A model generated the notes under the pieces. It saw nothing but the letters and a program-made list of their open reading frames with translations, did not search any database and was not told the DNA's origin. From the NCBI RefSeq assembly GCF_009789575.1, contig NZ_CP046908.1:3749001-3813000 (forward strand): a stretch of DNA of 64,000 nt, in the 5' to 3' direction. This stretch comes from Stappia indica. GTDB lineage: Bacteria; Pseudomonadota; Alphaproteobacteria; Rhizobiales; Stappiaceae. The translations under genes and the position numbers were made by a program. Positions 1 to 64,000 of this stretch are shown here, one piece after another; positions within the stretch are counted from its first letter, which is position 1, and every line of letters starts with the position of its first letter.

Positions 1-180
1 CACGTGATCCTCCCGAAACCACCGGCGTGCCGCCGGTGCGCTCGGGGGTCTCCCGTCCCCGTCGCGCGGCCGCGATCATGCGTCGGGAATCGCCGCGTGT
101 CACCCGCTGCCGGTTCTGGTGACGGTTGGGGGAAAATCGCTGTCGCTTTCGAAAGGCGCCAGGGCGGCGTCACGCGTCCC

Positions 181-208
181 CCTCAGGCGTCCTCCCTCAG
201 GCGTCTTC
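181..208. repeat. 14-bp tandem duplication at a stop codon
   Basis: The unit CCTCAGGCGTCCTC is followed at once by a second copy with one mismatch. The second copy overlaps the stop codon of the GntR gene, so the duplication could have altered its last residues. The rest of the first 196 bases holds no gene that I can support. Confidence 0.6.
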
Positions 209-904
209 AGGCCACAGGAAGGCGTAGACCGCGAGCGAAAAGCCGATGTGCTCGACGAGCAGCGCGACCGCGCGGGCGCTGTCGCGGGCGAGCGCCGCGT
301 CCATCAGCTCCGTGTGATGGGCAAGGCCGAGCGTACGCTCGACGAGGGCCCGGAAGTCGCCCTTCGCCTCCTGCGACAAGCCATGGCGGGCCTGCGGATC
401 GAACAGCATGTGCCGGTGGTGGCGCTGCAACTGCTCGGTGATCTGCTGCTGGAAGCGCGACAGGCTCTCGGAGCGCCCGGCCGACAGAAGCGCGGCGTGG
501 AAGGCATCGTGCCGCTCTTCCCACAGCGACATGCCGGCATCGTCGATGCCGGGCTCGGGGGCGGGTGTCAGAGACAGGCGGTGATGGGCGGCGACGATGC
601 GCGCCTCCCAGTCGGCATCGCCCGCCTCGATGGAGCGCACCAGCAGCGTTTCCTCCACCGTGCGCCGTGCGAGCTGCAGGTCGCGGATCGCCGCGGCGGA
701 GACCGGCGCGACGCGGTAGCCGCGATTGCGCTCGGAGATCACCAGCCCTTCCGCCTCCAGCCGCGACAGCGCCTCGCGCAGCGGCGTCCAGCCGAGGCCG
801 TAGCGCGCCTTCAGGCCGGCGACGACCAGCGGCGCGCCGGGCGCAAAGCGGCTGCGCAGCAGGTCGGCCTTCAGCCGCTCATAGGCTTCCTCGGTCTTGG
901 CCAT
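197..904 (-). CDS. GntR-family (FCD) transcriptional regulator next to kynU
   Basis: This 235-residue protein has an N-terminal winged helix-turn-helix at about residues 5-70 (recognition region TPLREALSRLEAEGLV) and an all-helical FCD ligand domain at about 75-225, the usual layout of FadR/FCD GntR regulators. I chose the start at MAKTEEAYERL because the upstream in-frame extension runs through the AT-rich divergent promoter. It is transcribed away from kynU-kynA-kynB, and a perfect 8-bp inverted repeat lies between them. The inference is a local repressor responding to tryptophan, kynurenine or anthranilate. Known kyn regulators in other proteobacteria are often Lrp-type (KynR), so a GntR here would be a replacement. 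The ligand is not readable from sequence. Confidence 0.85.
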   Translation of the reverse strand: MAKTEEAYERLKADLLRSRFAPGAPLVVAGLKARYGLGWTPLREALSRLEAEGLVISERNRGYRVAPVSAAAIRDLQLARRTVEETLLVRSIEAGDADWEARIVAAHHRLSLTPAPEPGIDDAGMSLWEERHDAFHAALLSAGRSESLSRFQQQITEQLQRHHRHMLFDPQARHGLSQEAKGDFRALVERTLGLAHHTELMDAALARDSARAVALLVEHIGFSLAVYAFLWPEDA

Positions 905-950
905 GGGCTCCCGGGCTCTGTCGCCGCTTCCGCTTGGAAACGGCATTTTG

Positions 951-971
951 ATATAATCAGATCGATTATAT
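951..971. promoter_or_regulatory. Candidate GntR operator in the kyn divergent promoter
   Basis: ATATAATC and GATTATAT form a perfect 8-bp inverted repeat around the 5-base centre AGATC. It is an AT-rich island in GC-rich surroundings, midway between the GntR start and kynU. Position and symmetry suggest the operator of the neighbouring regulator controlling both directions. Binding is inferred, not shown. Confidence 0.6.
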
Positions 972-1033
972 ATAATTCTTGGCACCTGTCGTCCACACTG
1001 TTAGGATCGCCCGCGTCACGACAGGAGATGGAC

Positions 1034-2296
1034 ATGCTGACTGGCCATGGCGCGGCCGGCGGAGCCTCGAACGGGGCGCCCGACATTGCCGCACTCGACC
1101 GCAATGACCCGCTCAAGGACAAGCGCGCGCTTTTCTCGATCCCTGACGGCGTGCTCTATCTCGACGGAAATTCGCTGGGCGTGCTGCCGAGGGCCGTGCC
1201 CGCCCGCCTCGCCGAGGCGGTCACGAAGGAATGGGGCGAAAGCCTCATCCGCGCCTGGAACGAGCATGGCTGGATCGACCTGCCGCAGCGTGTCGGCGAC
1301 CGTATCGCCCGCATCGTTGGTGCTGCGCCCGGCCAGGTGACGGCCTGCGACAGCACCTCGGTCAACGTGTTCAAGGTTCTGGCCGCCGCCCTGGCGCTGC
1401 GCCCGGACCGCAAGGTGATCCTCTCCGACAGCGGTAATTTCCCGACTGATCTCTACATGGCGCAGGGCCTGCGCGACCTGCTCGGCCAGGGCCACGAACT
1501 GAAGATCGTCGCGCCGGAGGAGGTCGAGGCGGCCATCGGCGAGGATGTCGCGGTCGTGATGCTGACCCAGGTCGACTATCGCACCGGCCGTCTGCACGAC
1601 ATGGCGGCGATCACCGCGTTGGCGCATGCCGCCGGCGCGCTGACCATCTGGGATCTTGCCCACTCGGCCGGCGCGCTGCCGGTGGAGCTGGACGCGGCCG
1701 GCGCGGATTTCGCCGTCGGCTGCGGCTACAAATATCTGAACGGCGGCCCCGGCGCCCCGGCCTTCCTCTATGTCGCGCAGCGTCATCTCGATCATGTCGC
1801 GCCGCCGTTGACCGGCTGGATGGGCCATGCCGCGCCCTTCGCCTTCGATCTCGACTACCGTGCCGATACCGGCGTCGGCCGCATGCGCGTCGGCACGCCG
1901 CCGATCCTGTCGCTGGTGGCGCTGGAGGCGGCGCTTGCCGCCTTCGACGGCGTCGACATGGGCGTGCTGCGCGCCAAGTCGATCTCGCTGTCCGAGTTGT
2001 TCCGCGCCGAGGTCGAGCGCCGCTGCCCGGATCTGGAGCTCGCCAGCCCGCGCGATCCGCAGGCGCGCGGCAGCCAGGTCTCGTTCCGCTTCGAGCACGG
2101 CTATGCCCTGATGCAGGCGCTGATCGCCCGCGGCGTCATCGGCGATTTCCGCGCGCCGGATGTCGTCCGCTTCGGCTTCACCCCGCTCTACCTCTCCCAT
2201 GCCGATGTGATGGCCGCCTGCGACATCCTTCAGGAGATCATGGCAACGCGCGCCTGGGACCGGCCGGAATTCCACAAGCGGGCCAAGGTCACATGA
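1034..2296 (+). CDS. kynU: Kynureninase
   Basis: This PLP enzyme cleaves L-kynurenine to anthranilate and alanine (3-hydroxykynurenine to 3-hydroxyanthranilate). The 420 residues match the family length. The motif [12 protein letters not shown] carries the Schiff-base lysine (Lys233), and DLAHSAG carries the aspartate (about Asp207) expected to contact the cofactor ring nitrogen. The second of two close ATGs is preferred because GGAG lies 6 bases before it, while it abuts the first. The open frame extends far upstream but crosses the divergent promoter and is not coding there. The stop overlaps the kynA start as ATGA, which indicates translational coupling. Confidence 0.95.
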
Positions 2297-3171
2297 GCGG
2301 CAAGGGGGGAGAGATGGACACGGGCAGCCCATACGCCAGCGGGCCTTTCGATCCGGCCGAGGACGGCGCCGAGATGGAATTCGACGGCCGCATGTCCTAT
2401 GGCGACTATCTCAACCTCAGCCGCATCCTGACGGCGCAGAACCCGTTGTCCGAAGCCCATGACGAGATGCTGTTCATCATCCAGCATCAGACTTCGGAAC
2501 TGTGGATGAAGCTCGCCATCCACGAGCTGGTCGCGGCCAAGAGGCGCATCGCCGCCGACGACCTGCAGCCGGCCTTCAAGATGCTGACGCGCGTGTCGCG
2601 GATCTTCGAGCAGCTGACCGGCGCCTGGCAGGTCCTGCGCACCATGACGCCCTCGGAATACACCATGTTCCGCGGCGATCTCGGCCAGTCCTCCGGCTTC
2701 CAGTCGCACCAGTATCGGGCCATCGAGTTTCTCGCCGGCAACAAGAACGCGGCGATGATGCGACCGCATGCCCATGTGCCGCGCGTGCATCACTGGCTCG
2801 ACCAGATCCGCCGGGACACTAGCATCTACGACGAGGCGCTCCGCCTGCTTGCCCGCTCGGGCCTGCCGATCGACGAGGCGCATCTGGCCCGCGACATCTC
2901 GCAGCCCTATGAGCGCAACGACAGCGTCCGCCTCGCCTGGCTGGAGGTCTATCGCGACCCGCATCGCTACTGGTCGCTCTACGACCTCGCCGAGAAGCTG
3001 GTCGACTTCGAGGATTATTTCCGCCGCTGGCGCTTCAACCACGTCACCACGGTGGAGCGCATCATCGGCTTCAAGCGCGGCACCGGCGGCACCTCCGGCG
3101 TCATGTATCTGCGCCGCATGCTGGAAGTGGTGCTGTTTCCCGAATTGTGGGAGATCCGCGCCGACATGTGA
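2293..3171 (+). CDS. kynA: Tryptophan 2,3-dioxygenase
   Basis: This heme dioxygenase opens the indole ring of L-tryptophan to N-formylkynurenine, the first step of the kynurenine pathway. The 292-residue chain has the family signatures [29 protein letters not shown] and [19 protein letters not shown]; the histidine of FNHVTT is the expected axial heme ligand and GTGGTSGV the substrate loop. An alternative start 21 bases downstream (MDTGSP, 285 residues) follows a purine-rich stretch and is also plausible. It overlaps kynU by four bases and is followed 89 bases later by kynB. Confidence 0.95.
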
Positions 3172-3260
3172 GCACGGCGCGCTATATGCCGGGAACGGGA
3201 CGGTCCTGGGAGGGGCCGGTCGGGAATGGGCGCGGGTAAGGGGTTCATGGGGAGGGCTTC

Positions 3261-3890
3261 ATGCCGACGGGACTGATCGACATCACGCCGCCGCTGCGCC
3301 CTGGCGCTGCGGTGTTTCCGGGCGATGCGCCCTACCGGGTGGAGAGAACCTTCGCCATCGGCCCCGGCTGCCCGGTCAACGTCACCTCCGTTTCGCTCTC
3401 CACCCATTGCGGCGCCCATGCCGATGCGCCCTTGCATTACGATGCCGACGGCGCTCCCATCGACGCCCTGCCGCTGGAGGACTTCATCGGCCCCGCGCGG
3501 GTGATCGATGCGCGCGGGGACGGCCCGCTCTGCCTGCCGGGAGAGATCGAGGGATATCTGGACGGCGCGCCGCCGCGCGTGCTGCTGCGTCTTGCCGAGG
3601 CGCTCGATCCGCAGGTCTGGCCCGAGGGCTTTCGCGCGCTCAGCCCCGAGACGGTGGAGCTGCTCGCCTCCCGCGGCGTGCGCCTCGTCGGCGTCGATGT
3701 CCCGTCCGTCGATCCCGACACGTCGAAGGACCTGCCCGCCCATATGGCATTTCGGCGTCACGACATGCGGATTCTGGAGAATCTCGCCCTCGCCCACGTC
3801 GAAACCGGGGATTATGAGTTGATCGCCCTGCCATTGAAGCTAGAAGGGCTGGACGCGGCGCCGGTGCGCGCCCTGTTGCGGCGCCTTTAG
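3261..3890 (+). CDS. kynB: Kynurenine formamidase (arylformamidase)
   Basis: It hydrolyses N-formylkynurenine to kynurenine and formate. The 209-residue protein belongs to the metal-dependent cyclase/KynB family and shows its signature as STHCGAHADAPLHY near residue 50, whose histidines and aspartate bind the divalent metals. The usual HCGTH is HCGAH here, a conservative change. GGGAGG precedes the ATG. With kynU and kynA upstream it completes tryptophan to anthranilate on one transcript. Confidence 0.93.
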   Translation: MPTGLIDITPPLRPGAAVFPGDAPYRVERTFAIGPGCPVNVTSVSLSTHCGAHADAPLHYDADGAPIDALPLEDFIGPARVIDARGDGPLCLPGEIEGYLDGAPPRVLLRLAEALDPQVWPEGFRALSPETVELLASRGVRLVGVDVPSVDPDTSKDLPAHMAFRRHDMRILENLALAHVETGDYELIALPLKLEGLDAAPVRALLRRL

Positions 3891-3971
3891 GGCGCGCGAA
3901 AAATGCCACCGGCAGGGAGAGCGGCCGGCAAGGCCGCCACATCGGACCGGGGAGGTCCTGGCGAGGGGACG

Positions 3972-4760
3972 ATGAGCGGACAGGACATGATGCTTGAGGT
4001 CGAGGACCTCGTGATGACCTATGGCGGCTTCCGCGCCGTCGACGGGTGCAGTTTCTCCGTGCGCGAGGGAACGATCACCGGCTTGATCGGACCCAACGGC
4101 GCCGGCAAGACGACGACGTTCAACATGGTGGCCGGCGCCATTCCGCCGACATCCGGGCGCATCCGCTATCTCGGGCGCGACGTCACCGATCTTTCCACCG
4201 ACAAGCGGTTCCATCTCGGCCTGGTGCGCACCTTCCAGATCCCGCACGAATTTCACCGGCTGACGGCGCTGGAAAACCTGATGATGGTGCCGCCGCGCCA
4301 GTCGGGCGAGGGGCTTTTGGCCAACTGGCTGTCGCCGGGCCGGGTGCGCGCCGACGAGGAGCGCGTGCGTGCCCGCGCGGTCGAGACGCTCGCCTTCCTG
4401 GAGCTGTCCCACGTGGCGGACGAGCGCGCCGGCAACCTGTCGGGCGGCCAGAAGAAGCTGCTGGAGCTCGGCCGCACCATGATGACGGACGCCAAGCTGG
4501 TGCTGCTCGACGAGCCCGCCGCCGGCGTCAACCGCACGCTGCTGCGCAAGCTGGAGGAGAAGATCGCCATTCTCAACCGCGAGCGCGGCTACACCTTCGT
4601 CCTCATCGAGCACGACATGGAGATGATCGAGAAGCTCTGCGATCCGGTCATCTGCATGGCCGAGGGCCGCGTGCTGATCCAGGGCGACTTCGCCGCCGTG
4701 CGCTCCGACCCGCGGGTGCTCGAAGCCTATCTCGGCGAGACCGTGGGAGACGCCGCATGA
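3972..4760 (+). CDS. Liv-type ABC transporter ATPase (LivG-like), system 1
   Basis: This is a 262-residue cytoplasmic ATPase of the branched-chain (HAAT) importer class. Visible motifs are Walker A GPNGAGKTT, signature LSGGQKK, Walker B LVLLDEPAAGVN and the switch histidine in LIEHDME. The start MSGQDMM follows GAGGGGAC; an upstream in-frame ATG would give an unlikely Gly/Ala-rich leader. It begins 81 bases after kynB with no terminator visible between, so the transporter may be co-transcribed with the kyn genes. Its stop overlaps the next start as ATGA. The transported compound cannot be told from the ATPase. Confidence 0.9.
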   Translation: MSGQDMMLEVEDLVMTYGGFRAVDGCSFSVREGTITGLIGPNGAGKTTTFNMVAGAIPPTSGRIRYLGRDVTDLSTDKRFHLGLVRTFQIPHEFHRLTALENLMMVPPRQSGEGLLANWLSPGRVRADEERVRARAVETLAFLELSHVADERAGNLSGGQKKLLELGRTMMTDAKLVLLDEPAAGVNRTLLRKLEEKIAILNRERGYTFVLIEHDMEMIEKLCDPVICMAEGRVLIQGDFAAVRSDPRVLEAYLGETVGDAA

Positions 4761-5464
4761 GCGACATTCTCGACATGCGCGACGTCGTCGGCGGCTATGG
4801 CGAGGCCGACATCCTGCAGGGCGTGACCCTGCGCGCGGCCCCGTCGGAAATCGTCGTCATCGTCGGCCCGAACGGGGCCGGCAAGTCGACGGCGATGAAG
4901 GCGATCTTCGGCCTGCTGCATGTGCGCGGCGGCACGATCCGCGTCGACGGGGCCGACGTCACCGGCCTTCAGCCCAACCGCATCGTCGAGGCCGGCGTGT
5001 GCTACGTGCCGCAAGTCAACAACGTCTTCCGCGAGATGACGGTGCACGAGAACCTGGAGATGGGCGCCTTCCTGCGCTCCGGCGACCTGTCGGCCGCCTA
5101 TGACCGGGTCTATGCCCTGTTCCCCGACCTCAAGGAGCGGCGCAAGGCGCTCGCCGGCAACCTGTCCGGCGGCCAGCGCCAGATGGTCGCCATGGGCCGG
5201 GCGCTCATGCTGGAGCCCAAGCTGCTGCTGCTCGACGAGCCGACGGCCGGGCTTTCGCCGAAATACATGGAGCAGATCTTCCAGATCTGCCGCGACGTGC
5301 GCGACACCGGCGTCACCATTTTGCTGGTCGAGCAGCACGCCAAGCAGGCGCTGGCCTTCGCCGACCGCGGCTATGTGCTCGCCTCCGGCGCCAACCGTCA
5401 CGAGGGGACGGGCGCCGAGCTCCTCGCCGACGAGGATGTCGCCGCCATGTTCCTGGGAGGCTGA
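4757..5464 (+). CDS. Liv-type ABC transporter ATPase (LivF-like), system 1
   Basis: The second ATPase of the importer has 235 residues, the normal LivF length. Walker A is VGPNGAGKST, the signature LSGGQRQ, Walker B LLLLDEPTAGLSP and the switch histidine is in LLVEQHAKQ. It would form a heterodimer with the preceding LivG-like subunit under the two permeases. The start overlaps the upstream stop (ATGA). Confidence 0.92.
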   Translation: MSDILDMRDVVGGYGEADILQGVTLRAAPSEIVVIVGPNGAGKSTAMKAIFGLLHVRGGTIRVDGADVTGLQPNRIVEAGVCYVPQVNNVFREMTVHENLEMGAFLRSGDLSAAYDRVYALFPDLKERRKALAGNLSGGQRQMVAMGRALMLEPKLLLLDEPTAGLSPKYMEQIFQICRDVRDTGVTILLVEQHAKQALAFADRGYVLASGANRHEGTGAELLADEDVAAMFLGG

Positions 5465-5469
5465 CCGAC

Positions 5470-6342
5470 ATGGACGCGATGGAACTGATCAACTTCTACC
5501 TGGTGCCGGGCATCGTCGTCGGCTCGATCTATGCGCTCGGCGCGGTCGGCATCACGCTCGTCTTCGCGATCCTGCGCTATGCGCATCTCGCCCATGGCGA
5601 CCTTGCGACGCTGGGTGCCTTCCTTGCGCTGGGCGTGGTCACGCTGGGCGGCGTCTCGCCTTACGTGGCGCTACCGGTCGCGATGGTGGTGACCGCGGCG
5701 GTGGCTGTGGGCATCGACAAGGCGTTCTACGCCTATCTGCGCGAGCGGCCGAAGATCGTCACGGTGATGGCCTCGCTCGGCGTCGCCCTGATGGTGCGCG
5801 CGGTGGTGCAGATCGTGTGGGGCGTCGATTCCCAGACCTATACCCGCGGCATCGTGCGCCCCGAGAACTGGTTCGGCATCCGCGTGCGCGACCGCGAGAT
5901 CGTCACCGTGCTGGCGATGATCGCCCTCGTCGTCGCCTTGCAGCTCTTCCTCAAGCACAGCAAGTGGGGCAAGGCGATGCGCGCCATGTCCGACAACCCG
6001 GACCTTGCGCTCCTGTCGGGCGTCGACAACCGCAAGGTCGTGCTGCTCACCTGGGTGATCGTCGGCGGCCTGTGCGCGGCGGCCGGCGTGTTCCTCGGCC
6101 TCAACTACGAGCTCAAGGCGATGATGGGCTGGACCATGTTGCTGCCGATGTTCGCCGCGGCGATCCTCGGCGGCGTCGGCCGGATCGAGGGCGCGGTGCT
6201 CGGCGGTCTGATCGTCGGCATCGCCGAGGAGATGTCGACCCTGTTCCTGCCGACCGAGTACAAGGCGGCCACCGCCTTCGCCATCCTGCTGTTGATGCTC
6301 CTTGTGCGGCCGACCGGCCTGCTCAAGGGCAAGGTCCTGTAA
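5470..6342 (+). CDS. Liv-type ABC transporter permease (LivH-like), system 1
   Basis: This 290-residue inner-membrane permease has about eight hydrophobic segments. The family pattern VVGSIYALGAVGITLVFAIL stands at the N terminus and GGVGRIEGAVLGGLIVG near the C terminus. GGGAGG lies eight bases before the first ATG and supports that start; a second in-frame ATG three codons on would remove only MDA. It lies between livF-like and livM-like genes in standard order. Confidence 0.92.
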   Translation: MDAMELINFYLVPGIVVGSIYALGAVGITLVFAILRYAHLAHGDLATLGAFLALGVVTLGGVSPYVALPVAMVVTAAVAVGIDKAFYAYLRERPKIVTVMASLGVALMVRAVVQIVWGVDSQTYTRGIVRPENWFGIRVRDREIVTVLAMIALVVALQLFLKHSKWGKAMRAMSDNPDLALLSGVDNRKVVLLTWVIVGGLCAAAGVFLGLNYELKAMMGWTMLLPMFAAAILGGVGRIEGAVLGGLIVGIAEEMSTLFLPTEYKAATAFAILLLMLLVRPTGLLKGKVL

Positions 6343-6355
6343 GGAGGCGCGCGCG

Positions 6356-7339
6356 ATGGAATGGCTCGGCTTCGTAAACTACGCCGTCTTCATGGCGATC
6401 TTCATCGGCATCTATGCGCTGCTGGCGCTGGGGCTGAACATCCAGTGGGGCTATACCGGCCTCTTCAACGCGGGCATCGCCGGCTTCTTCGCCGTCGGCG
6501 CCTACACCTCGGCGATCCTCACCTCGCCCTTCGCGGAAGGGCGCGTCGGCGGCTTCGACCTGCCGGTGCCCGTCGGCTGGCTCGGGGCAATGGTGGCGGC
6601 CGGGCTGATCGCCTGGCCGATCGGCAAGATCTGCCTGCGCCTGCGCTCCGATTATCTGGCCATCGCCACCATCGGCGTTGCCGAGATCATCCGCCTCGTC
6701 GTCAAGTCGGAAGGCTGGCTGACCAATGCCGCGCGCGGCATCACCGACATCCCGCGCCCCTTCGGCGATCTCGCCTACACCATGTCGCAGCTGGCCTATC
6801 TTGCCATCGTCGCCGGCGTGCTGCTGGTCGCCTATCTGCTGGTCGAGCGGCAGTTCGCCTCGCCCTGGGGCCGGATGATGCGCGCCATCCGCGACAACGA
6901 GGACGCGGCCCGCGCCATGGGCAAGGACGTGCCCTACCGGCGGCTCGAGGCCTTCATCTTCGGATCGGCGCTGATGGGGCTGGGCGGCGCGCTCTTCGCC
7001 CATTTCAACCGCACGATCACGCCGGAGGCGATCGACCCGATGGTCGCGACCTTCCTGGTCTGGATCATGCTGATCCTCGGCGGGTCGGGCAACAATCGCG
7101 GCGCCATTCTCGGCGTCGCCGTGGTCTGGATCATCTGGTCCATGTCGGAGATCGTCACCGACCGGCTGCCGCACGAATATGCCGTGAAGGCCAAGTACCT
7201 GCGCGTCTTCCTGATCGGCCTGATGCTGCAGGTGGTGCTGCGCTTCCGGCCCGAGGGGCTTTTGCCCGAACCGCAGGGGAGAGGCCGCAAGCCGGACCCT
7301 GCGGCAAGCGGTGCACGCCCGCCGGCGGCGTCCGATTGA
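6356..7339 (+). CDS. Liv-type ABC transporter permease (LivM-like), system 1
   Basis: The 327-residue second permease starts MEWLGFVNYAVF after AAGGAGG, which excludes an upstream in-frame ATG inside the previous gene. It shows the LivM features LGLNIQWGYTGLFNAGIAGF and LRLRSDYLAIATIGVAEIIR plus the cytoplasmic coupling region MRAIRDNEDAARAMGKDV. The C-terminal 20 or so residues are Pro/Ala/Arg-rich and probably unstructured. The solute-binding protein gene follows 186 bases later. Confidence 0.92.
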   Translation: MEWLGFVNYAVFMAIFIGIYALLALGLNIQWGYTGLFNAGIAGFFAVGAYTSAILTSPFAEGRVGGFDLPVPVGWLGAMVAAGLIAWPIGKICLRLRSDYLAIATIGVAEIIRLVVKSEGWLTNAARGITDIPRPFGDLAYTMSQLAYLAIVAGVLLVAYLLVERQFASPWGRMMRAIRDNEDAARAMGKDVPYRRLEAFIFGSALMGLGGALFAHFNRTITPEAIDPMVATFLVWIMLILGGSGNNRGAILGVAVVWIIWSMSEIVTDRLPHEYAVKAKYLRVFLIGLMLQVVLRFRPEGLLPEPQGRGRKPDPAASGARPPAASD

Positions 7340-7525
7340 GGCTTGTGAGGGCGGCGCGTTTCGGTTGAAACTGCCGCCACCAGGGCAGCCGGGCATCCGG
7401 CTGCCGCAAGCGCGAAGGCGCCGTTCCGGGACGGGCAGGATGGCCCGAGGGGAGCGCCTCCGCGAGACAGCAAACGGCCGGGGAGATTTCGTGCCGGCCG
7501 GATAACCATAAGGTGGAGGTTTATC

Positions 7526-8725
7526 ATGAGGACGTTCCGTATCGCCGCGGTTGCGGCTCTCCTGGGTGCGACGGCGCTGGCGGCGCCCGCCCATGCGGAC
7601 GTGAAGATCGGTCTGCTCGGCGGCGTTTCCGGTCCGATCGCGGCGATGGCGCCGGCGATGATCGACAGCGCCAATCTCGCCATCAAGCAGGTCAACGACG
7701 CTGGCGGCATTCTCGACGGCCAGCAGCTGGTCGGCGTGGTCGGCGACAGCGCCTGCAACCCGCAGAACGCCACCGACGCGGCCACCAAGGCGGTCAACAT
7801 CGAGGGCGTCGTCGCCATCGTCGGCCCCCATTGCTCGGGCGCCGTGCTTGCGGCCGCCAATTCGGTGACCATCCCCGCCGGTATCGCCATCGTCACTCCG
7901 TCGGGCACCTCGCCGGAGATCTCTTCGCTCAAGGACAACGACACCGTGTTCCGCACCGTGCCGTCCGACGACTACCAGGGCCGGGCGCTTGCCCGTACGC
8001 TGCTGGAGCGCGGCACCAAGAAGGTGGCGGTCGCCTATCTCAACAACGACTACGGCAAGGGCTTGGCCGAGTCGTTCCGCGCCGAGTTCGAGGCGCAGGG
8101 CGGCGAGATCGCCGGCTATGCCGCGCATGAGGGCGAGAAGGCCTCCTACCGCTCCAACCTTGCGGACCTTGCGTCCGGCGGCGCCGACACGCTGGTCATC
8201 CTCGACTACGGCGACGGCTCGGGCCTGACCATGCTGCGCCAGGCGCTGGAGAACGGCTTCTTCGAGAACTTCGTCGGCGCCGACGGCATGAAGTCCGACG
8301 CCCCGATCAAGGAGCTCGGTGCGGAGAACCTGGAGACCTTCCTCGCCTCCGCGCCGGTCGGCGAGCAGTCCACGGCGCTGGATGCGTTCAGCAAGGCCTT
8401 CTCCGATATCGGCGGCGACCCGAGCGCGATCTTCGTGACCACGTCCTACGACGCGGCCTTCATGCTGGCGCTCGCCATCGAGAAGGCCGGCGGCGACAAG
8501 GCCAAGGTGGCCGCTTCCTTGCGCGAGATTTCCAACGGCGAGGGCGAGCCGATCCTGCCGGGCGAGTGGGCCAAGGCCAAGGAGCTGATCGCGGCCGGCA
8601 CGGCCATCGACTACAAGGGCGCGGCCGGCGAGCACAATTTCAACGAGGCCGGCGACGTTCCGGGTGCCTATGCCCTGTTCAGGGTCTCGGGCAACGGCTT
8701 CGAGGTCGTCTCCGAGATGAAGTGA
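7526..8725 (+). CDS. Periplasmic amino-acid-type binding protein, Liv family, system 1
   Basis: The 399-residue protein has a clear signal peptide (residues 1-24, cut after APAHA) and a Leu/Ile/Val-binding-protein fold: GLLGGVSGPIAAM at the start of the mature chain, GDSACNPQNATDAATKAV, and the ligand-loop pattern IVGPHCSGAVLAAANSV. GGTGGAGG-type spacing before the ATG is good. It is the last gene of a transporter that follows kynUAB directly, so tryptophan, kynurenine or a related aromatic amino acid is a reasonable but unproven ligand. Ordinary branched-chain amino acids remain possible. Confidence 0.9.
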   Translation: MRTFRIAAVAALLGATALAAPAHADVKIGLLGGVSGPIAAMAPAMIDSANLAIKQVNDAGGILDGQQLVGVVGDSACNPQNATDAATKAVNIEGVVAIVGPHCSGAVLAAANSVTIPAGIAIVTPSGTSPEISSLKDNDTVFRTVPSDDYQGRALARTLLERGTKKVAVAYLNNDYGKGLAESFRAEFEAQGGEIAGYAAHEGEKASYRSNLADLASGGADTLVILDYGDGSGLTMLRQALENGFFENFVGADGMKSDAPIKELGAENLETFLASAPVGEQSTALDAFSKAFSDIGGDPSAIFVTTSYDAAFMLALAIEKAGGDKAKVAASLREISNGEGEPILPGEWAKAKELIAAGTAIDYKGAAGEHNFNEAGDVPGAYALFRVSGNGFEVVSEMK

Positions 8726-8791
8726 GCCTTCGTCCGGCCGGGGCGCTCGCGTCCCGGCCGGATCCTCGCCTTGGCGGGGAGCTGAAACGCG

Positions 8792-8822
8792 AAACGGCGG
8801 CCCTGCGAGGGGCCGCCGTTTT
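8792..8822 (+). terminator. Strong intrinsic terminator after transporter system 1
   Basis: AAACGGCGGCCC and its perfect complement form a 12-bp stem with a 6-base loop, and the right arm ends in TTTT. It closes the kyn/Liv transcription unit. On the other strand the A-run also gives U residues, so it could act in both directions. Confidence 0.8.
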
Positions 8823-8908
8823 CGTGTCGCGGTCGGGAAACCTGAACTCTGCCTGTACGCCTCAGGCCCGGTAAGCCTCGGGCCCGGTAGCCTCAGGCCC
8901 TGTACGCC

Positions 8909-9394
8909 TTACGCGCCGGCGCCCTGCAGGCTCGCCATCTTGCCCGAGGTGGGGATCTCGCCATCCATCTTCAGCAGGAAGCGGATCTCGGTGCGGTCCT
9001 CGGCCAGCTCGGCGATGGTGTGGGAATCGAGCACCATCATGAAGGCCTCGAGCGCCTCGTGCAGCAATCCGTTGAAGCCGCAGGAGGTGATCAGCGGGCA
9101 GTCCTTGCGGCCGGATTCGAAACACTCGGCGAGCAGGAAGCTTTCTTCCGCTGCACGCACCACCTCGCCGACGGAAATCTCCGCCGCCGGGCGCGCGAGC
9201 AGGATGCCGCCATTGCGGCCGCGCAAGGTGCGCACGAAGCCACCGTCGACAAGAACCTTGAGGATCTTGAAGAGATGCGTCTCCGACATCTCGAAGCTGG
9301 CCGCGATATCCGCGACACGGCTCGGAGATCCGGGATTTGCCGCACAGTAGATGAGGGTGCGGACGGCGTAGTTGGTCTGCTGGGTCAGGCGCAT
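8909..9394 (-). CDS. rirA: Rrf2-family iron regulator RirA
   Basis: This 161-residue Rrf2 regulator starts MRLTQQTNYAVRTLIYCAAN, the RirA-type N terminus. The winged helix covers residues 1-80 and contains the RGRNGG wing. Cys91, Cys99 and Cys105 (in AECF, DCP, SCG) sit at the positions known to bind the Fe-S cluster of rhizobial RirA. RirA represses iron uptake in iron-replete cells and acts on targets across the genome. The start is the family-conserved methionine; two further in-frame methionines lie upstream without a convincing ribosome site. The IS110 element lies just upstream and may have changed its promoter. Confidence 0.85.
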   Translation of the reverse strand: MRLTQQTNYAVRTLIYCAANPGSPSRVADIAASFEMSETHLFKILKVLVDGGFVRTLRGRNGGILLARPAAEISVGEVVRAAEESFLLAECFESGRKDCPLITSCGFNGLLHEALEAFMMVLDSHTIAELAEDRTEIRFLLKMDGEIPTSGKMASLQGAGA

Positions 9395-9604
9395 GTGCAT
9401 AGATATGCGGTGCTGGGGCGGGAACGTCAACGGCTTTGATGGAAAAACATGACGCTGAAAGTCAGCTTTTGCCGCGCCTTTATGCCGCTACGTCGGATCG
9501 GGGTGGAGCGGGGGCGGATCGGGGTTGTCCGCCTCATGGGGGTGACCTGGGCCGGGATGACAGCCTGAGGGGGAGGCGCCGCCGTCGCCCCTCCTCTGCT
9601 GTCA

Positions 9605-10576
9605 TCAACTCATATCGTTGAGGTGGTCTCTCATTCTTGCGTTGAGGATGACGACGATCTTTCTCATGAGCGCGGTTAGGGCGACGATGGGCTTCTTTCC
9701 GTTTGCGATGAGCCTCTGGAAGACGGGTCGCAGCGGCCCTTTGCAGCGTGCGGCGCTGAGGGCGGCCATGAAGAGGATGGAACGGATCTGCGGGCGTCCG
9801 CCGCGGGTCTTGCGGTAGCCCTTCAAGGTTCCGCTGTCGTTGGGGTGTGGGGCAAGGCCCGCCAGGGATGCGGCCTGCTTTCCGGTCATGGTGCCGAGCT
9901 CGGGCATGGCGGCGGCCAGGGAGATGGCGGTCCTTGGCCCCACGCCCGGCAGCGAGCGGTAGAGGGCGATACGCCTTGCGAGCAGGGTGCATTGCGCGCA
10001 AAGGCCTGCGATGGCCGTGTCGATGGTCTCGATCTGGCGGTCGAGCGTTCTGACGAGGCTCCTGCAGGAGGCGACGACCAGGGTGCATCCGGGCGACTTG
10101 GCGCGGTTGAGTTCGGCGCCGCGAATGGCCATGAGGTCGTGCCTGCGGGCGACGAGCGCGGCGAGTTGCGCCTGGGTGCGATCGGCCGGGCGGTGGAGCG
10201 GCAGGTGGCGCCACCGCTCCTGGCCATAGGCGGCCAGCAGTGCGGCATCGATGGCATCGGTCTTGGCCAGTCGCCCGAAGGAACGGGCGAAGGCCCTGGC
10301 CTTGAGGGTGTCGGCGCGGTGGCAGGCGATGCCTGCGGCCGCGAGCTCTGCCAGCAGCAGGGCTTCGTGGCCGCCGGTCGGCTCGCAGACGATGAGCGTC
10401 CCGGAGGGCAGGCCGGCGACCAGCTTGCGGATCGCCCGGGCCGTGTTGGCCACGGTGCTGGCCCCGGTGCTGGCCACGGTGCAGGCGGCGGTGCCCGGCG
10501 CCGGACAGACGGCAAGGGTCAGCTTCGACACGTCGATGCCGACGACGTGGGACGGGGCATGTTCCAGAAAGGCCAT
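9605..10576 (-). CDS. IS110-family transposase (DEDD recombinase)
   Basis: This 323-residue IS110-type transposase has an N-terminal RuvC-like DEDD domain with GIDVSKLTL (first Asp), CEPTGG (Glu) and KTDAIDA (the two C-proximal Asp), then a C-terminal Transposase_20 part with SLPGVGPRTA and the serine-bearing GRPQIRSILFMAAL. The start MAFLEHAPS follows AGGATACCACCGCC; a longer in-frame extension crosses the element's non-coding end and is rejected. All catalytic residues are present, so the copy may be active. Such enzymes use a structured RNA from the element's own non-coding end to choose target and donor. Confidence 0.92.
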   Translation of the reverse strand: MAFLEHAPSHVVGIDVSKLTLAVCPAPGTAACTVASTGASTVANTARAIRKLVAGLPSGTLIVCEPTGGHEALLLAELAAAGIACHRADTLKARAFARSFGRLAKTDAIDAALLAAYGQERWRHLPLHRPADRTQAQLAALVARRHDLMAIRGAELNRAKSPGCTLVVASCRSLVRTLDRQIETIDTAIAGLCAQCTLLARRIALYRSLPGVGPRTAISLAAAMPELGTMTGKQAASLAGLAPHPNDSGTLKGYRKTRGGRPQIRSILFMAALSAARCKGPLRPVFQRLIANGKKPIVALTALMRKIVVILNARMRDHLNDMS

Positions 10577-10785
10577 GGCGGTGGTATCCTGATCGTGCTT
10601 CGGATTGTTCGCGGGCGTGGTGTCAGCCAGAGGCCCAATCAACTCTCCAAGCGGGAAAAGGAAGCGGCAGGGACCATGATGACGACGGGCGAAAGCCCAA
10701 TCACGGTCCGGTCGCCTGCCACTGGTCTCCCGGCGGTTCAGGCCGGGAGGCCACCCAAACTCTACCATCTCTCCAGACGAACAAC
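9606..10785 (-). mobile_element. IS110-type insertion sequence (boundaries inferred)
   Basis: The element is about 1.18 kb with one transposase gene and a non-coding end of about 200 bases upstream of it. No terminal inverted repeats are visible, as expected for this family. I set the boundaries by comparing flanks: GTCATC at 9601-9606 joined to CCCGGGCAAGCG at 10786 rebuilds a palindromic repeat present intact at 10859-10895. The transposase stop lies right at the inferred edge. Boundary uncertainty is a few bases each side. Confidence 0.65.
10577..10780 (-). ncRNA. Candidate IS110 bridge (guide) RNA region
   Basis: The non-coding end upstream of the transposase contains stable hairpins: an 8-bp stem CTCCCGGC/GCCGGGAG with a 7-base loop (10727-10749) and a GGGC-GAAA-GCCC tetraloop hairpin (10687-10698). 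In the IS110 group the bridge RNA is transcribed from this end. Length and structure fit, but no pairing between loops and target was established. Confidence 0.4.
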
Positions 10786-10815
10786 CCCGGGCAAGCGTAG
10801 CGGGACCCGGGATCC
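10785..10815. repeat. Palindromic repeat copy 1, interrupted by the IS
   Basis: CCCGGGCAAGCG...GACCCGGGATCC is a short inverted-repeat element. It lacks the GTCAT start found in the intact copy nearby; that start appears at the far side of the IS110 element (9600-9606). Confidence 0.6.
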
Positions 10816-10858
10816 ATTGGCGCCCTCAGCGGATGTTTGTGCCCCACCCTCTCTCCTC

Positions 10859-10895
10859 GTCATTCCGGGCAAGGCGAAGCCGCGACCCGGGATCG
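10859..10895. repeat. Palindromic repeat copy 2, intact
   Basis: GTCATTCCGGGC begins a 37-base element with outer CCGGG/CCCGG and inner GGC-GAA-GCC pairing. It resembles the dispersed palindromes common between genes in Hyphomicrobiales. The remaining sequence from 10816 to 11040 holds nothing else that I recognise. Confidence 0.6.
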
Positions 10896-11040
10896 GAGAG
10901 CCGCCAAGCTTGTCGCACCTCATTGCGGGGCTTCCACAACCGCGGCCGGCGCGCCCCCTTGCCGGGGCGCTTCCGCAACCGCCCTCCGGCTCCCCTCTCT
11001 CCGCTCCCCTTGCTTTGCGCTTGAAACTCGCCCGCAGAAC

Positions 11041-11067
11041 ATGAATAGTGATTCATAATTCATATTA
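11041..11067. promoter_or_regulatory. Candidate TetR operator before the acyl-CoA operon
   Basis: ATGAAT-AGTG-ATTCAT is a perfect inverted repeat, followed by a further TTCAT. It ends 17 bases before the tetR start codon and so would cover the promoter. The 19-base core TGATTCATAATTCATATTA matches 15 of 19 positions at the site before the second transporter (21369-21387). Confidence 0.65.
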
Positions 11068-11084
11068 CCCGGGGGGAGGACGTC

Positions 11085-11864
11085 GTGGGCGAAGCGGAAA
11101 CGGGCAGAGGCGCGGGGCGGGCCGCAACCCGCGGCACGGCTGCGCGCGGGCGCAAGGCTCCTGCAAAGACGGGGGCCGGCAAGCCGCGCGCGCCCAAGAA
11201 TGACGCAACGGGAGCCGGTCCGGCAAGTGCTGTCGCGCCGGCCGGCGAGGATGCCGCCTCCGGCATGCCGAAAACCGCGCGCGGCGCGGCCACCCGGCGG
11301 GCGATCCTCGAGGCGGCCGAGCGTGTCATTGGCCGCCAGGGCTTCAACGAGGCTTCCATCGGCTCCATCACCCGCGAGGCCGGCGTCGCGCAAGGGACCT
11401 TCTACATCTACTTCGCCAGCAAGGACGAGGTCTTCTCCGAGCTCGTCGCCGAAATGGGCCGCATGCTGCGCCACGCGATCAGCGAGGCGACGTCCGGCTA
11501 CACCGACCGCCTGCAGGCCGAGCGCGAGGGCCTGCGCGCCTTCCTCGCCTTCGTCTCCGCCCATCCCGAGCTATACCGCATCGTCCAGGAGGCGCAGTTC
11601 GTCGACCGAGAGGCCTATCTCGCCTACTTCCGCACCTTCGCCGAAGGCTACCGCGAGGGGCTGGCGCGCGCCGCAAGCGCCGGCACCATCCGCCCCGGCG
11701 ATGCCGAGATCCGCGCCTGGACGCTGATGGGCATCGCCCGCTCGCTCGGCGAGTTCCAGGTGGTGTTCGGCGGCGCGGTCCCGGTCGACACCATGGTCGA
11801 GGTCGCCCACGATCTCATCGAGAACGGCCTCAAGGTCGGCAGCGGCAAGGGGGCGGGCGAATGA
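11085..11864 (+). CDS. TetR-family regulator with long basic N-terminal tail
   Basis: This is a 259-residue regulator. About 60 N-terminal residues are Ala/Gly/Lys/Arg-rich and low in complexity. The TetR helix-turn-helix then occupies about residues 66-112 (REAGVAQGTFYIYFASKDEVF), followed by a helical ligand domain. The GTG start is supported by GGGGAGGA six bases upstream. A palindrome directly in front suggests autoregulation. Its stop overlaps the crotonase start (ATGA), making it the first gene of the operon. The ligand is likely an acyl- or aryl-CoA or the free acid, by analogy with TetR regulators of such pathways; this is inference. Confidence 0.88.
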   Translation: MGEAETGRGAGRAATRGTAARGRKAPAKTGAGKPRAPKNDATGAGPASAVAPAGEDAASGMPKTARGAATRRAILEAAERVIGRQGFNEASIGSITREAGVAQGTFYIYFASKDEVFSELVAEMGRMLRHAISEATSGYTDRLQAEREGLRAFLAFVSAHPELYRIVQEAQFVDREAYLAYFRTFAEGYREGLARAASAGTIRPGDAEIRAWTLMGIARSLGEFQVVFGGAVPVDTMVEVAHDLIENGLKVGSGKGAGE

Positions 11865-12667
11865 GCGCCGCCGCCAGCCACCTCGTGCATCTCGACTGGC
11901 GGGAGGGCGCCGCATGGCTGACGCTCGACCGTCCGGGGCGCGGCAATGCCCTGGTGCCGGAACTGCTCGCCGCCTTGCGCGCGCGGATCGACGAGGCGCG
12001 GCAGGCGGGCGCCGGCGCCCTGGTGCTGACCGGGCGCGGCCGCGCCTTTTCCGCCGGCGGCGACGTCGCCCGCTTTGCCGCGCTCTCCGGGGACAGCAGC
12101 GACCTGCTCGATTGGTCGCGCGAGATCGTCGGCGCGCTCAACGCGGCGATCCTCGATCTTCTTGCCTTCCCGATGCCGGTGATCGCCGCGCTCAACGGTC
12201 CCGTCACCGGCGGCGCGGCCGGCCTCATGCTCGCCGCCGACATGGTGGTGATGAGCGAGGAGGCGTTTCTCCAGCCCTATTATGCGCAGATGGGCTTTGC
12301 GCCGGACGGCGGCTGGACGGCGCTGCTGCCCTCGCGCATCGGCACCGCGCGGGCGCTGGAGGTGCAATATCTCAACCAGCGCCTGAGTGCGGCCGACTGC
12401 CTGCGCCTTGGTCTGGCGAGCGAGACCTGCCCGCCGGCCCAGCTGGAGGCCCGCGTGCGCGCGCGGCTCGCGACCCTTGCGGAGATGGATGCCGGTACCC
12501 TTGCCGTGACCCGCGCCAATGTCTGGAACGAGGAACGCCGAGCCGCCGTCGCCAGGGATCTCGAGCGCGAGCTTCACGGCTTTCTCGCCTTGATCGCCCG
12601 GCCGCAAACGCGCGAGCGGATGCAGGCCTTTCTGGCCCCGCTTGCGGCCGGGGAGGGGCGGCGATGA
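11861..12667 (+). CDS. Crotonase-fold enoyl-CoA hydratase/isomerase
   Basis: The 268-residue crotonase has oxyanion-hole segments FSAGGD and NGPVTGGAAG. The first catalytic glutamate of true hydratases is absent (NGPVTGGAAGL), and the second position carries aspartate in FAPDGGW. That single-Asp pattern is typical of PaaG-like isomerases and other non-hydratase crotonases rather than classical 2-enoyl-CoA hydratase. Hydration in this operon may therefore fall to the MaoC-type proteins and double-bond movement to this enzyme. It overlaps both neighbours by four bases. Confidence 0.85.
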   Translation: MSAAASHLVHLDWREGAAWLTLDRPGRGNALVPELLAALRARIDEARQAGAGALVLTGRGRAFSAGGDVARFAALSGDSSDLLDWSREIVGALNAAILDLLAFPMPVIAALNGPVTGGAAGLMLAADMVVMSEEAFLQPYYAQMGFAPDGGWTALLPSRIGTARALEVQYLNQRLSAADCLRLGLASETCPPAQLEARVRARLATLAEMDAGTLAVTRANVWNEERRAAVARDLERELHGFLALIARPQTRERMQAFLAPLAAGEGRR

Positions 12668-14202
12668 TGTCCTGGGTCACCGACATGGCGGCCAAGCGCG
12701 CCGAGCTGACGCCCGCGCGCATCGCCTTCACCGACCACGAGACCGGCGCGCAGCTGACCTTCGCCGACGTCGAGGCCAGGGCCAACCGCACCGCCCGCGC
12801 CCTGCTGGCGCGGGGCGTTGCCGCCGGCGAGTGCGTCGCCGTCCTGTGCCACAATCACGCGGAGTTCTTCGTCCTGCTCTTCGCCGCCCAGAAGACCGGC
12901 ATCGTGCTGCTGCCGCTCAACTGGCGCCAGCCGCCCGCCGAACTCGCACCGGTCGTCGCCGCCTCCGGCGCGCGGCTGCTGCTGCATGACGGTGCAACAG
13001 TGGCAACCGCGCAGGCGCTTGCCGGTGATCTCGGGCTGGATCTTGTCGGTTTCGCCAATGCGCCCCTCGGCGGCGAGGCGCCCCATCTTGATCGGCTCGC
13101 CGCAGACCTCTCGTCCGCCCCGCTTGGCGAGAGCTGCGTCGAGGCCGGCCGGCCCTGGTATCTGCTGGCCACTTCCGGCACCACCGGCACCCCGAAACTG
13201 GTGATCCAGACGGCGGAAATGGCCTGGGCCAACGCGGTCAACTACACCCAGGCGACCGGCCTTGCAGGCACCGACCGCGCGGTCAACTTCCTGCCGCTGT
13301 TCCATACCGCCGGCATCAACCTGATGACCCTGCCGCTGTTCCTTGCCGGCGGCGAGAGCATCGTCTTGCGCAAGTTCGATGCCCCGGCGGTGCTGCGGCT
13401 GATCGGCGCCGGCCGGCTCACCGCCTTCTTCGGCGTGCCGGCGATCTACCAGGCGATCGCGCTGGAGCCCGGCTTTTCAGAGACGGACTTTTCCGCCCTG
13501 CGCTCGCTCGGCTGCGGCGGTGCGCCGATGCCCGCGCCCCTGCTTGAGACCTATCTGTCGCGCGGCGTCACCGTGTGCAACGGCATGGGCATGACCGAGA
13601 CCGGGCCGACCGTCTTCCTCGCCGACCCGCACGATGCGCCGCGCAAGATCGGCTCCGTCGGCAAGGCGCAGATCCTCGCCGAGGTGCGCCTGGTCTCGGT
13701 GACGGGCGAGGTGGTGGAGGGCGAAGGCGAGGGCGAATTGCAGATCCGCGGCCCCGGCGTCACGCCCGGCTATTTCGGCAATCCGCAGGCGAGCCGGGCT
13801 GCCTTCGCGCCGGGCGGCTGGCTGCTGTCGGGCGATGTCGCCCGCCGAGATGCCGACGGCTGCTACTACATCGTCGACCGCATCAAGGACATGTACATCT
13901 CCGGCGGCGAGAACGTCTATCCGGCCGAGGTCGAGCGGGTGCTGGTCGCCCATGAGGACGTGCTTGACGCGGTGGTGATCGGCGTGCCGGACGACAAGTG
14001 GGGCGAGGTCGGCGCTGCGTGGCTGATCGCCCGCCCCGGCGCGGTGATCGACGTCGCCGCGCTGATCCGTTGGTGTCGCGAGCGGCTCGCCGGCTACAAG
14101 GTGCCGCGCAGCTTCCGCATCGTCGACGAGTTGCCGCGCACCGCCGCCGGCAAGGTGCAGAAACACATCCTGAGAACACGACATGGGGAGAGCGGTCGGT
14201 GA
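12664..14202 (+). CDS. Acyl-CoA synthetase (AMP-forming, class I adenylate-forming)
   Basis: The 512-residue ligase activates a carboxylic acid with ATP and CoA. Motifs in order are A3 LLATSGTTGTPK near residue 170, A5 NGMGMTETG, A7/A8 SGDVARRDADG with YIVDRIKDMYISGGENVYP, and A10 PRTAAGK with the adenylation lysine at about 497. The closest types are medium-chain or aryl acid ligases; the acid is not predictable. The first of two adjacent ATGs overlaps the crotonase stop. Strict four-base overlaps through the operon indicate co-regulated synthesis. Confidence 0.9.
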   Translation: MMSWVTDMAAKRAELTPARIAFTDHETGAQLTFADVEARANRTARALLARGVAAGECVAVLCHNHAEFFVLLFAAQKTGIVLLPLNWRQPPAELAPVVAASGARLLLHDGATVATAQALAGDLGLDLVGFANAPLGGEAPHLDRLAADLSSAPLGESCVEAGRPWYLLATSGTTGTPKLVIQTAEMAWANAVNYTQATGLAGTDRAVNFLPLFHTAGINLMTLPLFLAGGESIVLRKFDAPAVLRLIGAGRLTAFFGVPAIYQAIALEPGFSETDFSALRSLGCGGAPMPAPLLETYLSRGVTVCNGMGMTETGPTVFLADPHDAPRKIGSVGKAQILAEVRLVSVTGEVVEGEGEGELQIRGPGVTPGYFGNPQASRAAFAPGGWLLSGDVARRDADGCYYIVDRIKDMYISGGENVYPAEVERVLVAHEDVLDAVVIGVPDDKWGEVGAAWLIARPGAVIDVAALIRWCRERLAGYKVPRSFRIVDELPRTAAGKVQKHILRTRHGESGR

Positions 14203-14582
14203 CGACGGCAACGGAGGAGTTTTCGGCACGCTGGGTGCCGACACAGGCGGATTTCGACGCCTTCGCGGAACTGTCGGGCGACGACAACCCGATCCATGTC
14301 GATGCGGAGTTTTCGGCGCGCACCCGCTTCGGGCGCACCGTCTCGCACGGCATGCTGCTCTATTCGCGCCTCTGGGCCCTGCTGCGGCAGCGCTATCCGG
14401 AGCATCGCCACGCGGTGCAGGCCTTGATGTTCCCCAATCCCGCCTATGCGGAGGAGGAGCTGGAGCTCGCCTTTTCGCCGGCAGATACCGGCGAGGCCGG
14501 GCTGGTAGCGATCACCATTTCGCGGGTCGCCGACGGGGCGCCCGTGCTTGTCGGGCAGTGCAGGCTGGAGGCGGGACGATGA
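14199..14582 (+). CDS. MaoC-type (R)-hydratase hotdog protein, catalytic half
   Basis: This 127-residue single-hotdog protein carries the hydratase-2 motif as SGDDNPIHVD, with Asp28 and His33 as the expected catalytic pair that adds water to a 2-enoyl-CoA. The GTG start overlaps the ligase stop (GTGA) and follows GGGGAG. It is immediately followed, again with a four-base overlap, by a second small hotdog protein lacking this motif. The pair could form a heterodimer like other split MaoC hydratases. Confidence 0.85.
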   Translation: MTTATEEFSARWVPTQADFDAFAELSGDDNPIHVDAEFSARTRFGRTVSHGMLLYSRLWALLRQRYPEHRHAVQALMFPNPAYAEEELELAFSPADTGEAGLVAITISRVADGAPVLVGQCRLEAGR

Positions 14583-14947
14583 AGCTGGACGTGGGACAGA
14601 GCGCCGAGGTGAGCCGCCGCTTTCCGGCATCGGATGCGGCCGTCTTTGCCGGTCTTGCCGGGCTGGACCGCCTGCCGGAGGCGGTGCCGCAGCCGCTGAT
14701 CGGCGGGCTGTTTTCCTATCTGCTCGGCGTCCGGCTGCCGGGCTTCGGCACCAACTACCTGAAGCAGGAAATGTCCTTCCTGTCCGAGGCGCGGTTCGGC
14801 GAGATGCTGAGCGCGCGGGTGACGATCACGCGCCTGCGCCCGGAAAAGCATCTCGTCGACCTTGAGACCGTGTGTCTCGGCGAGGACGGGCGGCGCATCT
14901 GCGAGGGCCGGGCGCTGGTCTATGTCGAGGACGCCGTCGCCGCCTGA
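14579..14947 (+). CDS. MaoC-like hotdog protein without hydratase motif
   Basis: This 122-residue hotdog protein shows LPGFGTNYLKQEMSFL (compare the PGxGTxYLxQ signature of MaoC-like and FabZ-like folds). The Asp/His hydratase motif of the preceding protein is missing. Likely roles are the non-catalytic partner of the upstream hydratase or a thioesterase-like activity; the sequence does not decide. It is the last gene of the TetR operon. Confidence 0.78.
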   Translation: MKLDVGQSAEVSRRFPASDAAVFAGLAGLDRLPEAVPQPLIGGLFSYLLGVRLPGFGTNYLKQEMSFLSEARFGEMLSARVTITRLRPEKHLVDLETVCLGEDGRRICEGRALVYVEDAVAA

Positions 14948-14961
14948 GGGGCCCGACAACG

Positions 14962-14990
14962 GAAAACGCCGCCGGCGGGGCCGGCGGCGT
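14962..14990 (-). terminator. Terminator between the acyl-CoA operon and the cold-shock gene
   Basis: ACGCCGCCGGC and its perfect 11-bp complement enclose a GGG loop. On the minus strand the stem is followed by TTTTCC, so it best fits termination of the cold-shock gene. The plus strand lacks a T-run, but the stem may still protect the end of the acyl-CoA operon. Confidence 0.65.
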
Positions 14991-15026
14991 CAGAACCTGG
15001 GTTCCTTGCGGAACGGCTCGGTCTGC

Positions 15027-15239
15027 TCAGGCGAGCTCGAGCTGGGCGGCCTGCAGGCCACGACCGCGACGGTCTTCCTCGGTCACGAAGGTCAGCGTGG
15101 TGCCCTCGGCCGGAACGGCGAGGCCCGAACGCTCGAAAGCCGTGATGTGAACGAACACGTCCTTGCCGCCCTCGGCCGGGGTCACGAAGCCGAAGCCACG
15201 ATCATGGTTGAAGAACTTCAGGGTGCCGGTCTGGCGCAT
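15027..15239 (-). CDS. Cold-shock protein (CspA family)
   Basis: This 70-residue single cold-shock domain has RNP1 as RGFGFVTP and RNP2 as VFVHITAF, the RNA/ssDNA-binding faces. It stands alone, ending at its own hairpin, with about 250 bases upstream that hold no other gene and probably contain its promoter and a long leader. Its position between the two halves of the presumed TetR regulon is probably incidental. Confidence 0.93.
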   Translation of the reverse strand: MRQTGTLKFFNHDRGFGFVTPAEGGKDVFVHITAFERSGLAVPAEGTTLTFVTEEDRRGRGLQAAQLELA

Positions 15240-15497
15240 GGGAAAACTCCTGTCCCGTGTCGATAGTTAAGCGCAAGTAAGCGCGCTTGCTTGCGCGAGC
15301 GTGGCATTCAGAAACGGGAAAGGCAGTTCTGTTCGACAGAACCGGTCGTTTTGGACCAGGAAGCGCCGCATACCGAAACTTTCTTAACCGGGTTCGAATT
15401 TTCAAGCCCGCTGAGGCCGGTCCGAAAACCGACCGGGCGAAGTGTATGCGAAAACCCTGGGACCGGCAAGCGTCGCCGCAGCGTCCGCGGCGCTTCC

Positions 15498-16322
15498 TCA
15501 CGCAGGTTCGGCGCCTTGCAGGGTTCCGTGCCGCCGCAGCAGCCCGGCCAGCATGTCATTGAAGCTGCTGGATTCCTCCAGATGCGGCGAGTGGCCCGAC
15601 CGGGCGAAGGTCTCGATGCGGGCACGGGGCAGGTGCGCCGCCTGCCACTCGGCGGCCGCGAGGCCGTAGAGCTGGCTGCGCGCACCCCGCGCCAGCACCA
15701 CGGGCACGTCGATGCGCGGCGTCAGGGGGCGAAAATCCTGGATCGTCAGCGAGCGCCACATGGCGGCGAGCAGCCGCGGGTTCGCGCGGCGCATCTCCCG
15801 TTCGGCGAAGTCGACCAGCTCCTTGCGCGCGCCGGGGGCGAAGCTCCGCCGGGCGGTTGCTGGCGCCAGCAGCGGCCACTGGCCCTCGATGGCCTTGAGG
15901 AACACCGCGTTGCGCGGCCCGTCGAGGCCGTTCAGCGTGCCCAGCGTCCAGTCCGGCCCGTTGATCACCCGCGGCGCCATGTCCTCCACCACCAGCGCGG
16001 CGATCCGGCCGCTGCCGTGGCGCTCGATCATCGACCAGGCAACGAGCGCGCCCATCGACCAGCCGACCAGCACGGCCTGCGCGATGTCCTCTTCCTGCAT
16101 CAATGCGGCCAGCGCGTCCGCGCCCGCCTCGATGCTCGGCGTCACCGTGTCGCCGGTCTTGCCATGGCCCGGCAGGTCGGGGGCGATCACCTCGGTGAGG
16201 TCGCTGAGGGCCTCCAGCTGCGGCGCAAAGAAGCCGCCATGGCAGGACCAGCCGTGCAGCAGGATCAGGACCGGCACGCCCGGTCGCCGCCGGCCGGCCC
16301 GGTGCAGATGCAGCCTGCTCAT
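15498..16322 (-). CDS. Alpha/beta-hydrolase at the end of transporter operon 2
   Basis: The 274-residue alpha/beta-hydrolase has the oxyanion-hole HGWS near residue 23, nucleophile elbow GWSMG (Ser89) and a C-terminal SGHSPHLE with the catalytic histidine. At the usual position of the acidic residue the chain reads RGARSQL without an aspartate, so the acid must come from elsewhere or activity is altered. The start overlaps the LivM-like stop (ATGA), so it belongs to the transporter operon. It could release an acid from an imported ester or amide, or hydrolyse a CoA thioester. That role is inferred from context only. Confidence 0.85.
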   Translation of the reverse strand: MSRLHLHRAGRRRPGVPVLILLHGWSCHGGFFAPQLEALSDLTEVIAPDLPGHGKTGDTVTPSIEAGADALAALMQEEDIAQAVLVGWSMGALVAWSMIERHGSGRIAALVVEDMAPRVINGPDWTLGTLNGLDGPRNAVFLKAIEGQWPLLAPATARRSFAPGARKELVDFAEREMRRANPRLLAAMWRSLTIQDFRPLTPRIDVPVVLARGARSQLYGLAAAEWQAAHLPRARIETFARSGHSPHLEESSSFNDMLAGLLRRHGTLQGAEPA

Positions 16323-17377
16323 CCACGGTTCCTCAGCCGGCCGACGATGCCGTCCGGGAAGAAATAGACCGACAGGATGAACAGCGTGCCGAGCCACAGC
16401 AGCCAGCGCTCGGGCGCCACCAGGTCGGGCAGCAGCGGCATGCCGCGCGTTGCCGCCTCGGCGCTGGCCATCAGGCTCTGCAGATAGGTCTGAGCGAGAA
16501 TGAACAGGCTCGCGCCGATCACCGCCCCGTACATGGTGCCCATGCCGCCGATCACCACCATCAGGAGGATGTCGATCATGATCTCCATGGACAGGGTCGT
16601 CGCCGGTCCCGTGTAGCGGATCCAGATGGCGAGCAGCGCACCGGCAAGGCTCGCCATGGCGGCGGACAGCACCGTCGCCGTGGTGCGATAGAGCACCACC
16701 CGGTAGCCGATCGCCTCGGCGCGGAAGGCATTGTCGCGCACCGCCTTCAGCGTCGTGCCGAAGGGCGAGTTGACGATGCGCAGCATGATCAGAAACAGCA
16801 CCAGGGCGCTGAAGAAGACGAGGTAATAGGCAAGCAGCCTCCCGTCGATCCGCACGTCGAAGAGGCGCATGTCGGTCAGGCGGAAGGCCGGCGTCAGCTC
16901 GCGCGGGATCCGGTAGGTCAGCCCGTCCTCGCCGCCGGTGATCGAGGAGAGCTGCGAGACCAGCACGGCGAAGGCGCTCGCCACCGCCAGCGTCACCATG
17001 GCGAAGAAGATCGCCTTCACCCGCAACGAGAACAGGCCGATGGCGAGCGCCAGCGCGCAGGACACCGCCGTGCCGGCCAGCACGCCGACGAGGATCGCCA
17101 GGAACGAGGCGCCCAGGCTCCCGAGTGCCAGCGCCACGCCATAGGCGCCGATGCCGAAGAACATCGTATGGGCGAAGGAGACGATGCCGGTATAGCCGAG
17201 CAGCAGGTCGTAGCTCGCCACCAGCACGATGAAGATGCAGATGCGCGCGGCCGTATCGAGCGGCTTGGTGCCGGGAAACAGGAACGGCGCGAAGGCAAGG
17301 CAGAGGCCGATCGCGATCAGCAGCAGCGCGAGCGGCCGGCTGTGCGGGCGGTCGCCGGAAAGGAGGGTGTCGATCAT
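16319..17377 (-). CDS. Liv-type ABC transporter permease (LivM-like), system 2
   Basis: This 352-residue membrane protein carries the LivM signatures YDLLLGYTGIVSFAHTMFFG and LKAVRDNAFRAEAIGYRV (cytoplasmic coupling loop), with about ten hydrophobic segments. It lies between the LivH-like permease, which ends seven bases before it, and the hydrolase. Its family resembles importers for aromatic or other organic acids as well as amino acids. Confidence 0.9.
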   Translation of the reverse strand: MIDTLLSGDRPHSRPLALLLIAIGLCLAFAPFLFPGTKPLDTAARICIFIVLVASYDLLLGYTGIVSFAHTMFFGIGAYGVALALGSLGASFLAILVGVLAGTAVSCALALAIGLFSLRVKAIFFAMVTLAVASAFAVLVSQLSSITGGEDGLTYRIPRELTPAFRLTDMRLFDVRIDGRLLAYYLVFFSALVLFLIMLRIVNSPFGTTLKAVRDNAFRAEAIGYRVVLYRTTATVLSAAMASLAGALLAIWIRYTGPATTLSMEIMIDILLMVVIGGMGTMYGAVIGASLFILAQTYLQSLMASAEAATRGMPLLPDLVAPERWLLWLGTLFILSVYFFPDGIVGRLRNRG

Positions 17378-17384
17378 CTTGCGC

Positions 17385-18413
17385 CTACTTTGCCTTGACC
17401 ACGGGATAGAGGCCCTGCGGCCGCCACATCAGCACGCCCACCATCAGCGCGATGGTGGAGACCAGCGCCACCTTGGGCGCCATGAACGCCATGTAGTTGG
17501 ACAGGAGGCCGACCAGCAGCGCGCCGATGAAACAGCCCTCGATGGAGCCGAGCCCGCCGATGATCACCACGACGAAGACCAGCACCATGATCTCCGAGCC
17601 CATATGCGCGGTGATCGTCTCCTGATAGAGGCCCCACATGATGCCGCCGAGACCGGCGAGCGCCGATCCTGCCATGAACACCAGCAGGAACAGCCGGTTG
17701 ATCCGGTAGCCGAGCGCCTCGACCATCTCGCCGTTCTCCACTCCGGCGCGCACCAGCAGGCCGAGCTTGGTCGCCCGCAGCACGTGGCGCATGGCGACGA
17801 ACAGCACCAGCCCGATGGCCACCGCCAGCATGCGGTATTTCTCGATGGCCGCCTCGCCGATGATGAACGAGCCCTGCAGCGAGGGCGGGCGGGCGACATG
17901 GATCGCGTCCGGCCCCCAGACCACGTGGATCAGCTGCTGGGCGACGATCAGCCCGCCCATGGTGACGAGGATCTGCTTCAGGTGATGGCCGTAGACCGGC
18001 TTGACGATCACCCGCTCGAAGGCGAGCCCGAGCGCGCCGGTCACCGCCATGGAGGCGAGGATCGCCAGGAACACGGCGGCAAGGTTCAGTACCACGGCCG
18101 GGTTCTGCGTCCAGCCGGACAGCCAGGCGAGCACGGTGAAGCCGACGAAGGCGCCGACCGAGACGAAGGCGCCATGGCCGAAATTGATCACGTCCATCAG
18201 GCCGAAGACGACCGTGAGCCCCGAGGCCATGATGAAGATCATCAGTCCCATGGCGAGCCCGGCGACCGTCAGCGTCAGCCACACGGACGGATCGCCGACG
18301 GCGACAAGCCCGACGAGCGCCAGCACCGGCGCCAGCAGCAGCGGCGCCGCCTTGCCGAGCCGTTCCATCGCCGTCGGTCCGACCAGGCGGGGGCGGATCG
18401 CGGTTTCGCTCAC
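17385..18413 (-). CDS. Liv-type ABC transporter permease (LivH-like), system 2
   Basis: The 342-residue permease has an N-terminal cytoplasmic extension of about 20 residues, then LivH features: GLTVVFGLMDVINFGHGAF, LGLLVRAGVENGEMVEALGY and GGLGSIEGCFIGALLVG. It overlaps the LivF-like stop by four bases. Order and overlaps indicate a single operon on the minus strand. Confidence 0.9.
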   Translation of the reverse strand: MSETAIRPRLVGPTAMERLGKAAPLLLAPVLALVGLVAVGDPSVWLTLTVAGLAMGLMIFIMASGLTVVFGLMDVINFGHGAFVSVGAFVGFTVLAWLSGWTQNPAVVLNLAAVFLAILASMAVTGALGLAFERVIVKPVYGHHLKQILVTMGGLIVAQQLIHVVWGPDAIHVARPPSLQGSFIIGEAAIEKYRMLAVAIGLVLFVAMRHVLRATKLGLLVRAGVENGEMVEALGYRINRLFLLVFMAGSALAGLGGIMWGLYQETITAHMGSEIMVLVFVVVIIGGLGSIEGCFIGALLVGLLSNYMAFMAPKVALVSTIALMVGVLMWRPQGLYPVVKAK

Positions 18414-19135
18414 TGGTGCACCTCCAGGCTGAGGCCCATCAGCTTCTCCTGCAGCGACGCGTCGGCGGCAAGTTCCGCCATCGCGCCCGCATGGACGATG
18501 CGCCCGTCATCCATCACCGCCACCGTGTCGCCGAGCGCCGAGGCCATGGCGAAATTCTGCTCCACCAGGAGGATGGTGGTGTCGGTGTCCTTGAGTTGCT
18601 TCAGAGCCGCCGTCATCGCGGCGATGATCGCCGGGGCCAGGCCCTTGCTCGGCTCGTCGATCAGGATCAACCGGCGCGGCTCGATGATCGCGCGGGCGAC
18701 CGACAGCATCTGCTTCTGTCCGCCCGACAGCGTGCCGGCGGCCTTGTCCCAGAACGTGCCGATAGGCGGGAACAGCTCCTTGATCCATGCGAGGCGCCTC
18801 TCGTCGAACGGCCCGCTCGTGGCGGCAAGGCGCATGTTCTCCGCCACCGTCAGGTCGGCGAAGATGCCCATGTTCTCCGGCACATAGGCAATGCCCGCCC
18901 GGGCGATGTCCGGCGTTGCCAGCGACTGGATCGGCCGCCCGTCGAAGGTGATGGTGCCCCGGCTCGCCTTCCACAGGCCCATGATGGTGCGCAGCGTCGT
19001 CGACTTGCCGGCGCCGTTGCGCCCCAGCAGCATGGTCACCCCGCCGCGCGGCACGGCAAAGCTCACCTCATGCAGGATGTGATAGGGGCCGATATGGGTG
19101 TGGACGCCCTCCAGCGTCAGCAGCGCGTCAGCCAT
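18410..19135 (-). CDS. Liv-type ABC transporter ATPase (LivF-like), system 2
   Basis: This 241-residue ATPase has Walker A GRNGAGKST, signature LSGGQKQ, Walker B LILIDEPSKGLAP and switch-region LLVEQNFA, in which the usual histidine is asparagine, as in many LivF proteins. MADALLTLEG is the chosen start; it overlaps the end of the LivG-like gene by eight bases. Confidence 0.9.
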   Translation of the reverse strand: MADALLTLEGVHTHIGPYHILHEVSFAVPRGGVTMLLGRNGAGKSTTLRTIMGLWKASRGTITFDGRPIQSLATPDIARAGIAYVPENMGIFADLTVAENMRLAATSGPFDERRLAWIKELFPPIGTFWDKAAGTLSGGQKQMLSVARAIIEPRRLILIDEPSKGLAPAIIAAMTAALKQLKDTDTTILLVEQNFAMASALGDTVAVMDDGRIVHAGAMAELAADASLQEKLMGLSLEVHQ

Positions 19136-19931
19136 GGGCGGTCTCCGTTGCAGCGGCACCCGGTGTCGCGGCATCCGGGGCCTTGCCGAGATAGGCTTCC
19201 TGCACGATGGCCGAGCGCATCACTTCGCCCGGCTCGCCGTCGGCGACCAGCGCGCCGTTGTGCAGCACGACGATGCGGTCGGCCAGGGTGCGGATCACGT
19301 CCATCTTGTGCTCGACCAAGAGGATCGTGCGGTCCTTGTCGGCCTTCAGCTCGCGGATCAGGTCGAGGATCACCGGCACCTCGTCGACGCTCATGCCGGC
19401 GGTCGGCTCGTCGAACATCAGCACCTGCGCGCCGAGCGCGATCATCAGCGCGACCTCCAGCTTGCGCTGGTCGCCATGCGGCAGGGCGGAGACGGTGACG
19501 TCGCGCTTGTCGGCGAGCCGCACCTCGGAGAGCACATGTTCGGCCCGCTCGATCAGCTCCACATGCGAACTTGCCCGCGAGAACAGGTCGAAGCCGCGCC
19601 GCGCGCGCGATTGCGCCACCAGCCGCACGTTCTCGCGCACGCTGAGGCTGGGAAACAGGTTGGTCAGCTGGAACGCTCGGCCGATGCCGCGCTCGCAGCG
19701 GTCGGCAACACCAAGGCGGGTGATGTCCTCGCCGTTGAGGCGCACCGTGCCGGCGCTGGCCTTCAGCTGGCCCGAGACGAGATTGAAATAGGTGGTCTTG
19801 CCGGCGCCGTTCGGTCCGACGATGGCAGTCAGCGTGCCGCGCTCGAAGGCGCAGGTCACCGCGTCGACCGCGACATGGCCGCCGAAGCGGATCGTCAGGT
19901 CCTCGGTCGCAAGAACGGGCGGTTCGCGCAT
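19128..19931 (-). CDS. Liv-type ABC transporter ATPase (LivG-like), system 2
   Basis: The 267-residue ATPase has Walker A GPNGAGKTT, a degenerate signature ALPHGDQRK in place of LSGGQ, Walker B VLMFDEPTAGMS and switch LLVEHKMD. The altered signature is common among LivG-like proteins for organic acids and need not impair function. MREPPVLATED is the start; an in-frame extension of nearly 80 codons runs through the intergenic hairpin and is not coding. Confidence 0.88.
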   Translation of the reverse strand: MREPPVLATEDLTIRFGGHVAVDAVTCAFERGTLTAIVGPNGAGKTTYFNLVSGQLKASAGTVRLNGEDITRLGVADRCERGIGRAFQLTNLFPSLSVRENVRLVAQSRARRGFDLFSRASSHVELIERAEHVLSEVRLADKRDVTVSALPHGDQRKLEVALMIALGAQVLMFDEPTAGMSVDEVPVILDLIRELKADKDRTILLVEHKMDVIRTLADRIVVLHNGALVADGEPGEVMRSAIVQEAYLGKAPDAATPGAAATETAHG

Positions 19932-19984
19932 GAGGGCTCGGCTCCGGGAAAGGGCACGGGAAAGGCACGGTGTCGGAAAGTTCG

Positions 19985-20018
19985 GGCGGCCCGGCCGCGG
20001 CGAAAGGGCCGGGCCGCC
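19985..20018 (-). promoter_or_regulatory. Intra-operon hairpin after the binding-protein gene
   Basis: GGCGGCCCGGCC pairs perfectly with its complement across a 10-base loop. No T-run follows on the minus strand. Between a binding-protein gene and its ATPase genes, such stems usually stabilise the upstream mRNA and keep the binding protein in excess. Confidence 0.6.
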
Positions 20019-20095
20019 TCGCGTGGCGGAAATTGAAACACGCTTTGGGAGTGCCGCCGAGACGACGCGTGTTCCAAGCTCACCACGACAGAGCG

Positions 20096-21292
20096 TCAGC
20101 GCGTGTTGCGGATCGGGATGTTCATGTCCTCGATCTTCAGCTCGCGCACCAGTTCCGGAATGCCCCACTCGACCTCCGGATCGACCCGGATCTTGAAGTG
20201 GTACATGGACTGCAGCGCCTGGTGATCCTCCGCGCGGAAGGTCATCGTGCCCTTCGGCGTTTCGAAGGACATGCCCTCCATCGCCGCGATCAGCTCTTCC
20301 GTGTCGGTCGAGCCGGCCTTGCGGATGCCCTCGACGACGGCGATGGCGGCCGACATGCCGCCGGCGGTGAAGAAGTCCGGCGGCGAGCCGTGGCGCTTCT
20401 CGTGCTCGGAGACCAGCCAGTCGTTCGCCGCGTTCTTCGGGATGTCGTGGTAATAATAGGTGGCGCCTTCCATGCCCGGCAGCGCCTTGTAGGCCTTCAT
20501 CGCCGCCAGGATGTTGCCGCCGGTGGCGATCTCGATGCCGAAGCGCTCCGGCTCCATCGCCTTGATCTTGCCGATCGGGTTGTTGGCGCCGGCCCAGATC
20601 ACGAACAGGAACTTGCGGCCCTCGATGTCCTTCATCGCGTCGAAGATGCGCTGGGCGCTGGCGGTGAAGTCCTGGGTGTCGGTGGGGGCGTATTCCTCGA
20701 AGGCGAGCTTGGCGCCCGTGCCGGCCAGCGCCTCGCGGAAGGCGGCGACGCCGTCGCGGCCGAAGGCGTAGTCCTGCGCCAGCGTGGCGATGGTGACGCC
20801 GTCCTTGCCGAGCGCCACCGCGTTGGCGATGGCGTCCTGCGAGGAGTTGCGCCCCGTGCGGAAGACGTAGCGGTTCCAGTTCTCGCCGGTGATGGAATCG
20901 GCCACCGCCGGCTCGACCAGGAGCAGCTTGCCGTATTCCTCGGCGACCGGCAGCATCGCCAGCGCGACGCCCGAGGACACCGGCCCGACGGCAAGGTGCA
21001 CGTCGTCGTCGCCATAGGCTTCGGCCAGCGCGGCGCGGCCGATATCCGGCTTCAGCTGGGTGTCCTTCTCGATGACGACGATCTTGCGGCCGTCGATCTC
21101 CATCGTGCCGTCCGTCGCGTATTCCAGCCCCATCATGAAGCCGATATGCGACTGCTTGGCATAGGCCTCCAGCGCGCCGGTCTTGCCGTAGACATGGGCA
21201 ATGCGGATGTCCTCGGCCTTGGCCCCGGCGCCCATCGGCGCGGCGGCAAGGGCTGCGGCAAGCAGCGCGGCCGCGGTGGCATGTCTGATCAT
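20096..21292 (-). CDS. Periplasmic binding protein, Liv-like family, system 2
   Basis: This is a 398-residue solute-binding protein with a signal peptide (about 1-25, ending AGAKA). The mature domain is of the Peripla_BP_6 type (IAHVYGKTGALEAYAKQ, AVGPVSSGVALAMLPVAEEYG, LAQDYAFGRDGVAAF). GGGAGG stands five bases before the chosen ATG. It is the first gene of the minus-strand operon, followed by livG-, livF-, livH- and livM-like genes and a hydrolase. The shared operator-like site upstream ties it to the TetR acyl-CoA operon. The ligand is probably the acid activated there; this is inference. Confidence 0.88.
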   Translation of the reverse strand: MIRHATAAALLAAALAAAPMGAGAKAEDIRIAHVYGKTGALEAYAKQSHIGFMMGLEYATDGTMEIDGRKIVVIEKDTQLKPDIGRAALAEAYGDDDVHLAVGPVSSGVALAMLPVAEEYGKLLLVEPAVADSITGENWNRYVFRTGRNSSQDAIANAVALGKDGVTIATLAQDYAFGRDGVAAFREALAGTGAKLAFEEYAPTDTQDFTASAQRIFDAMKDIEGRKFLFVIWAGANNPIGKIKAMEPERFGIEIATGGNILAAMKAYKALPGMEGATYYYHDIPKNAANDWLVSEHEKRHGSPPDFFTAGGMSAAIAVVEGIRKAGSTDTEELIAAMEGMSFETPKGTMTFRAEDHQALQSMYHFKIRVDPEVEWGIPELVRELKIEDMNIPIRNTR

Positions 21293-21360
21293 GGTGTCCT
21301 CCCTGTGGCGCGGGTCGCGGGCCGCTCCTCCAGCCCGCCGCTCCGTATCGCCGCCGTTAT

Positions 21361-21387
21361 ATGACGCATGATTCATGTTTCATGTCA
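21361..21387. promoter_or_regulatory. Second candidate TetR operator, before transporter 2
   Basis: TGATTCATGTTTCATGTCA matches 15 of 19 positions of the site in front of tetR. Both share ATGA-N8-TCAT and a following TTCAT. It lies 69-95 bases upstream of the binding-protein start, in the expected promoter position. Confidence 0.6.
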
Positions 21388-21563
21388 ATTCGGACGCGCG
21401 CACGCCCTCGCCGCCTCCCGGAGGGGCAGTCCCGCGGGATGCGCCATCTCGTGATAGCGATCACAGTTGTCTTGGCAAAAGCGTCTTATCTTCTGATCAT
21501 GGACGCAGGGAAAAGCGGCGTCACGAAGATGAGAAATAAGCATCAAGCAGAGGGAATGAAGTC

Positions 21564-21905
21564 ATGTTCAAGAAGATCGCAGTCACGAGTCTTGCAGTCG
21601 CCCTGACCGCCGGTGCGGTTCTGGCATCCGGCACCACCGGCGCCGAGGCCAAGAAGGGCTGGCACCACAACAACGGCTGGGCCGCCGCCGGCGGGTTCGT
21701 CGCCGGTGCCGTGATCGGCTCCGCCCTGTCGCAGCCGCGCTATTACGAGCCGGCCCCGCAGTACGCTCCGGCCCCGGTCTATTACGGCCGCCCGGCCCCG
21801 TGGACGCCGGAATGGTACCGCTACTGCTCGTCGAAGTACCGCTCGTTCAATCCGGACACCGGCTACTTCCGCACCTATTCGGGTCGCTACCAGTTCTGCA
21901 ACTGA
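21564..21905 (+). CDS. BA14K-family secreted small protein
   Basis: The 113-residue protein has a signal peptide (cut near residue 29, GAEA), a glycine-rich hydrophobic stretch GGFVAGAVIGSAL, a Pro/Tyr-rich linker (PAPQYAPAPVYYGRPAP) and the C-terminal BA14K motif with WYRYCSSKYRSFNPDTGYF and a final cysteine. BA14K is a lectin-like, immunoreactive protein known from Brucella and relatives; its cellular function is unclear. It is monocistronic with its own terminator. Confidence 0.88.
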   Translation: MFKKIAVTSLAVALTAGAVLASGTTGAEAKKGWHHNNGWAAAGGFVAGAVIGSALSQPRYYEPAPQYAPAPVYYGRPAPWTPEWYRYCSSKYRSFNPDTGYFRTYSGRYQFCN

Positions 21906-21935
21906 GCGGAACTCCCCTCCCGGGGACCAGAAGAG

Positions 21936-21958
21936 GGCCGGCCTTTGCCGGCCTTTTT
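21936..21958 (+). terminator. Terminator of the BA14K gene
   Basis: GGCCGGC and GCCGGCC form a 7-bp stem around CTTT, followed by TTTTT. It is a canonical intrinsic terminator and also separates the convergent flavoprotein gene. Confidence 0.85.
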
Positions 21959-21980
21959 CCGTTGTGGCGGGGGGAGGGGG

Positions 21981-23225
21981 TCAGCGACCGGCCAGCGCCC
22001 GGGCGATGCCGTCGGCAGCCGCAACGCCGCTGGCGAAGGACGCCTGCAGCAGGTAGCCGCCCGTCGGGGCTTCCCAGTCGATCATCTCGCCGGCGACATG
22101 GACGCCGGGCAGCTTGCGCAGGCCGAAATCGGCGTCGATCTCGCCCCAGGCGATGCCGCCCGCCGTCGAGATCGCCCGGTCCATGCCGGAAAACCCCGTC
22201 GCCGTCAGCGCCAGCCCCTTGATGCGGCGGGCCAGCTCGAGCGGGTCGCTGGTGCGCTCGCCCGTTTCCCACAGCAGCGCGATGGCGCTTGGGGGCAGGC
22301 CGGCAACCTTTCGCAGGTGATTGGAGAGCGACTGCTTGCCGCGCGGGCGCGCAAGCCGCGCTGCCAGATCCGCCTCGCCGAGATCCGGGCGCAGGTCGAG
22401 CAGCAGCTCCGCCGTCCCTTTTTCCTCAAAGGCCGCGCGCAGCTCGGCCGACAGCGCATAGACCGCGCCGCCCTCCAGCCCGCTTGCGGTGATCATCGCC
22501 TCGCCGGCAACGCGCTTGCCGCCGACGCTTGCCGCGATTCGCTTCAGCGGCGTTCCGGCAAAGCGCGCCTTCAGCAGTTCCGACCAGCCGACGAGAACGC
22601 CCGCATTCGCTGGCGTCAGCGGCGTCACCGTCACGCCGTGCCGTTCGAGCGTCGGCACCCAGCCGCCGTCGCTGCCGAGCCGCGGCCAGCTCGCGCCGCC
22701 GAGCGCCAGCAGTACCGCATCCGCCTCGATGTCTTTTGTCCCCTCCGGCGTTTCGAAGGAGAGGCGCCAGCGCGCCGGCGCTTCCGTGCTCCGCTCCAGT
22801 CCCGTCCAGCTCCAGCGGGTGTTGAGGCGCACGCCGCGCGCGGCCAGCCGGCCCAGCAGCGCCCGCACCAGGGGCGAGGCCTTCATCTGGACCGGAAACA
22901 CCCGGCCGCTCGAGCCGATGAAGGTCTCGATGCCGAGCTCCGCGCACCAGGCCCTGAGCGCTGCCGGATCGAAGGCGGCGATCGCCGGCGCCAGCTGCGT
23001 TTCCGCCTCCCGGTAGCGGGAAAGAAACGCCGGCATCTCTTCGCCATGGGTGAGGTTCAGCCCGCCGCGCCCGGCCATCAGCAGCTTGCGCGCCGGCGAG
23101 GGCATGCGCTCGATGATGGTCACGGCAAGGCCCGCTGCCGACAGCCGGTCGGCGGCGATCAGCCCGGCCGGCCCGGCGCCGACGACGACCACCTGCGGGA
23201 CCGCCCGCGTGCCGTTCTCGCTCAT
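21981..23225 (-). CDS. HI0933/YhiN-type NAD(P)/FAD-dependent oxidoreductase
   Basis: This 414-residue flavoprotein has an N-terminal Rossmann dinucleotide fold (VVVVGAGPAGLIAADRLS, then the acidic residue in IIERMPS), the family segment KLLMAGRGGLNLTHGE, and a C-terminal FAD site GVHVAGEMIDWEAPTGGY. This matches the uncharacterised HI0933-like group (TIGR03862). The substrate and pathway are unknown. Confidence 0.88.
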   Translation of the reverse strand: MSENGTRAVPQVVVVGAGPAGLIAADRLSAAGLAVTIIERMPSPARKLLMAGRGGLNLTHGEEMPAFLSRYREAETQLAPAIAAFDPAALRAWCAELGIETFIGSSGRVFPVQMKASPLVRALLGRLAARGVRLNTRWSWTGLERSTEAPARWRLSFETPEGTKDIEADAVLLALGGASWPRLGSDGGWVPTLERHGVTVTPLTPANAGVLVGWSELLKARFAGTPLKRIAASVGGKRVAGEAMITASGLEGGAVYALSAELRAAFEEKGTAELLLDLRPDLGEADLAARLARPRGKQSLSNHLRKVAGLPPSAIALLWETGERTSDPLELARRIKGLALTATGFSGMDRAISTAGGIAWGEIDADFGLRKLPGVHVAGEMIDWEAPTGGYLLQASFASGVAAADGIARALAGR

Positions 23226-23256
23226 TGTTGTGTGTCCCGTTTCGGCCCTCGCGCGC

Positions 23257-24030
23257 TCAGCGCAGCGGCGCCCGGCCCTTGGAGAACAGGAAGCCGCGCT
23301 TGGCTTCGAACAGCCACAGGCCGAGCCTTGCCAGCAGGGCCACGTCGCCGGCCGGCAGCAGCGACTTGCGCCCGACGCGGGTGAGATTGAAGCCGCGGAA
23401 GGTCTCGAACACCCGGCGCGTCATGCCGAAGGTCTTGTGGAAGCGCGGGTGCCCGCCGGCCGCAAAGCGCGGATGGAACGAGACGTAGCAGTCGACCCGC
23501 TCGCGCTGCAGTAGCGGCGCCAGCAGCGGCGCCACCTCGTATTCCGCACCCTCGATGTCCATCTTGATGAACAGCTTGTCGTTCGGCCCGATCATCGCTG
23601 CGATCTCCTCGATGGAAATGCAGTCGACATCGAAGGTCACGCTCGCGTCCTTGTGCACGAAGGACGACATCGAATCGCCCGGCGCGGTCTTGGCGGCCAT
23701 CTTGCGGCTGCCGCTCTGCGTCCACACCGCCTTGCGGATCACCGTGACCTTGTCCTTGAAGGCCGGGTTGAGCGCGAGATTGGCCTCCAGCTCGTCGGCC
23801 GCGGTCGGGTCCGGCTCGAAGGCGATGACCTTGCGCCCGCGCTGCGCCTCGTAGAGCACGGTCGGGCCGACCCAGGCGCCGAAGTCGAGGCAGACGGTAT
23901 CCTCGTCGACGCAGGCATCGAGAATGTCGTAGGTCGGCTTTTCCCAGTTGCCGTTTTCCGCCTGCCGCCAGAAGCCGGGGCGCGCATCGTTCACCTGGAA
24001 GGAAATGTCGCGGATCGTCACGCTGTGCAT
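23257..24030 (-). CDS. FkbM-family methyltransferase
   Basis: The 257-residue SAM-dependent methyltransferase has motif I VCLDFGAWVGPTVLYEA, the acidic loop FEPDPTA and the FkbM hallmark IKMDIEGAEYEV. FkbM enzymes methylate hydroxyl groups of sugars and polyketides. The glycosyltransferase next door on the same strand suggests a role in modifying a surface glycan. It could also be a different small-molecule O-methyltransferase. Confidence 0.85.
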   Translation of the reverse strand: MHSVTIRDISFQVNDARPGFWRQAENGNWEKPTYDILDACVDEDTVCLDFGAWVGPTVLYEAQRGRKVIAFEPDPTAADELEANLALNPAFKDKVTVIRKAVWTQSGSRKMAAKTAPGDSMSSFVHKDASVTFDVDCISIEEIAAMIGPNDKLFIKMDIEGAEYEVAPLLAPLLQRERVDCYVSFHPRFAAGGHPRFHKTFGMTRRVFETFRGFNLTRVGRKSLLPAGDVALLARLGLWLFEAKRGFLFSKGRAPLR

Positions 24031-24093
24031 CTGGAGGGTACCGGCTCTCTTTATCTATATGTCTCTTGCGAAGCGTTTGGCGAAGGGCGGGCT

Positions 24094-24906
24094 TCAGCGC
24101 CTGCGGCGCTTGTCGGCCTGCTCGCACAGGTCCTGCTCGTAGGCCTTCGCAAGCCGCAGGAACCTCGTATAGGCGAAATTGACGGAGATCACGATCCCCC
24201 ACCAGCCATAGAGCGCATAGCGGCGCACCGCATAGGCCTTCAGGAAGGCGAGGGGAAACTCGGTGGCGATGCGCCAGCGGGCGATCCGGCGCCCGCGCGC
24301 GGCCATGTCCTCAGCCTGCATCGTTGAGTAACGGTTCATCTTCTCGACATGGAAGGCGACGGAGCGGATCGAGCGGTGCTCCATCGCGCCCTTCAGCCGG
24401 GCCGGCCTTGCCTCGGCCGGCGGACGCACCGTGTCGTGCACGGGCGAATCGGAAAAGCGGCCCGCGCGCCGGTCGTAAAGGCGAATCTGGATATAGCCGT
24501 AGGCCCAGGGGGCCGGGCCGTCCTCATGAGCGAAGACATCCTTGATCGCCACCTCCCAGAAAGACGCAGCAGTCAGCGCGCCGGAGGCGGCCAGCTGCGC
24601 GATCTCGCGTGCCAGCGCGGGCGTCGCCGCCTCGTCCGCATCGAGGTTGAAGATCCAGTCGTTGCGGCACTGGTCCTCGGCGAAGCGCTTCTGCGGCCCG
24701 TAGCCCGGCCAGGCGTTCTCTATGACCCGCGCGCCGTGCGCGCGCGCGATCTCCTGCGTCCCGTCGGTCGAGCCGCTGTCGACGACGACGACCTCGTCCG
24801 CGAATCCCGCGACGCTGTCGATGGCGCGGGCGATGCGGTCCGCCTCGTCATGGGCGATGATGAAGACCGATATGGCGACGGGCGTCCCGCCCGTTGTCGT
24901 CTGCAT
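24094..24906 (-). CDS. Glycosyltransferase family 2 (WaaE/KdtX-like)
   Basis: This 270-residue GT-A glycosyltransferase has the nucleotide-sugar motif VVVDSGSTDGT and the metal-binding NLDADE. The middle region (YGYIQIRLYDRRAGRFSDSPVHD) is typical of WaaE/KdtX-like lipopolysaccharide-core glucosyltransferases. The C-terminal hydrophobic stretch YALYGWWGIVISVNFAY could anchor it to the inner membrane. The exact acceptor sugar is not predictable. Confidence 0.85.
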   Translation of the reverse strand: MQTTTGGTPVAISVFIIAHDEADRIARAIDSVAGFADEVVVVDSGSTDGTQEIARAHGARVIENAWPGYGPQKRFAEDQCRNDWIFNLDADEAATPALAREIAQLAASGALTAASFWEVAIKDVFAHEDGPAPWAYGYIQIRLYDRRAGRFSDSPVHDTVRPPAEARPARLKGAMEHRSIRSVAFHVEKMNRYSTMQAEDMAARGRRIARWRIATEFPLAFLKAYAVRRYALYGWWGIVISVNFAYTRFLRLAKAYEQDLCEQADKRRRR

Positions 24907-25312
24907 CCGTTCCCATCCCCGTTTCCGGCCGTTCAGGCCGCTTGACTGCTGCGAATCGAGGCAGCGGCCGCCTGCGAAAGCGGCTTCCGGCCGTGTTCGG
25001 GCTCTCTTTACGGCCCGCGGCGGCCGGCTTCAAGGCTCTCGCGGCGCAGCATCCTGCGGAAGCCCGTAAACGCGTCTCAGGGCCCGAAAACGGCAGAACC
25101 GCAGGAAACCTAGGCCATTTGCTAACAGAGGTTTAACGGGGTGTCACCGCAAAGACACACTGTGTCCGTCGAGTGCCGCTTTCGGGCATTTGCCGGTTGC
25201 GAGCCGCCGACGGCCTCGCTTAGAAAAGGATCGAGCTCGCGGGGAAGCTTGCTCAACTCTTCATCTCCCGTTGGCCACTAGGTCACACAGGGAATAACGA
25301 CGAGGTCAGGAA
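24907..25312. other. Intergenic region upstream of the first porin
   Basis: About 400 bases contain no credible gene. Visible elements are a CtrA-like sequence CTAA-N7-TTAA at 25122-25136 (one mismatch to TTAA-N7-TTAA), the box shared with the second porin at 25143-25160, and a second shared segment at about 25219-25246. The porin promoter and leader therefore probably occupy the last 200 bases. Confidence 0.5.
25143..25160 (+). promoter_or_regulatory. Conserved box upstream of porin 1
   Basis: GTCACCGCAAAGACACAC recurs with one mismatch before the second porin. In both cases it lies about 76 bases before a second conserved segment (TTA-AAAAGGA-GAGCT-GGGGAA pattern). Conservation amid diverged flanks suggests a control site; the factor is unknown. 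Confidence 0.5.
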
Positions 25313-26542
25313 ATGAACATCAAGAGCATCCTGCTCGGCGCTTCCGCTGCCGCCCTGGCGGCCACGGGCGCTCAGGCCGCCGATCTCCCGGTGGCTCCGG
25401 AGCCGGTCGACTACGTTCGCGTTTGCGACGCTTTCGGCACCGGCTTCTTCTACATCCCGGGCACCGAGACCTGCCTGAAGATCGGCGGCAGCGTTCGCGC
25501 TGAATTCCGCGTTAATGATCTGCTCGACAAGGGCGGCTCTCGCTGGGGCGGCGCTACACGCAATACACTTCCGCTCGCCGATTCCACCACGATGCGTGCT
25601 CGCGGCTACTTCAACTTCGACAGCCGCACCAACACCGAGTACGGCCTGCTGCGCACCTACGTGTCGGTCTGGATTACCGCCGACAACTCCGCTCCGGTCG
25701 CGACCGAGCTCGATGAGGCGTTCATTCAGCTGGGTGGTTTCGTCGCTGGTCGTACCTCGTCGTATTTCGACTTCTACACCGGCAACAACTGGGGTGCGGT
25801 CCTGAGCCAGGGCTTCTCGGATTACGGCGAGACCAACCTGTTCGCGTACACCGCCCAGTTCGGCAACGGCTTCTCGGCCTCGATCTCGGCTGAAGCTGGC
25901 GATAAGAAGCGCGCTGAGATTTGGGACGCTACGCTTCCGGCAGGTGTGCTGAGTGCTGATTTCTACTCTGGCAACAAGGTTCCGGACTTCGTCGCCAACC
26001 TGCGCGTCGACCAGGGCTGGGGTTCGGCCCAGATCATGGGTGCCCTGCATCACGTGTATGGTCGTAGCGTTGCCGGTCTGACCGGTGGCGAGAGTGCGGC
26101 CGGCTGGGCGATCGGTGCTGGCGCCACGTTCAATCTGCCGATGATCGCTCCGGGCGATAATTTCTCGATCCAGGCGTCTTACGCTCAGGGTGCGATCGGT
26201 TATGTCAACTCGAACTGGGCGGGCTCGTCTCGCTTCGCTGGTGCCGCCTACAATGCTGCTGGCCAGTTGAAGCTGTCGACCGCTTGGGGCATCGGTGCTG
26301 GCTTCACTCACTTCTGGACCCCGGCGATCTCGACCTCGATCACTGGTTCGTACAGCGCACTTGACCAGGCGACTGCTCGGTTTGCGGACATCCGTGAGGT
26401 GAACGTCCAGGGTAACCTGGTGTGGCGTCCGGTTTCCGGTCTGCAGGTTGGTGCCGAGCTCGAGTATCAGCATCGTGATCGTGACTTCCTGGCGAACACC
26501 AGCGACTTGGTCGGTGTGTTCCGCGTCCAGCGTACGTTCTAA
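25313..26542 (+). CDS. Outer-membrane porin (Omp2-type), first copy
   Basis: The 409-residue precursor has a 22-residue signal peptide (ending GAQA), then ADLPVAPEPVDYVRVC and a second cysteine in GTETCLK (Cys38/Cys54), conserved in the Hyphomicrobiales Porin_2 family. It ends in phenylalanine (VQRTF), the outer-membrane assembly signal. It should form a trimeric 16-strand general diffusion pore. Codon use leans to T-ending codons such as GCT and GGT, unlike the neighbouring genes, as expected for a very highly expressed protein. A near-duplicate follows. Confidence 0.93.
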   Translation: MNIKSILLGASAAALAATGAQAADLPVAPEPVDYVRVCDAFGTGFFYIPGTETCLKIGGSVRAEFRVNDLLDKGGSRWGGATRNTLPLADSTTMRARGYFNFDSRTNTEYGLLRTYVSVWITADNSAPVATELDEAFIQLGGFVAGRTSSYFDFYTGNNWGAVLSQGFSDYGETNLFAYTAQFGNGFSASISAEAGDKKRAEIWDATLPAGVLSADFYSGNKVPDFVANLRVDQGWGSAQIMGALHHVYGRSVAGLTGGESAAGWAIGAGATFNLPMIAPGDNFSIQASYAQGAIGYVNSNWAGSSRFAGAAYNAAGQLKLSTAWGIGAGFTHFWTPAISTSITGSYSALDQATARFADIREVNVQGNLVWRPVSGLQVGAELEYQHRDRDFLANTSDLVGVFRVQRTF

Positions 26543-26567
26543 TCTGGTCCTTTAGGATTGGATTGAG

Positions 26568-26598
26568 AGGCCCGGCAGGCAACTGTCGGGCCTTTTTC
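26568..26598 (+). terminator. Terminator of porin 1
   Basis: An 11-bp stem AGGCCCGGCAG with one G-U pair and a GCAA loop is followed by TTTTT. The same hairpin, with a G-C pair instead of G-U, follows the second porin, including the shared lead-in CTTTAGGATTGGATTGAG. Confidence 0.9.
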
Positions 26599-26677
26599 TT
26601 TGCGCGTTGGGCCAGGCGGCGTGCTGCGCAGGGCCTGCCGAGTCGACGATTGCCGTTGCGTCCCGCTCCCCTCTTCT

Positions 26678-26695
26678 GTCACCTCAAAGACACAC
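26678..26695 (+). promoter_or_regulatory. Conserved box upstream of porin 2
   Basis: GTCACCTCAAAGACACAC differs from the box of porin 1 at one base and keeps the same spacing to the second conserved segment (26754-26782). The rest of the roughly 300-base inter-porin region shows no gene. Confidence 0.5.
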
Positions 26696-26838
26696 TTGCT
26701 GCACTGCGTGCGTGCGCGGGCCTTTTGGCGATTGCGGCGCTGCAGCACCGTCGATTACAAAAAGGACAAGAGCTAGGGGGGAACTATTCCTTCTTTTCCC
26801 GCGGCTAGCTCCTGCGGGACTAACGACGAGGTCAGGAC

Positions 26839-28050
26839 ATGAACATCAAGAGCATCCTGCTCGGCGCTTCCGCTGCCGCCCTGGCGGCCACGGGCGCTCA
26901 GGCCGCCGATCTCCCGGTGGCTCCGGAGCCGGTCGACTACGTTCGCGTTTGCGACGCTTTCGGCACCGGCTTCTTCTACATCCCGGGCACCGAGACCTGC
27001 CTGAAGATCGGTGGCAGCGTCCGCGCTGAACTCCGTATTAATGATTTGCTGGACAATGGTGGTTCCGCTTGGGGCGGCGCTACACGCAATACGCTTCCGC
27101 TCGCCGATTCCACCACAATGCGTGCTCGCGGCTACTTCAACTTCGACAGTCGCACCAATACCGAGTACGGCCTGTTGCGCACCTACGTGTCGGTCTGGAT
27201 TACTGCCGACAACTCCGCTCCGGTCACGACCGAGCTCGATGAGGCGTTCATTCAGCTGGGTGGTTTCGTTGCTGGTCGTACGGGTTCGTACTTCGACTTC
27301 TACACCGGCGACAACTGGGGTTCCGTCCTCGACCAGGGCTTCTCGGATTACGGCGAGACCAACCTGTTCGCGTACACCGCCCAGTTCGGTAACGGCTTCT
27401 CGGCTTCGCTGTCGGCTGAAGTCGCCAACAAGCGTGGCACGATCGCCGGTCCGGTTGTCGGCACCGACTACTACTCTGGCCACAAGGTGCCGGACTTCGT
27501 CGCCAACTTGCGCGTCGACCAGGGCTGGGGTTCGGCCCAGATCATGGGTGCCCTGCACCACGTGTATGGTCGCAGCGTTGGCGGCCTGACTGGCGGTAAG
27601 AGCAAGCTCGGCTGGGCGATCGGCGCTGGCGCCACCATGAACCTCGACATGATCGCTCCGGGCGACAGCTTCTCGCTGCAGGCGACCTACTCGCAGGGCG
27701 CGATCGGTTACGTCAGCTCGGCTTGGGCGGGGGCCTTCTCTGACGCGGCTTACAACGGTGCCGGTCAGCTGAAGATGTCGACCGCTTGGGGCATCGGCGG
27801 TGGCTTTACCCACTTCTGGACCCCGGCGATCTCGACCTCGATCACCGCTGCCTACAACAGCCTGGATCAGGCTGCCAGCGCCGGTCTGGCCGATATCCGC
27901 GACCTGAACGTACAGGGTAACGTCGTGTGGCGCCCCGTTTCCGGTCTGCAGATTGGTACGGAGCTCGAGTACCGCAACCGCGACATCAAGGGCGTTGCTG
28001 GCAACGACGACGCTCTGGTCGGCGTGTTCCGCGTCCAGCGCACGTTCTAA
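26839..28050 (+). CDS. Outer-membrane porin (Omp2-type), second copy
   Basis: This 403-residue paralogue has the same signal peptide and the same first 64 residues. Its first 173 bases are identical to the upstream copy; differences then cluster in short blocks that probably encode surface loops (for example KRGTIAGPVVG against KKRAEIWDATLPAG). Conserved barrel segments such as VYGRSV and the C-terminal VFRVQRTF remain. The pattern is like the omp2a/omp2b pair of Brucella. The two may form pores of different selectivity or be expressed under different conditions. Confidence 0.93.
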   Translation: MNIKSILLGASAAALAATGAQAADLPVAPEPVDYVRVCDAFGTGFFYIPGTETCLKIGGSVRAELRINDLLDNGGSAWGGATRNTLPLADSTTMRARGYFNFDSRTNTEYGLLRTYVSVWITADNSAPVTTELDEAFIQLGGFVAGRTGSYFDFYTGDNWGSVLDQGFSDYGETNLFAYTAQFGNGFSASLSAEVANKRGTIAGPVVGTDYYSGHKVPDFVANLRVDQGWGSAQIMGALHHVYGRSVGGLTGGKSKLGWAIGAGATMNLDMIAPGDSFSLQATYSQGAIGYVSSAWAGAFSDAAYNGAGQLKMSTAWGIGGGFTHFWTPAISTSITAAYNSLDQAASAGLADIRDLNVQGNVVWRPVSGLQIGTELEYRNRDIKGVAGNDDALVGVFRVQRTF

Positions 28051-28075
28051 TTCGATCCTTTAGGATTGGATTGAG

Positions 28076-28105
28076 AGGCCCGGCAGGCAACTGCCGGGCC
28101 TTTTT
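28076..28105 (+). terminator. Terminator of porin 2
   Basis: A perfect 11-bp stem AGGCCCGGCAG/CTGCCGGGCCT with a GCAA loop and TTTTT. It is a copy of the porin 1 terminator, showing that the duplicated unit includes the 3' end. The following 240 bases up to the thiolase contain an AT-rich segment (about 28145-28230) with no gene. Confidence 0.9.
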
Positions 28106-28349
28106 CTTTGCCTGCATCCGGGCCGGCGAGCCCATCCCGGCAACTTGATGGCTTTTACATATTCATCTAAGTCGATATAAATAAATATGAAATCGAGATG
28201 TATTGACGTTTCCGTAAATAAGCCGCTTGCAAGCTAGCCTGCGAAGTGGAATCTTCCCCTCCATCGAAAGAAACGGCCCGGGATCCGGACAGGTCCGCCC
28301 GCAGGGGCGCAGCCGGCGATCCGCCTCAGGGCATTTCGCGGAGGTAGTC

Positions 28350-29516
28350 ATGACTGCAGCAATTGTCGGCTGGGCCCATACCCCCTTTGGCAAGCATTCC
28401 GACGAGACGGTCGAGAGCCTGATCGTCCAGGTGGCGCGCGATGCCATCGCCGATGCCGGTTTCGAGCCGGCGGATATCGACGAGATCGTGCTCGGCCATT
28501 TCAACGCGGGCTTCTCGGCCCAGGACTTCACCGCCTCGCTCGTGCTGCAGGCCGACCCGGCTTTGCGCTTCAAGCGCGCGACCCGCGTCGAGAATGCCTG
28601 CGCCACCGGCTCTGCCGCCGTGCATCAGGGCGTGCGGGCCATCGCCGCGCGGGAGGCCCGGGTGGTGCTGGTCGTCGGCGTCGAGCAGATGACCACGACC
28701 CCGGGGCCGGAGATCGGCCGCAATCTTCTCAAGGCCTCCTACCTGCCCGAGGACGGCGATACGCCGGCCGGTTTTGCCGGTGTCTTCGGCAAGATCGCGC
28801 AGGCCTATTTCCAGAAATACGGCGACCGCTCCGATGCGCTGGCCGCCATCGCCGCCAAGAATCACAAGAACGGCGTCGGCAATCCCTATGCGCAGATGCG
28901 CAAGGATCTCGGCTTCGACTTCTGCCGCGCCGAGAGCGAGAAGAACCCCTTCGTTGCCGGCCCGCTCAAGCGCACCGACTGCTCGCTCGTCTCGGACGGC
29001 GCTGCTGCGCTGGTGCTGACCGATATCGAGACCGCGCTTGGCCGCAAGAAGGCGGTCGCCTTCCGCGGGCTTGCCCATGCCCAGGACTTCCTGCCCATGT
29101 CGAAGCGCGACATCCTCGCCTTCGAGGGCTGCGGCGAGGCTTGGCGCCGGGCGCTGGGGGCCGCGGGCCTGTCCATCGGCGACCTCTCCTTCGTCGAGAC
29201 CCATGACTGCTTCACCATCGCCGAGCTCATCGAATACGAGGCGATGGGCCTGGCGGCGCCGGGTGAGGGGCATCGCGCCATCCTCGAGGGCTGGACCCAG
29301 ATGGACGGCCGCCTGCCGGTCAATCCGTCCGGCGGTCTCAAGGCCAAGGGCCACCCGATCGGCGCCACCGGCGTGTCGATGCACGTTCTGTCGTCGATGC
29401 AGCTCACCGGCACGGCCGGCGACATCCAGGTGAAGAATGCCGAGCTCGGCGGCGTCTTCAACATGGGCGGCGCCGCGGTTGCCAACTACGTTTCGGTGCT
29501 GCAGCCGCTGCGCTGA
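28350..29516 (+). CDS. SCP2-type thiolase (acetyl-CoA acetyltransferase family)
   Basis: The 388-residue thiolase has its nucleophile in ENACATGSAAVHQG (Cys84), the HDCF segment of SCP-x/SCP2-like thiolases, and C-terminal NPSGGLKAKGHPIGATG with the catalytic histidine. These enzymes cleave 3-ketoacyl-CoA or carry out the reverse condensation. GGAGG five bases upstream fixes the ATG; a longer in-frame extension lacks a ribosome site. It is monocistronic. It could supply the thiolytic step for the acyl-CoA module of this window, which has none; this is speculative. Confidence 0.9.
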   Translation: MTAAIVGWAHTPFGKHSDETVESLIVQVARDAIADAGFEPADIDEIVLGHFNAGFSAQDFTASLVLQADPALRFKRATRVENACATGSAAVHQGVRAIAAREARVVLVVGVEQMTTTPGPEIGRNLLKASYLPEDGDTPAGFAGVFGKIAQAYFQKYGDRSDALAAIAAKNHKNGVGNPYAQMRKDLGFDFCRAESEKNPFVAGPLKRTDCSLVSDGAAALVLTDIETALGRKKAVAFRGLAHAQDFLPMSKRDILAFEGCGEAWRRALGAAGLSIGDLSFVETHDCFTIAELIEYEAMGLAAPGEGHRAILEGWTQMDGRLPVNPSGGLKAKGHPIGATGVSMHVLSSMQLTGTAGDIQVKNAELGGVFNMGGAAVANYVSVLQPLR

Positions 29517-29539
29517 GGCTGCGCCATACGCATGAAAGC

Positions 29540-29568
29540 GGCGCGGGGGCTCGGCTCCCGCGCCTTTT
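29540..29568 (+). terminator. Terminator after the thiolase gene
   Basis: GGCGCGGG and CCCGCGCC form an 8-bp stem with a 9-base loop, followed by TTTT. It separates the thiolase from the convergent HAD gene. Confidence 0.8.
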
Positions 29569-29597
29569 GTTTGCCGGCGTCGATTTCGTCGGTCCGC

Positions 29598-30299
29598 TCA
29601 AAAGACGGCCGATTCCATGTAGCGGGCAAGATCGAGCAGGTCGAAGGCGACGATGTCCCAGCTGTCGCGCGGGGCGAGATCGTTGCGCTGTTCGGCGCCG
29701 AACTCCTTCGGCCTGGCGAAGAAGGCGGTCTTCAGCCCCGCCGCCCGCGCGGCGGCTAGGTCCGCATTGTGGGCGGAGGCGTACATCACCTCGGACGGTT
29801 GCAGCTCCAGCGTCGCCGCCGCCTTGAGGAACAGGCTGCCGTCATGCGCCCACCCGTCCAGAAGGTCCGATCCGAGCACCAGGTCCCACGGCAGGCCGGC
29901 ATGTTTGGCAAGCCACGTCATCGGCGCCGTCGGCAGGTCGGTGCACGAGGCGATGACATATTCCCGTCGCAGCGCGCGCAAGCCCGGCACGCTGTCCGGC
30001 CAGGCGGGAAAGCGCTGCCAGCAGGCCATGAGCATCTCCTGCTCGCGGCTGCCGGCAGGCGCTTCGAGATCCGCTTCCGCCAGCACTTGTGCAAGGCTGT
30101 CTGCCAGGTGTTCCTGCGCCTGGATCGCACCGCCGCCGGAGGCCAGCCGAGCACGATAGGTCCTGTACCATGCAGTTGCCAGGGTACTTGCCGTAATGTC
30201 CTTGCCGCTTTTTGCGAAGGCCCGGTCGAAACCGCCGGTTAGCCCCCTGTTCCAATCGACAATGGTGCCCAATACATCAAAGAAAATAGCTTTTACCAC
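29598..30299 (-). CDS. Haloacid dehalogenase type II-like HAD hydrolase
   Basis: The 233-residue HAD-fold protein has motif I FFDVLGTIVDW (nucleophile Asp8), motif II near ASCTDLP and a C-terminal segment ASAHNADLAAARAAGLKTAF typical of L-2-haloacid dehalogenases. Substrate could be a halogenated acid or a phosphorylated metabolite, since the subfamily is often over-annotated. Its start lies at the edge of an AT-rich intergenic stretch. Confidence 0.83.
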   Translation of the reverse strand: MVKAIFFDVLGTIVDWNRGLTGGFDRAFAKSGKDITASTLATAWYRTYRARLASGGGAIQAQEHLADSLAQVLAEADLEAPAGSREQEMLMACWQRFPAWPDSVPGLRALRREYVIASCTDLPTAPMTWLAKHAGLPWDLVLGSDLLDGWAHDGSLFLKAAATLELQPSEVMYASAHNADLAAARAAGLKTAFFARPKEFGAEQRNDLAPRDSWDIVAFDLLDLARYMESAVF

Positions 30300-30862
30300 G
30301 GGTTTTCACTCGATACCGATATGTCTGAAACGCTTCTGGAATGACCAGTATTAGTTGCTTGACTGGGGGAATCAACCAAGAGTCTTCCTTGTCGGCCGCA
30401 CAGTAACACCCCCTATCCTGATTTTCTGAAGAAAGCAGAATTATGGATAAGGAGCAAAAATCAAAAAGAAATCGCGGGAAGTCTCGCCGTGTCTGAACAA
30501 AAATCGATAATTTTTTGAAATTAAGGCAAGCTGGTTGCAAAGCCTCGCAACAGCGCGCCAAAGACTATGGTTCTGAATTCCGCAGACCGAAAACCTCCCT
30601 CATTGGTTGCAATCGGACGGCGGACCGCCTTTTCGTCTTGCGCCGGCAAACCGTCGCCGTCTCCGTCAAGCATTTCGCCTCCCGTTTCCGCCCCGGCCTG
30701 GACGTCCTGCCGAGCGTTTCGGCCGGGCAAACGCGTCGGACGGCCGATCCGTAGCATGATTTTTCCCTGTCGCTTCCCTCGATTGAAACGCCATGCCCGG
30801 CGCAAGGGCGAGCGAGGCTTTATCTCTAGGGCTGTTTCAGGATCGTCCGGAGATCGCGCCAG
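30300..30862. other. AT-rich intergenic region between HAD gene and cysG
   Basis: The first 260 bases are markedly AT-rich compared with everything around them and carry a nested hairpin (30412-30452) and the run TCGATAATTTTTTGAAATTAA. Short open frames here lack ribosome sites and family resemblance. The remaining 300 bases return to normal composition and probably hold the cysG promoter. No riboswitch that I can name is visible. Confidence 0.5.
30412..30452. other. Nested inverted repeat in the AT-rich region
   Basis: Outer arms CCTATCC/GGATAaGG (one bulged A) enclose an inner stem TTCTG/CAGAA with a 7-base loop. There is no clear T-run on either strand, so it is not a standard terminator. 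It could be part of an RNA leader, a small RNA or a protein-binding palindrome. Confidence 0.35.
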
Positions 30863-32308
30863 ATGGCACGCCACGCACAGGCATCGGATCGCAAGCTCGC
30901 CGTCTTCCCGGCCTTTCACAAGGTCGAGGGCAGGCGCATCGTCGTCGTGGGCGGCGGCGACGAGGCGGCCGCCAAGGTTCGCCTCCTCGCCGAGACGCTT
31001 GCCGACATCGTGGTGATCGCGCCGCAGGCCGAGGGCGTCCTGCGGGACGCGGTCGCCCGCGCCGGCGGCACCATTATCGCTGAAGCCTTCGCTCCCGCCC
31101 ATCTCGACGGCGCGGCCCTCGTCTTCGCCGCCAGCGGCGAGGAGGCGGAGGACACCGCGGTCGTCGCTGCTGCGCGCGCCCTCGGCATTCCGGCCAATGC
31201 GGTGGACCGGCCGGAGATCTGCGACTTCTATGTCGGCGCGCTGGTCAACCGCGCGCCGGTCGCCGTTGCCATCACCTCCACCGGCGTCGGTCCGGTGCTC
31301 GCCCGCCACATCCGTGCGCGCATCGAGGCGATGCTGCCGCGCGAGACGGGCGACCTCGCCCGACTTGCCGAGAGTTTCCGCGACACGGTCGTGCGCGTGA
31401 TTTCCAGCGGTGTCGAGCGTCGGCGCTTCTGGGCCCGCTTCTTCTCCGGCCCGGTCGCTGCCCATCTGCAGTCCGGGCGGCCGGATGCGGCGCGCGCCGA
31501 GGCGCAGCGCCTGCTCAACACCCGCAACGCGGAAGCCGGCTTCGTCTGGCTCGTCGGTGCCGGTCCCGGTGCCGAGGACCTCCTGACCCTGCGCGCGCAG
31601 CGCCTGCTGCAGGAGGCCGACGTCATCGTGCATGACGCGCTGGTGCCCGAGGCGGTCGTCGCCATGGGCCGGCGCGATGCGGAGCGGATTTCCGTCGGCA
31701 AGCGCAAGGGCCGCCATTCGGTCTCGCAAGCCGAGATCAATGCCATCCTGGTGCGCGAGGCCTCGCACGGCCGCCGCGTCGTCCGGCTGAAGGCGGGCGA
31801 TCCGCTGGTCTTCGGCCGTGCCGGCGAGGAGATCGCCGCCCTGCGCGCCGCCGGCATCGCCCATGACGTGGTGCCCGGCGTGACGGCTGCCCTTGCCGCT
31901 GCCGCCAGCACCCGCATTCCGCTCACCCTGCGCGGTGTCGCCTCCGACCTCGTCTTCGCCACCGGCCACGACCGCGACGGCGAGACGCTTCCCGGATGGG
32001 GCGCGCTGGCGCTGCAGGGCGCGACCGTCGCCGTCTACATGGGCCGCACCGTCGCCGTCCGCGTCGCCGCCCGCCTGCTCGAGGCCGGCCTGTCGCCCGC
32101 CATCCCCGTTGCGGTGGTGGAGAACGCGGCGCAGCGCAACGAGCGCTTTTTCGCCGGCGTTCTCGCCGACCTGCCGGCGCTCGAGGGCCGTCACGAGATC
32201 GACGGCCCGACCCTGATCATCATCGGCGAGGCCGCCGGCCATGCCGACCTCGCAAACAGCCAGCCCCTGCGCGTCGCGCCGGCCGAAAGGGCCGTGGTCG
32301 CCGCATAG
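30863..32308 (+). CDS. cysG: Siroheme synthase, trifunctional
   Basis: The 481-residue fusion makes siroheme from uroporphyrinogen III. The N-terminal part (about 1-205) is the precorrin-2 dehydrogenase/ferrochelatase with VVVGGGDEAAAKVRLL and NAVDRPEICDFYVGAL. The C-terminal part (about 206-465) is SAM-dependent uroporphyrinogen methyltransferase with VGAGPGAEDLLTLRA, RLKAGDPLVFGRAGEE and TGHDRDG. Siroheme is the cofactor of the sulfite reductase encoded two genes downstream. Confidence 0.95.
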   Translation: MARHAQASDRKLAVFPAFHKVEGRRIVVVGGGDEAAAKVRLLAETLADIVVIAPQAEGVLRDAVARAGGTIIAEAFAPAHLDGAALVFAASGEEAEDTAVVAAARALGIPANAVDRPEICDFYVGALVNRAPVAVAITSTGVGPVLARHIRARIEAMLPRETGDLARLAESFRDTVVRVISSGVERRRFWARFFSGPVAAHLQSGRPDAARAEAQRLLNTRNAEAGFVWLVGAGPGAEDLLTLRAQRLLQEADVIVHDALVPEAVVAMGRRDAERISVGKRKGRHSVSQAEINAILVREASHGRRVVRLKAGDPLVFGRAGEEIAALRAAGIAHDVVPGVTAALAAAASTRIPLTLRGVASDLVFATGHDRDGETLPGWGALALQGATVAVYMGRTVAVRVAARLLEAGLSPAIPVAVVENAAQRNERFFAGVLADLPALEGRHEIDGPTLIIIGEAAGHADLANSQPLRVAPAERAVVAA

Positions 32309-32327
32309 CCCCTCAAGGAGCGATTGC

Positions 32328-32633
32328 ATGAAGGCTTTGACAGCCAACCGACTGATCGATGGCGAAGTGGTGTGGCTCGGCCGCTCCGGCCAGTGGGTCG
32401 AGACCCTGGGGAGCGCGTGGCTGCTGGAAACGCCGGAGGCCGTCGCCGAGGCGCAGGCCGCGGGCGCCGAGGCCGAGGCGGCCCGGCTGATCGTCGAGCC
32501 CTATCTCATCGATCTGACGCGCCAGGACGGCGAGATCCTGCCCGTCCGCTTCCGCGAGAAGATCCGCGCCAAGGGACCGACCGTGCGCCTCGACCTTGGC
32601 AAGCAGGCCCGGCGCGAGGTGTCGGCGGCCTGA
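32328..32633 (+). CDS. DUF2849 protein of the sulfite-reduction cluster
   Basis: This 101-residue protein matches the DUF2849 pattern: KALTANRLIDGEVVWLG at the start and a C-terminal part with PVRFREKIRAKGPT. AAGGAG precedes the ATG and the gene sits 19 bases after cysG. In alphaproteobacteria this family is typically found between cysG and cysI. No function is established; a role in siroheme delivery or sulfite-reductase assembly is a guess from context. Confidence 0.82.
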   Translation: MKALTANRLIDGEVVWLGRSGQWVETLGSAWLLETPEAVAEAQAAGAEAEAARLIVEPYLIDLTRQDGEILPVRFREKIRAKGPTVRLDLGKQARREVSAA

Positions 32634-32711
32634 CCCGGCCGCGACGCCCTGCCAGACGAAGACCCAGAACCGGGACGCGACACGCGATCCGCCGTTCCAG
32701 GAGTTGCAAGC

Positions 32712-34370
32712 ATGTACCGCTATGACGAGTTCGATGCGCATTTCGTGTCCGCCCGCGTGGACCAGTTCCGCGACCAGGTGCAGCGCCGCCTTGCCGGCGA
32801 CCTGACGGAAGACCAGTTCAAGCCGCTGCGGCTGATGAACGGCGTCTACCTGCAGCTCCATGCCTACATGCTGCGCATCGCCATTCCCTACGGCACGCTG
32901 AACGCCCGCCAGATGCGGCGCCTTGCCCATGTCGCGCGCACCTACGACCGCGGCTACGGCCACTTCACCACGCGCCAGAACATCCAGTTCAACTGGCCGC
33001 GGCTGAAGGACATTCCCGACATCCTGTCGCAGCTCGCGGAAGTCGAGATGCACGCGATCCAGACCTCGGGCAACTGCATCCGCAATGTCACGGCCGACCA
33101 TTTCTCGGGCGCTGCCGCCGACGAGATCCTCGACCCGCGGCCCTATGCCGAGATCCTGCGCCAGTGGTCCTCGCTGCATCCGGAGTTCTCGTACCTGCCG
33201 CGCAAGTTCAAGATCGCGGTCACCGGCGCCCCGCACGACCGCGCGGCGGTGCAGGTGCACGATATCGGCCTGCAGGCGGTGCGCGATGCGGACGGCAATG
33301 TCGGCTTCCGCGTCTTCGTCGGCGGCGGCCTCGGGCGCACGCCGATGGTCGGCCGGCTGGTGCGCGAGTTCCTGCCCGAGGCGGACCTGCTCGCCTACAG
33401 CGAGGCGATCCTGCGCGTCTACAACCGCTACGGCCGCCGCGACAACAAGTACAAGGCCCGCATCAAGATCCTCGTCCACGAGACCGGCCTGGAGGAGCTG
33501 AAGGCCGATATCGAGGCCGAGTTCGCCGAGATCCGCGATGGTGTCCTGACACTGCCGGCCTCGGAGATCGAGCGCATCACCACCTATTTCACGCCGCCGG
33601 CCTTCGAGGTCGCCGCCGGCGACGAGGCGGTGCTGGAGGCGGCGATCGCCGCCGATCCGCAGCTGGAGGCGTTTGCCGCGCGCAACGTCCATCCGCACCG
33701 CGCGCCCGGCTATGCCAGCCTCATCATCTCGCTGAAGCCCATCGGCAAGGCGCCGGGCGATGCCACGGCCGAGCAGATGGAGGTGGTCGCCGACCTGGCC
33801 GAGCGCTACGGCCATGACGAGATCCGCGTCAGCCACGAGCAGAACCTGGTGCTGCCGCATGTGCGCCGCCGCGACATCCCGGCGATCCATGCAGCGCTCG
33901 CAAAGGCGGGGCTCGCCGAGGCCAATGCGGGCCTCGTGACGGACATCATCGCCTGCCCGGGGCTCGACTACTGCGCCCTTGCCACGGCCCGCTCGATCCC
34001 GGTCGCGCAGCGCATTTCCGAGCGTTTCGCCTCGCCCGAGCGCCAGCGCGAGATCGGTGATCTCAAGATCAAGATCTCCGGCTGCATCAATGCCTGCGGC
34101 CACCATCATGTCGGCCATATCGGCATTCTCGGCGTCGAGAAGAAGGGCGAGGAATACTACCAGATCACCCTTGGCGGCTCGGCCGACGAGAACACCTCGG
34201 TCGGCGAGATCATCGGCCGCGGCTTCTCCTATGACGAGGTCGTCGATGCGATCGAGAAGGTCGTCGACACCTATGTCGGCCTGCGCGAGACCCCGCAGGA
34301 AGACTTCCTCGCCGCCTATCGCCGCGTCGGCGATCAACCGTTCAAGGAGGCGCTCTATGGCACTGCGTGA
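32712..34370 (+). CDS. cysI: Ferredoxin-type sulfite (nitrite/sulfite) reductase
   Basis: The 552-residue hemoprotein reduces sulfite to sulfide with six electrons. It has two ferredoxin-like repeats and the cluster/siroheme ligands CPGLDYC and GCINACGHHHVGH. The repeat core segment GHFTTRQNIQFNW is also present. Sulfite reduction rather than nitrite is inferred from cysG and cysH on either side. It overlaps cysH by 14 bases. No cysJ flavoprotein is present; ferredoxin and the Fpr encoded downstream could provide electrons. Confidence 0.94.
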   Translation: MYRYDEFDAHFVSARVDQFRDQVQRRLAGDLTEDQFKPLRLMNGVYLQLHAYMLRIAIPYGTLNARQMRRLAHVARTYDRGYGHFTTRQNIQFNWPRLKDIPDILSQLAEVEMHAIQTSGNCIRNVTADHFSGAAADEILDPRPYAEILRQWSSLHPEFSYLPRKFKIAVTGAPHDRAAVQVHDIGLQAVRDADGNVGFRVFVGGGLGRTPMVGRLVREFLPEADLLAYSEAILRVYNRYGRRDNKYKARIKILVHETGLEELKADIEAEFAEIRDGVLTLPASEIERITTYFTPPAFEVAAGDEAVLEAAIAADPQLEAFAARNVHPHRAPGYASLIISLKPIGKAPGDATAEQMEVVADLAERYGHDEIRVSHEQNLVLPHVRRRDIPAIHAALAKAGLAEANAGLVTDIIACPGLDYCALATARSIPVAQRISERFASPERQREIGDLKIKISGCINACGHHHVGHIGILGVEKKGEEYYQITLGGSADENTSVGEIIGRGFSYDEVVDAIEKVVDTYVGLRETPQEDFLAAYRRVGDQPFKEALYGTA

Positions 34371-35112
34371 GGCCTATGCGGTCCGGCAGGACCCGCCGAC
34401 GCCCGCCCTCGATGCGGCCTGGCTTGCCGAGCGCTTCGTCTCGGCCTCCGCGGAGGCGGTGATCGCGGCCGCGCGCGGCCGTTTCGGCGACCGGTTGGCG
34501 ATGGTGTCCTCCTTCGGCGCGGAAGCGGCGGTGCTGCTGCATCTCGTCTCGCGCGTCGACCGGACCATCCCCGTCCTGTTCATCGACACCGGCAAGCTGT
34601 TTCCCGACACGCTGCGCTACCGCGACCTGCTGGTCGAGCAGTTCGGCCTTTCGGACGTGCGCACCCTTGCGCCCGATCCGGCGGACCTTGAGGCCGTCGA
34701 TCCGGCCGGCATGCTGTGGATGAGCGACACCGACGCCTGCTGCGAGATCCGCAAGGTCCGCCCGCTGGCGCGCGCGCTCAAGGGCTTCGATGCCTGGATT
34801 TCCGGGCGCAAGCGCTTCCAGGCGAGCACCCGCTCCGACATTCCGGTCTTCGAGGCCGACGGCGAGCGCATCAAGGTCAACCCGCTGGCCGACTGGGACC
34901 CGTCGGATCTGCGCGCCTATGCGCAGGCGCAGGACCTGCCCAGCCACCCGCTGGTCGCCAGGGGCTACCCCTCCATCGGCTGCATGCCCTGCACCAGCCC
35001 GGTGGCCGAGGGCGAGGACCCGCGCGCCGGACGCTGGCGCGGGCGCGACAAGACCGAATGCGGCATTCATCTGGCCCTGCCGATGGAGAACGAACAGGGA
35101 GCCGGGATCTGA
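34357..35112 (+). CDS. cysH: Assimilatory adenylyl-sulfate (APS) reductase
   Basis: The 251-residue thioredoxin-dependent reductase converts activated sulfate to sulfite. It has the P-loop-like SSFGAEAAVLLHLV, the two cysteine pairs DACCEIRK and GCMPCTSP that hold a 4Fe-4S cluster, and the catalytic cysteine in TECGIH. The cluster cysteines mark it as the APS-using rather than PAPS-using type. AAGGAGG six bases upstream supports the start inside the cysI 3' end. Confidence 0.94.
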   Translation: MALREAYAVRQDPPTPALDAAWLAERFVSASAEAVIAAARGRFGDRLAMVSSFGAEAAVLLHLVSRVDRTIPVLFIDTGKLFPDTLRYRDLLVEQFGLSDVRTLAPDPADLEAVDPAGMLWMSDTDACCEIRKVRPLARALKGFDAWISGRKRFQASTRSDIPVFEADGERIKVNPLADWDPSDLRAYAQAQDLPSHPLVARGYPSIGCMPCTSPVAEGEDPRAGRWRGRDKTECGIHLALPMENEQGAGI

Positions 35113-35114
35113 CC

Positions 35115-35639
35115 ATGACGGCAAGACTTTACCGTAACGGCGGCTTCGTCGCCGACACGTGGACCCATCTGGACGACGAGGCGGAGCTGCCGGCGGAAGG
35201 CGCGGTGATCGTGCCGCTCGCCCGCTTCCTGGAGCAGGCGGCGGATCTACCGCAGGGCCTCAGGCTTGCGCCGCTGGTCAAGGCGGGCGACGATCCGGCG
35301 AGCCTTGCCGGCCATCTTGCGGCGCTGGAGCTGGTGGTGGTGGACTTCGCCAAGTTCTCGGACGGGCGCGGCTACTCGACCGCCCGCCTGCTGCGCCAGC
35401 GCTACGGCTTTGCCGGCGAGGTCCGGGCGAGCGGCGATGTGCTGCTCGACCAGATCCCGTTGATGCGGCGGGTCGGGTTCGACGCCTTCGCCGTTGTCAA
35501 CGAGCCGACGATCCGGGCGCTGGAGGCTGGTCACGACGTCGACGTGCCACTATACCTCCAGCCTGCGGAGCGGGCCGGCGAAGTGCCCGCGGGTGCGCGT
35601 TACTGGGCCCGGCGCCCGGCGGATGCGCAGCTTTCCTGA
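35115..35639 (+). CDS. DUF934 protein of the sulfite-reduction cluster
   Basis: This 174-residue DUF934 protein has the conserved core LVVVDFAKFSDGRGYSTARL and DQIPLMRRVGFDAF. It starts two bases after the cysH stop, so it is certainly in the operon. The family accompanies cysI/cysH in many proteobacteria; its biochemical role is not established. Confidence 0.88.
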   Translation: MTARLYRNGGFVADTWTHLDDEAELPAEGAVIVPLARFLEQAADLPQGLRLAPLVKAGDDPASLAGHLAALELVVVDFAKFSDGRGYSTARLLRQRYGFAGEVRASGDVLLDQIPLMRRVGFDAFAVVNEPTIRALEAGHDVDVPLYLQPAERAGEVPAGARYWARRPADAQLS

Positions 35640-35721
35640 TGTTTGCGGCGCAGCTCTTGGCTATGCTGCCGCTGGACATTCGGATACACGTATTGTTCGA
35701 CATGTAGTGAGGATGCAACGC

Positions 35722-36534
35722 ATGAATGTGGTCAATCTTGCCGGCGATCTTGCCGACGCCGTTCCTGCAGGCGCCACTGCCGAGACGGTGACCGAGGTTC
35801 AGCACTACACGGACGACCTGTTCCGCTTCCGCATGACGCGCCCGGCGAGCTTCCGCTTCCGCTCCGGCGAGTTCGTGATGATCGGCCTGATGGTCGGCGA
35901 AAAGCCGGTCTTCCGCGCCTATTCCATCGCCTCTCCGTCCTGGGACGAGGAGCTGGAATTCTTCTCGATCAAGGTTCCCGACGGCCCGCTGACCCAGCAT
36001 CTGCAGAAGATCAAGGTCGGCGACAAGGTCCTGATGAAGAAGAAGCCGACCGGCACGCTCGTCAACGACGCGCTGATCGCCGGCAAGCGTCTCTACATGT
36101 TCTCCACCGGCACCGGCTTTGCGCCCTTCGCCAGCCTGATCCGCGATCCGGAGACCTACGAGAAGTTCGAGGAGGTGATCGTCACCCACTCGTGCCGCTT
36201 CGTGGCCGAGCTCGCCTATTCGCAGCAGACGGTCGCCGCCACGCGCGAGGATCCGCTGATCGGCGAGCTCGCCGCCAGCCAGCTGCGCCTGTTCACCTCG
36301 ACCACCCGCGAGCCGCACGAGCATACCGGCCGCATCACCACATTGATCGAGAACGGCGATCTGTTCCGCGCGCTCGGCGTGCCGCCGCTCGATCCGGCCA
36401 CCGACCGGGCGATGATCTGCGGCTCCATGGCGATGCTCAAGGACACCAAGGCGCTGCTCGAGGCGGCAGGCCTCACGGAGGGCGCCAACAACCGTCCGGC
36501 CGAGTTCGTCATCGAGCGGGCCTTCGTCGGCTAA
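35722..36534 (+). CDS. fpr: Ferredoxin-NADP+ reductase
   Basis: This 270-residue FAD enzyme of the bacterial Fpr class has the FAD-binding RAYSIASP, the NADP-binding FSTGTGFAPF and ICGSMAM, and the C-terminal RPAEFVIERAFVG tail that stacks on the flavin. The second of two near in-frame ATGs is preferred because GAGG lies nine bases before it and abuts the first. It transfers electrons between NADPH and ferredoxin, which could serve the adjacent ferredoxin-type sulfite reductase or oxidative-stress defence. Confidence 0.93.
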   Translation: MNVVNLAGDLADAVPAGATAETVTEVQHYTDDLFRFRMTRPASFRFRSGEFVMIGLMVGEKPVFRAYSIASPSWDEELEFFSIKVPDGPLTQHLQKIKVGDKVLMKKKPTGTLVNDALIAGKRLYMFSTGTGFAPFASLIRDPETYEKFEEVIVTHSCRFVAELAYSQQTVAATREDPLIGELAASQLRLFTSTTREPHEHTGRITTLIENGDLFRALGVPPLDPATDRAMICGSMAMLKDTKALLEAAGLTEGANNRPAEFVIERAFVG

Positions 36535-36612
36535 CGACTTTCGCCCCCCTTGCGCCCATCGTCTTCGGCTGACATGAGTGAGACGCCGCGTTGCGGTGCA
36601 TCGGGAGTGTTT

Positions 36613-37242
36613 ATGCAAAAAGAAGACAGGCAGGACCCGGCCGAACGGGATGGGGAAGAGGCTGTGCGCGTGATTTCCGAGCGCAGCCTCTATGAGGGCT
36701 TCGGCACCTACCGAGAGATGGTTGTCGAACAGCCGCTGGCCTCCGGCGGCACTATCGAGATTTCACGCGAATTCCAGGCACGGCGCGATGTCGTCGCCGT
36801 TCTTCCCTACGATCCGGTACGCCGGGTCGCGTTGCTTGCCCGCCAGCTCCGCGTGCCGCTCTTTGCTCGCGGCGATCACGACGGTTACCTGGAGGAAGCT
36901 CCGGCCGGCTACATCGACGAGGGCGAGATCGCCGTCGAGGCCGCCCGCCGCGAGGCCGCCGAGGAAGTCGGCGTCAAGGTCGGCGAGCTGGAGCATGTCG
37001 GCGACATTTATCCCTCGCCCGGCTCTTCTACCGAACGCCTCAGCCTTTATCTTGCGCGCTACGGCGCCGGCGATGTCGTCTCCAGCGGCGGCGGCCTTGC
37101 CGAGGAGGGCGAGGAGATCGAGGTGCTGGAATGGTCCATCGCCCGCCTCGGCGAAGCGGTGCAGGAGGGCAGCCTCGCAGACGCCAAGACCCTGATCCTC
37201 GTCCAGGCCCTGATGTTGCGCGCGCCCGAGCTTTTCTCGTAG
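36613..37242 (+). CDS. NUDIX hydrolase (ADP-ribose pyrophosphatase-like)
   Basis: The 209-residue hydrolase has a perfect NUDIX box at residues 99-121: Gly99, five residues, Glu, seven residues, then REAAEEVGV. The preceding EFQARRDVVAVLPYD and the downstream YPSPGSSTERLSLYL fit ADP-ribose/nucleoside-diphosphate-sugar pyrophosphatases (NudF type). GGGAG before the chosen ATG favours it over upstream in-frame ATGs. Confidence 0.88.
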   Translation: MQKEDRQDPAERDGEEAVRVISERSLYEGFGTYREMVVEQPLASGGTIEISREFQARRDVVAVLPYDPVRRVALLARQLRVPLFARGDHDGYLEEAPAGYIDEGEIAVEAARREAAEEVGVKVGELEHVGDIYPSPGSSTERLSLYLARYGAGDVVSSGGGLAEEGEEIEVLEWSIARLGEAVQEGSLADAKTLILVQALMLRAPELFS

Positions 37243-37285
37243 CCTTGTCGCCATCTTCGTCTTCAACACGCGAAAAGGGACCGCC

Positions 37286-38290
37286 ATGCCGATGAACCGT
37301 GTCGTGCGTCTGGTCAAGCGTCCGGCCCCGGGCCTTGTCACGCCGGATTGTTTCGAGATCCGCGACGAGCCGCTGCCGGAGCCGGGGGAGGGCGAGTTCC
37401 GCGTCCGCATCAGCCATGTCTCGCTGGACCCGGCGATGCGCGGCTGGGTCAATGACGGCAAGTCCTATGTGGCGCCGGTCGGCATCGGCGATGTCATGCG
37501 CTCCTTTTCCGCCGGCATCGTCGAGGCCTCGCGCCATCCCGACTTCCAGGACGGCGAGGCGGTCGTTGGCCTGTTCGGCGTGCAGACCCATGCCGTGTCG
37601 GACGGCAAGGGTGTGCAGCGCGCCGACACCTCCATCGCGCCGCTGCAAAGCTGGATCGGCGGGCTCGGCATGCCGGGCCTCACCGCCTATTTCGGCCTGC
37701 TGCGCGTTGCCGAGGCCAGGGAAGGCGACACGGTGGTCGTCTCCGCTGCCTCCGGCGCGGTCGGCTCCATCGTCGGCCAGATCGCCAGGATCAAGGGCTG
37801 CCGCGCCGTCGGCATCGCCGGCGGGCCGGCAAAGTGCCGGGCGCTCATCGAGGAAGACGGCTTCGACGCGGCCGTCGACCACAAGGCCGGCAATCTCGCC
37901 GCCGACCTTGCCGCCGCCTGTCCGGACGGCATCGACGTCAATTTCGAGAATGTCGGCGGCGAGATCCTCGACGCGGTGCTGGCGCAGATGAACACGTTCG
38001 GGCGCATCGCCGTCTGCGGTGGGATTTCGGCCTACAACGCGACGACGCCGCAGCCGGGCCCCGCCAACCTGCGCTTCCTGCTGACCCAGCGGCTGCGCAT
38101 GCAGGGCTTCATCGTCTTCGACTTCGCCCGCGAAAACCCCATCGCCCTTGCCGACCTGTCGCAATGGGTCTCGCAAGGGCGGCTGAAGTTCCGCGAGGAT
38201 GTGCGCGAGGGCGGGGTGGACGCCTTCCCGCAGGTGCTGAACCTGCTCTACACGGGCGGAAATTTCGGCAAGCTTTCGCTGAGAGTCTGA
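37286..38290 (+). CDS. NADP-dependent MDR oxidoreductase (CurA/LTB4DH-like)
   Basis: This 334-residue zinc-free medium-chain dehydrogenase/reductase has N-terminal SLDPAMRGWVNDGKSYV, the nucleotide-binding VSAASGAVGSIVGQIARIKG and FENVGGEILDAVL. Relatives (CurA, leukotriene B4 dehydrogenase) reduce the double bond of alpha,beta-unsaturated ketones with NADPH. The physiological substrate is unknown. It follows the NUDIX gene by 43 bases. Confidence 0.88.
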   Translation: MPMNRVVRLVKRPAPGLVTPDCFEIRDEPLPEPGEGEFRVRISHVSLDPAMRGWVNDGKSYVAPVGIGDVMRSFSAGIVEASRHPDFQDGEAVVGLFGVQTHAVSDGKGVQRADTSIAPLQSWIGGLGMPGLTAYFGLLRVAEAREGDTVVVSAASGAVGSIVGQIARIKGCRAVGIAGGPAKCRALIEEDGFDAAVDHKAGNLAADLAAACPDGIDVNFENVGGEILDAVLAQMNTFGRIAVCGGISAYNATTPQPGPANLRFLLTQRLRMQGFIVFDFARENPIALADLSQWVSQGRLKFREDVREGGVDAFPQVLNLLYTGGNFGKLSLRV

Positions 38291-38364
38291 CCTCTCCGCC
38301 ATCCTGCTGACAAGATGTCGCGGCCTCATGAACGCCGTCTTTTTCGGGCGGCGGGAGTGCGGGA

Positions 38365-39618
38365 ATGCGGCGGATCGGGCTGGGGTCGATTGCAGGATGG
38401 GTGCGCCCTCGGGCCGGGCTCGCAAAGGTGCGCGGCGCCGCGCTGCTGCTGGCCGCCCCTATGCTGGCCCTGTCGCTGCCGCTCGGTACCGTGCCCGCTG
38501 CCGCCGCACTGGAAGGCTGCCTGCCGCAGATGCGCGCCCAGGCCGTCAAGGCCGGCGTCAGCCAGCGCACGGTGGATGCCGCGCTTGCCGATGTCGCCTA
38601 TGACGAGAAGGCGGTGCGCTTTTCCACCAGCCAGCCGGAATACAAGACGCCGATCTGGGACTACCTCGCCTTCCTCGTCGATGCCGAGCGCATCGCCGAC
38701 GGGCGCAAGATGCTGGACCGCCATGCCCGTGTGCTTGCCCAGGTCGAAAAGACCTACGGCATCGACCGCCACATCGTCGTCGCCGTCTGGGGCGTGGAGA
38801 GCGATTACGGCCAGTTCCGCGGCGATTTCCACGTGCCCCATGCGCTGGCCAATGTCGGCTGCTCGGGCCGGCGGGCCAAGTATTTCCGCTCCGAGCTGAT
38901 CGAGATCCTCAAGATCGTCGACCGCGGCGACGTGCGCCTTGCCGACCTGCAGGGCTCCTGGGCCGGTGCCTTCGGCCAGACCCAGTTCATGCCCTCGACC
39001 TATCGCCGCCTTGCCGTCGACTTCGACCGCGACGGGCGCAAGGATCTGGTCAATTCGGTGCCGGACGCGCTCGCCTCCACCGCCAATTACCTCAAGAACG
39101 CCGGCTGGGTCACCGGCATGCCCTGGGGCTACGAGGTCAAGGTGCCGGCCGGCTATCGCGGCCCCTCGGGCCGCAAGTCGAAGGTCTCGGTCAGCGAGTG
39201 GGGCAAGCGCGGCATCCGCCATCTCGATGGCGCCGAGCTGACCGGTTCGGCCAGGGCCGGCCTGCTGCTGCCCGCCGGCGCGGAAGGGCCCGCCTTCCTC
39301 GTCTTCAGCAATTTCGATGCGATCTACACCTACAATGTCGCGGAAAGCTACGCGCTGGCGATCTCGCATCTGGCCGACCGGCTGCGCGGCGCCGGGCCGT
39401 TCCAGGTCGCCTGGCCGACCAGCGATCCCGGCCTGTCGCGCAAGGAACGGCTGGAACTGCAAAAGCTCTTGCTGCGCGCCGGCTACGATATCGGCGAGGC
39501 CGACGGGCGGGTGGGTGCGGCGACCCGCGCCGGCATCAGCAAGGCGGAGGCGCGGCTCGGCCTGCCGGTCACCGGGCGGCCGGGCCAGCGCATCTACAAG
39601 GCGCTCGGCGGCCGCTGA
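38365..39618 (+). CDS. Lytic murein transglycosylase, MltB family
   Basis: The 417-residue periplasmic enzyme has a long N-terminal signal sequence (about 1-48), an SLT_2 catalytic domain with Glu145 in VWGVESDYGQ and GAFGQTQFMPSTY, and a C-terminal peptidoglycan-binding domain (about 350-417, LQKLLLRAGYDIGEADGRVG). It cleaves glycan strands with formation of 1,6-anhydromuramic acid. There is no clear lipobox, so it is probably soluble in the periplasm. Confidence 0.92.
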   Translation: MRRIGLGSIAGWVRPRAGLAKVRGAALLLAAPMLALSLPLGTVPAAAALEGCLPQMRAQAVKAGVSQRTVDAALADVAYDEKAVRFSTSQPEYKTPIWDYLAFLVDAERIADGRKMLDRHARVLAQVEKTYGIDRHIVVAVWGVESDYGQFRGDFHVPHALANVGCSGRRAKYFRSELIEILKIVDRGDVRLADLQGSWAGAFGQTQFMPSTYRRLAVDFDRDGRKDLVNSVPDALASTANYLKNAGWVTGMPWGYEVKVPAGYRGPSGRKSKVSVSEWGKRGIRHLDGAELTGSARAGLLLPAGAEGPAFLVFSNFDAIYTYNVAESYALAISHLADRLRGAGPFQVAWPTSDPGLSRKERLELQKLLLRAGYDIGEADGRVGAATRAGISKAEARLGLPVTGRPGQRIYKALGGR

Positions 39619-39654
39619 GCCGCCGGCCGGCTCGCTTTCAGCAGGATCTGGAGA

Positions 39655-40908
39655 TCAGGACGCGACCGTGCGGTTGCGCCCGCCATGCTTGGCCTCGTAA
39701 AGCCGCATGTCGGCGATCCGCATGGCCGACTGCAGGTTCGGCTCGGTGCCGTTCGACAGGCCGACGCTGATCGTCACATTGCCGAGGGAGCGCAGCGGCC
39801 CCTCGCGGCCGGTCAGCTCGGCCAGCCCCTTGCGCACCTTGTCGATGAAGGCGATGCCCTCGACGGGCCGCAGGCCCGGCAGCAGCACGCAGAACTCGTC
39901 GCCGCCCAGCCGCGCCGGAAAGGCGCGCTGCGGGCAGTGCTCGCGCAGCAGCATTCCGAACAGGCGGATCAGCTCGTCGCCCTGCTCGTGGCCGAACCGG
40001 TCGTTGACCGACTTGAACGTGTCGATGTCGATGGCCGCCACGGTCACGTCCTCGCCGGCGCGGCGGGCGCGTTCGAACATCGCGTTGCCTTCGGCGAACA
40101 GGTGCCGGCGGTTCGACAACCCGCTCAAGGCATCGCCATGCGCCATGCCCGACAGGGTCTGGATCCGGTCCAGCATGTCGAGGTTCTGCGAGATCCGCAG
40201 CATGAACTCTTCCGGCGTGCAGGACTTCGGCAGGAAGTCGTTGGCGCCCGATTTCAGGAAGCGGGCGATCACCTCCGGGCCGGCCTTGCCCGACAGGCCG
40301 ATCACCGCCAGCTCGTTCATGGTGAAGCGCCCGCGCACCGCCCGCAAGACCTCGAACCCGTCGACCCGCGGCATCACGTAGTCCAGCACCACCAGCCGCA
40401 GGTTCTCGAACGTGTCAAGCATGTCGATGGCGGTCTGATGGTCCTGCGCCGTATGCACCCGCAGCTGGTAGAGCGCCAGGCGCCGGGCGATCACCTCCGT
40501 GTCGACCCGGCTGTCGTCGATCACCAACGCATCGATATGGCGGTTGGCATGGACCCGCTGCACCAGCGTCGTCAGGTAGGTCAGGCTCGCCGGACTGTCC
40601 TTCAGGATGTAGTCGACGACGCCCTTGTTCAGCAGCGTGTGCCGCAGCTTTTCGTCGAAGCGTCCGGAAAACACGATGGTCGGCAAATGCGCGTTCAGCG
40701 TCACGTCGACGATCTCGCCGTCGGGCGCGTCCGGCAGGGTCAGGTCGACCAGCGCCACCACCGGTTTGAAGTCCGGCCGCGCCAGCAAGGCCTCGGCCTC
40801 CGCCCGCGTCGTCGCGGAAACGACCTCCAGCCCATGCAGCTCGCTCAACTGACGGCGAATGACCCGCTCGAAGAACGAGGCATCCTCTACAAGCAGAACT
40901 TGTCCCAT
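39655..40908 (-). CDS. Two-receiver response regulator with GGDEF domain
   Basis: This 417-residue diguanylate cyclase has receiver 1 at 1-115 (phospho-acceptor Asp55 in ALVDLTLPD), receiver 2 at 125-245 (Asp176 in VVLDYVMPRVDGFE, Lys in FLPKS) and a GGDEF domain at 250-417 with intact GGDEF (335-339). The layout is close to PleD. The inhibitory RxxD site before GGDEF is replaced by PQRA, so feedback inhibition by c-di-GMP is probably lost. MGQVLLVEDA is chosen as start; a 16-residue upstream extension has no ribosome site. Confidence 0.9.
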   Translation of the reverse strand: MGQVLLVEDASFFERVIRRQLSELHGLEVVSATTRAEAEALLARPDFKPVVALVDLTLPDAPDGEIVDVTLNAHLPTIVFSGRFDEKLRHTLLNKGVVDYILKDSPASLTYLTTLVQRVHANRHIDALVIDDSRVDTEVIARRLALYQLRVHTAQDHQTAIDMLDTFENLRLVVLDYVMPRVDGFEVLRAVRGRFTMNELAVIGLSGKAGPEVIARFLKSGANDFLPKSCTPEEFMLRISQNLDMLDRIQTLSGMAHGDALSGLSNRRHLFAEGNAMFERARRAGEDVTVAAIDIDTFKSVNDRFGHEQGDELIRLFGMLLREHCPQRAFPARLGGDEFCVLLPGLRPVEGIAFIDKVRKGLAELTGREGPLRSLGNVTISVGLSNGTEPNLQSAMRIADMRLYEAKHGGRNRTVAS

Positions 40909-41204
40909 CTCGCCTGACCCGACTCTCTCCCAGGGACCTCGACCATTGTCCTCCATCGGTGAAGGAAACGTTTACCGAATCGTATTTCTGCCGACGGCGC
41001 GGAAAGCGCCCGCTGCCGAAATCGGCCTGAAATCGGATGCTTGGCGCAAGGAGGGGATAAGCCGGGTGCCCGGCGGGGATAACGCGCGAAAGGCGCTGCG
41101 TCGCCCTGTCGAGGGGAAGCTTGCATCCGTTCCGGCGTCTGTGCGGGGATAAGTCGCTGCGGCCGGGCGGCCGGCCTGCATCTCCAGATTGCCGAGTATG
41201 CGCG

Positions 41205-41220
41205 CGAAATCGCAATTTCG
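41205..41220. repeat. Inverted repeat CGAAAT-CGCA-ATTTCG
   Basis: Perfect 6-bp arms around a 4-base centre. It lies directly next to the larger palindrome at 41228-41258 and may be one of a set of binding sites or an RNA stem. Confidence 0.5.
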
Positions 41221-41227
41221 GCGATTA

Positions 41228-41263
41228 TTGAGACGGGATTTTGCAAAATCCCTCTCAATTTTT
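41228..41263 (+). terminator. Large hairpin with T-run, no upstream gene (candidate small-RNA terminator)
   Basis: TTGAGA and TCTCAA flank the perfect 18-base palindrome GGGATTTTGCAAAATCCC, with one bulged C, and ATTTTT follows on the plus strand. The shape is that of an intrinsic terminator, but no plus-strand gene precedes it for about 1.6 kb. It may end a small RNA or be an operator. Confidence 0.4.
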
Positions 41264-41321
41264 CTCGAAATTCGCACCGCGCCTGCGCCTGGCCGGCGGC
41301 CGCCGGGCTGCACTCTCGGCC

Positions 41322-41357
41322 CAAACAAAAAGGCGGACGGGAGGTCCCGTCCGCCTT
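41322..41357 (-). terminator. Terminator of the scoAB operon
   Basis: AAGGCGGACGGGA pairs perfectly with its complement over 13 positions (the tight centre would open to a small loop). On the minus strand the stem runs into TTTTTGTTTGG. Confidence 0.85.
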
Positions 41358-41408
41358 CGCTGTTCTTGCAGAGATCCGGCCGATCAGGCCCGGATCATTG
41401 CCGGTTCA

Positions 41409-42044
41409 TCAGGCCGGAATGGTCAGCTTGGCCGCAGTGCTGGCCTTGACCTCGTCCGCGGTCACGTCCTTGGCCAGTTCCACCAAGACCAGGCCGTCCT
41501 CGGTCACGTCGAAGACGCCCAGGTTGGTGATGATCCGGTGCACGCAGTGGACGCCGGTCAGCGGCAGGGTGCACTCGGGCAGCAGCTTCGGGTCGCCCGA
41601 CTTCGACGTGTGGTCCATGATCACCACGACGCGCTTGACGCCGGCGACCAGGTCCATGGCGCCGCCCATGCCCTTGACCATCTTGCCAGGGATCATCCAG
41701 TTGGCGAGATCGCCCTTTTCGGACACTTCCATGGCGCCCAGGATCGACAGGTCGATATGGCCGCCGCGGATCATGCCGAAGCTGTCGGCGGACGAGAAGT
41801 AGCTCGTCTGCGGCAGCTCGGTGATCGTCTGCTTGCCGGCATTGATCAGGTCCGCATCCACCTCGTTCTCCGTCGGGAACGGGCCCATGCCGAGCATGCC
41901 GTTCTCCGACTGGAGCGTCACGTGAACGCCTTCGGGAATGTAGTTCGAGACCAGCGTCGGGATGCCGATGCCGAGATTGACGTAGAAGCCGTCCTCCAGC
42001 TCCTGCGCGGCCCGCTGGGCCATTTCGTCGCGAGTCCAGGCCAT
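41409..42044 (-). CDS. scoB: 3-oxoacid CoA-transferase, subunit B
   Basis: The 211-residue beta subunit of succinyl-CoA:3-oxoacid CoA-transferase has the catalytic glutamate in QSENGMLG (Glu47). AAGGAG before the ATG is good and the gene follows scoA by 17 bases. With subunit A it activates acetoacetate using succinyl-CoA. A 3-oxoadipate transferase (PcaIJ) is the main alternative, but no other pca genes are near. Confidence 0.92.
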
Positions 42045-42061
42045 TGTTCTTCTCCTTGTCC

Positions 42062-42757
42062 TCAGGCGGCGCGGGTGGTGCGCTTCTCGATCCGCTTCTC
42101 GTGCTGGCCGAGAATGATGCGGTCGACGAAGATGCCGGGCGTGTGGATGGTGTCGGGATCGAGCTCGCCGAGCCCGACGATCTCCTCCACCTCGACAAGG
42201 GTCGTCTTGCCGGCGGTCGCCATCATCGGATTGAAGTTGCGGGCGGTCTTCCGGTAGATCAGGTTGCCTTCCGGATCGGCCTTCCAGGCCTTCACCAGCG
42301 ACACATCGGCGACCAGTCCGGTCTCCATGATGTAGGTCTCGCCGTTGAAGTCCTTGTGCTCCTTGCCTTCCGCGATCAGCGTGCCGACGCCGGTCTTGGT
42401 GTAGAAGCCCGGAATGCCGGCGCCGCCGGCGCGGATGCGCTCGGCCAGGGTGCCCTGCGGGTTGAACTCCAGCTCCAGTTCGCCGTTGAGGTACTGACGC
42501 TCGAAGGTAGCATTCTCGCCGACATACGAGGAGATCATTTTGCTGATCTGGCGCGTCTGCAGCAGCAGGCCGAGGCCGAAATCGTCGACACCGGCATTGT
42601 TGGAAATCGCCGTGATGTTCTTCGTACCGCTGTCGCGCAGCGCCGCGATCAGGTTCTCCGGGATGCCGCAAAGACCGAATCCGCCGGCCATCACGGTCAT
42701 GCCGTCAAACGTCAGTCCCTCAAGCGCGGCGGCCGCGTTGGGGTATACCTTATTCAT
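42062..42757 (-). CDS. scoA: 3-oxoacid CoA-transferase, subunit A
   Basis: The 231-residue alpha subunit shows the CoA-binding [13 protein letters not shown] and the segments [13 protein letters not shown] and [22 protein letters not shown] lies before the start; this ribosome site is inside a short direct repeat GCGTCTCCTCGCA present twice upstream. It is the first gene of the two-gene sco operon, which has its own terminator. Confidence 0.92.
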
Positions 42758-43033
42758 CTGGCGTCTCCTCGCATCAGCGTCTCCTCGCAACGGGTCCTGC
42801 GGACGGGGCAGGGGCGCGCAGCGCCGCCCGTCCAACATGAACCTTTCGTCAGGCGCCCTGTGATACCTTCCCTCACCGGTGATCTCAAGCGCCATCCATT
42901 CGGCCCGGGATTTCCGGCGGTTTCGTCTTGAACCGCGTGCCCCGAACTCCTATCCCGGTGCAGGATGCGACGCGCTGCGTCGCTGCGAACACATCGAAGA
43001 CGACGCGCCAGAGGGCGCCGGCCGGATTTTGTC

Positions 43034-44815
43034 ATGAAGCGCCTTGTGGCGATCCTCCTTGCAGCACTTGTCCTCGTCGCGGTCGCCGCCGTGTCCGGCT
43101 ATCTGCTGGTCGCGCGCGAGGTCTCGCGAGAGCGCGTCGAGGCGAGCCTGTCGGCCCGGCTCGGCGGCACGCTGCGCCTTGCCGGGGCGCCCGCCGTCTC
43201 GCTCGCGCAAGGCCCGGCCCTGGTGCTCGGCGGCGTCCGCTGGCAGGGCCCGGACGGCCGCTGGACGCTGGCCGCCGAGCGCATGATTGCGGGGATAGAT
43301 CCCGCCGGCCTCTTCCTCGGCGAGGTGCGCCTGTCGTCCTTCCAGCTCGACGGCGCGCGCCTGCACCTGGCCGGCGCCGTTGCGGCGGACGGTGTGCTGG
43401 CAGGCCTTGGCCGCGATCTGTCGCAGGTCATGGGGGCGCCGGTCACGGTTTCGGGCGACGGCATCAGCTGGGGCGCGTCCGAAACGCCGCGGCTCGGCGC
43501 CTTCGCCTTTCGTCTTTCGCCGTCGGGCGAGGGCGGCACGCTTCGCGGGTCGGTGGCGGCCGGCGACCAGACGGTCGAGTTCAGCGCCTCTCTCGGGCAC
43601 CGCGGCATCCTGACCGGCACGGCCAGCGGACCGGTCGCCGTTTCCGTGGTCTCGCCGCTTGCCAGTTTCCGCATGAGCGGGGCCCTGCGCAATCCCGAAG
43701 CTGCCCGGATCGAGGGAAGTTTCGATTTCAATACCAGCGACTTGCGCGGCCTTGCGGTCCGCTTCGGCAAGACGCTGGTCGGCGAGGCGAGCTTCGGCGC
43801 GCTGCGGATCGCCGGCGATGGCGCGGTCGATTTCTCCCGCCTGGAGCTCGACACGGCCCGGCTGGAGCTGGACGGCAATGTCGGCGAAGGCCGCCTCGGC
43901 TTCGAGCTTGGCCGCCTGCGTCCGCGCCTTGAAGGAACGCTCGCCTTCGAGAAATTCGACCTCTCCGCCTATCTCGGCGAACTCGGCAGCCTCGTCGGCG
44001 TCGAGGATGACACGCCGCAGGGCGACAGCCTGCGCGACCGGCCCCTGTCGGGCCTGCTGCAGGCGGCCGACATCGACCTGCGCCTGTCGGCGACCCGCTT
44101 CATTGCCGGGCCGCTGTCGGGCGGGCCGAGCGCCATCGCGCTGCTGCTGCGCGACGGCGACCTGTCGCTCGACCTCAGCGAAACCGACGTTTCCGGCGGC
44201 ACGCTGGAGGCGACCGCCCGGCTGAAGCCGGCGGGCGGCGACACGTTCGACCTCGCGGCGGACGCCATCGCCGACAAGCTGGATGTGCGCCAGCTTCCCC
44301 CGCTCGACGTGGTGACGATGCCGCAATCCGGGCAGCTGACCTTCCGGCTCGGGCGCACCGGCAAGGGACCGACCCTTGCCGCGATCCTCGGGAATGCCGG
44401 CGGCGAATTGCAGCTGCTGCTTGAAAACGCCGCCTATCCGGCCGGCGGCGAGGCGCTGGCCCGGCTCGCGGCCTCGGCAGGGGAGGCAGGCTCGTCCGCC
44501 GCCTCGCTGGTGCTGGAACGCCTGTCGGGACACGGCGCCATGGCAGGGCAGGAGATGCGGCTCAGCGACGTCGAGGCGCTTGCCGGCAAGCACCTGTTGC
44601 AGCTCGCCGGCCGTCTGTCGCTCGCCGATTTTTCGCTGTCGCTGCGCGGCAGCCTGCTGCCGCGCCCGGTCGCGGCGCCGTCTGCGACGGAAGGGTCGGC
44701 AGCACCGGCTTCCGCTCCTTCGCAGACTGCTGCCGAAGGCATCCCGGTGCTGGTGCGCGGTACGCTTGCCCGGCCCAGCCTCCTGCCGGACATGACCGGG
44801 CTCGGCGCCCCGTAA
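43034..44815 (+). CDS. AsmA-family membrane-anchored protein
   Basis: The 593-residue protein has one N-terminal transmembrane segment (LVAILLAALVLVAVAAVSGYL) and a long periplasmic beta-rich region with AsmA features near the C terminus (LQAADIDLRLSATRF, LSLDLSETDVSGGTLEATA). AsmA-like proteins are thought to bridge inner and outer membranes and move phospholipids. The last 50 residues include a Ser/Ala/Pro-rich linker. The start at MKRLVAIL gives a normal signal anchor, unlike the Arg-rich upstream extension. Confidence 0.85.
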   Translation: MKRLVAILLAALVLVAVAAVSGYLLVAREVSRERVEASLSARLGGTLRLAGAPAVSLAQGPALVLGGVRWQGPDGRWTLAAERMIAGIDPAGLFLGEVRLSSFQLDGARLHLAGAVAADGVLAGLGRDLSQVMGAPVTVSGDGISWGASETPRLGAFAFRLSPSGEGGTLRGSVAAGDQTVEFSASLGHRGILTGTASGPVAVSVVSPLASFRMSGALRNPEAARIEGSFDFNTSDLRGLAVRFGKTLVGEASFGALRIAGDGAVDFSRLELDTARLELDGNVGEGRLGFELGRLRPRLEGTLAFEKFDLSAYLGELGSLVGVEDDTPQGDSLRDRPLSGLLQAADIDLRLSATRFIAGPLSGGPSAIALLLRDGDLSLDLSETDVSGGTLEATARLKPAGGDTFDLAADAIADKLDVRQLPPLDVVTMPQSGQLTFRLGRTGKGPTLAAILGNAGGELQLLLENAAYPAGGEALARLAASAGEAGSSAASLVLERLSGHGAMAGQEMRLSDVEALAGKHLLQLAGRLSLADFSLSLRGSLLPRPVAAPSATEGSAAPASAPSQTAAEGIPVLVRGTLARPSLLPDMTGLGAP

Positions 44816-44834
44816 ACCCGCGGACTGCTTCGGG

Positions 44835-45656
44835 TCAGCCCTGCGCTTCCGCCTGCCGCATGTCCTGCGCGCGCCGCACTTCGCGTCGCTTGGTCAGCAG
44901 CGAGGTGAAGACCACCACCACCGTCACCACGCCGACCAGGATCGTGCAGATCGCGTTGATCTCCGGCGTCACGCCGAGGCGCACCTGCGAGTAGATTTTC
45001 ATCGGCAGGGTCGTGGCTTCCGGCCCGGTGGTGAAGCTGGCGATGACCAGGTCGTCCAGCGACAGGGTGAAGGCCAGCATCCAGCCGGCGACGACGCCGG
45101 GCAGGATGATCGGCAGGGTGATCGAAAGGAAGGTGCGCGCCGGCGGGCAGCCGAGATCCTGCGCCGCTTCCTCCAGCGATCGGTCGAAACCGGCAAGGCG
45201 TGACTGCACCACCACTGCCACGTAGCACATGGCGAAGGTCGTATGCGCGATCATGATGGTCCAGAAGCCGCGGGCCTGGTCGATGGCGACGAACAGCAGC
45301 AGCAAGGACAGGCCCAGGATCACCTCCGGCATCACCAGCGGCGCGTAGACCATGCCGGAAAACAGGCTGCGGCCGGCGAACCGGCCCGAGCGCACCAGCA
45401 CCAGCGCGGCCAGCGTGCCCAGCACCGTGGCGATGCTGGCCGAGGCGAAGGCGACCCGCACGGTCACCCAGGCGGCATCGAGGAGCTGCTGGTTGTCGAG
45501 AAGCGACGCGTACCATCTCGTCGAGAAGCCGCCCCACACGGTGACGAGCCGCGAGTCGTTGAACGAGTAGATCACCAGCAGCACGATCGGCAGGTACAGG
45601 AACGAAAATCCCAGCACCAGCGAGGTGACGTTGAACCAGCTCGGCCCCTGTCTCAT
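44835..45656 (-). CDS. potI: Polyamine ABC transporter permease
   Basis: The 273-residue permease has six hydrophobic segments and the EAA loop EEAAQDLGCPPARTFLSITL. It is the fourth gene of a potF-potG-potH-potI set in standard order. AAGGACGG precedes the chosen ATG. Confidence 0.92.
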   Translation of the reverse strand: MRQGPSWFNVTSLVLGFSFLYLPIVLLVIYSFNDSRLVTVWGGFSTRWYASLLDNQQLLDAAWVTVRVAFASASIATVLGTLAALVLVRSGRFAGRSLFSGMVYAPLVMPEVILGLSLLLLFVAIDQARGFWTIMIAHTTFAMCYVAVVVQSRLAGFDRSLEEAAQDLGCPPARTFLSITLPIILPGVVAGWMLAFTLSLDDLVIASFTTGPEATTLPMKIYSQVRLGVTPEINAICTILVGVVTVVVVFTSLLTKRREVRRAQDMRQAEAQG

Positions 45657-45708
45657 CGTGCCGTCCTTTCGCGCGCGCCGGCCGCGTCCGGCCCTGTCGG
45701 TCGGGTGT

Positions 45709-46635
45709 TCACAGGCCTCTCTCCGCGGCTTTCTGCTGCTGGTTCTGGAACAGCACGATCGGCACCACCAGGATGAGCAGGAGAATGACGGCAACCGCCG
45801 AGGAGACCGGCCAGTCGCGGTTTGTGAAGAACTCCATCCATAGCGTCTTGCCGATCATCAGCGTCTCCGATCCGCCCAGGAGGTCCGGAATGACGAACTC
45901 GCCGACGGCCGGAATGAAGACCAGGAAACAGCCGGCGATGACGCCCGGGATCGCCAGCGGCACGGTGATCGTCCAGAAGCTGCGCCATGGCGGGCAGCCG
46001 AGATCCGCGGCCGCTTCCAGCAGGCTGGTGTCGAGCTTTTCGAGGTTGGCGTAGAGCGGCAGCACCAGGAAGGGCAGGTACGAGTAGACGATGCCGATAT
46101 AGACCGCGATGTTGGTGTTGAGGATCGTCAGCGGCTGGTCGATCAGCCCCAGCCACAGCAGGAACTGGTTGAGCAGGCCCTCGTTCTTCAGGATGCCGAT
46201 CCAGGCGTAGACGCGGATCAGGAAGCTGGTCCAGAACGGCAGGATCACCAGCATCAGCAGCGTCGTGCGCCATTCCTTCGGCGCGCGCGCCATGCCGTAG
46301 GCGATCGGGAAGCCGACCAGCAGCGTGATCAGCGTCGAGATGCCTGCGATCGAGACGCTGGACATGTAGGACTTCCAGTAAAGGTCGTCCTGGGTCAGCC
46401 AGACGTAATTGCTGAAGGACAGCCCGCTGACCAGCTCGACGAGCCCGTTCCAGCCGTCCGCCGGGTCGAAGGTCGGCATGTAGGGCGGGATCGCGACGGC
46501 GATCTCCGACAGCGAGATCTTGAAGACGATGAAGAACGGCGCCAGGAAGAAGAACAGCAGCCACGCATAGGGCACGGCGATCAGCAGCCAGCCGCCGAGG
46601 CTGCGTCTGGGTCTCGTGCTCACCTGCTCGGGCAT
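45709..46635 (-). CDS. potH: Polyamine ABC transporter permease
   Basis: This 308-residue permease has an N-terminal cytoplasmic stretch, six transmembrane segments and the EAA loop LEAAADLGCPPWRSFWTITV. It pairs with PotI in the membrane under the PotG ATPase. Spacings within the operon are about 50 bases. Confidence 0.92.
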   Translation of the reverse strand: MPEQVSTRPRRSLGGWLLIAVPYAWLLFFFLAPFFIVFKISLSEIAVAIPPYMPTFDPADGWNGLVELVSGLSFSNYVWLTQDDLYWKSYMSSVSIAGISTLITLLVGFPIAYGMARAPKEWRTTLLMLVILPFWTSFLIRVYAWIGILKNEGLLNQFLLWLGLIDQPLTILNTNIAVYIGIVYSYLPFLVLPLYANLEKLDTSLLEAAADLGCPPWRSFWTITVPLAIPGVIAGCFLVFIPAVGEFVIPDLLGGSETLMIGKTLWMEFFTNRDWPVSSAVAVILLLILVVPIVLFQNQQQKAAERGL

Positions 46636-46686
46636 CGTGTCATCTCCCCGTTGAGGTCCGGCGGCATCGCGTCCCGCCGGACGGCA

Positions 46687-47835
46687 CTATTTCGTCAGAA
46701 CGATCCCGGCATCCGCGTCCCAGGACAGCCAGACCTTGTCGTCCCAGCCGACCGGCCGTTCCACGACGCGCGACCGGTTTGCGACGGTCGCCCGCACGGT
46801 CTGCTCGTTGGCGATATGCGTGTGGTAGATCGAGACGTCGCCGAGATAGGCGATGTCCCAGACCTCGCCGGTCACCGCGTTGACCTTGCTCGCCGGCTCG
46901 TCGAAGGAGATGCGCACCTTCTCGGGCCGGATCGCGAACCACACCGTCTCGCCGATGCCGGCCTCGACCGGATGCATCACCGCGATCTCGCAGCCGAACT
47001 CGACCGACGTCATGCGGCAGATGTCGCCCTCCTTGGCGGTCACCTTGCATTCCATCAGGTTGATATCGCCGATGAAATCGGCCACGAAGCGCGAGTTCGG
47101 CAGCTCGTAGATCTCCGCCGGCGTCGCGATCTGGATGATCCGCCCGCGGTCCATCACGGCGATGCGGTCGGCCATGGTCATGGCCTCTTCCTGGTCGTGG
47201 GTGACGATCAGGAAGGTCATGCCGAGCTCGTATTGCAGGTCGGTCAGCTCGAACTGGGTTTCCTCGCGCAGCTTGCGGTCGAGGGCGCCGAGCGGCTCGT
47301 CGAGCAGCAGCACCTTGGGCTTTTTGGCGAGCGAACGGGCCAGCGCGACGCGCTGCCTCTGGCCGCCGGACAGCTGGTGCGGCTTGCGCTTGGCAAAATC
47401 CTGCAGCTTCACCAGCTTCAGCATTTCCTCCACGCGCGCGGCGATCTGGTCCTTCGGCATGCCTTCCTGCTTGAGGCCGAAGGCGACATTCGCCTCCACG
47501 CTCATGTGCGGGAACAGCGCGTAGGACTGGAACATCATGTTGACCGGGCGCTTGTAGGGCGGCACGCCGGCCAGGTTCTGCCCGTCGAGAAAGATCTCGC
47601 CCGCATTCGGCGTCTCGAAGCCGGCGAGCATGCGCATCATCGTCGTCTTGCCGCAGCCGGAGCCGCCGAGCAGGGCGAAGAATTCGCGCTCGTAGATCTT
47701 GAGCGAAAGGTTGTCGACGGCGGTGAAGTCGCCGAAGGTCTTGGTAACGTTCCTGAATTCGATATACGGCTTCGCCTGCGGGTCGTCCCAGGGTGCGAAG
47801 TCGCGGCGCACCGGCCCGATCGGTTTCTTGGCCAA
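46687..47835 (-). CDS. potG: Polyamine ABC transporter ATPase
   Basis: The 382-residue ATPase has Walker A GGSGCGKTT, the Q-loop FQSYALFPHM, signature LSGGQRQRVALARSLA, Walker B VLLLDEPLGALD and switch VTHDQEEA. A C-terminal TOBE domain (about 290-375) completes the spermidine/putrescine transporter form. It powers PotHI for putrescine or related polyamines delivered by PotF. Confidence 0.93.
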   Translation of the reverse strand: MAKKPIGPVRRDFAPWDDPQAKPYIEFRNVTKTFGDFTAVDNLSLKIYEREFFALLGGSGCGKTTMMRMLAGFETPNAGEIFLDGQNLAGVPPYKRPVNMMFQSYALFPHMSVEANVAFGLKQEGMPKDQIAARVEEMLKLVKLQDFAKRKPHQLSGGQRQRVALARSLAKKPKVLLLDEPLGALDRKLREETQFELTDLQYELGMTFLIVTHDQEEAMTMADRIAVMDRGRIIQIATPAEIYELPNSRFVADFIGDINLMECKVTAKEGDICRMTSVEFGCEIAVMHPVEAGIGETVWFAIRPEKVRISFDEPASKVNAVTGEVWDIAYLGDVSIYHTHIANEQTVRATVANRSRVVERPVGWDDKVWLSWDADAGIVLTK

Positions 47836-47866
47836 GTCAGCCCCCTCGTCGACGGGAGGAAAGGGC

Positions 47867-47888
47867 CCGGCCGCCGGTCGGCGGCCGG
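47867..47888 (-). promoter_or_regulatory. Hairpin between potF and potG
   Basis: CCGGCCGCCG and its perfect complement form a 10-bp stem. It lies just behind the binding-protein gene and has no T-run, so it is more likely an mRNA-stabilising element than a full terminator. Confidence 0.55.
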
Positions 47889-47901
47889 ACGAGCGTCCGC
47901 C

Positions 47902-48993
47902 TTACTGGCCGGTCTTGACCCGGGTCCACTCGCGGGTGCGCGACCGCATGGCCTGGGGCGACTTGGTGGTGGTGGTGAACAGCTTCTCGACGGTCTCCGC
48001 GCTCGGATAGATCGCCGGGTCGTTCAGCACTTCCTTGTCGACGAACTCCTGGCTCGCCTTGTTGCCGTTGGCGTAGAAGACGTAGTTGGTCGCCTTGGCG
48101 ACGACGTCCGGCTTCATGATGAAGTTGAGGAAGGCGTGGGCCTCTTCCACATGCGGCGCGTCGGCCGGGATCGCCATGTTGTCGAACCACATCATCGCAC
48201 CTTCCTTGGGGATGACGTATTCGACCGTGACGCCGTTATTGGCCTCGGCCGCGCGGTCGCGCGCCTGCAGCACGTCGCCGGACCAGCCCACGGCCAGGCA
48301 GATGTCGCCATTGGCCAGCGCGTTGATGTACTCCGACGAATGGAACTTCTGGATGTAGGGGCGGATCTTCATCAGAAGCTCGCCGGCCTTTTTGAAGTCT
48401 TCCGGATCGCCGCTGTCGGGATCGAGCCCGAGATAGTTCAGCGCTGCCGGAAAGATCTCGTCGGCAGTGTCGAGCAGGTGCACGCCGCAATCGGCGAACT
48501 TGGAGATCACTTCCGGCTTGAAGATCATGTCCCAGCTGTCGAGCGGGGCGTCGGGCATGCGCTCCTTGATCTTTTCGACATTGTATCCGAAGCCGGTGGT
48601 GCCCCACATGTAGTTGATGGCGTGCTCGTTGCCCGGATCGAACTTCTCGATGCGGCTGGAGATCTGCGGCCACATGTTCTCCAGGTTCGGCAGCTTCGAC
48701 TTGTCGAGCTTCTGGAACACGCCGGCCTGGATCTGGCGGCCGAGGAAGGTTCCGGTCGGCACCACGACGTCGTAGCCGGTTCCGCCGGCCAGAAGCTTGG
48801 TCTCCAGCATCTCGTTGCTGTCGAACACGTCGTAGACGACCTTGATGCCCGTCTCCTTGGTGAACTCCTCGAGCACGGACTCGTCGATATAGTCCGACCA
48901 GTTGTAGACGCGCACTTCCCGGTCCTGGGCGGATGCCGCGGTGGCGGCGATCACGCCGAGCATTGCGACGCTGGTGAACAGCAGCTTCTTCAT
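47902..48993 (-). CDS. potF: Putrescine-type periplasmic binding protein
   Basis: The 363-residue protein has a signal peptide (about 1-22, ATAASA) and the PotD/PotF fold. Ligand-site segments known from PotF are visible: VYNWSDYID, VGWSGD and WFDNMAIP, whose acidic and aromatic residues clamp the diamine. GGAGGGACTG precedes the ATG. The gene leads potFGHI and is adjacent to polyamine catabolic genes, supporting putrescine as ligand. Confidence 0.93.
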   Translation of the reverse strand: MKKLLFTSVAMLGVIAATAASAQDREVRVYNWSDYIDESVLEEFTKETGIKVVYDVFDSNEMLETKLLAGGTGYDVVVPTGTFLGRQIQAGVFQKLDKSKLPNLENMWPQISSRIEKFDPGNEHAINYMWGTTGFGYNVEKIKERMPDAPLDSWDMIFKPEVISKFADCGVHLLDTADEIFPAALNYLGLDPDSGDPEDFKKAGELLMKIRPYIQKFHSSEYINALANGDICLAVGWSGDVLQARDRAAEANNGVTVEYVIPKEGAMMWFDNMAIPADAPHVEEAHAFLNFIMKPDVVAKATNYVFYANGNKASQEFVDKEVLNDPAIYPSAETVEKLFTTTTKSPQAMRSRTREWTRVKTGQ

Positions 48994-49215
48994 CAGTCCC
49001 TCCGTCTGGCCTGCGCCGGCGCGGCTCGCACCCCGGCCCCCTGTCGTTTCCGGTTACGGACGCTGGGTCCCGTCCCGGATCGTGTCTTTCGTTCGGCCGC
49101 GTGCGGCCCCTCTGACCCGCAGCCTAGAAGCGATGCGGTCCGTCCTCAAGAGAGCATCCGCACCAATCTCCACGAACTGCCTTTGCGGACAGGCATTTCC
49201 CCAGCCGCGCGCGCG

Positions 49216-50607
49216 TCACAGGTAGGTCTGCCGTTCCAGCGAAGAAATCTCGCGCCCGAACGCGAAGAGTTCATGACGCTTGATGTCGACCAGCACCTTG
49301 TGCATCTCCTCGCCGACCGCGTCCTTCATCCGCTGCGAGGCGGCGAAGGCGTCGATCGCCTCGTCCATCCACGGCGTCAGGCGCGGGGCGGTCTTCTCGT
49401 AGGCATTGCCGTCGACGGCCGGCGGCGGCGGCAATTCGCCGAGCACGCCCTGCATCATCCCTGCCAGCACCCCGGTCAGCACCAGGTACGGATTGGCGTC
49501 GGCCCCGGCGATCCGGTGCTCGATGCGTGCGGAGGCCGGCGTGCCGGCCGGCACGCGCAAGGCCACCGAGCGGTTGTCGTAGCCCCAGCAGATCGAGGTC
49601 GGCGCATAGGAGCCCGGCTGCATGCGGCGGAAGCCGTTGAAGGTGGAGACGAACAGAAGATGCGCCTCCGGCATCGTGTCGAGCAGCCCGCGGATCGCGT
49701 AGCCGAGCCTCGCCTCGCCGGTCTCCGGGTCGGAGAAGATGTTGCCGGTTCCGTCCTCCATCGAGACATGCACATGCATGCCGCTGCCCGGCCACTCGAC
49801 GAAGGGCTTGGCCATGAACGAGGCCTTGAGATTGTGCTTGCGGGCAACGCCCGCGACCAGCCGGCGCAGCAGCACCGCATCGTCGGCGGCGCGCAAGGGA
49901 TCGCGCTGGTAGTGAAGGTTGAGCTCGAACTGCCCGGGGGCAGCCTCCGAAACGGCGGCATCGGCCGGAATGTCCTGCGCATCGGCCGAGCGGCGGATCT
50001 CGTCGACCAGCGGCATCAACGCCTCCAGGTCGGACAGCGCATACATGTTCTGCCGGGCCGGGCCGAGATGGGTGGAGAAGACCGGCGTCGGCGCGCTGCT
50101 CCAGTCGCCGTCGTCCTTGTCCTCGAACAGGTAGAATTCCAGCTCGAAGGCTGCCGTCGCCGTCAGACCGTGCTCGCCGAGCCGGTTCGCCTTGCGCGCC
50201 AGCACGTGGCGCGGATCGCACATGAAGGCGCTGCCGTCGCGGTCGTGCATCGACAGCAGCACCTGCGCCGTCGGGCGCTCGGCCCAGGGCACGGCACGCA
50301 GCGAGCCGGGCACCGGCCAGCACACGCCGTCCTTGTCGCCGGTCTCGATATGCATGCCGGTCTCTTCGACCTCGCGGCCCCATACATCGAGACCGAACAG
50401 CGAGAAGGGCAGGGCGACGCCGTTTTCGAACACCTTGCGCAGCGCGCTGCCGGGCAGCCACTTGCCGCGCAGAACCCCGTTGCTGTCGGGCAGGATCACC
50501 TCCAGCGTGTCGAGGTCGGGATATTCCGCCTCGAAGCGGGCCACTTCTTCCTGCCAGTCGACGCCGCCGGCCGGGCGCTGCCAGGCCGTGCGATGGGTCT
50601 GCAACAT
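49216..50607 (-). CDS. puuA: Gamma-glutamylpolyamine synthetase (PuuA-like), copy 1
   Basis: This 463-residue glutamine-synthetase-fold ligase joins glutamate to a polyamine with ATP. Metal and nucleotide residues are intact: FELEFYLFE, GQFELNLHY, GMHVHVSM, NRSVALRV and the ARIEHR segment. Length and context (pot genes, PuuB-like oxidase, aminotransferase) fit gamma-glutamylputrescine synthetase rather than the housekeeping enzyme. It is divergent from a GntR regulator, with a GTGATCAC palindrome between them. Confidence 0.85.
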   Translation of the reverse strand: MLQTHRTAWQRPAGGVDWQEEVARFEAEYPDLDTLEVILPDSNGVLRGKWLPGSALRKVFENGVALPFSLFGLDVWGREVEETGMHIETGDKDGVCWPVPGSLRAVPWAERPTAQVLLSMHDRDGSAFMCDPRHVLARKANRLGEHGLTATAAFELEFYLFEDKDDGDWSSAPTPVFSTHLGPARQNMYALSDLEALMPLVDEIRRSADAQDIPADAAVSEAAPGQFELNLHYQRDPLRAADDAVLLRRLVAGVARKHNLKASFMAKPFVEWPGSGMHVHVSMEDGTGNIFSDPETGEARLGYAIRGLLDTMPEAHLLFVSTFNGFRRMQPGSYAPTSICWGYDNRSVALRVPAGTPASARIEHRIAGADANPYLVLTGVLAGMMQGVLGELPPPPAVDGNAYEKTAPRLTPWMDEAIDAFAASQRMKDAVGEEMHKVLVDIKRHELFAFGREISSLERQTYL

Positions 50608-50657
50608 CAGATCCTCCAGGGCGCGAACCTGTCGTCCGCGCGAATTGCCGTTTACGC

Positions 50658-50674
50658 AAAAATGTGATCACGTA
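50658..50674. promoter_or_regulatory. Candidate GntR operator, puuA/GntR divergent promoter
   Basis: AAAAATGTGATCACGTA contains the perfect palindrome GTGATCAC. The same AAAATGTGATCAC occurs before the second ligase gene about 0.8 kb away. It lies within the 108-base divergent gap and could control both puuA and the regulator itself. Confidence 0.65.
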
Positions 50675-50715
50675 GCGGCAAGGCTGTCAAGCAAGGCCGG
50701 GAGGGAACGAGGCAA

Positions 50716-51444
50716 ATGGCTGGCCAAAGCCGACCGCAACAGGCGAAAGACCTGCAGGAACCGCCTGCGCCCGGCCGGCATTCGCTGCGCGATACGGTCG
50801 AGGAGGCGCTGCGCGAGGCGCTGCTGACCGGGCGCTTCGTGCCGGGGCGCGCCGTCACGCTGCGCGGCCTGGCGCAGGAGCTCAAGGTCAGCCCGATGCC
50901 GGTGCGCGAGGCGGTGCGGGCGATGGCGGCCGGCCATGCGCTCGAAATCCGCGCCAACGGCCGCATTCAGGTTCCGACCATGACGCCGTCGCGCCTGGCC
51001 GAGATCGTCAAGGCGCGCCTCCTGCTGGAGCCGGAACTGGCGCAGGCCGCGGCGTCGTCTCTCGGGCCGCGCGATGCAGCACGCCTCGCCGCCATCGACG
51101 ACCGGATCGACGCCAGTCTCGATGGCGGGGATGCGGAGACCTATATGCGGCTCAACCATTCCTTTCACTTCCTGATCTACCGTGCGGCAGGCTCGCAGGT
51201 GCTGCTGCCGCTGGTCGAAAGTCTGTGGTTGCAGTTCGCCCCGTTCATGCGCACCGTCTATGGGCGGGTGGGGACCTTTGCCCTCGTCGACCACCACAAG
51301 GAGGCGATCGAGGCCGTGCGGGCCCGCGATGCTGCGGCACTGCGCGAGGCGGTGGCGGCGGACATCCGCTGCGGAATGGATCTGCTCGACACCGGGCTTC
51401 CCGACACAGGGCTTGCCGATGCCGGGCCGTCGGTCGCCGAATGA
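50716..51444 (+). CDS. GntR-family (FCD) regulator of the polyamine genes
   Basis: The 242-residue regulator has a winged helix at about 22-90 (LRGLAQELKVSPMPVREAVRAM) and an FCD helical domain with metal-binding histidines (NHSFHFLIYRAAG, DHHKEAIEAVRARD). The C-terminal 20 residues contain a small repeat (DTGLPDTGLADAG). It lies between two polyamine-ligase genes with a shared palindrome on both sides, so it probably represses both until a polyamine or gamma-glutamyl intermediate binds. E. coli uses the unrelated PuuR for this job. Confidence 0.88.
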   Translation: MAGQSRPQQAKDLQEPPAPGRHSLRDTVEEALREALLTGRFVPGRAVTLRGLAQELKVSPMPVREAVRAMAAGHALEIRANGRIQVPTMTPSRLAEIVKARLLLEPELAQAAASSLGPRDAARLAAIDDRIDASLDGGDAETYMRLNHSFHFLIYRAAGSQVLLPLVESLWLQFAPFMRTVYGRVGTFALVDHHKEAIEAVRARDAAALREAVAADIRCGMDLLDTGLPDTGLADAGPSVAE

Positions 51445-51454
51445 TCGCCGGCGA

Positions 51455-51483
51455 TTGACTCGATGAAAATGTGATCACAAAAT
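51455..51483 (+). promoter_or_regulatory. Promoter and operator before ligase copy 2
   Basis: TTGACT and, after 17 bases, CAAAAT form a possible -35/-10 pair. The palindrome TGTGATCACA (51470-51479) overlaps the spacer and -10, the position of a repressor site. It repeats the site before puuA copy 1. Confidence 0.55.
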
Positions 51484-51554
51484 GCAGCACGCGTGGTGAG
51501 GAGGCAGGCTGGTGCCCGCTGCCCCGCGCGCCCTGCGCCCGAAAGGCGAGACCC

Positions 51555-52952
51555 GTGAGCAAGAAGAAGAAATCCGCACCGAAGATGACCAGCCGCCGGG
51601 GCGTCGCGTCCTTCGACGACGCGCAGCAGTGGCTGTCCGAGCGCGGGATCGAGGACATCGAGTGCATCGTGCCCGACCTTGCCGGCGTGGCGCGCGGCAA
51701 GATGATGCCGACGGAGAAGTTCTTCTCCGGTCCGGTCATGACGATGCCCGCCTCGATCTTCGCCCAGACCATTTCCGGCGACTATCCGCCGGACGACGAG
51801 CGCTTCCAGCACAATTCGACCGACGGCGACCTGTTCTTCCGCGCCGACTACTCGACGCTGACCACCGTACCCTGGGAGAGCGACCCGACCGCCCAGCTGA
51901 TCCACGACGCCTATACTCGCGAGGGCATTCCGGTGGAGACGGCGCCGCGCAACGTGCTCAAGCGGGTGCTGCAGCTCTACGAGGACGAGGGCTGGACGCC
52001 GCTGGTCGCCCCGGAAATGGAGTTCTATCTCGTCCGCCCGAACACCGATCCGGACTATCCCCTGGAGCCGCCGACCGGCCGCTCGGGCCGGCCGGAAGTC
52101 GGCCGCCAGTCCTATTCGATCTCCGCGCTCAACGAGTTCGACGACCTGATCGACGATATCTACGACCTGTCGGAGGCGCAGGGCCTGGAGATCGACACCC
52201 TGATCCACGAGGAAGGCGCCGCGCAGATGGAGATCAATCTCCGGCACGGCCATCCGCTGGAGCTTGCCGACCAGGTGTTCCTGTTCAAGCGCACGATCCG
52301 CGAGGCGGCGCTGCGCCACGACATGTACGCGACCTTCATGGCCAAGCCGATGTCGAACCAGCCCGGCTCGTCCATGCACATCCACCAGTCGGTGATGGAC
52401 GCGGAGAAGGGCACCAACATCTTCTCGCGCGACGACGGCGAGCCGACGAGCGAGTTCCTCTCCTTCATCGCCGGCCACCAGGCTTTCCTGCCGGCGGTGA
52501 CCTGTATTCTGGCGCCTTACGTGAACTCCTACCGCCGCTTCACCCGCGGCACCACGGCGCCGGTCAACGTGCACTGGGGCTACGACAACCGGACGGTGGG
52601 CCTGCGCGTGCCGAACTCCAAGCCCGTCGCCCGCCGGCTGGAGAACCGCGTGCCGTCCTCCGACGCCAACCCCTATCTCGCCATCGCCGCCTCGCTCGCC
52701 TGCGGCTATCTCGGCATCAAGCAGCGCCTGACGCCGGACGAGCCGCGCAGCGGCAACTTCAGCGAGGACATGCACGCCCTGCCGCGCGGCCTGCTGGAGG
52801 CGGTCGCGCTGTTCGGTGAGTGCGAGGAACTGATCGACGTGTTCGGCGAGAAGTTCGTCGCCACCTACCGCGCCATCAAGCAGGAAGAATTCGAGACCTT
52901 CATGAAGGTCATCAGCCCATGGGAGCGGGAATACCTGCTGCTCAACGTCTGA
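51555..52952 (+). CDS. Glutamine-synthetase-like gamma-glutamylpolyamine ligase, copy 2
   Basis: This 465-residue paralogue of the ligase encoded on the other strand has the full GS active-site set (APEMEFYLV, AAQMEINLRH, SSMHIHQS, NRTVGLRV, RRLENR). The two proteins are only distantly alike, so they probably use different amines. The GTG start (MSKKKKSAPKM) follows AAGGCGAG; an internal ATG ten codons on is the alternative. It heads an operon with the aminotransferase and oxidase. Confidence 0.85.
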   Translation: MSKKKKSAPKMTSRRGVASFDDAQQWLSERGIEDIECIVPDLAGVARGKMMPTEKFFSGPVMTMPASIFAQTISGDYPPDDERFQHNSTDGDLFFRADYSTLTTVPWESDPTAQLIHDAYTREGIPVETAPRNVLKRVLQLYEDEGWTPLVAPEMEFYLVRPNTDPDYPLEPPTGRSGRPEVGRQSYSISALNEFDDLIDDIYDLSEAQGLEIDTLIHEEGAAQMEINLRHGHPLELADQVFLFKRTIREAALRHDMYATFMAKPMSNQPGSSMHIHQSVMDAEKGTNIFSRDDGEPTSEFLSFIAGHQAFLPAVTCILAPYVNSYRRFTRGTTAPVNVHWGYDNRTVGLRVPNSKPVARRLENRVPSSDANPYLAIAASLACGYLGIKQRLTPDEPRSGNFSEDMHALPRGLLEAVALFGECEELIDVFGEKFVATYRAIKQEEFETFMKVISPWEREYLLLNV

Positions 52953-53006
52953 CGCACGTCGGGCGGGGCAAAGAGATCGACAACCAGAAAACCGGGAGAC
53001 GCCACC

Positions 53007-54404
53007 ATGACCGGTGCCTCGAACCTTTACCCGACCGCAGACCTGCGCGCCCGCGACGCGGCGCATCATTTTCACCCCTTCACCGATACGGGGGCGCTGA
53101 ACCGTGAGGGCGTGCGCGTCATCACCTCGGCCAAGGGCGTGTGGCTGACCGACAGCGATGGCAACCGCTATCTCGACGGCATGGCCGGCCTGTGGTGCTG
53201 CCAGGTCGGGCACGGCCGCGACGAGATCGTCGATGCGGTCGAGAAGCAGATGCGCGAGCTCGACTATTACAACACCTTCTTCAAGACCAGCCATCCGCCG
53301 GTCATCGCCCTGTCCGAGCGTCTGGCGCAGCTCAGCCCGCCGCAGTTCAACCGCGTCTTCTTCACCTCCTCCGGCTCCGAGGCGAACGACACGGTGTTCC
53401 GCATGGTCCGCACTTATTGGGACCTGATGGGCAAGCCGGAGAAGAAGACGATCATCGGCCGCTGGAACGGCTATCACGGCTCCACGCTCGCCGGCACCAG
53501 CCTCGGCGGCATGACCGGCATGCATGCGCAGGGCGACCTGCCGGTGCCCGGCGTCCATCACATTCCCCAGCCCTACTGGTTCGGCGAGGGCGGCGCGATG
53601 TCGTCGGACGAATTCGGCCTGTGGGCGGCGCGCGAGCTGGAGCGGGCCATCGATGTCCTTGGCGAGGGCAAGGTGGCGGCCTTCATCGCCGAGCCGATCC
53701 AGGGTGCCGGCGGCGTCATCATTCCGCCGGACAGCTACTGGCCGGAGGTCTCCCGCATCTGTCGCGAGCGCGACATCCTCTTGGTCGCCGACGAGGTGAT
53801 CTGCGGCTTCGGGCGCCTGGGCAGCTGGTTCGGCTCGCAGCATTACGGCATCGAGCCCGACCTGATGCCCATCGCCAAGGGCCTGTCCTCCGGCTACCTG
53901 CCGATCGGCGGCGTGATGATCGCCGACCGGGTCGCCGACGCCTTCATCGACAAGGGCGGCGAGTTCTACCACGGCTACACCTATTCCGGTCATCCGGCCT
54001 GCTGCGCCGCGGCGCTCGCCAATCTCGACATCATGGTGCGCGAGCGGTTGGTCGAGCGGGTGGCGGACGATATCGGTCCCTATCTGCAGCAGCGCTGGAA
54101 GGCCCTGGGCGACCATCCGCTGGTCGGCGAGGCGCGCATGGTCGGTCTCGTCGGCGCGCTGGAGCTGGTGCCGGCCAAGGGCGACCGCTCGCGCAAGTTC
54201 GCACCCGTCGGCGAGGTCGGCACGCTCTGCCGCGACATCTCCTTAGGCAACGGGCTGGTCATGCGCGCCGTGCGCGACAGCATGATCATCTCGCCGCCGC
54301 TGGTGCTGACCCACGAGGAAGCGGACGAGCTGGTCGCACGCGCCGAGCGCACCCTCGATGAGACCTATGCGGCGCTCAAGAAGGACGGCCGACTGGCGGC
54401 CTGA
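53007..54404 (+). CDS. Class III PLP aminotransferase (putrescine/polyamine type, SpuC-like)
   Basis: The 465-residue omega-aminotransferase has VFFTSSGSEANDTVFRMVR at the cofactor phosphate site, the Asp of LLVADEVICGFGR and the Schiff-base lysine in MPIAKGLSSGYLPIGG. Its closest functional class is putrescine- or polyamine-pyruvate transaminase (SpuC), consistent with its neighbours. Pyruvate as amino acceptor is an assumption. It follows the ligase by 54 bases. Confidence 0.9.
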   Translation: MTGASNLYPTADLRARDAAHHFHPFTDTGALNREGVRVITSAKGVWLTDSDGNRYLDGMAGLWCCQVGHGRDEIVDAVEKQMRELDYYNTFFKTSHPPVIALSERLAQLSPPQFNRVFFTSSGSEANDTVFRMVRTYWDLMGKPEKKTIIGRWNGYHGSTLAGTSLGGMTGMHAQGDLPVPGVHHIPQPYWFGEGGAMSSDEFGLWAARELERAIDVLGEGKVAAFIAEPIQGAGGVIIPPDSYWPEVSRICRERDILLVADEVICGFGRLGSWFGSQHYGIEPDLMPIAKGLSSGYLPIGGVMIADRVADAFIDKGGEFYHGYTYSGHPACCAAALANLDIMVRERLVERVADDIGPYLQQRWKALGDHPLVGEARMVGLVGALELVPAKGDRSRKFAPVGEVGTLCRDISLGNGLVMRAVRDSMIISPPLVLTHEEADELVARAERTLDETYAALKKDGRLAA

Positions 54405-54475
54405 GACGAGCCCGAGCCCGGTTCGCGGCCAACCCGCGACCGACCCGCCCGCGACCGACCCGAAGGGAGGCAGAT

Positions 54476-55768
54476 GTGACCGAGATCGCCAGCGCCCATG
54501 CCCCCTCCTACTACGCGGCGAGCGTCGACGACCGCCCGGCCCGGCCTGCCCTGGCCGGCGCGGTGCGGGCGGACGTTGCCATCGTCGGCGGCGGGTTCAC
54601 CGGGCTCAATGCGGCGATCACCCTGGCCGAGGCGGGCCGCTCGGTCGTCCTGATCGAGCAGAACCGCATCGGCTGGGGCGCCAGCGGGCGCAATGGCGGC
54701 CAGCTGCACAGCGGCCAGCGGCGCGACCAGGTGCATCTGGAAAAGCAGTACGGCCTCGACACCGCCCGCCGGCTGTGGACCTTCGCCGAGGAGGCGAAGG
54801 CCCTGTTGCACGAGCGGGTGCAGCGCTTCGGCATTGACTGCGACTGGACGGAAGGCCTCATCCACGCCGCCCACAAGGAGCGGTTCGTCGCTGAGGAGTG
54901 GGACTATGCCGAAAAGCTCGCCCGCGACTACGGCTATGACGCGGTCACGCGGCTCGACCGCGCGCAGCTGGCGGCCGCCATCGGCACCAAGCGCTATTTC
55001 GGCGGCACGCGCGACGGCGGGGCAGGGCACCTGCATCCGCTGAAACTGGCCCAGGGGCTCGCCGATGCGGCTGAGGCGGCCGGTGCCGTCCTGCACGAGG
55101 CGACCCATGCCGTCTCGCTGCGGCATGCGGGCGGGCGGGTGCTGGTCGAGACGGGCCAGGGCGAGATCGACGCCGGCAGCGTGCTGCTGGCCGGCAACGG
55201 TTATCTTGCCGGGCTCGACCGCGACAGCGACGCCCGCGTCATGCCGATCAACAATTACGTCCTGACCACCGAGCCGCTGTCGCGCGAGGCGGCAGATCAC
55301 CTGATTCCCGGCCGCGAGGCGGTCTCCGACAGCCGCTTCGTCGTCTATTACTGGCGCCTGACCCGCGACCTGCGGCTGCTGTTCGGCGGCGGCGAGACCT
55401 ATCGGCGCGGCTTCCCGCCGGACCTGCGCGCTTTCGTGCGCTCGCATCTGAACAACGTCTATCCGCAGCTCGCCACGGCTCCCGTCTCCCATGTCTGGGG
55501 CGGCACGCTCGGCGTCACCACCTCGCGCATGCCCTGCCTGCGGCGCACGGCGCCCGGCGTCTATGTGGCGGCGGGCTTTTCCGGCCACGGCGTCGCGATG
55601 GCCGGCTTTTGCGGCCATGCGGCGGCCTGCGCCATGCTGGGCGACGCGGAGCGGTTCGATGTGTTCGCGCAGCTTTCGCCGCCGAAATTTCCGGGCGGGC
55701 GGGCCTTCCGCTGGCCGATCCTGGTGCTGGCGATGAGCTGGTTCGCCCTGCGCGACCGGCTGTGGTAG
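54476..55768 (+). CDS. puuB: Gamma-glutamylputrescine oxidase-like FAD enzyme
   Basis: The 430-residue DAO-family flavoenzyme has N-terminal VAIVGGGFTGLNAAITLAEA and LIEQNRIGWGASGRNGGQL, and C-terminal PGVYVAAGFSGHGVAMAGF. It would oxidise gamma-glutamylputrescine to the aldehyde with release of ammonia. The GTG start is set by AAGGGAGG five bases before; an ATG two bases earlier is out of frame and runs straight into a stop. The aldehyde dehydrogenase and gamma-glutamyl hydrolase that normally follow are not in this window. Confidence 0.87.
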   Translation: MTEIASAHAPSYYAASVDDRPARPALAGAVRADVAIVGGGFTGLNAAITLAEAGRSVVLIEQNRIGWGASGRNGGQLHSGQRRDQVHLEKQYGLDTARRLWTFAEEAKALLHERVQRFGIDCDWTEGLIHAAHKERFVAEEWDYAEKLARDYGYDAVTRLDRAQLAAAIGTKRYFGGTRDGGAGHLHPLKLAQGLADAAEAAGAVLHEATHAVSLRHAGGRVLVETGQGEIDAGSVLLAGNGYLAGLDRDSDARVMPINNYVLTTEPLSREAADHLIPGREAVSDSRFVVYYWRLTRDLRLLFGGGETYRRGFPPDLRAFVRSHLNNVYPQLATAPVSHVWGGTLGVTTSRMPCLRRTAPGVYVAAGFSGHGVAMAGFCGHAAACAMLGDAERFDVFAQLSPPKFPGGRAFRWPILVLAMSWFALRDRLW

Positions 55769-55784
55769 CCGCCCGGCCGGCCCG

Positions 55785-57497
55785 TCAGAACCGCGTGCTG
55801 GCCTTGTCGCGGAAGCTGCGGGCAGAGGTGCGCGCCAGCAGGACCGACGGCACCAGCCCCACCAGCACGATCAGCAGCGCCGGCAGCGCGCCTTCGCCGA
55901 AGGCCTCGCGCGAGGCGGCGTTGTAGACCGTCGTCGCCAGCGTCTCGAAATTGAACGGACGCAGCAGGATCGTCGCCGGCAGTTCCTTCATGCAGTCGAC
56001 GAAGGCAAGCAGCAGGGCGGTCAAGAGCACCGGACGCAGCATCGGCAGGTGCACCTCGAAGAGGATGCGGCCGGAGCTGCGCCCCAGAGTGCGCGCGGCC
56101 ATGTCGAGATGCGGCGTCACCTTGCCGAAACCGCCCTCGATCTGGCCGTAGGACACTGCCAGGAAGCGGACCATATAGGCGTAGACCAGCGCCGTGCCCG
56201 AGCCGATCAGCAGCAAGCCGGTGGAAAAGCCGAAGGTCGAGCGGGCGACGCCGTCGAGAAAATTGTCGAAATTGGCGAGCGGGATCAGGATGCCGACGGC
56301 GAGCACCGTGCCGGGAATGGCGTAGCCGATGGAGGCGATGCGGCCGAACAGCAGCGTCAGCCGGCTGGCCTGGACCCGGTGCGCATAGGTCAGCACCACG
56401 CCGATCACCACGGTCAGCAGCGCGGCGGAGACCGACAGGACCAGGGTGTTCTGGATCGCCGAGAGCAGGCGCGGGTCGAACAGGTCGTCGAGGCGCCGGC
56501 TGGCATAATCGGCCAGCAGGGCGGCCGGGAAGACGAAGCCGATCAGGACGGGCAGGGCGCAGGCGGCGGTGGCGAGCCAGGCCCGCGGCCCGCTCAGCCG
56601 GTAGCTCGGCAGCGTCTTGTAGCTGGCGGACGGGGTGTGGAAGCGCTGGCCCTTGCGGGCGCGCCGCTCCATCCACAAAAGCGCGAAGACCAGCGCCAGC
56701 ATGGCGCAGGCGATCTGCGCCGCCCCGGCCAGGCTCGAGCGGTTCACCCAGGTGTCGTAGACCGAGAAGCTGAGCGTGTGGACGCCGAAGAAGGTGACCG
56801 CGCCGATGTCGTTGAGGCATTCCATCAGGGCGAGCGAGATCCCGACGACGATGGCCGGGCGGGCGAGCGGCAGCGCCACGCGGAAGAACAGGCGCGTGGG
56901 GCCGGCGCCGAGCGTGCGCGACACGTCCAGCGTGGAGGCCGACTGCAGCAGCAGGGCGGCGCGCGTCGTCAGGTAGACGTAAGGGTAGAGCACGAAGCCC
57001 ATCACGAAGATCGCCCCGCCCAGCGAGCGAACCTCCGGGAACCAGTAGTCCCGCGAGGTGCGGAAGCCGAAGATCTCGCGGACGAGGCTCTGCACCGGCC
57101 CGGTGAAGGTCAGGATCTCCACATAGGTATAGGCGATGATGTAGGTCGGCACCGCCAGCGGCAGCAAGAGCGCCCAGTCGAACAGGGCGCGGCCGGGAAA
57201 GCGGCACATGGTGACGAGCCACGCGGTGCCCGTGCCGATGATGAAGGTGATCAGGCCGACGCCCAGCAGCAGCAGGAAGGTGGTCTGGAGCGAGCGAGGC
57301 AGCACCGTGCCGATCAGGTGGCTCCAGACATCGCCCGTCGGCTGGGCGGCCAGGACGACGAGCGCGCCGATCGGCAGCAGGGTCAGGCCGGCGACGATGA
57401 GGCCGGCGACGAGCCACAGCCGGTCGGCGAGGCTGCGCGAGGCGCGCGGGGCGACCGGGATCGCGGTCATGTCGTCGAGGCGGGCAGTATCGCTCAT
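55785..57497 (-). CDS. fbpB: Ferric-iron ABC transporter permease (fused double permease)
   Basis: The 570-residue permease has about twelve transmembrane segments in two homologous halves, each with an EAA-like loop (SRTLGAGPTRLFFRVALPLA and ARTLGRSSGRILFEVHLPML), as in FbpB/AfuB/SfuB. It works with the binding protein encoded just upstream. No ATPase gene follows; the next gene is convergent. Confidence 0.92.
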   Translation of the reverse strand: MSDTARLDDMTAIPVAPRASRSLADRLWLVAGLIVAGLTLLPIGALVVLAAQPTGDVWSHLIGTVLPRSLQTTFLLLLGVGLITFIIGTGTAWLVTMCRFPGRALFDWALLLPLAVPTYIIAYTYVEILTFTGPVQSLVREIFGFRTSRDYWFPEVRSLGGAIFVMGFVLYPYVYLTTRAALLLQSASTLDVSRTLGAGPTRLFFRVALPLARPAIVVGISLALMECLNDIGAVTFFGVHTLSFSVYDTWVNRSSLAGAAQIACAMLALVFALLWMERRARKGQRFHTPSASYKTLPSYRLSGPRAWLATAACALPVLIGFVFPAALLADYASRRLDDLFDPRLLSAIQNTLVLSVSAALLTVVIGVVLTYAHRVQASRLTLLFGRIASIGYAIPGTVLAVGILIPLANFDNFLDGVARSTFGFSTGLLLIGSGTALVYAYMVRFLAVSYGQIEGGFGKVTPHLDMAARTLGRSSGRILFEVHLPMLRPVLLTALLLAFVDCMKELPATILLRPFNFETLATTVYNAASREAFGEGALPALLIVLVGLVPSVLLARTSARSFRDKASTRF

Positions 57498-57594
57498 GGT
57501 GCTTCCGACGGGGCTCGATCAGCGGAACCCGGTCTGACGGGGCCGGATCTGGCTGGTCTGGAGGCCGTTTCCGGCGATGTCCGGCAACGGCGAA

Positions 57595-57624
57595 CGGCGC
57601 CCCGTTCACAAGAACAGGGCGCCG
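57595..57624 (-). promoter_or_regulatory. Hairpin between fbpA and fbpB
   Basis: A 13-position stem (CGGCGCCC, one mismatch, GTTC) closes on a 4-base loop. No strong T-run follows on the minus strand. It resembles the hairpins behind the other binding-protein genes here and may limit read-through into the permease. Confidence 0.55.
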
Positions 57625-57656
57625 CGAGTTTCAGTCTTCGCTTGCGAGGTCGGGCC

Positions 57657-58709
57657 TCAGCTCTGCGGGCCGTCGTTGAAGCCGACCTTGTCGACCAGCT
57701 CGCTGGCGGTCTTGCGGTTCTTGGCGATCTCGTCGAGCGACAGGGTGTCGGCCTTGAAGTCGCCCCACGAGGCGACCATCTCGGAAATCTCGACGCCCGG
57801 CTTCACCGGGTACTCGTTGTTGGCCTCGGCATAGATGTGCTGGGCCTCCTCGGAGGACAGGAACTCGATCAGCTTGACGGCGGCTTCCGGATTCGGAGCG
57901 TTCTTGGCCATCACGACGCCCGAGATGTTGACGTGGGTGCCGCGGTCGTCGCTGTTCGGGAACAGGATCTTGACCGAGTTGGCCCAGTCCTTCTGCTCCG
58001 GCTCCTTCTCGTTGGTCAGCATCGCGCCCATGTAATAGGTGTTGCCGAGCGAGATGTCGCACTCGCCGGCGAAGATCGCCTGCACCTGGCCGCGGTCGTT
58101 GCCGGTCGGCTTGCGGGCAAGGTTGTCACGCACACCGGCGAGCCACGTCTCGGCTTCCTCGGCGCCCTTGTGGGCGACGATCGAGGCGAACAGGGCGACG
58201 TTGTAGACGTGCTGGCCCGAGCGGGTGCAGATCTTGCCCTTCCACTTCGGGTCGGCCAGCTCCTCATAGGTGATGCTGTCCTGCGCCACGCGCTCCTTCG
58301 AGGCGTAGACGATGCGCGCGCGGGTGGTCAGGCCGATCCAGTGGCCCTCCGGATCGCGGAACTCGGCCGGAACGTTCTCGTTGACGACGTCGGACGTCAC
58401 CGGCTGGGTGATGCCGAGCTCCTTGGCGCCGTCGAGGCGGCCGATGTCGACCGTCAGCAGCACGTCGGCCGGCGAATTCGCGCCCTCGGCCTGGATGCGT
58501 TCGGCGAGGCCGTCGGAGGCGAAGATGACGTTGGTCTTGATCCCGGTTTCCTTGGTGAAGGCCTCGAGCAGCGGCTCGATCAGGAACGGCTGGCGATAGG
58601 AGTAGATGTTGACCTCGCCCTCGGCAGCGGCCGGCGCAGCGATCGCGGCGGATGCGAGAAGCGCGGCCGACAGGAGGCCGGTGCGCAGAGCGGAAACCTT
58701 GTGGAACAT
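57657..58709 (-). CDS. fbpA: Ferric-iron periplasmic binding protein
   Basis: The 350-residue protein has a signal peptide (about 1-29, APAAAE) and the FbpA/FutA fold. The iron-binding tyrosine pair Tyr225/Tyr226 in GNTYYMGAM is present, with the N-terminal NIYSYRQ segment adding a further tyrosine ligand candidate. GGGAGAATTCC precedes the start. It delivers naked or citrate-bound ferric iron to FbpB. An Irr-type palindrome upstream predicts induction under iron limitation. Confidence 0.92.
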   Translation of the reverse strand: MFHKVSALRTGLLSAALLASAAIAAPAAAEGEVNIYSYRQPFLIEPLLEAFTKETGIKTNVIFASDGLAERIQAEGANSPADVLLTVDIGRLDGAKELGITQPVTSDVVNENVPAEFRDPEGHWIGLTTRARIVYASKERVAQDSITYEELADPKWKGKICTRSGQHVYNVALFASIVAHKGAEEAETWLAGVRDNLARKPTGNDRGQVQAIFAGECDISLGNTYYMGAMLTNEKEPEQKDWANSVKILFPNSDDRGTHVNISGVVMAKNAPNPEAAVKLIEFLSSEEAQHIYAEANNEYPVKPGVEISEMVASWGDFKADTLSLDEIAKNRKTASELVDKVGFNDGPQS

Positions 58710-58802
58710 GGAATTCTCCCAGCGATCAGGGGACAAGGCCCTGATGTCGGTTGCGTTGGCCCTTCGGGCTGCCGTTGCGGCAACTTTCTCCCAGGCGCTC
58801 GC

Positions 58803-58830
58803 ATCCTATAAACAGGAGTTCTGGTGTCAA
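58803..58830 (-). promoter_or_regulatory. Promoter of fbpAB
   Basis: On the minus strand TTGACA is followed after 16 bases by TAGGAT, a good sigma-70 match, about 95 bases before the fbpA start codon. The Irr-type palindrome lies upstream of the -35. Confidence 0.65.
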
Positions 58831-58855
58831 GAATAATCGCCTGAAAAATCAATAG

Positions 58856-58872
58856 TTTAGAATTATTCTAAG
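58856..58872. promoter_or_regulatory. Irr box (ICE motif) upstream of fbpA
   Basis: TTTAGAATTATTCTAAG contains TTAGAA and TTCTAA as perfect inverted arms around TTA, matching the iron-control element bound by Irr in Hyphomicrobiales. Its place upstream of the -35 fits activation under low iron, as described for iron-uptake genes. Confidence 0.72.
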
Positions 58873-58929
58873 TTAAGCTGAGTGTGCTGGCCAACTTTTC
58901 CCAGGCGGCAGAAAGTCGGGCCGGATCTT

Positions 58930-59892
58930 TTACGGAGCCGGGGTGCCGCCCGACAGGATCTCGGCCATCCAGGCGGTGTCGATGTTCTGCCCGCTCAGCA
59001 CGATGCCGGCGACCTCGCCGCGCCTTTGGTCCTGCAGCAAGGCGGCAAGGGCGGCCGCGCCCGAACCTTCGGCAACGCTGTGGGTGGTGCGGTAGAGCAG
59101 GCGCACGGCCTCGGCGATCGCCGCGTCGCTGACGCGCAGGATGTCGTCGACGCCGGCGCGGATGACCGCCAGCGCGGTCTCGTCCGGCCCGCGCACCGCC
59201 ATGCCGTCGGCGAAGGTGGCGGCGCTCGCCGTCTCGACCCGCTGGCCGCTTTCCAGCGACAGCGCATAGGCGTCGGCCTTGTCGGAGACGACACCGACGA
59301 TGCGCGTGCGCCGGCCCAGCAGATTGCGCGCCGAAATCATGCCGCAGATGCCGGAGCCGAGGCCGATCGGCACATAGACGACGTCGAGATCCTCGGCCGC
59401 CCGGAAGAACTCCATCGCGTAGGTGGCAACGCCGCGCACCAGGTCCTGGTGGAAGCTCGGCACCATCAGCAGGCCGCGCTCGTCCGCCAGCGCCATCGCA
59501 TGCTGCTTGGCCTCGTCGAAGTCGCTGCCTGCCTCCACCAGCTCGGCGCCGAAGGCGCGCATCGCAGCATTCTTCTCGGCCGAATTGCCATGCGGCACGA
59601 CGATGGTGCAGGCCAGCCCGTTGCGCGCCGAGGCGAAGGCAAGGCTCTGGCCGTGATTGCCGCGGGTGGCGGAGATGATGCCGGTGCCGGCGGGGGAGTT
59701 GCGGGCGATGCCGCTGGCGATCACCAACCCGCCGCGCACCTTGAAGGCGCCGGTCGGCGTGTGGTTCTCGTGCTTGACCCAGACCTTCCGTCCGACCGCG
59801 TCCGCCAGCAGCGGCCAGGCATATTGCGGGGTCGGGCGCATCGACCGGTAGACGGTCTCGGCGGCATCCTCGATGGCGGCAAGGGTCAGCAT
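58930..59892 (-). CDS. Threonine/serine dehydratase-like PLP enzyme (fold type II)
   Basis: The 320-residue enzyme has the Schiff-base lysine in GAFKVRGG (Lys51), the substrate loop SATRGNHGQS and the glycine-rich phosphate loop IGLGSGICGM. No C-terminal ACT-like regulatory domain is present, so it is of the catabolic type. It may act on threonine, serine or a hydroxylated amino acid; EutB-like hydroxyectoine dehydratases are similar but no ectoine genes are near. It appears monocistronic. Confidence 0.85.
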   Translation of the reverse strand: MLTLAAIEDAAETVYRSMRPTPQYAWPLLADAVGRKVWVKHENHTPTGAFKVRGGLVIASGIARNSPAGTGIISATRGNHGQSLAFASARNGLACTIVVPHGNSAEKNAAMRAFGAELVEAGSDFDEAKQHAMALADERGLLMVPSFHQDLVRGVATYAMEFFRAAEDLDVVYVPIGLGSGICGMISARNLLGRRTRIVGVVSDKADAYALSLESGQRVETASAATFADGMAVRGPDETALAVIRAGVDDILRVSDAAIAEAVRLLYRTTHSVAEGSGAAALAALLQDQRRGEVAGIVLSGQNIDTAWMAEILSGGTPAP

Positions 59893-60024
59893 GGCATATC
59901 CGGAAAGCGACGGCGGGCCGCTGTGCCGGACCCGCCCTTGGGAGAGACCGCTACAGTGGCGCCTGGGGCAGGGCGGGTCAATCCCCGCCCATCCCGCACG
60001 TAGAGCCTTCGCGAAAGGCCCCGA

Positions 60025-63000
60025 TTACTCGGCCAGCACGCGCTGCGGCGGGAAGGTCACTTCCACCAGGGTGCCGTGGTTGACTTCCGAGTCGATGCGG
60101 AAGCTCGCCCGGTTCGCCTCCACCAGCGCCTTGGTCAGCGGCAGGCCGAGCCCGGTGCCCCCGCCATGGCGGGCGGTGTGCAGCTGGCGGAACGGCTCCA
60201 TCGCCGCGGCGAGGTCCTGATGGCTCATGCCCATCCCCGTGTCGCGCACCCGCAGGATCACCTCGCCGGTGTCCTCCAGCGCCGTCGACACGATCACCTG
60301 GCCGCCCGGCTGGTTGAACTTGATGGCGTTGGACAGAAGGTTCAGCACGATCTGGCGCACCGAGCGGCCGTCGGCGACGATCTTCGGCACCGAGGTCGGC
60401 AGGCTGGCGCGGATGATCACCCGCTCGCGGTTGGCCTGCGGCTGCATCAGGGCGACGCATTCGCGGATGATGTCGTTGGCCGACACCGCCTCGAAGGTCA
60501 GGTCCAGCTTGCCCGCCTCGATCTTCGACAGGTCGAGCAGGTCGTTGATCAGGCTCATGATATGCGAGCCGGAATTGTGGATGTCGCGCAGGTAGCCCTT
60601 GTAGCGGTCGTTGCCGACCGGGCCGAAGCGCTCCTCCATCATCACTTCCGAAAAGCCGATGATCGCGTTGAGCGGCGTGCGGATCTCGTGGCTGATCTTG
60701 GCCAGGAAGTCCGACTTTTGCGAGCTGGCGTTTTCCGCCTGCCGCTTGGCGTCGGTCAGTTCCTCCTCGGCCGTCTTCCACTGGGTGATGTCGCGCAGCA
60801 CCGTGCAGAAGCGCGGCCCTTCCGAGCCGTGCCCGACCCGGCCGATGGTCATGAACAGCGGGATCAGCCCGCCGGAGCGCAGCTGGCCGATCACCTCGCG
60901 CCCGTCGTTCAGCACGCTGGCGACGCCGTTGCGGGCGAGCCCGTCCAGATAGTCGTTGGCGTCCCGGTGGCTCTCCGGGGCCAGGAAGTCGGTCAGCGGC
61001 GCGCCGACCATCTCCTCGCGGGCGCCGTCGAACAGCGCCTCGGCCGAGCGGTTCACCTTCACGATGCGGCCGCCCTCGTCGAGGATCAGCACCCCGTCCG
61101 TCGCGGTTTCCAGCACCGCATCCATCTCGGCCAGGTGCTCCTCGGCCAGCCCCAGTGCCGACTGCGCCTCGTGCAGACGGTCGAGCGCGGCTTCCTGCGC
61201 CGGGTCGTGCCGGTCGAGCAGCGACATCATCAGCGCCGTGCCCTCCTTCCACGGCACGGTGTGCAGCCGCGCCTTCACCGGCTTGGTGCCGCCGTCGGAG
61301 AGCCGGATGCGCATGGTCCGCTCGGTCATCGCGCCGGGCAGGGCGCTCGGCCAGTCCTCCGGCTCGGCGAAGACCGCGTCCAGCCCGCCGACGGATTTCA
61401 GCGTGTCGAGATCGGCATAGCCGAGCAGGTCGAGCAGCGTCGCGTTGGCATAGTCGACATCCTCGCCGGCGATGATCGCGACGCCGACCGGCAGCTTGTC
61501 GAGCAGGCTGGTGCGGGCCGCGCGCGGGGCGGGTGCCTGCACCCGCGGGATGATACCGAGGCTGGCGACATTGGAGGCCTCGCGCCCGCCGACAGTGTCG
61601 GCAGTCTGCGGCGAGACGGGCTCCGCCGGTTCGGACCCTGCGGGTTGCGTGCCTGTTGCCGCGTCCGTCGCGGGCGTGTCCGCTGCCGGAGCGATGGTGT
61701 GGGTCGGCGCGGCAGAGGCCTCCTCGTCCAGCTCGCTGCGCGCGCCGAGCGCCTCGGCGATCTTGCGGAAGGCCTCGCGCTCGGGCTTGGACAGGCGCGA
61801 GGTGTCGAGCTCCTCGTCGCGGCGCGGAGCCGGAGCCTCCTGCGCGGGCGTGCGGGTGTCGGGCGTGTGCACCGGCGCCTGCGGTTCGATCAGCGGCAGC
61901 AGGCCGGCTTGCGGCGGTGCGGCGGGGGCGTCGTCGGACTTCGCCTCGTGCGCGGCAGGCTCTGCCTCGACCGCCTCGGGTTCCGTCCCGGCCTCGTCGT
62001 CCGCGTCGAGATCGCCCCCGTCCAGACCCTCTGCGCCCGTATCGTCGTCCCCGGCCGGCGAGGGGCCGGCCTCGGCCAGGGCCTCCGGCGGCGCATCGGC
62101 CTTGGCGGCGGGCACCTCCTCTGCGCTCGCCTCAATGCCGTCCTGTGCGCTCTCGCTCGCAGTGTCGCTTTCGGCCAGCGAGGCGGCGTCCTCTTCCTCG
62201 GCCTCTTTTGCTTCCGCGTCTGCCGCGTCGGCGGCAAAGATGTCGTCGATCTCCCGCGCGCCCGGCAGATCCAGCAGGTCGGCGACGTCGGCGGTCAGTT
62301 CCCGCGGCGCCGGCTCGGCGGCCTGGTCTTCCGGATCCGAGCCCAGCATGGCGGCAAGGGCCGGCGTGTCGTCTGCGCCCGTGCCTGCGCCTGCGCCTGC
62401 GCCCGTGCCCAGGGTCTCGCCGGCGTCCGCAGCCTCTGTCGCAATCTCTGCATCCGTCTCCGGCGCTGTCTCCGGTGCGGGGGTGCCGGCATCGTCGGCA
62501 GGGCCTTGCGCGGCCGCGATGTCCTCCGGCTCTGCGGCCGCGTCCTCGCGCAGCACCAGCGCCAGGCCGGTCGCCGCCGCATCCTCGGACGCCTCGCCGG
62601 TCCGGCACACGCCGAACCCGCGGAAGCCCTCGAACACCCGCTGGCGGTCGAAGGCCGGCAGCGCCGCCATGTCGACAGGCACGCGCAGGGCCGCGCCGGA
62701 GACCGGCCAGTCGACGGTGCGCCCGCTCCAGGTGTCGCGCCGGCGCAGGGCCGCCGCAACGCGGCCATCTCGGTCGAGATCGAACCGTTCGGCCACCTCT
62801 TCCCAGCTGAGGCCGACCACATCGGCCGCCTGCGGGCCGAGCGCCTCGGCGAACTCGGGCGAAATGAAGGTGAAGCGCCGCTCGACATCCATCTTCCAGG
62901 CAAAGCGGACGGGCCGCTCGCGCGCCTCGAAGGCAAAGCCCGATGCACCGGCGACGGGCGTCTCATCGGAGCGCGCTTCGTCGGCAGTCTCGCCCGCGTC

Positions 63001-64000
63001 TTCGCCGAAGGTATCGGCCTCAGTCGCCACCTCGGCTTCCGCCTCGGCACTCGCCGCATCCTCTGCAGCGGTCTCCACGGCAGGCGAGGGCAGGGCGTCC
63101 GCATCCGTACCGGTCGCCTCCGTACCGGCTGCCTCCGGGGCGGCCTCGGTAAGGGTCTCTTCCGGCGCCGCGTCGGTGATCGCAACCGCTTCCGCTGCTG
63201 CGACCAGCGTCTCGGTCGTCTCGAGCGCCCCGATTTCCTCTTCGCGGATTTCCTCGTCGCCGGTCTCGCCAGCGGGCGCCTCGTCTTCGGCCGCCAGGAT
63301 CTCTGGGGTCGCCAGGATCTCTGGGGTCTCCAGGATCTCGGGCGCCGTCACGGCCGGCCGGTCGGCCTCATGGAGGTCGTCGGCGATGTCGTCATGCGCA
63401 AGCAGGTCCTCGGTGCTGGGCGCTGTGTCCTGCGGTGCGGCGGCATCTGTGCGTGAGATCAGCGCAGCCGGCTCTGCGGCCTCGGTCGTCCGGCCTGCCG
63501 AAAGAAACCGCGTGCCGCTGGCAAAGGCGTAGAGGCCGCCCATGCTGAGGCGGCTGCGCGGAGGCATTGCTGCGGGCGCCGGCGTCGCGGTATCGGCATC
63601 CGGGCTCACAGGGTCCGAAACGGGGGCCGCAATGCCTGCCGGCTCCGCGGCCTCGCCCGGATCGGGAGCGGTTGCCGGATCGATGACTGGCGCGATTTCC
63701 GGAGCAACTACCGGGGCAGCGTCCTCGACGAGCGGGCGTCCGCTGGCCTCTGCGACCATCAGCACCGAGCCGCTGTCCAGCGTCAGCACCGCCGCCTCGT
63801 GCAGCTGCTCGCCGAAGGCGAAGGCACGGCGCAGCGGCGCATGCTTGGCCTGGCGCAGGGCCGCGCGCACGCTGTCGCCGTCGGGCAGGTCGAGGTCGCT
63901 GCCGCTGGTCCTGAGGCTTCCGTCCCGCTGGTAGAGCACGGCGACACGGTCCTCGCCGGCCAGGAAGTCGACAAGCGCGATCTCCTCGCCGTCGCCCGGA
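60025..64000 (-). CDS. pdhS: PdhS-like cell-cycle sensor histidine kinase (5' end outside window)
   Basis: At least 1,324 residues are present and the frame stays open to the window edge with no convincing start, so the N terminus is missing. The C-terminal part has PAS-like regions, a HisKA domain with FLAKISHEIRTPLNAIIGFS (phospho-His) and a HATPase domain with GLGLPLTKALVEANRA. The region around ERFGPVGNDRYKGYLRDIH and the ending VEVTFPPQRVLAE is typical of PdhS/PleC/DivJ kinases that act on DivK. Some 700 residues before the PAS part are extremely rich in Ala, Glu, Asp and Pro. Localisation at a cell pole would fit the family. Confidence 0.85.
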   Translation of the reverse strand, partial: PGDGEEIALVDFLAGEDRVAVLYQRDGSLRTSGSDLDLPDGDSVRAALRQAKHAPLRRAFAFGEQLHEAAVLTLDSGSVLMVAEASGRPLVEDAAPVVAPEIAPVIDPATAPDPGEAAEPAGIAAPVSDPVSPDADTATPAPAAMPPRSRLSMGGLYAFASGTRFLSAGRTTEAAEPAALISRTDAAAPQDTAPSTEDLLAHDDIADDLHEADRPAVTAPEILETPEILATPEILAAEDEAPAGETGDEEIREEEIGALETTETLVAAAEAVAITDAAPEETLTEAAPEAAGTEATGTDADALPSPAVETAAEDAASAEAEAEVATEADTFGEDAGETADEARSDETPVAGASGFAFEARERPVRFAWKMDVERRFTFISPEFAEALGPQAADVVGLSWEEVAERFDLDRDGRVAAALRRRDTWSGRTVDWPVSGAALRVPVDMAALPAFDRQRVFEGFRGFGVCRTGEASEDAAATGLALVLREDAAAEPEDIAAAQGPADDAGTPAPETAPETDAEIATEAADAGETLGTGAGAGAGTGADDTPALAAMLGSDPEDQAAEPAPRELTADVADLLDLPGAREIDDIFAADAADAEAKEAEEEDAASLAESDTASESAQDGIEASAEEVPAAKADAPPEALAEAGPSPAGDDDTGAEGLDGGDLDADDEAGTEPEAVEAEPAAHEAKSDDAPAAPPQAGLLPLIEPQAPVHTPDTRTPAQEAPAPRRDEELDTSRLSKPEREAFRKIAEALGARSELDEEASAAPTHTIAPAADTPATDAATGTQPAGSEPAEPVSPQTADTVGGREASNVASLGIIPRVQAPAPRAARTSLLDKLPVGVAIIAGEDVDYANATLLDLLGYADLDTLKSVGGLDAVFAEPEDWPSALPGAMTERTMRIRLSDGGTKPVKARLHTVPWKEGTALMMSLLDRHDPAQEAALDRLHEAQSALGLAEEHLAEMDAVLETATDGVLILDEGGRIVKVNRSAEALFDGAREEMVGAPLTDFLAPESHRDANDYLDGLARNGVASVLNDGREVIGQLRSGGLIPLFMTIGRVGHGSEGPRFCTVLRDITQWKTAEEELTDAKRQAENASSQKSDFLAKISHEIRTPLNAIIGFSEVMMEERFGPVGNDRYKGYLRDIHNSGSHIMSLINDLLDLSKIEAGKLDLTFEAVSANDIIRECVALMQPQANRERVIIRASLPTSVPKIVADGRSVRQIVLNLLSNAIKFNQPGGQVIVSTALEDTGEVILRVRDTGMGMSHQDLAAAMEPFRQLHTARHGGGTGLGLPLTKALVEANRASFRIDSEVNHGTLVEVTFPPQRVLAE
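62376..62410. repeat. Hexanucleotide-like repeat in the kinase gene
   Basis: GCCTGC units alternate with close variants and encode an alternating Gly-Ala run (TGAGAGAGTGA). Units of six keep the frame, so copy-number change would alter only the linker length. Confidence 0.6.
63293..63346. repeat. 18-bp tandem repeat in the kinase gene
   Basis: GCCAGGATCTCTGGGGTC occurs twice perfectly and once imperfectly in tandem, encoding successive PEIL units (PEILETPEILATPEIL). It is in frame and lies within the acidic low-complexity region. Confidence 0.7.

Follow-up and report, generated by a model that had tools for sequence, protein, structure and literature searches.

One operator type before two convergent operons of Stappia indica: a probable TetR-controlled uptake-plus-activation regulon of Alphaproteobacteria

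Organization of the locus

The window analyzed here, a stretch of 64,000 nucleotides from Stappia indica, contains two convergent operons, each with one operator in front of it (Table 1). One runs from tetR through crotonase and CoA ligase genes to those of a MaoC and a MaoC-like protein, the other from a binding protein through two ATPases and two permeases to a hydrolase. This gene content, as given in the initial annotation, was matched by domain and profile searches, and the second operon holds the complete set of a HAAT/LIV-type importer (Peripla_BP_6, two BPD_transp_2 and two ABC_tran proteins). The public record names these genes only vaguely, for instance as branched-chain amino acid permease or MaoC protein, and the second hotdog protein even as ‘phosphate acetyltransferase’. 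Since homology in the LivG-like ATPase starts near residue 80, its true start is probably near 19930.

Table 1. Features of the two operons and their control regions
Feature	Position	Strand	Basis
Putative sigma-70-like promoter, TTGAAA-17-AATAGT	11021-11049	+	Consensus match only; 1 found vs mean 0.0 in shuffles; overlapped by operator 1
Operator 1, before tetR operon	11041-11063	.	ATGAATAGTGATTCATAATTCAT, 0 mismatches to dyad ATGAANNNTGAWTCANNNTTCAT; kept in relatives
tetR, FadRSa-like TetR repressor (predicted)	11085-11864	+	TetR_N; GTG start; conserved part from about residue 61
Crotonase-family protein, PaaG-like isomerase type	11861-12667	+	ECH_1; 23-row alignment; PDB matches
AMP-forming acyl-CoA ligase	12664-14202	+	AMP-binding and AMP-binding_C; second possible ATG 12667
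MaoC-type hotdog hydratase	14199-14582	+	MaoC_dehydratas; matches PhaJ 1iq6
Second hotdog, PhaJ-like, presumed partner subunit	14579-14947	+	Family profile matches 1iq6, E 9e-20
Alpha/beta hydrolase, GWSMG nucleophile elbow	15498-16322	-	Abhydrolase_6; 24-row alignment; best PDB match 4g5x
LIV-type permease, LivM-like	16319-17377	-	BPD_transp_2
LIV-type permease, LivH-like	17385-18413	-	BPD_transp_2
ABC ATPase, LivF-like	18410-19174	-	ABC_tran
ABC ATPase, LivG-like	19128-20168 (longest ORF)	-	ABC_tran, BCA_ABC_TP_C
Periplasmic substrate-binding protein, 398 aa	20096-21292	-	Peripla_BP_6; PDB 3n0x/3nnd, E 1.7e-179
Operator 2, before importer operon	21361-21383	.	ATGACGCATGATTCATGTTTCAT, 1 mismatch to dyad ATGAANNNTGAWTCANNNTTCAT; kept in relatives

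Among the enzymes, the CoA ligase has its best PDB match in feruloyl-CoA synthetase (8wev, profile E 7e-135). In the crotonase, the positions that we take to be those of the classical catalytic glutamates read mostly G and Y in 23 rows compared by eye, and the Asp in GFxPDGGW is invariant in the same rows. We therefore rejected its assignment as a classical enoyl-CoA hydratase, which relies on two Glu, and also that as a hydroxycinnamoyl-CoA hydratase-lyase; moreover, the 25 listed of 70 NCBIfam matches do not include the latter. The SGD-NPIH loop of MaoC proteins is catalytic; it is invariant as SGDDNPIHVD in nine of nine rows of the MaoC protein and missing in eight of eight rows of the second hotdog protein, which has no Pfam match at E ≤ 0.01. 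Neighboring genes for two hotdog subunits, of which just one has the catalytic loop, represent the layout of a MaoC heteromer, and the two proteins are presumably partner subunits of one hydratase. Neither an acyl-CoA dehydrogenase nor a thiolase is encoded within the 11-gene module.

The operator sites

The initial annotation had described the two sites as AT-rich 19-mers that agree at 15 positions. This identity holds, but the register does not: the full operator is a 23-bp dyad, shifted relative to the 19-mers, in which two TGA-N8-TCA repeats interlock with an offset of 7 bp at both sites. The two operators are identical at 17 of 23 positions and do stand out by their AT-richness, with a GC content of 5/23 and 8/23, respectively, in a window of 67.8% GC. 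The motif ATGA-N8-TCAT occurs three times in the window, compared to 0.38 expected occurrences, and each time within an operator. In the whole 5.1-Mb genome, ATGANNNNTGATTCATNNTTCAT is found at up to two mismatches in two places only, the two operators, where it matches exactly and, at two mismatches, also on the opposite strand; the reversed pattern, searched as a control over the whole genome, gave no match. The relaxed pattern, at zero mismatches, likewise revealed no further regulon members in this genome. It is thus confirmed that two matched sites precede two opposed operons.

Operator 1 starts 44 bp ahead of the tetR GTG, and operator 2 lies 69–91 bp ahead of the binding-protein ATG. 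A promoter scan called none on the minus strand at operator 2; by eye, a TTGACA is seen just ahead of it (21388–21383, minus strand). Within both sites, two overlapping inverted repeats are present in a QacR-type layout (matrix from 60 distinct sites), from which we infer a two-dimer-type operator, presumably bound by two interlocked TetR dimers.

Conservation of site, regulator and gene linkage

Within the genus, the relaxed pattern detects exactly two sites in 13 of 14 members and none in the control; in the fourteenth (G082), no site is found, and TetR and the binding protein are also absent at the thresholds used for the family (E ≤ 1e-45 and E ≤ 1e-150, respectively). Across the family, the site tracks the TetR gene: a site with at most one mismatch is found in 52 of 55 TetR-positive genomes (the exceptions are G031, G056 and G067), but in none of the 32 TetR-negative ones. 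Thirteen of these 32 belong to genus code g6 (probably Pseudovibrio); they have retained the binding protein and have no such site. The initial annotation had named a lack of conservation before both operons in relatives as evidence against its reading, and these counts provide none.

A wider count covered 142 distinct stretches (2.79 Mb) from 143 loci (L033–L052, L072–L161, L174–L189, L220–L229 and L241–L247; L001–L032, L053–L071, L162–L173, L190–L219 and L230–L240 were left out), with the named loci being the best 80 of at least 365 confirmed ones. It demanded minima of 41% and 400 bases for a TetR match, 48% and 600 bases for a binding-protein match and 200 bases for an upstream region; some genomes are present twice, and identical upstream regions entered the count a single time. 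With up to three mismatches, the site occurs at 133 places upstream of TetR or binding-protein genes and at seven elsewhere, and is thus nearly restricted to the regulon. Ten dyad-preserving shuffles of the consensus yielded 16 places in sum in the same stretches, none with fewer than three mismatches. Binding-protein genes without a TetR gene in their stretch are distributed bimodally, with at most two mismatches in 18 of 70 cases and six to nine in the other 52. Poor sites are found in some TetR upstream regions (four with four mismatches and eight with five or more; n = 65) and, among 64 regions ahead of binding-protein genes whose stretch includes TetR, in eight (four or more). They include L075, where the site falls inside the reading frame assigned to tetR, and probably also L241, with its operon-internal tetR; for L092, L143, L185, L186, L225 and the Hoeflea tetR, no such explanation applies.

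Plasmid records also carry the site, with zero to two mismatches in L241, L243 and L244 and as a perfect copy before the binding protein in L242. Even TetR homologs of 39–41% identity (L238 and L239) have a two-mismatch site just upstream, and L246 and L247, which encode the binding protein and no TetR, have none under five mismatches. Places with one mismatch and no module are the third ones in G044 and G045 and one place read in G090; further one-mismatch places were counted in five genomes from outside the family.

The 11 genes recur in relatives in a convergent or tandem arrangement, in a divergent one around a single site, or as two halves 160 kb apart, each of which has its own site; on a Roseinatronobacter plasmid, they form one operon. 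In a class-wide search with the second hotdog protein, the best 10 of 74 matches after its own all lie beside TetR, ligase and MaoC genes, six of them with a site of at most three mismatches and four with four to five at best. The crotonase is missing from L225, L228 and L229, and no module ligase was found beside TetR in L185, L238, L239 and L245. In Roseibium, genes for an aminolevulinate-synthase-like, a Rieske-like and other proteins lie between the operons (named by eye, with an aminotransferase domain found by search); as they are found in Roseibium alone, we do not count them as core. The recurrence of the genes as a unit, in several alphaproteobacterial families and also on plasmids, bears out the idea that importer and acid-activating pathway form one module and, as judged from these genomes, supports its interpretation as one regulon.

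The regulator and a proposed mechanism

The best PDB match of TetR is FadRSa (6el2/6en8, profile E 8e-44; next chain 2.4e-17), with 57 of 170 residues identical in an ungapped alignment. The CoA contacts R73 and R86 of FadRSa are kept in TetR and invariant in 11 rows, and Y51 and Y53 of the DNA-contact region are kept as well; the acyl-CoA contacts K77, R132 and M101 are changed to S, G and V. In FadRSa of Sulfolobus acidocaldarius, R73 and R86 are the arginines that were mutated as ligand contacts, acyl-CoA disrupts the DNA complexes, and some operators are bound by a QacR-like dimer-of-dimers on overlapping repeats (PMC6449355).

We consider it likely that the 11 genes constitute an uptake-plus-activation regulon under one autoregulated TetR, released by a CoA thioester. 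Without substrate, TetR would sit on the 23-bp dyads as two interlocked dimers and repress both operons, with operator 1 covering the putative promoter of the tetR operon and operator 2 located just upstream of the importer operon. Through basal levels of importer and ligase, a little carboxylic acid would enter the cell and be converted to its CoA thioester, which would bind TetR and free both operators, so that the levels of importer, hydrolase, ligase, isomerase and hydratase would increase in concert. In the proposed order of the enzymes, the alpha/beta hydrolase would cleave an ester or lactone to give the acid, from which the ligase would form the acyl-CoA, the PaaG-like crotonase would move a double bond and the MaoC pair would hydrate the product, leaving completion to general beta-oxidation encoded elsewhere.

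Substrate class and alternative explanations

Gene context suggests, with about even confidence, that the substrate is an aryl-alkanoic or aryl-alkenoic acid of the phenylacetate or phenylpropanoid type. We favor this class because binding-protein orthologs in Roseobacter-type genomes (73–79% identical) sit in HpaR-marked homoprotocatechuate/homogentisate clusters. Hpa or Hmg markers lie near 17 of the 123 binding proteins of the tree set, all 17 in one group of 21 rows (SH-aLRT 92) that adjoins the TetR-linked ones, and HpaR, HpaE, HpaD, HpaH, HmgA, fumarylacetoacetase and MaiA exceeded the NCBI cut-offs in the two loci scanned. The best match of the ligase, feruloyl-CoA synthetase, is also in favor of this class. 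Some other binding-protein contexts do not point to aromatics. The HpaR-marked clusters share the importer lineage with the module, but differ in having their own regulator and ring-cleavage enzymes; tblastn detected neither the ligase nor the hotdog proteins of the window in them at 33% identity or more, its reporting floor (45% for ATPases). The idea of a D-lactate transporter was dropped, as its locus tags had no match in the literature searched. The binding protein gives a gap-free alignment of 372 residues with 3n0x/3nnd, which we take to be a binding protein of Rhodopseudomonas palustris, with the tag RPA4397 for 3n0x. The accessible text of the R. palustris binding-protein screen does not mention RPA4397 and thus gives no ligand for 3n0x (PMC3223731); that of a Ruegeria pomeroyi transporter study does not name such a system (PMC10130141).

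Several other explanations share the regulon or dispense with it. Instead of the CoA thioester, TetR might sense the free acid or some other metabolite, which we regard as a smaller, though appreciable, possibility. Many TetR proteins bind free ligands, the CoA contacts of FadRSa are only partly kept, and the four loci named above have no module ligase beside TetR; however, both arginines mutated as ligand contacts are kept, and a CoA ligase is present in all full modules read. That a different regulator reads the operators, with tetR as a mere neighbor, is highly improbable, since the sites go with tetR and not with the importer: the 13 g6 genomes with a binding protein and without TetR have no site, and a site precedes tetR even at 160 kb from the importer. 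That the sites resemble each other by chance, or belong to some other type of repeat, has a negligible probability. Single one-mismatch places do arise by chance in some genomes, but nothing else is left for this explanation: window count, genome scan, conservation in the genus and shuffled consensus rule out a chance match of two AT-rich words.

The same regulon could also serve an (R)-3-hydroxyalkanoic acid or its oligomer, an unlikely reading to which we give slightly less weight than to the free acid. The hydrolase would then cut oligoesters, the ligase would yield (R)-3-hydroxyacyl-CoA, and its dehydration to enoyl-CoA would fall to the PhaJ-like MaoC pair. PhaJ is the best match for both hotdog profiles; a Mariluticola binding-protein ortholog (73%) directly follows a 3-hydroxybutyrate dehydrogenase gene (above cut-off), and Terasakiella (L131) has CoA-transferase-like genes downstream (by eye). 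These are, however, isolated contexts, whereas the larger set is aromatic, and the verified 3-hydroxybutyrate importer of R. pomeroyi, hbtABC (SPO2571–2573), has three genes by its description in the accessible text, compared to five here (PMC10130141).

Returning to the CoA-thioester-released regulon, there is an even chance, in our estimate, that its parts hold jointly: an undescribed, transferable 11-gene alphaproteobacterial module, in which a FadRSa-type TetR would respond to the CoA-thioester product of the co-regulated ligase and drive import and activation of an (aryl-)alkanoic acid via an interlocked two-dimer operator. The same joint reading includes an exchangeable uptake half, replaced by a TonB receptor and an MFS protein in Niveispirillum with regulator, ligase, MaoC pair and hydrolase staying, as well as a paralogous regulon in G374 that combines LIV importer and ligase under an operator of this type. 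Beyond the initial annotation, the analysis adds the two-dimer-type operator, the FadRSa-like regulator and a substrate class narrowed by gene context. In this way, vaguely named genes come together in a single pathway that can be tested, for which regulator, operator and inducer are predicted. The binding-protein lineage, for which a solved structure exists, gains a candidate substrate class, and the operator could readily serve as a reporter in substrate discovery.

Comparison with known systems

Literature searches on the module and its importer, with subscription papers mostly outside their reach, found no description, in agreement with the initial annotation, which knew of no system of exactly this composition. 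Individual parts have parallels. In its layout, the MaoC pair resembles the ChsH1-ChsH2 heteromer of the steroid pathway in Mycobacterium, where likewise one subunit has the catalytic loop and the other does not. The regulators of two further systems are unlike TetR here: CouR, of the p-coumarate system, belongs to the MarR family, and QacR regulates drug efflux. By description, the p-coumarate system of R. palustris (RPA1786–1793) is similar in that it serves an aromatic acid and has ABC importer genes next to those of a CoA ligase and a hydratase/lyase of the crotonase type; its accessible description does not mention a MaoC pair (PMC3223731). FadRSa differs from the system described here in being archaeal and in controlling a 30-kb cluster of 23 genes with lipases and beta-oxidation, for which the accessible text mentions no LIV-type importer; it is similar in its dyad site, in binding its own control region and in repressing a cluster for the catabolism of CoA esters (PMC6449355). 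Finally, the operator is like the QacR type (PMC6449355) in its overlapping inverted repeats and in its interlocked dimers, which are predicted here, with the 7-bp offset read from the sequence.

The operator and its two operons

The two opposed operons described by the initial annotation are borne out: a plus-strand tetR set and a minus-strand importer set converge, and at most gene junctions the stop codon overlaps the next start. The two words that it had read as a shared TetR operator are likewise real and identical at 15 of 19 positions, but its 19-bp extent was too short, the element being a 23-bp dyad built of two interlocking TGA-N8-TCA inverted repeats offset by 7 bp. From 60 distinct sites (up to three mismatches, selected loci), a symmetrised matrix was built; it amounts to 28.3 bits, with TGA, TGA-W-TCA and TCA almost invariant. 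When ATGANNNNTGATTCATNNTTCAT was searched with up to two mismatches, only two places were found in the 5,116,759-base genome, both exact, and none for the control. Site 1 shares bases with a promoter-like TTGAAA-17-AATAGT, and 21 bases separate its end from the tetR GTG; site 2 lies 69–91 bases upstream of the binding-protein ATG, and a promoter scan there on the binding-protein strand made no call.

Genes and operators of the module
Feature	Position	Strand	Remark
Operator 1	11041-11063		23-bp dyad, consensus ATGAANNNTGAWTCANNNTTCAT
tetR	11085-11864	+	
Crotonase-family gene	11861-12667	+	
AMP-forming CoA ligase	12664-14202	+	
MaoC protein	14199-14582	+	
Second hotdog	14579-14947	+	
Two ATPases, two permeases, alpha/beta hydrolase		-	hydrolase ends at 15498
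Binding protein	20096-21292	-	
Operator 2	21361-21383		23-bp dyad, consensus ATGAANNNTGAWTCANNNTTCAT

Conservation of the operator with the regulator

That the motif precedes both operons, as first claimed, holds in relatives as well. Within the genus, 13 of 14 genomes have precisely two matches to the relaxed pattern TGANNNNTGANTCANNNNTCA; the remaining one, G082, has none, and it lacks matches to TetR (E<=1e-45) and to the binding protein (E<=1e-150). At these cut-offs, TetR is present in 55 and the binding protein in 66 of the 87 family genomes, and 65 of the 87, chance places included, have a place within two mismatches of the stricter pattern. Of the TetR-positive genomes, 52 of 55 (13/13 within the genus, 39/42 beyond it; missing in G031, G056 and G067) have a place with no more than one mismatch; none of the 32 TetR-negative ones does, since 11 of these have two-mismatch places only among those listed, 20 have none, and G082, with one place outside those listed by the stricter pattern, has none by the relaxed one. 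Thirteen of these TetR-negative genomes, which all carry genus code g6, retain the binding protein. Single one-mismatch places also arise by chance; a third such place, remote from the module, occurs in both G044 and G045.

In the order-wide draw, the dyad occurs with no or one mismatch in 24 of 397 genomes (our own included): 14 of them lie outside the family and 10 belong to it. Nine of the 14 were read, the rest being G111, G167, G198, G312 and G385: the module is in G103, G333, G363, G262, G177 and G285, a short contig in G303 bears its importer end, G374 has a paralogous system, and G090 has no module at the one place read of three.

Across 143 fetched loci (142 distinct stretches; 2,790,794 bases), 133 places of up to three mismatches are found no more than 420 bases upstream of TetR or the binding protein, and seven in other positions. 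The consensus shuffled ten times with its dyad preserved produced 16 places in total, every one with three mismatches. Such sites precede 53 of 65 TetR genes (four have 4 mismatches, eight 5 or more) and 56 of 64 binding-protein genes with TetR in the same stretch. Where the stretch holds no TetR, 18 of 70 binding-protein upstream regions have a site with up to two mismatches and 52 stand at 6–9. Those 18 are mostly on Roseibium or Labrenzia contigs, plus short contigs, and wider-span relatives of the former have tetR some 11–16 kb off.

Among the seven places elsewhere, two overlap within an over-long TetR frame (L075), and one each precedes a broken binding-protein gene (L051), precedes a second LIV-type importer (L242), lies in a paralogous system (L079), adjoins a reduced module (L245) and is without explanation (L080). 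In L051 (G046), the binding-protein gene spans two reading frames and is probably broken; both operators and the other genes are kept. In G374 (L079:9593-9615), a one-mismatch site separates a different LIV-type importer operon from a ligase (33%)-tetR (36%) pair; this regulon is paralogous and built to the same plan.

Arrangement and possible mobility of the module

The halves are convergent in Stappia, Hoeflea and Amorphus, in tandem in Pannonibacter carbonis and Roseibium denhamense, and 160 kb apart in Breoghania (L033, L034), each with its own site. They diverge around one site in L189, L222 and L223 (1–2 mismatches), L188, L221 and L227 (three) and L226 (four). The module or its importer half accompanies a site with up to three mismatches in families f1, f6, f14, f16, f18, f36, f44, f87, f144 and f156, and weaker sites in f103 and f179 (four) and f108 (five). 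When the second-hotdog profile was run across the class, 74 of 385 genomes matched (E<=1e-15); in the best 10 of the 74 after our own, TetR, ligase and MaoC are always neighbours, with a site of up to three mismatches in six and of 4–5 in four. In the family of G121, 16 stretches around binding-protein matches were fetched; four have TetR nearby and two the full module (L188, L189). L225, L228 and L229 have no crotonase, nor was one detected in L139 and L143. Niveispirillum L229, whose coordinates identify it with record L240, lacks the ABC importer; its hydrolase is followed by TonB-receptor-like and MFS-like genes, an assignment checked by Pfam on the similarly arranged L228, and its site has four mismatches. 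In L044 (2001-3233), as in further Roseibium loci, a gene of the aminotransferase class that reads like 5-aminolevulinate synthase diverges from tetR, about 300 bp from the operator, which it may or may not share.

Plasmid records were fetched only after the consensus had been fixed. Nitratireductor and Mameliella plasmids have two sites (0–1 mismatch), and a Roseinatronobacter plasmid has all 11 genes in a single run behind one two-mismatch site. On the Hoeflea plasmid, perfect sites precede the binding-protein gene and a second importer; the best place at its tetR has five mismatches, and an IS6 element lies less than 1 kb off. The perfect operator at the second importer (L242:23636-23658, Hoeflea sp. 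IMCC20628) stands about 100 bp before this divergent LIV-type ABC operon, a probable extra regulon member. On a Qingshengfaniella plasmid (L245:11963-14463), a tetR and a crotonase-like stretch lie between two perfect operators; tblastn found no remaining module genes there, and it looks like a reduced module. In Sphingopyxis and Novosphingobium, whose TetR homologues are 41% and 39% identical, a two-mismatch site directly precedes tetR and separates it from a TonB receptor gene and an MFS gene, respectively. Mariluticola and Haematobacter, with the binding protein and no TetR, have no place under five mismatches.

An IS110-type transposase gene (window 9605-10768) lies directly upstream of the tetR operon and may bear on module movement; G010 has one 55% identical (L037:3151-4266). 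In G363, a Cas9-like gene and, after it, two small Cas1-/Cas2-like genes, called by eye, adjoin the module (L074:12592-15996). Plasmid records L242, L243 and L244 name the second hotdog phosphate acetyltransferase, very likely wrongly.

Enzymes and substrate class

The best solved match of the ligase is feruloyl-CoA synthetase (8wev, 8weu; E 7e-135; next protein 3.5e-107). Both hotdog profiles match PhaJ best; SGDDNPIHVD is present in all nine aligned rows of the first and absent from all eight of the second. In 23 crotonase rows, the classical Glu positions hold mostly G and Y and the Asp of GFxPDGGW is invariant, presumably the pattern of PaaG-type isomerases, to which we liken it. The hydrolase matches 4g5x best, which we take to be the lactonase AidH; arylesterases rank lower. 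The order of the enzyme steps is our proposal.

Among the matches listed, the closest named binding proteins come from Stappia. The protein is close to the solved 3n0x/3nnd. The next solved relatives are remote (E 8e-27 at best); we assume their ligands to be benzoate-type acids or nicotinate. In a quick, midpoint-rooted tree of 123 rows, all 17 binding proteins whose surroundings hold Hpa or Hmg markers belong to one 21-row group (support 92), whose sister holds 14 TetR-linked rows (TetR match or site with up to two mismatches in the stretch) and three others (fork 82). Phaeobacter marinintestinus (L157) has HpaR, HpaE, both HpaD kinds and HpaH above the cut-off, and HpaI and part of HpaG below it; in Shimia (L147), HmgA, fumarylacetoacetase, MaiA and HpaR exceed it. 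The MarR group with these HpaR members occurs in 16 of the 49 TetR-less loci grouped. Because of such markers beside related binding proteins, we favour an aryl-alkanoic acid as the putative substrate, at about even chances. Against it speak the 3-hydroxybutyrate dehydrogenase context in Mariluticola, a 50% binding-protein homologue inside a beta-oxidation cluster in Haematobacter and the differing contexts in Pseudovibrio; Bradyrhizobium-like contexts are uninformative.

Comparison with known systems

The best solved match of the TetR protein is FadRSa of Sulfolobus acidocaldarius (6el2/6en8, E 8e-44; next 2.4e-17), with 57 identities over 170 residues and no gap. According to PMC6449355, FadRSa represses a 23-gene cluster and binds a 16-bp dyad in two stoichiometric modes, a QacR-like dimer-of-dimers on overlapping repeats is suggested, and acyl-CoA disrupts the complex with DNA. 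Among the FadRSa residues named there, our TetR shares R73, R86, F97, F126, G48, Y51 and Y53, whereas K77, R132, M101, F68, F111, Y47, L49 and F52 are changed. By analogy, it would be a putative CoA-thioester sensor on a putative two-dimer operator.

TetR repressors of CoA-ester catabolism are a known kind, as are ABC importers adjoining aromatic-acid CoA ligases. The open-licence literature searched on this question yielded no description of the module's gene combination, operator or spread.
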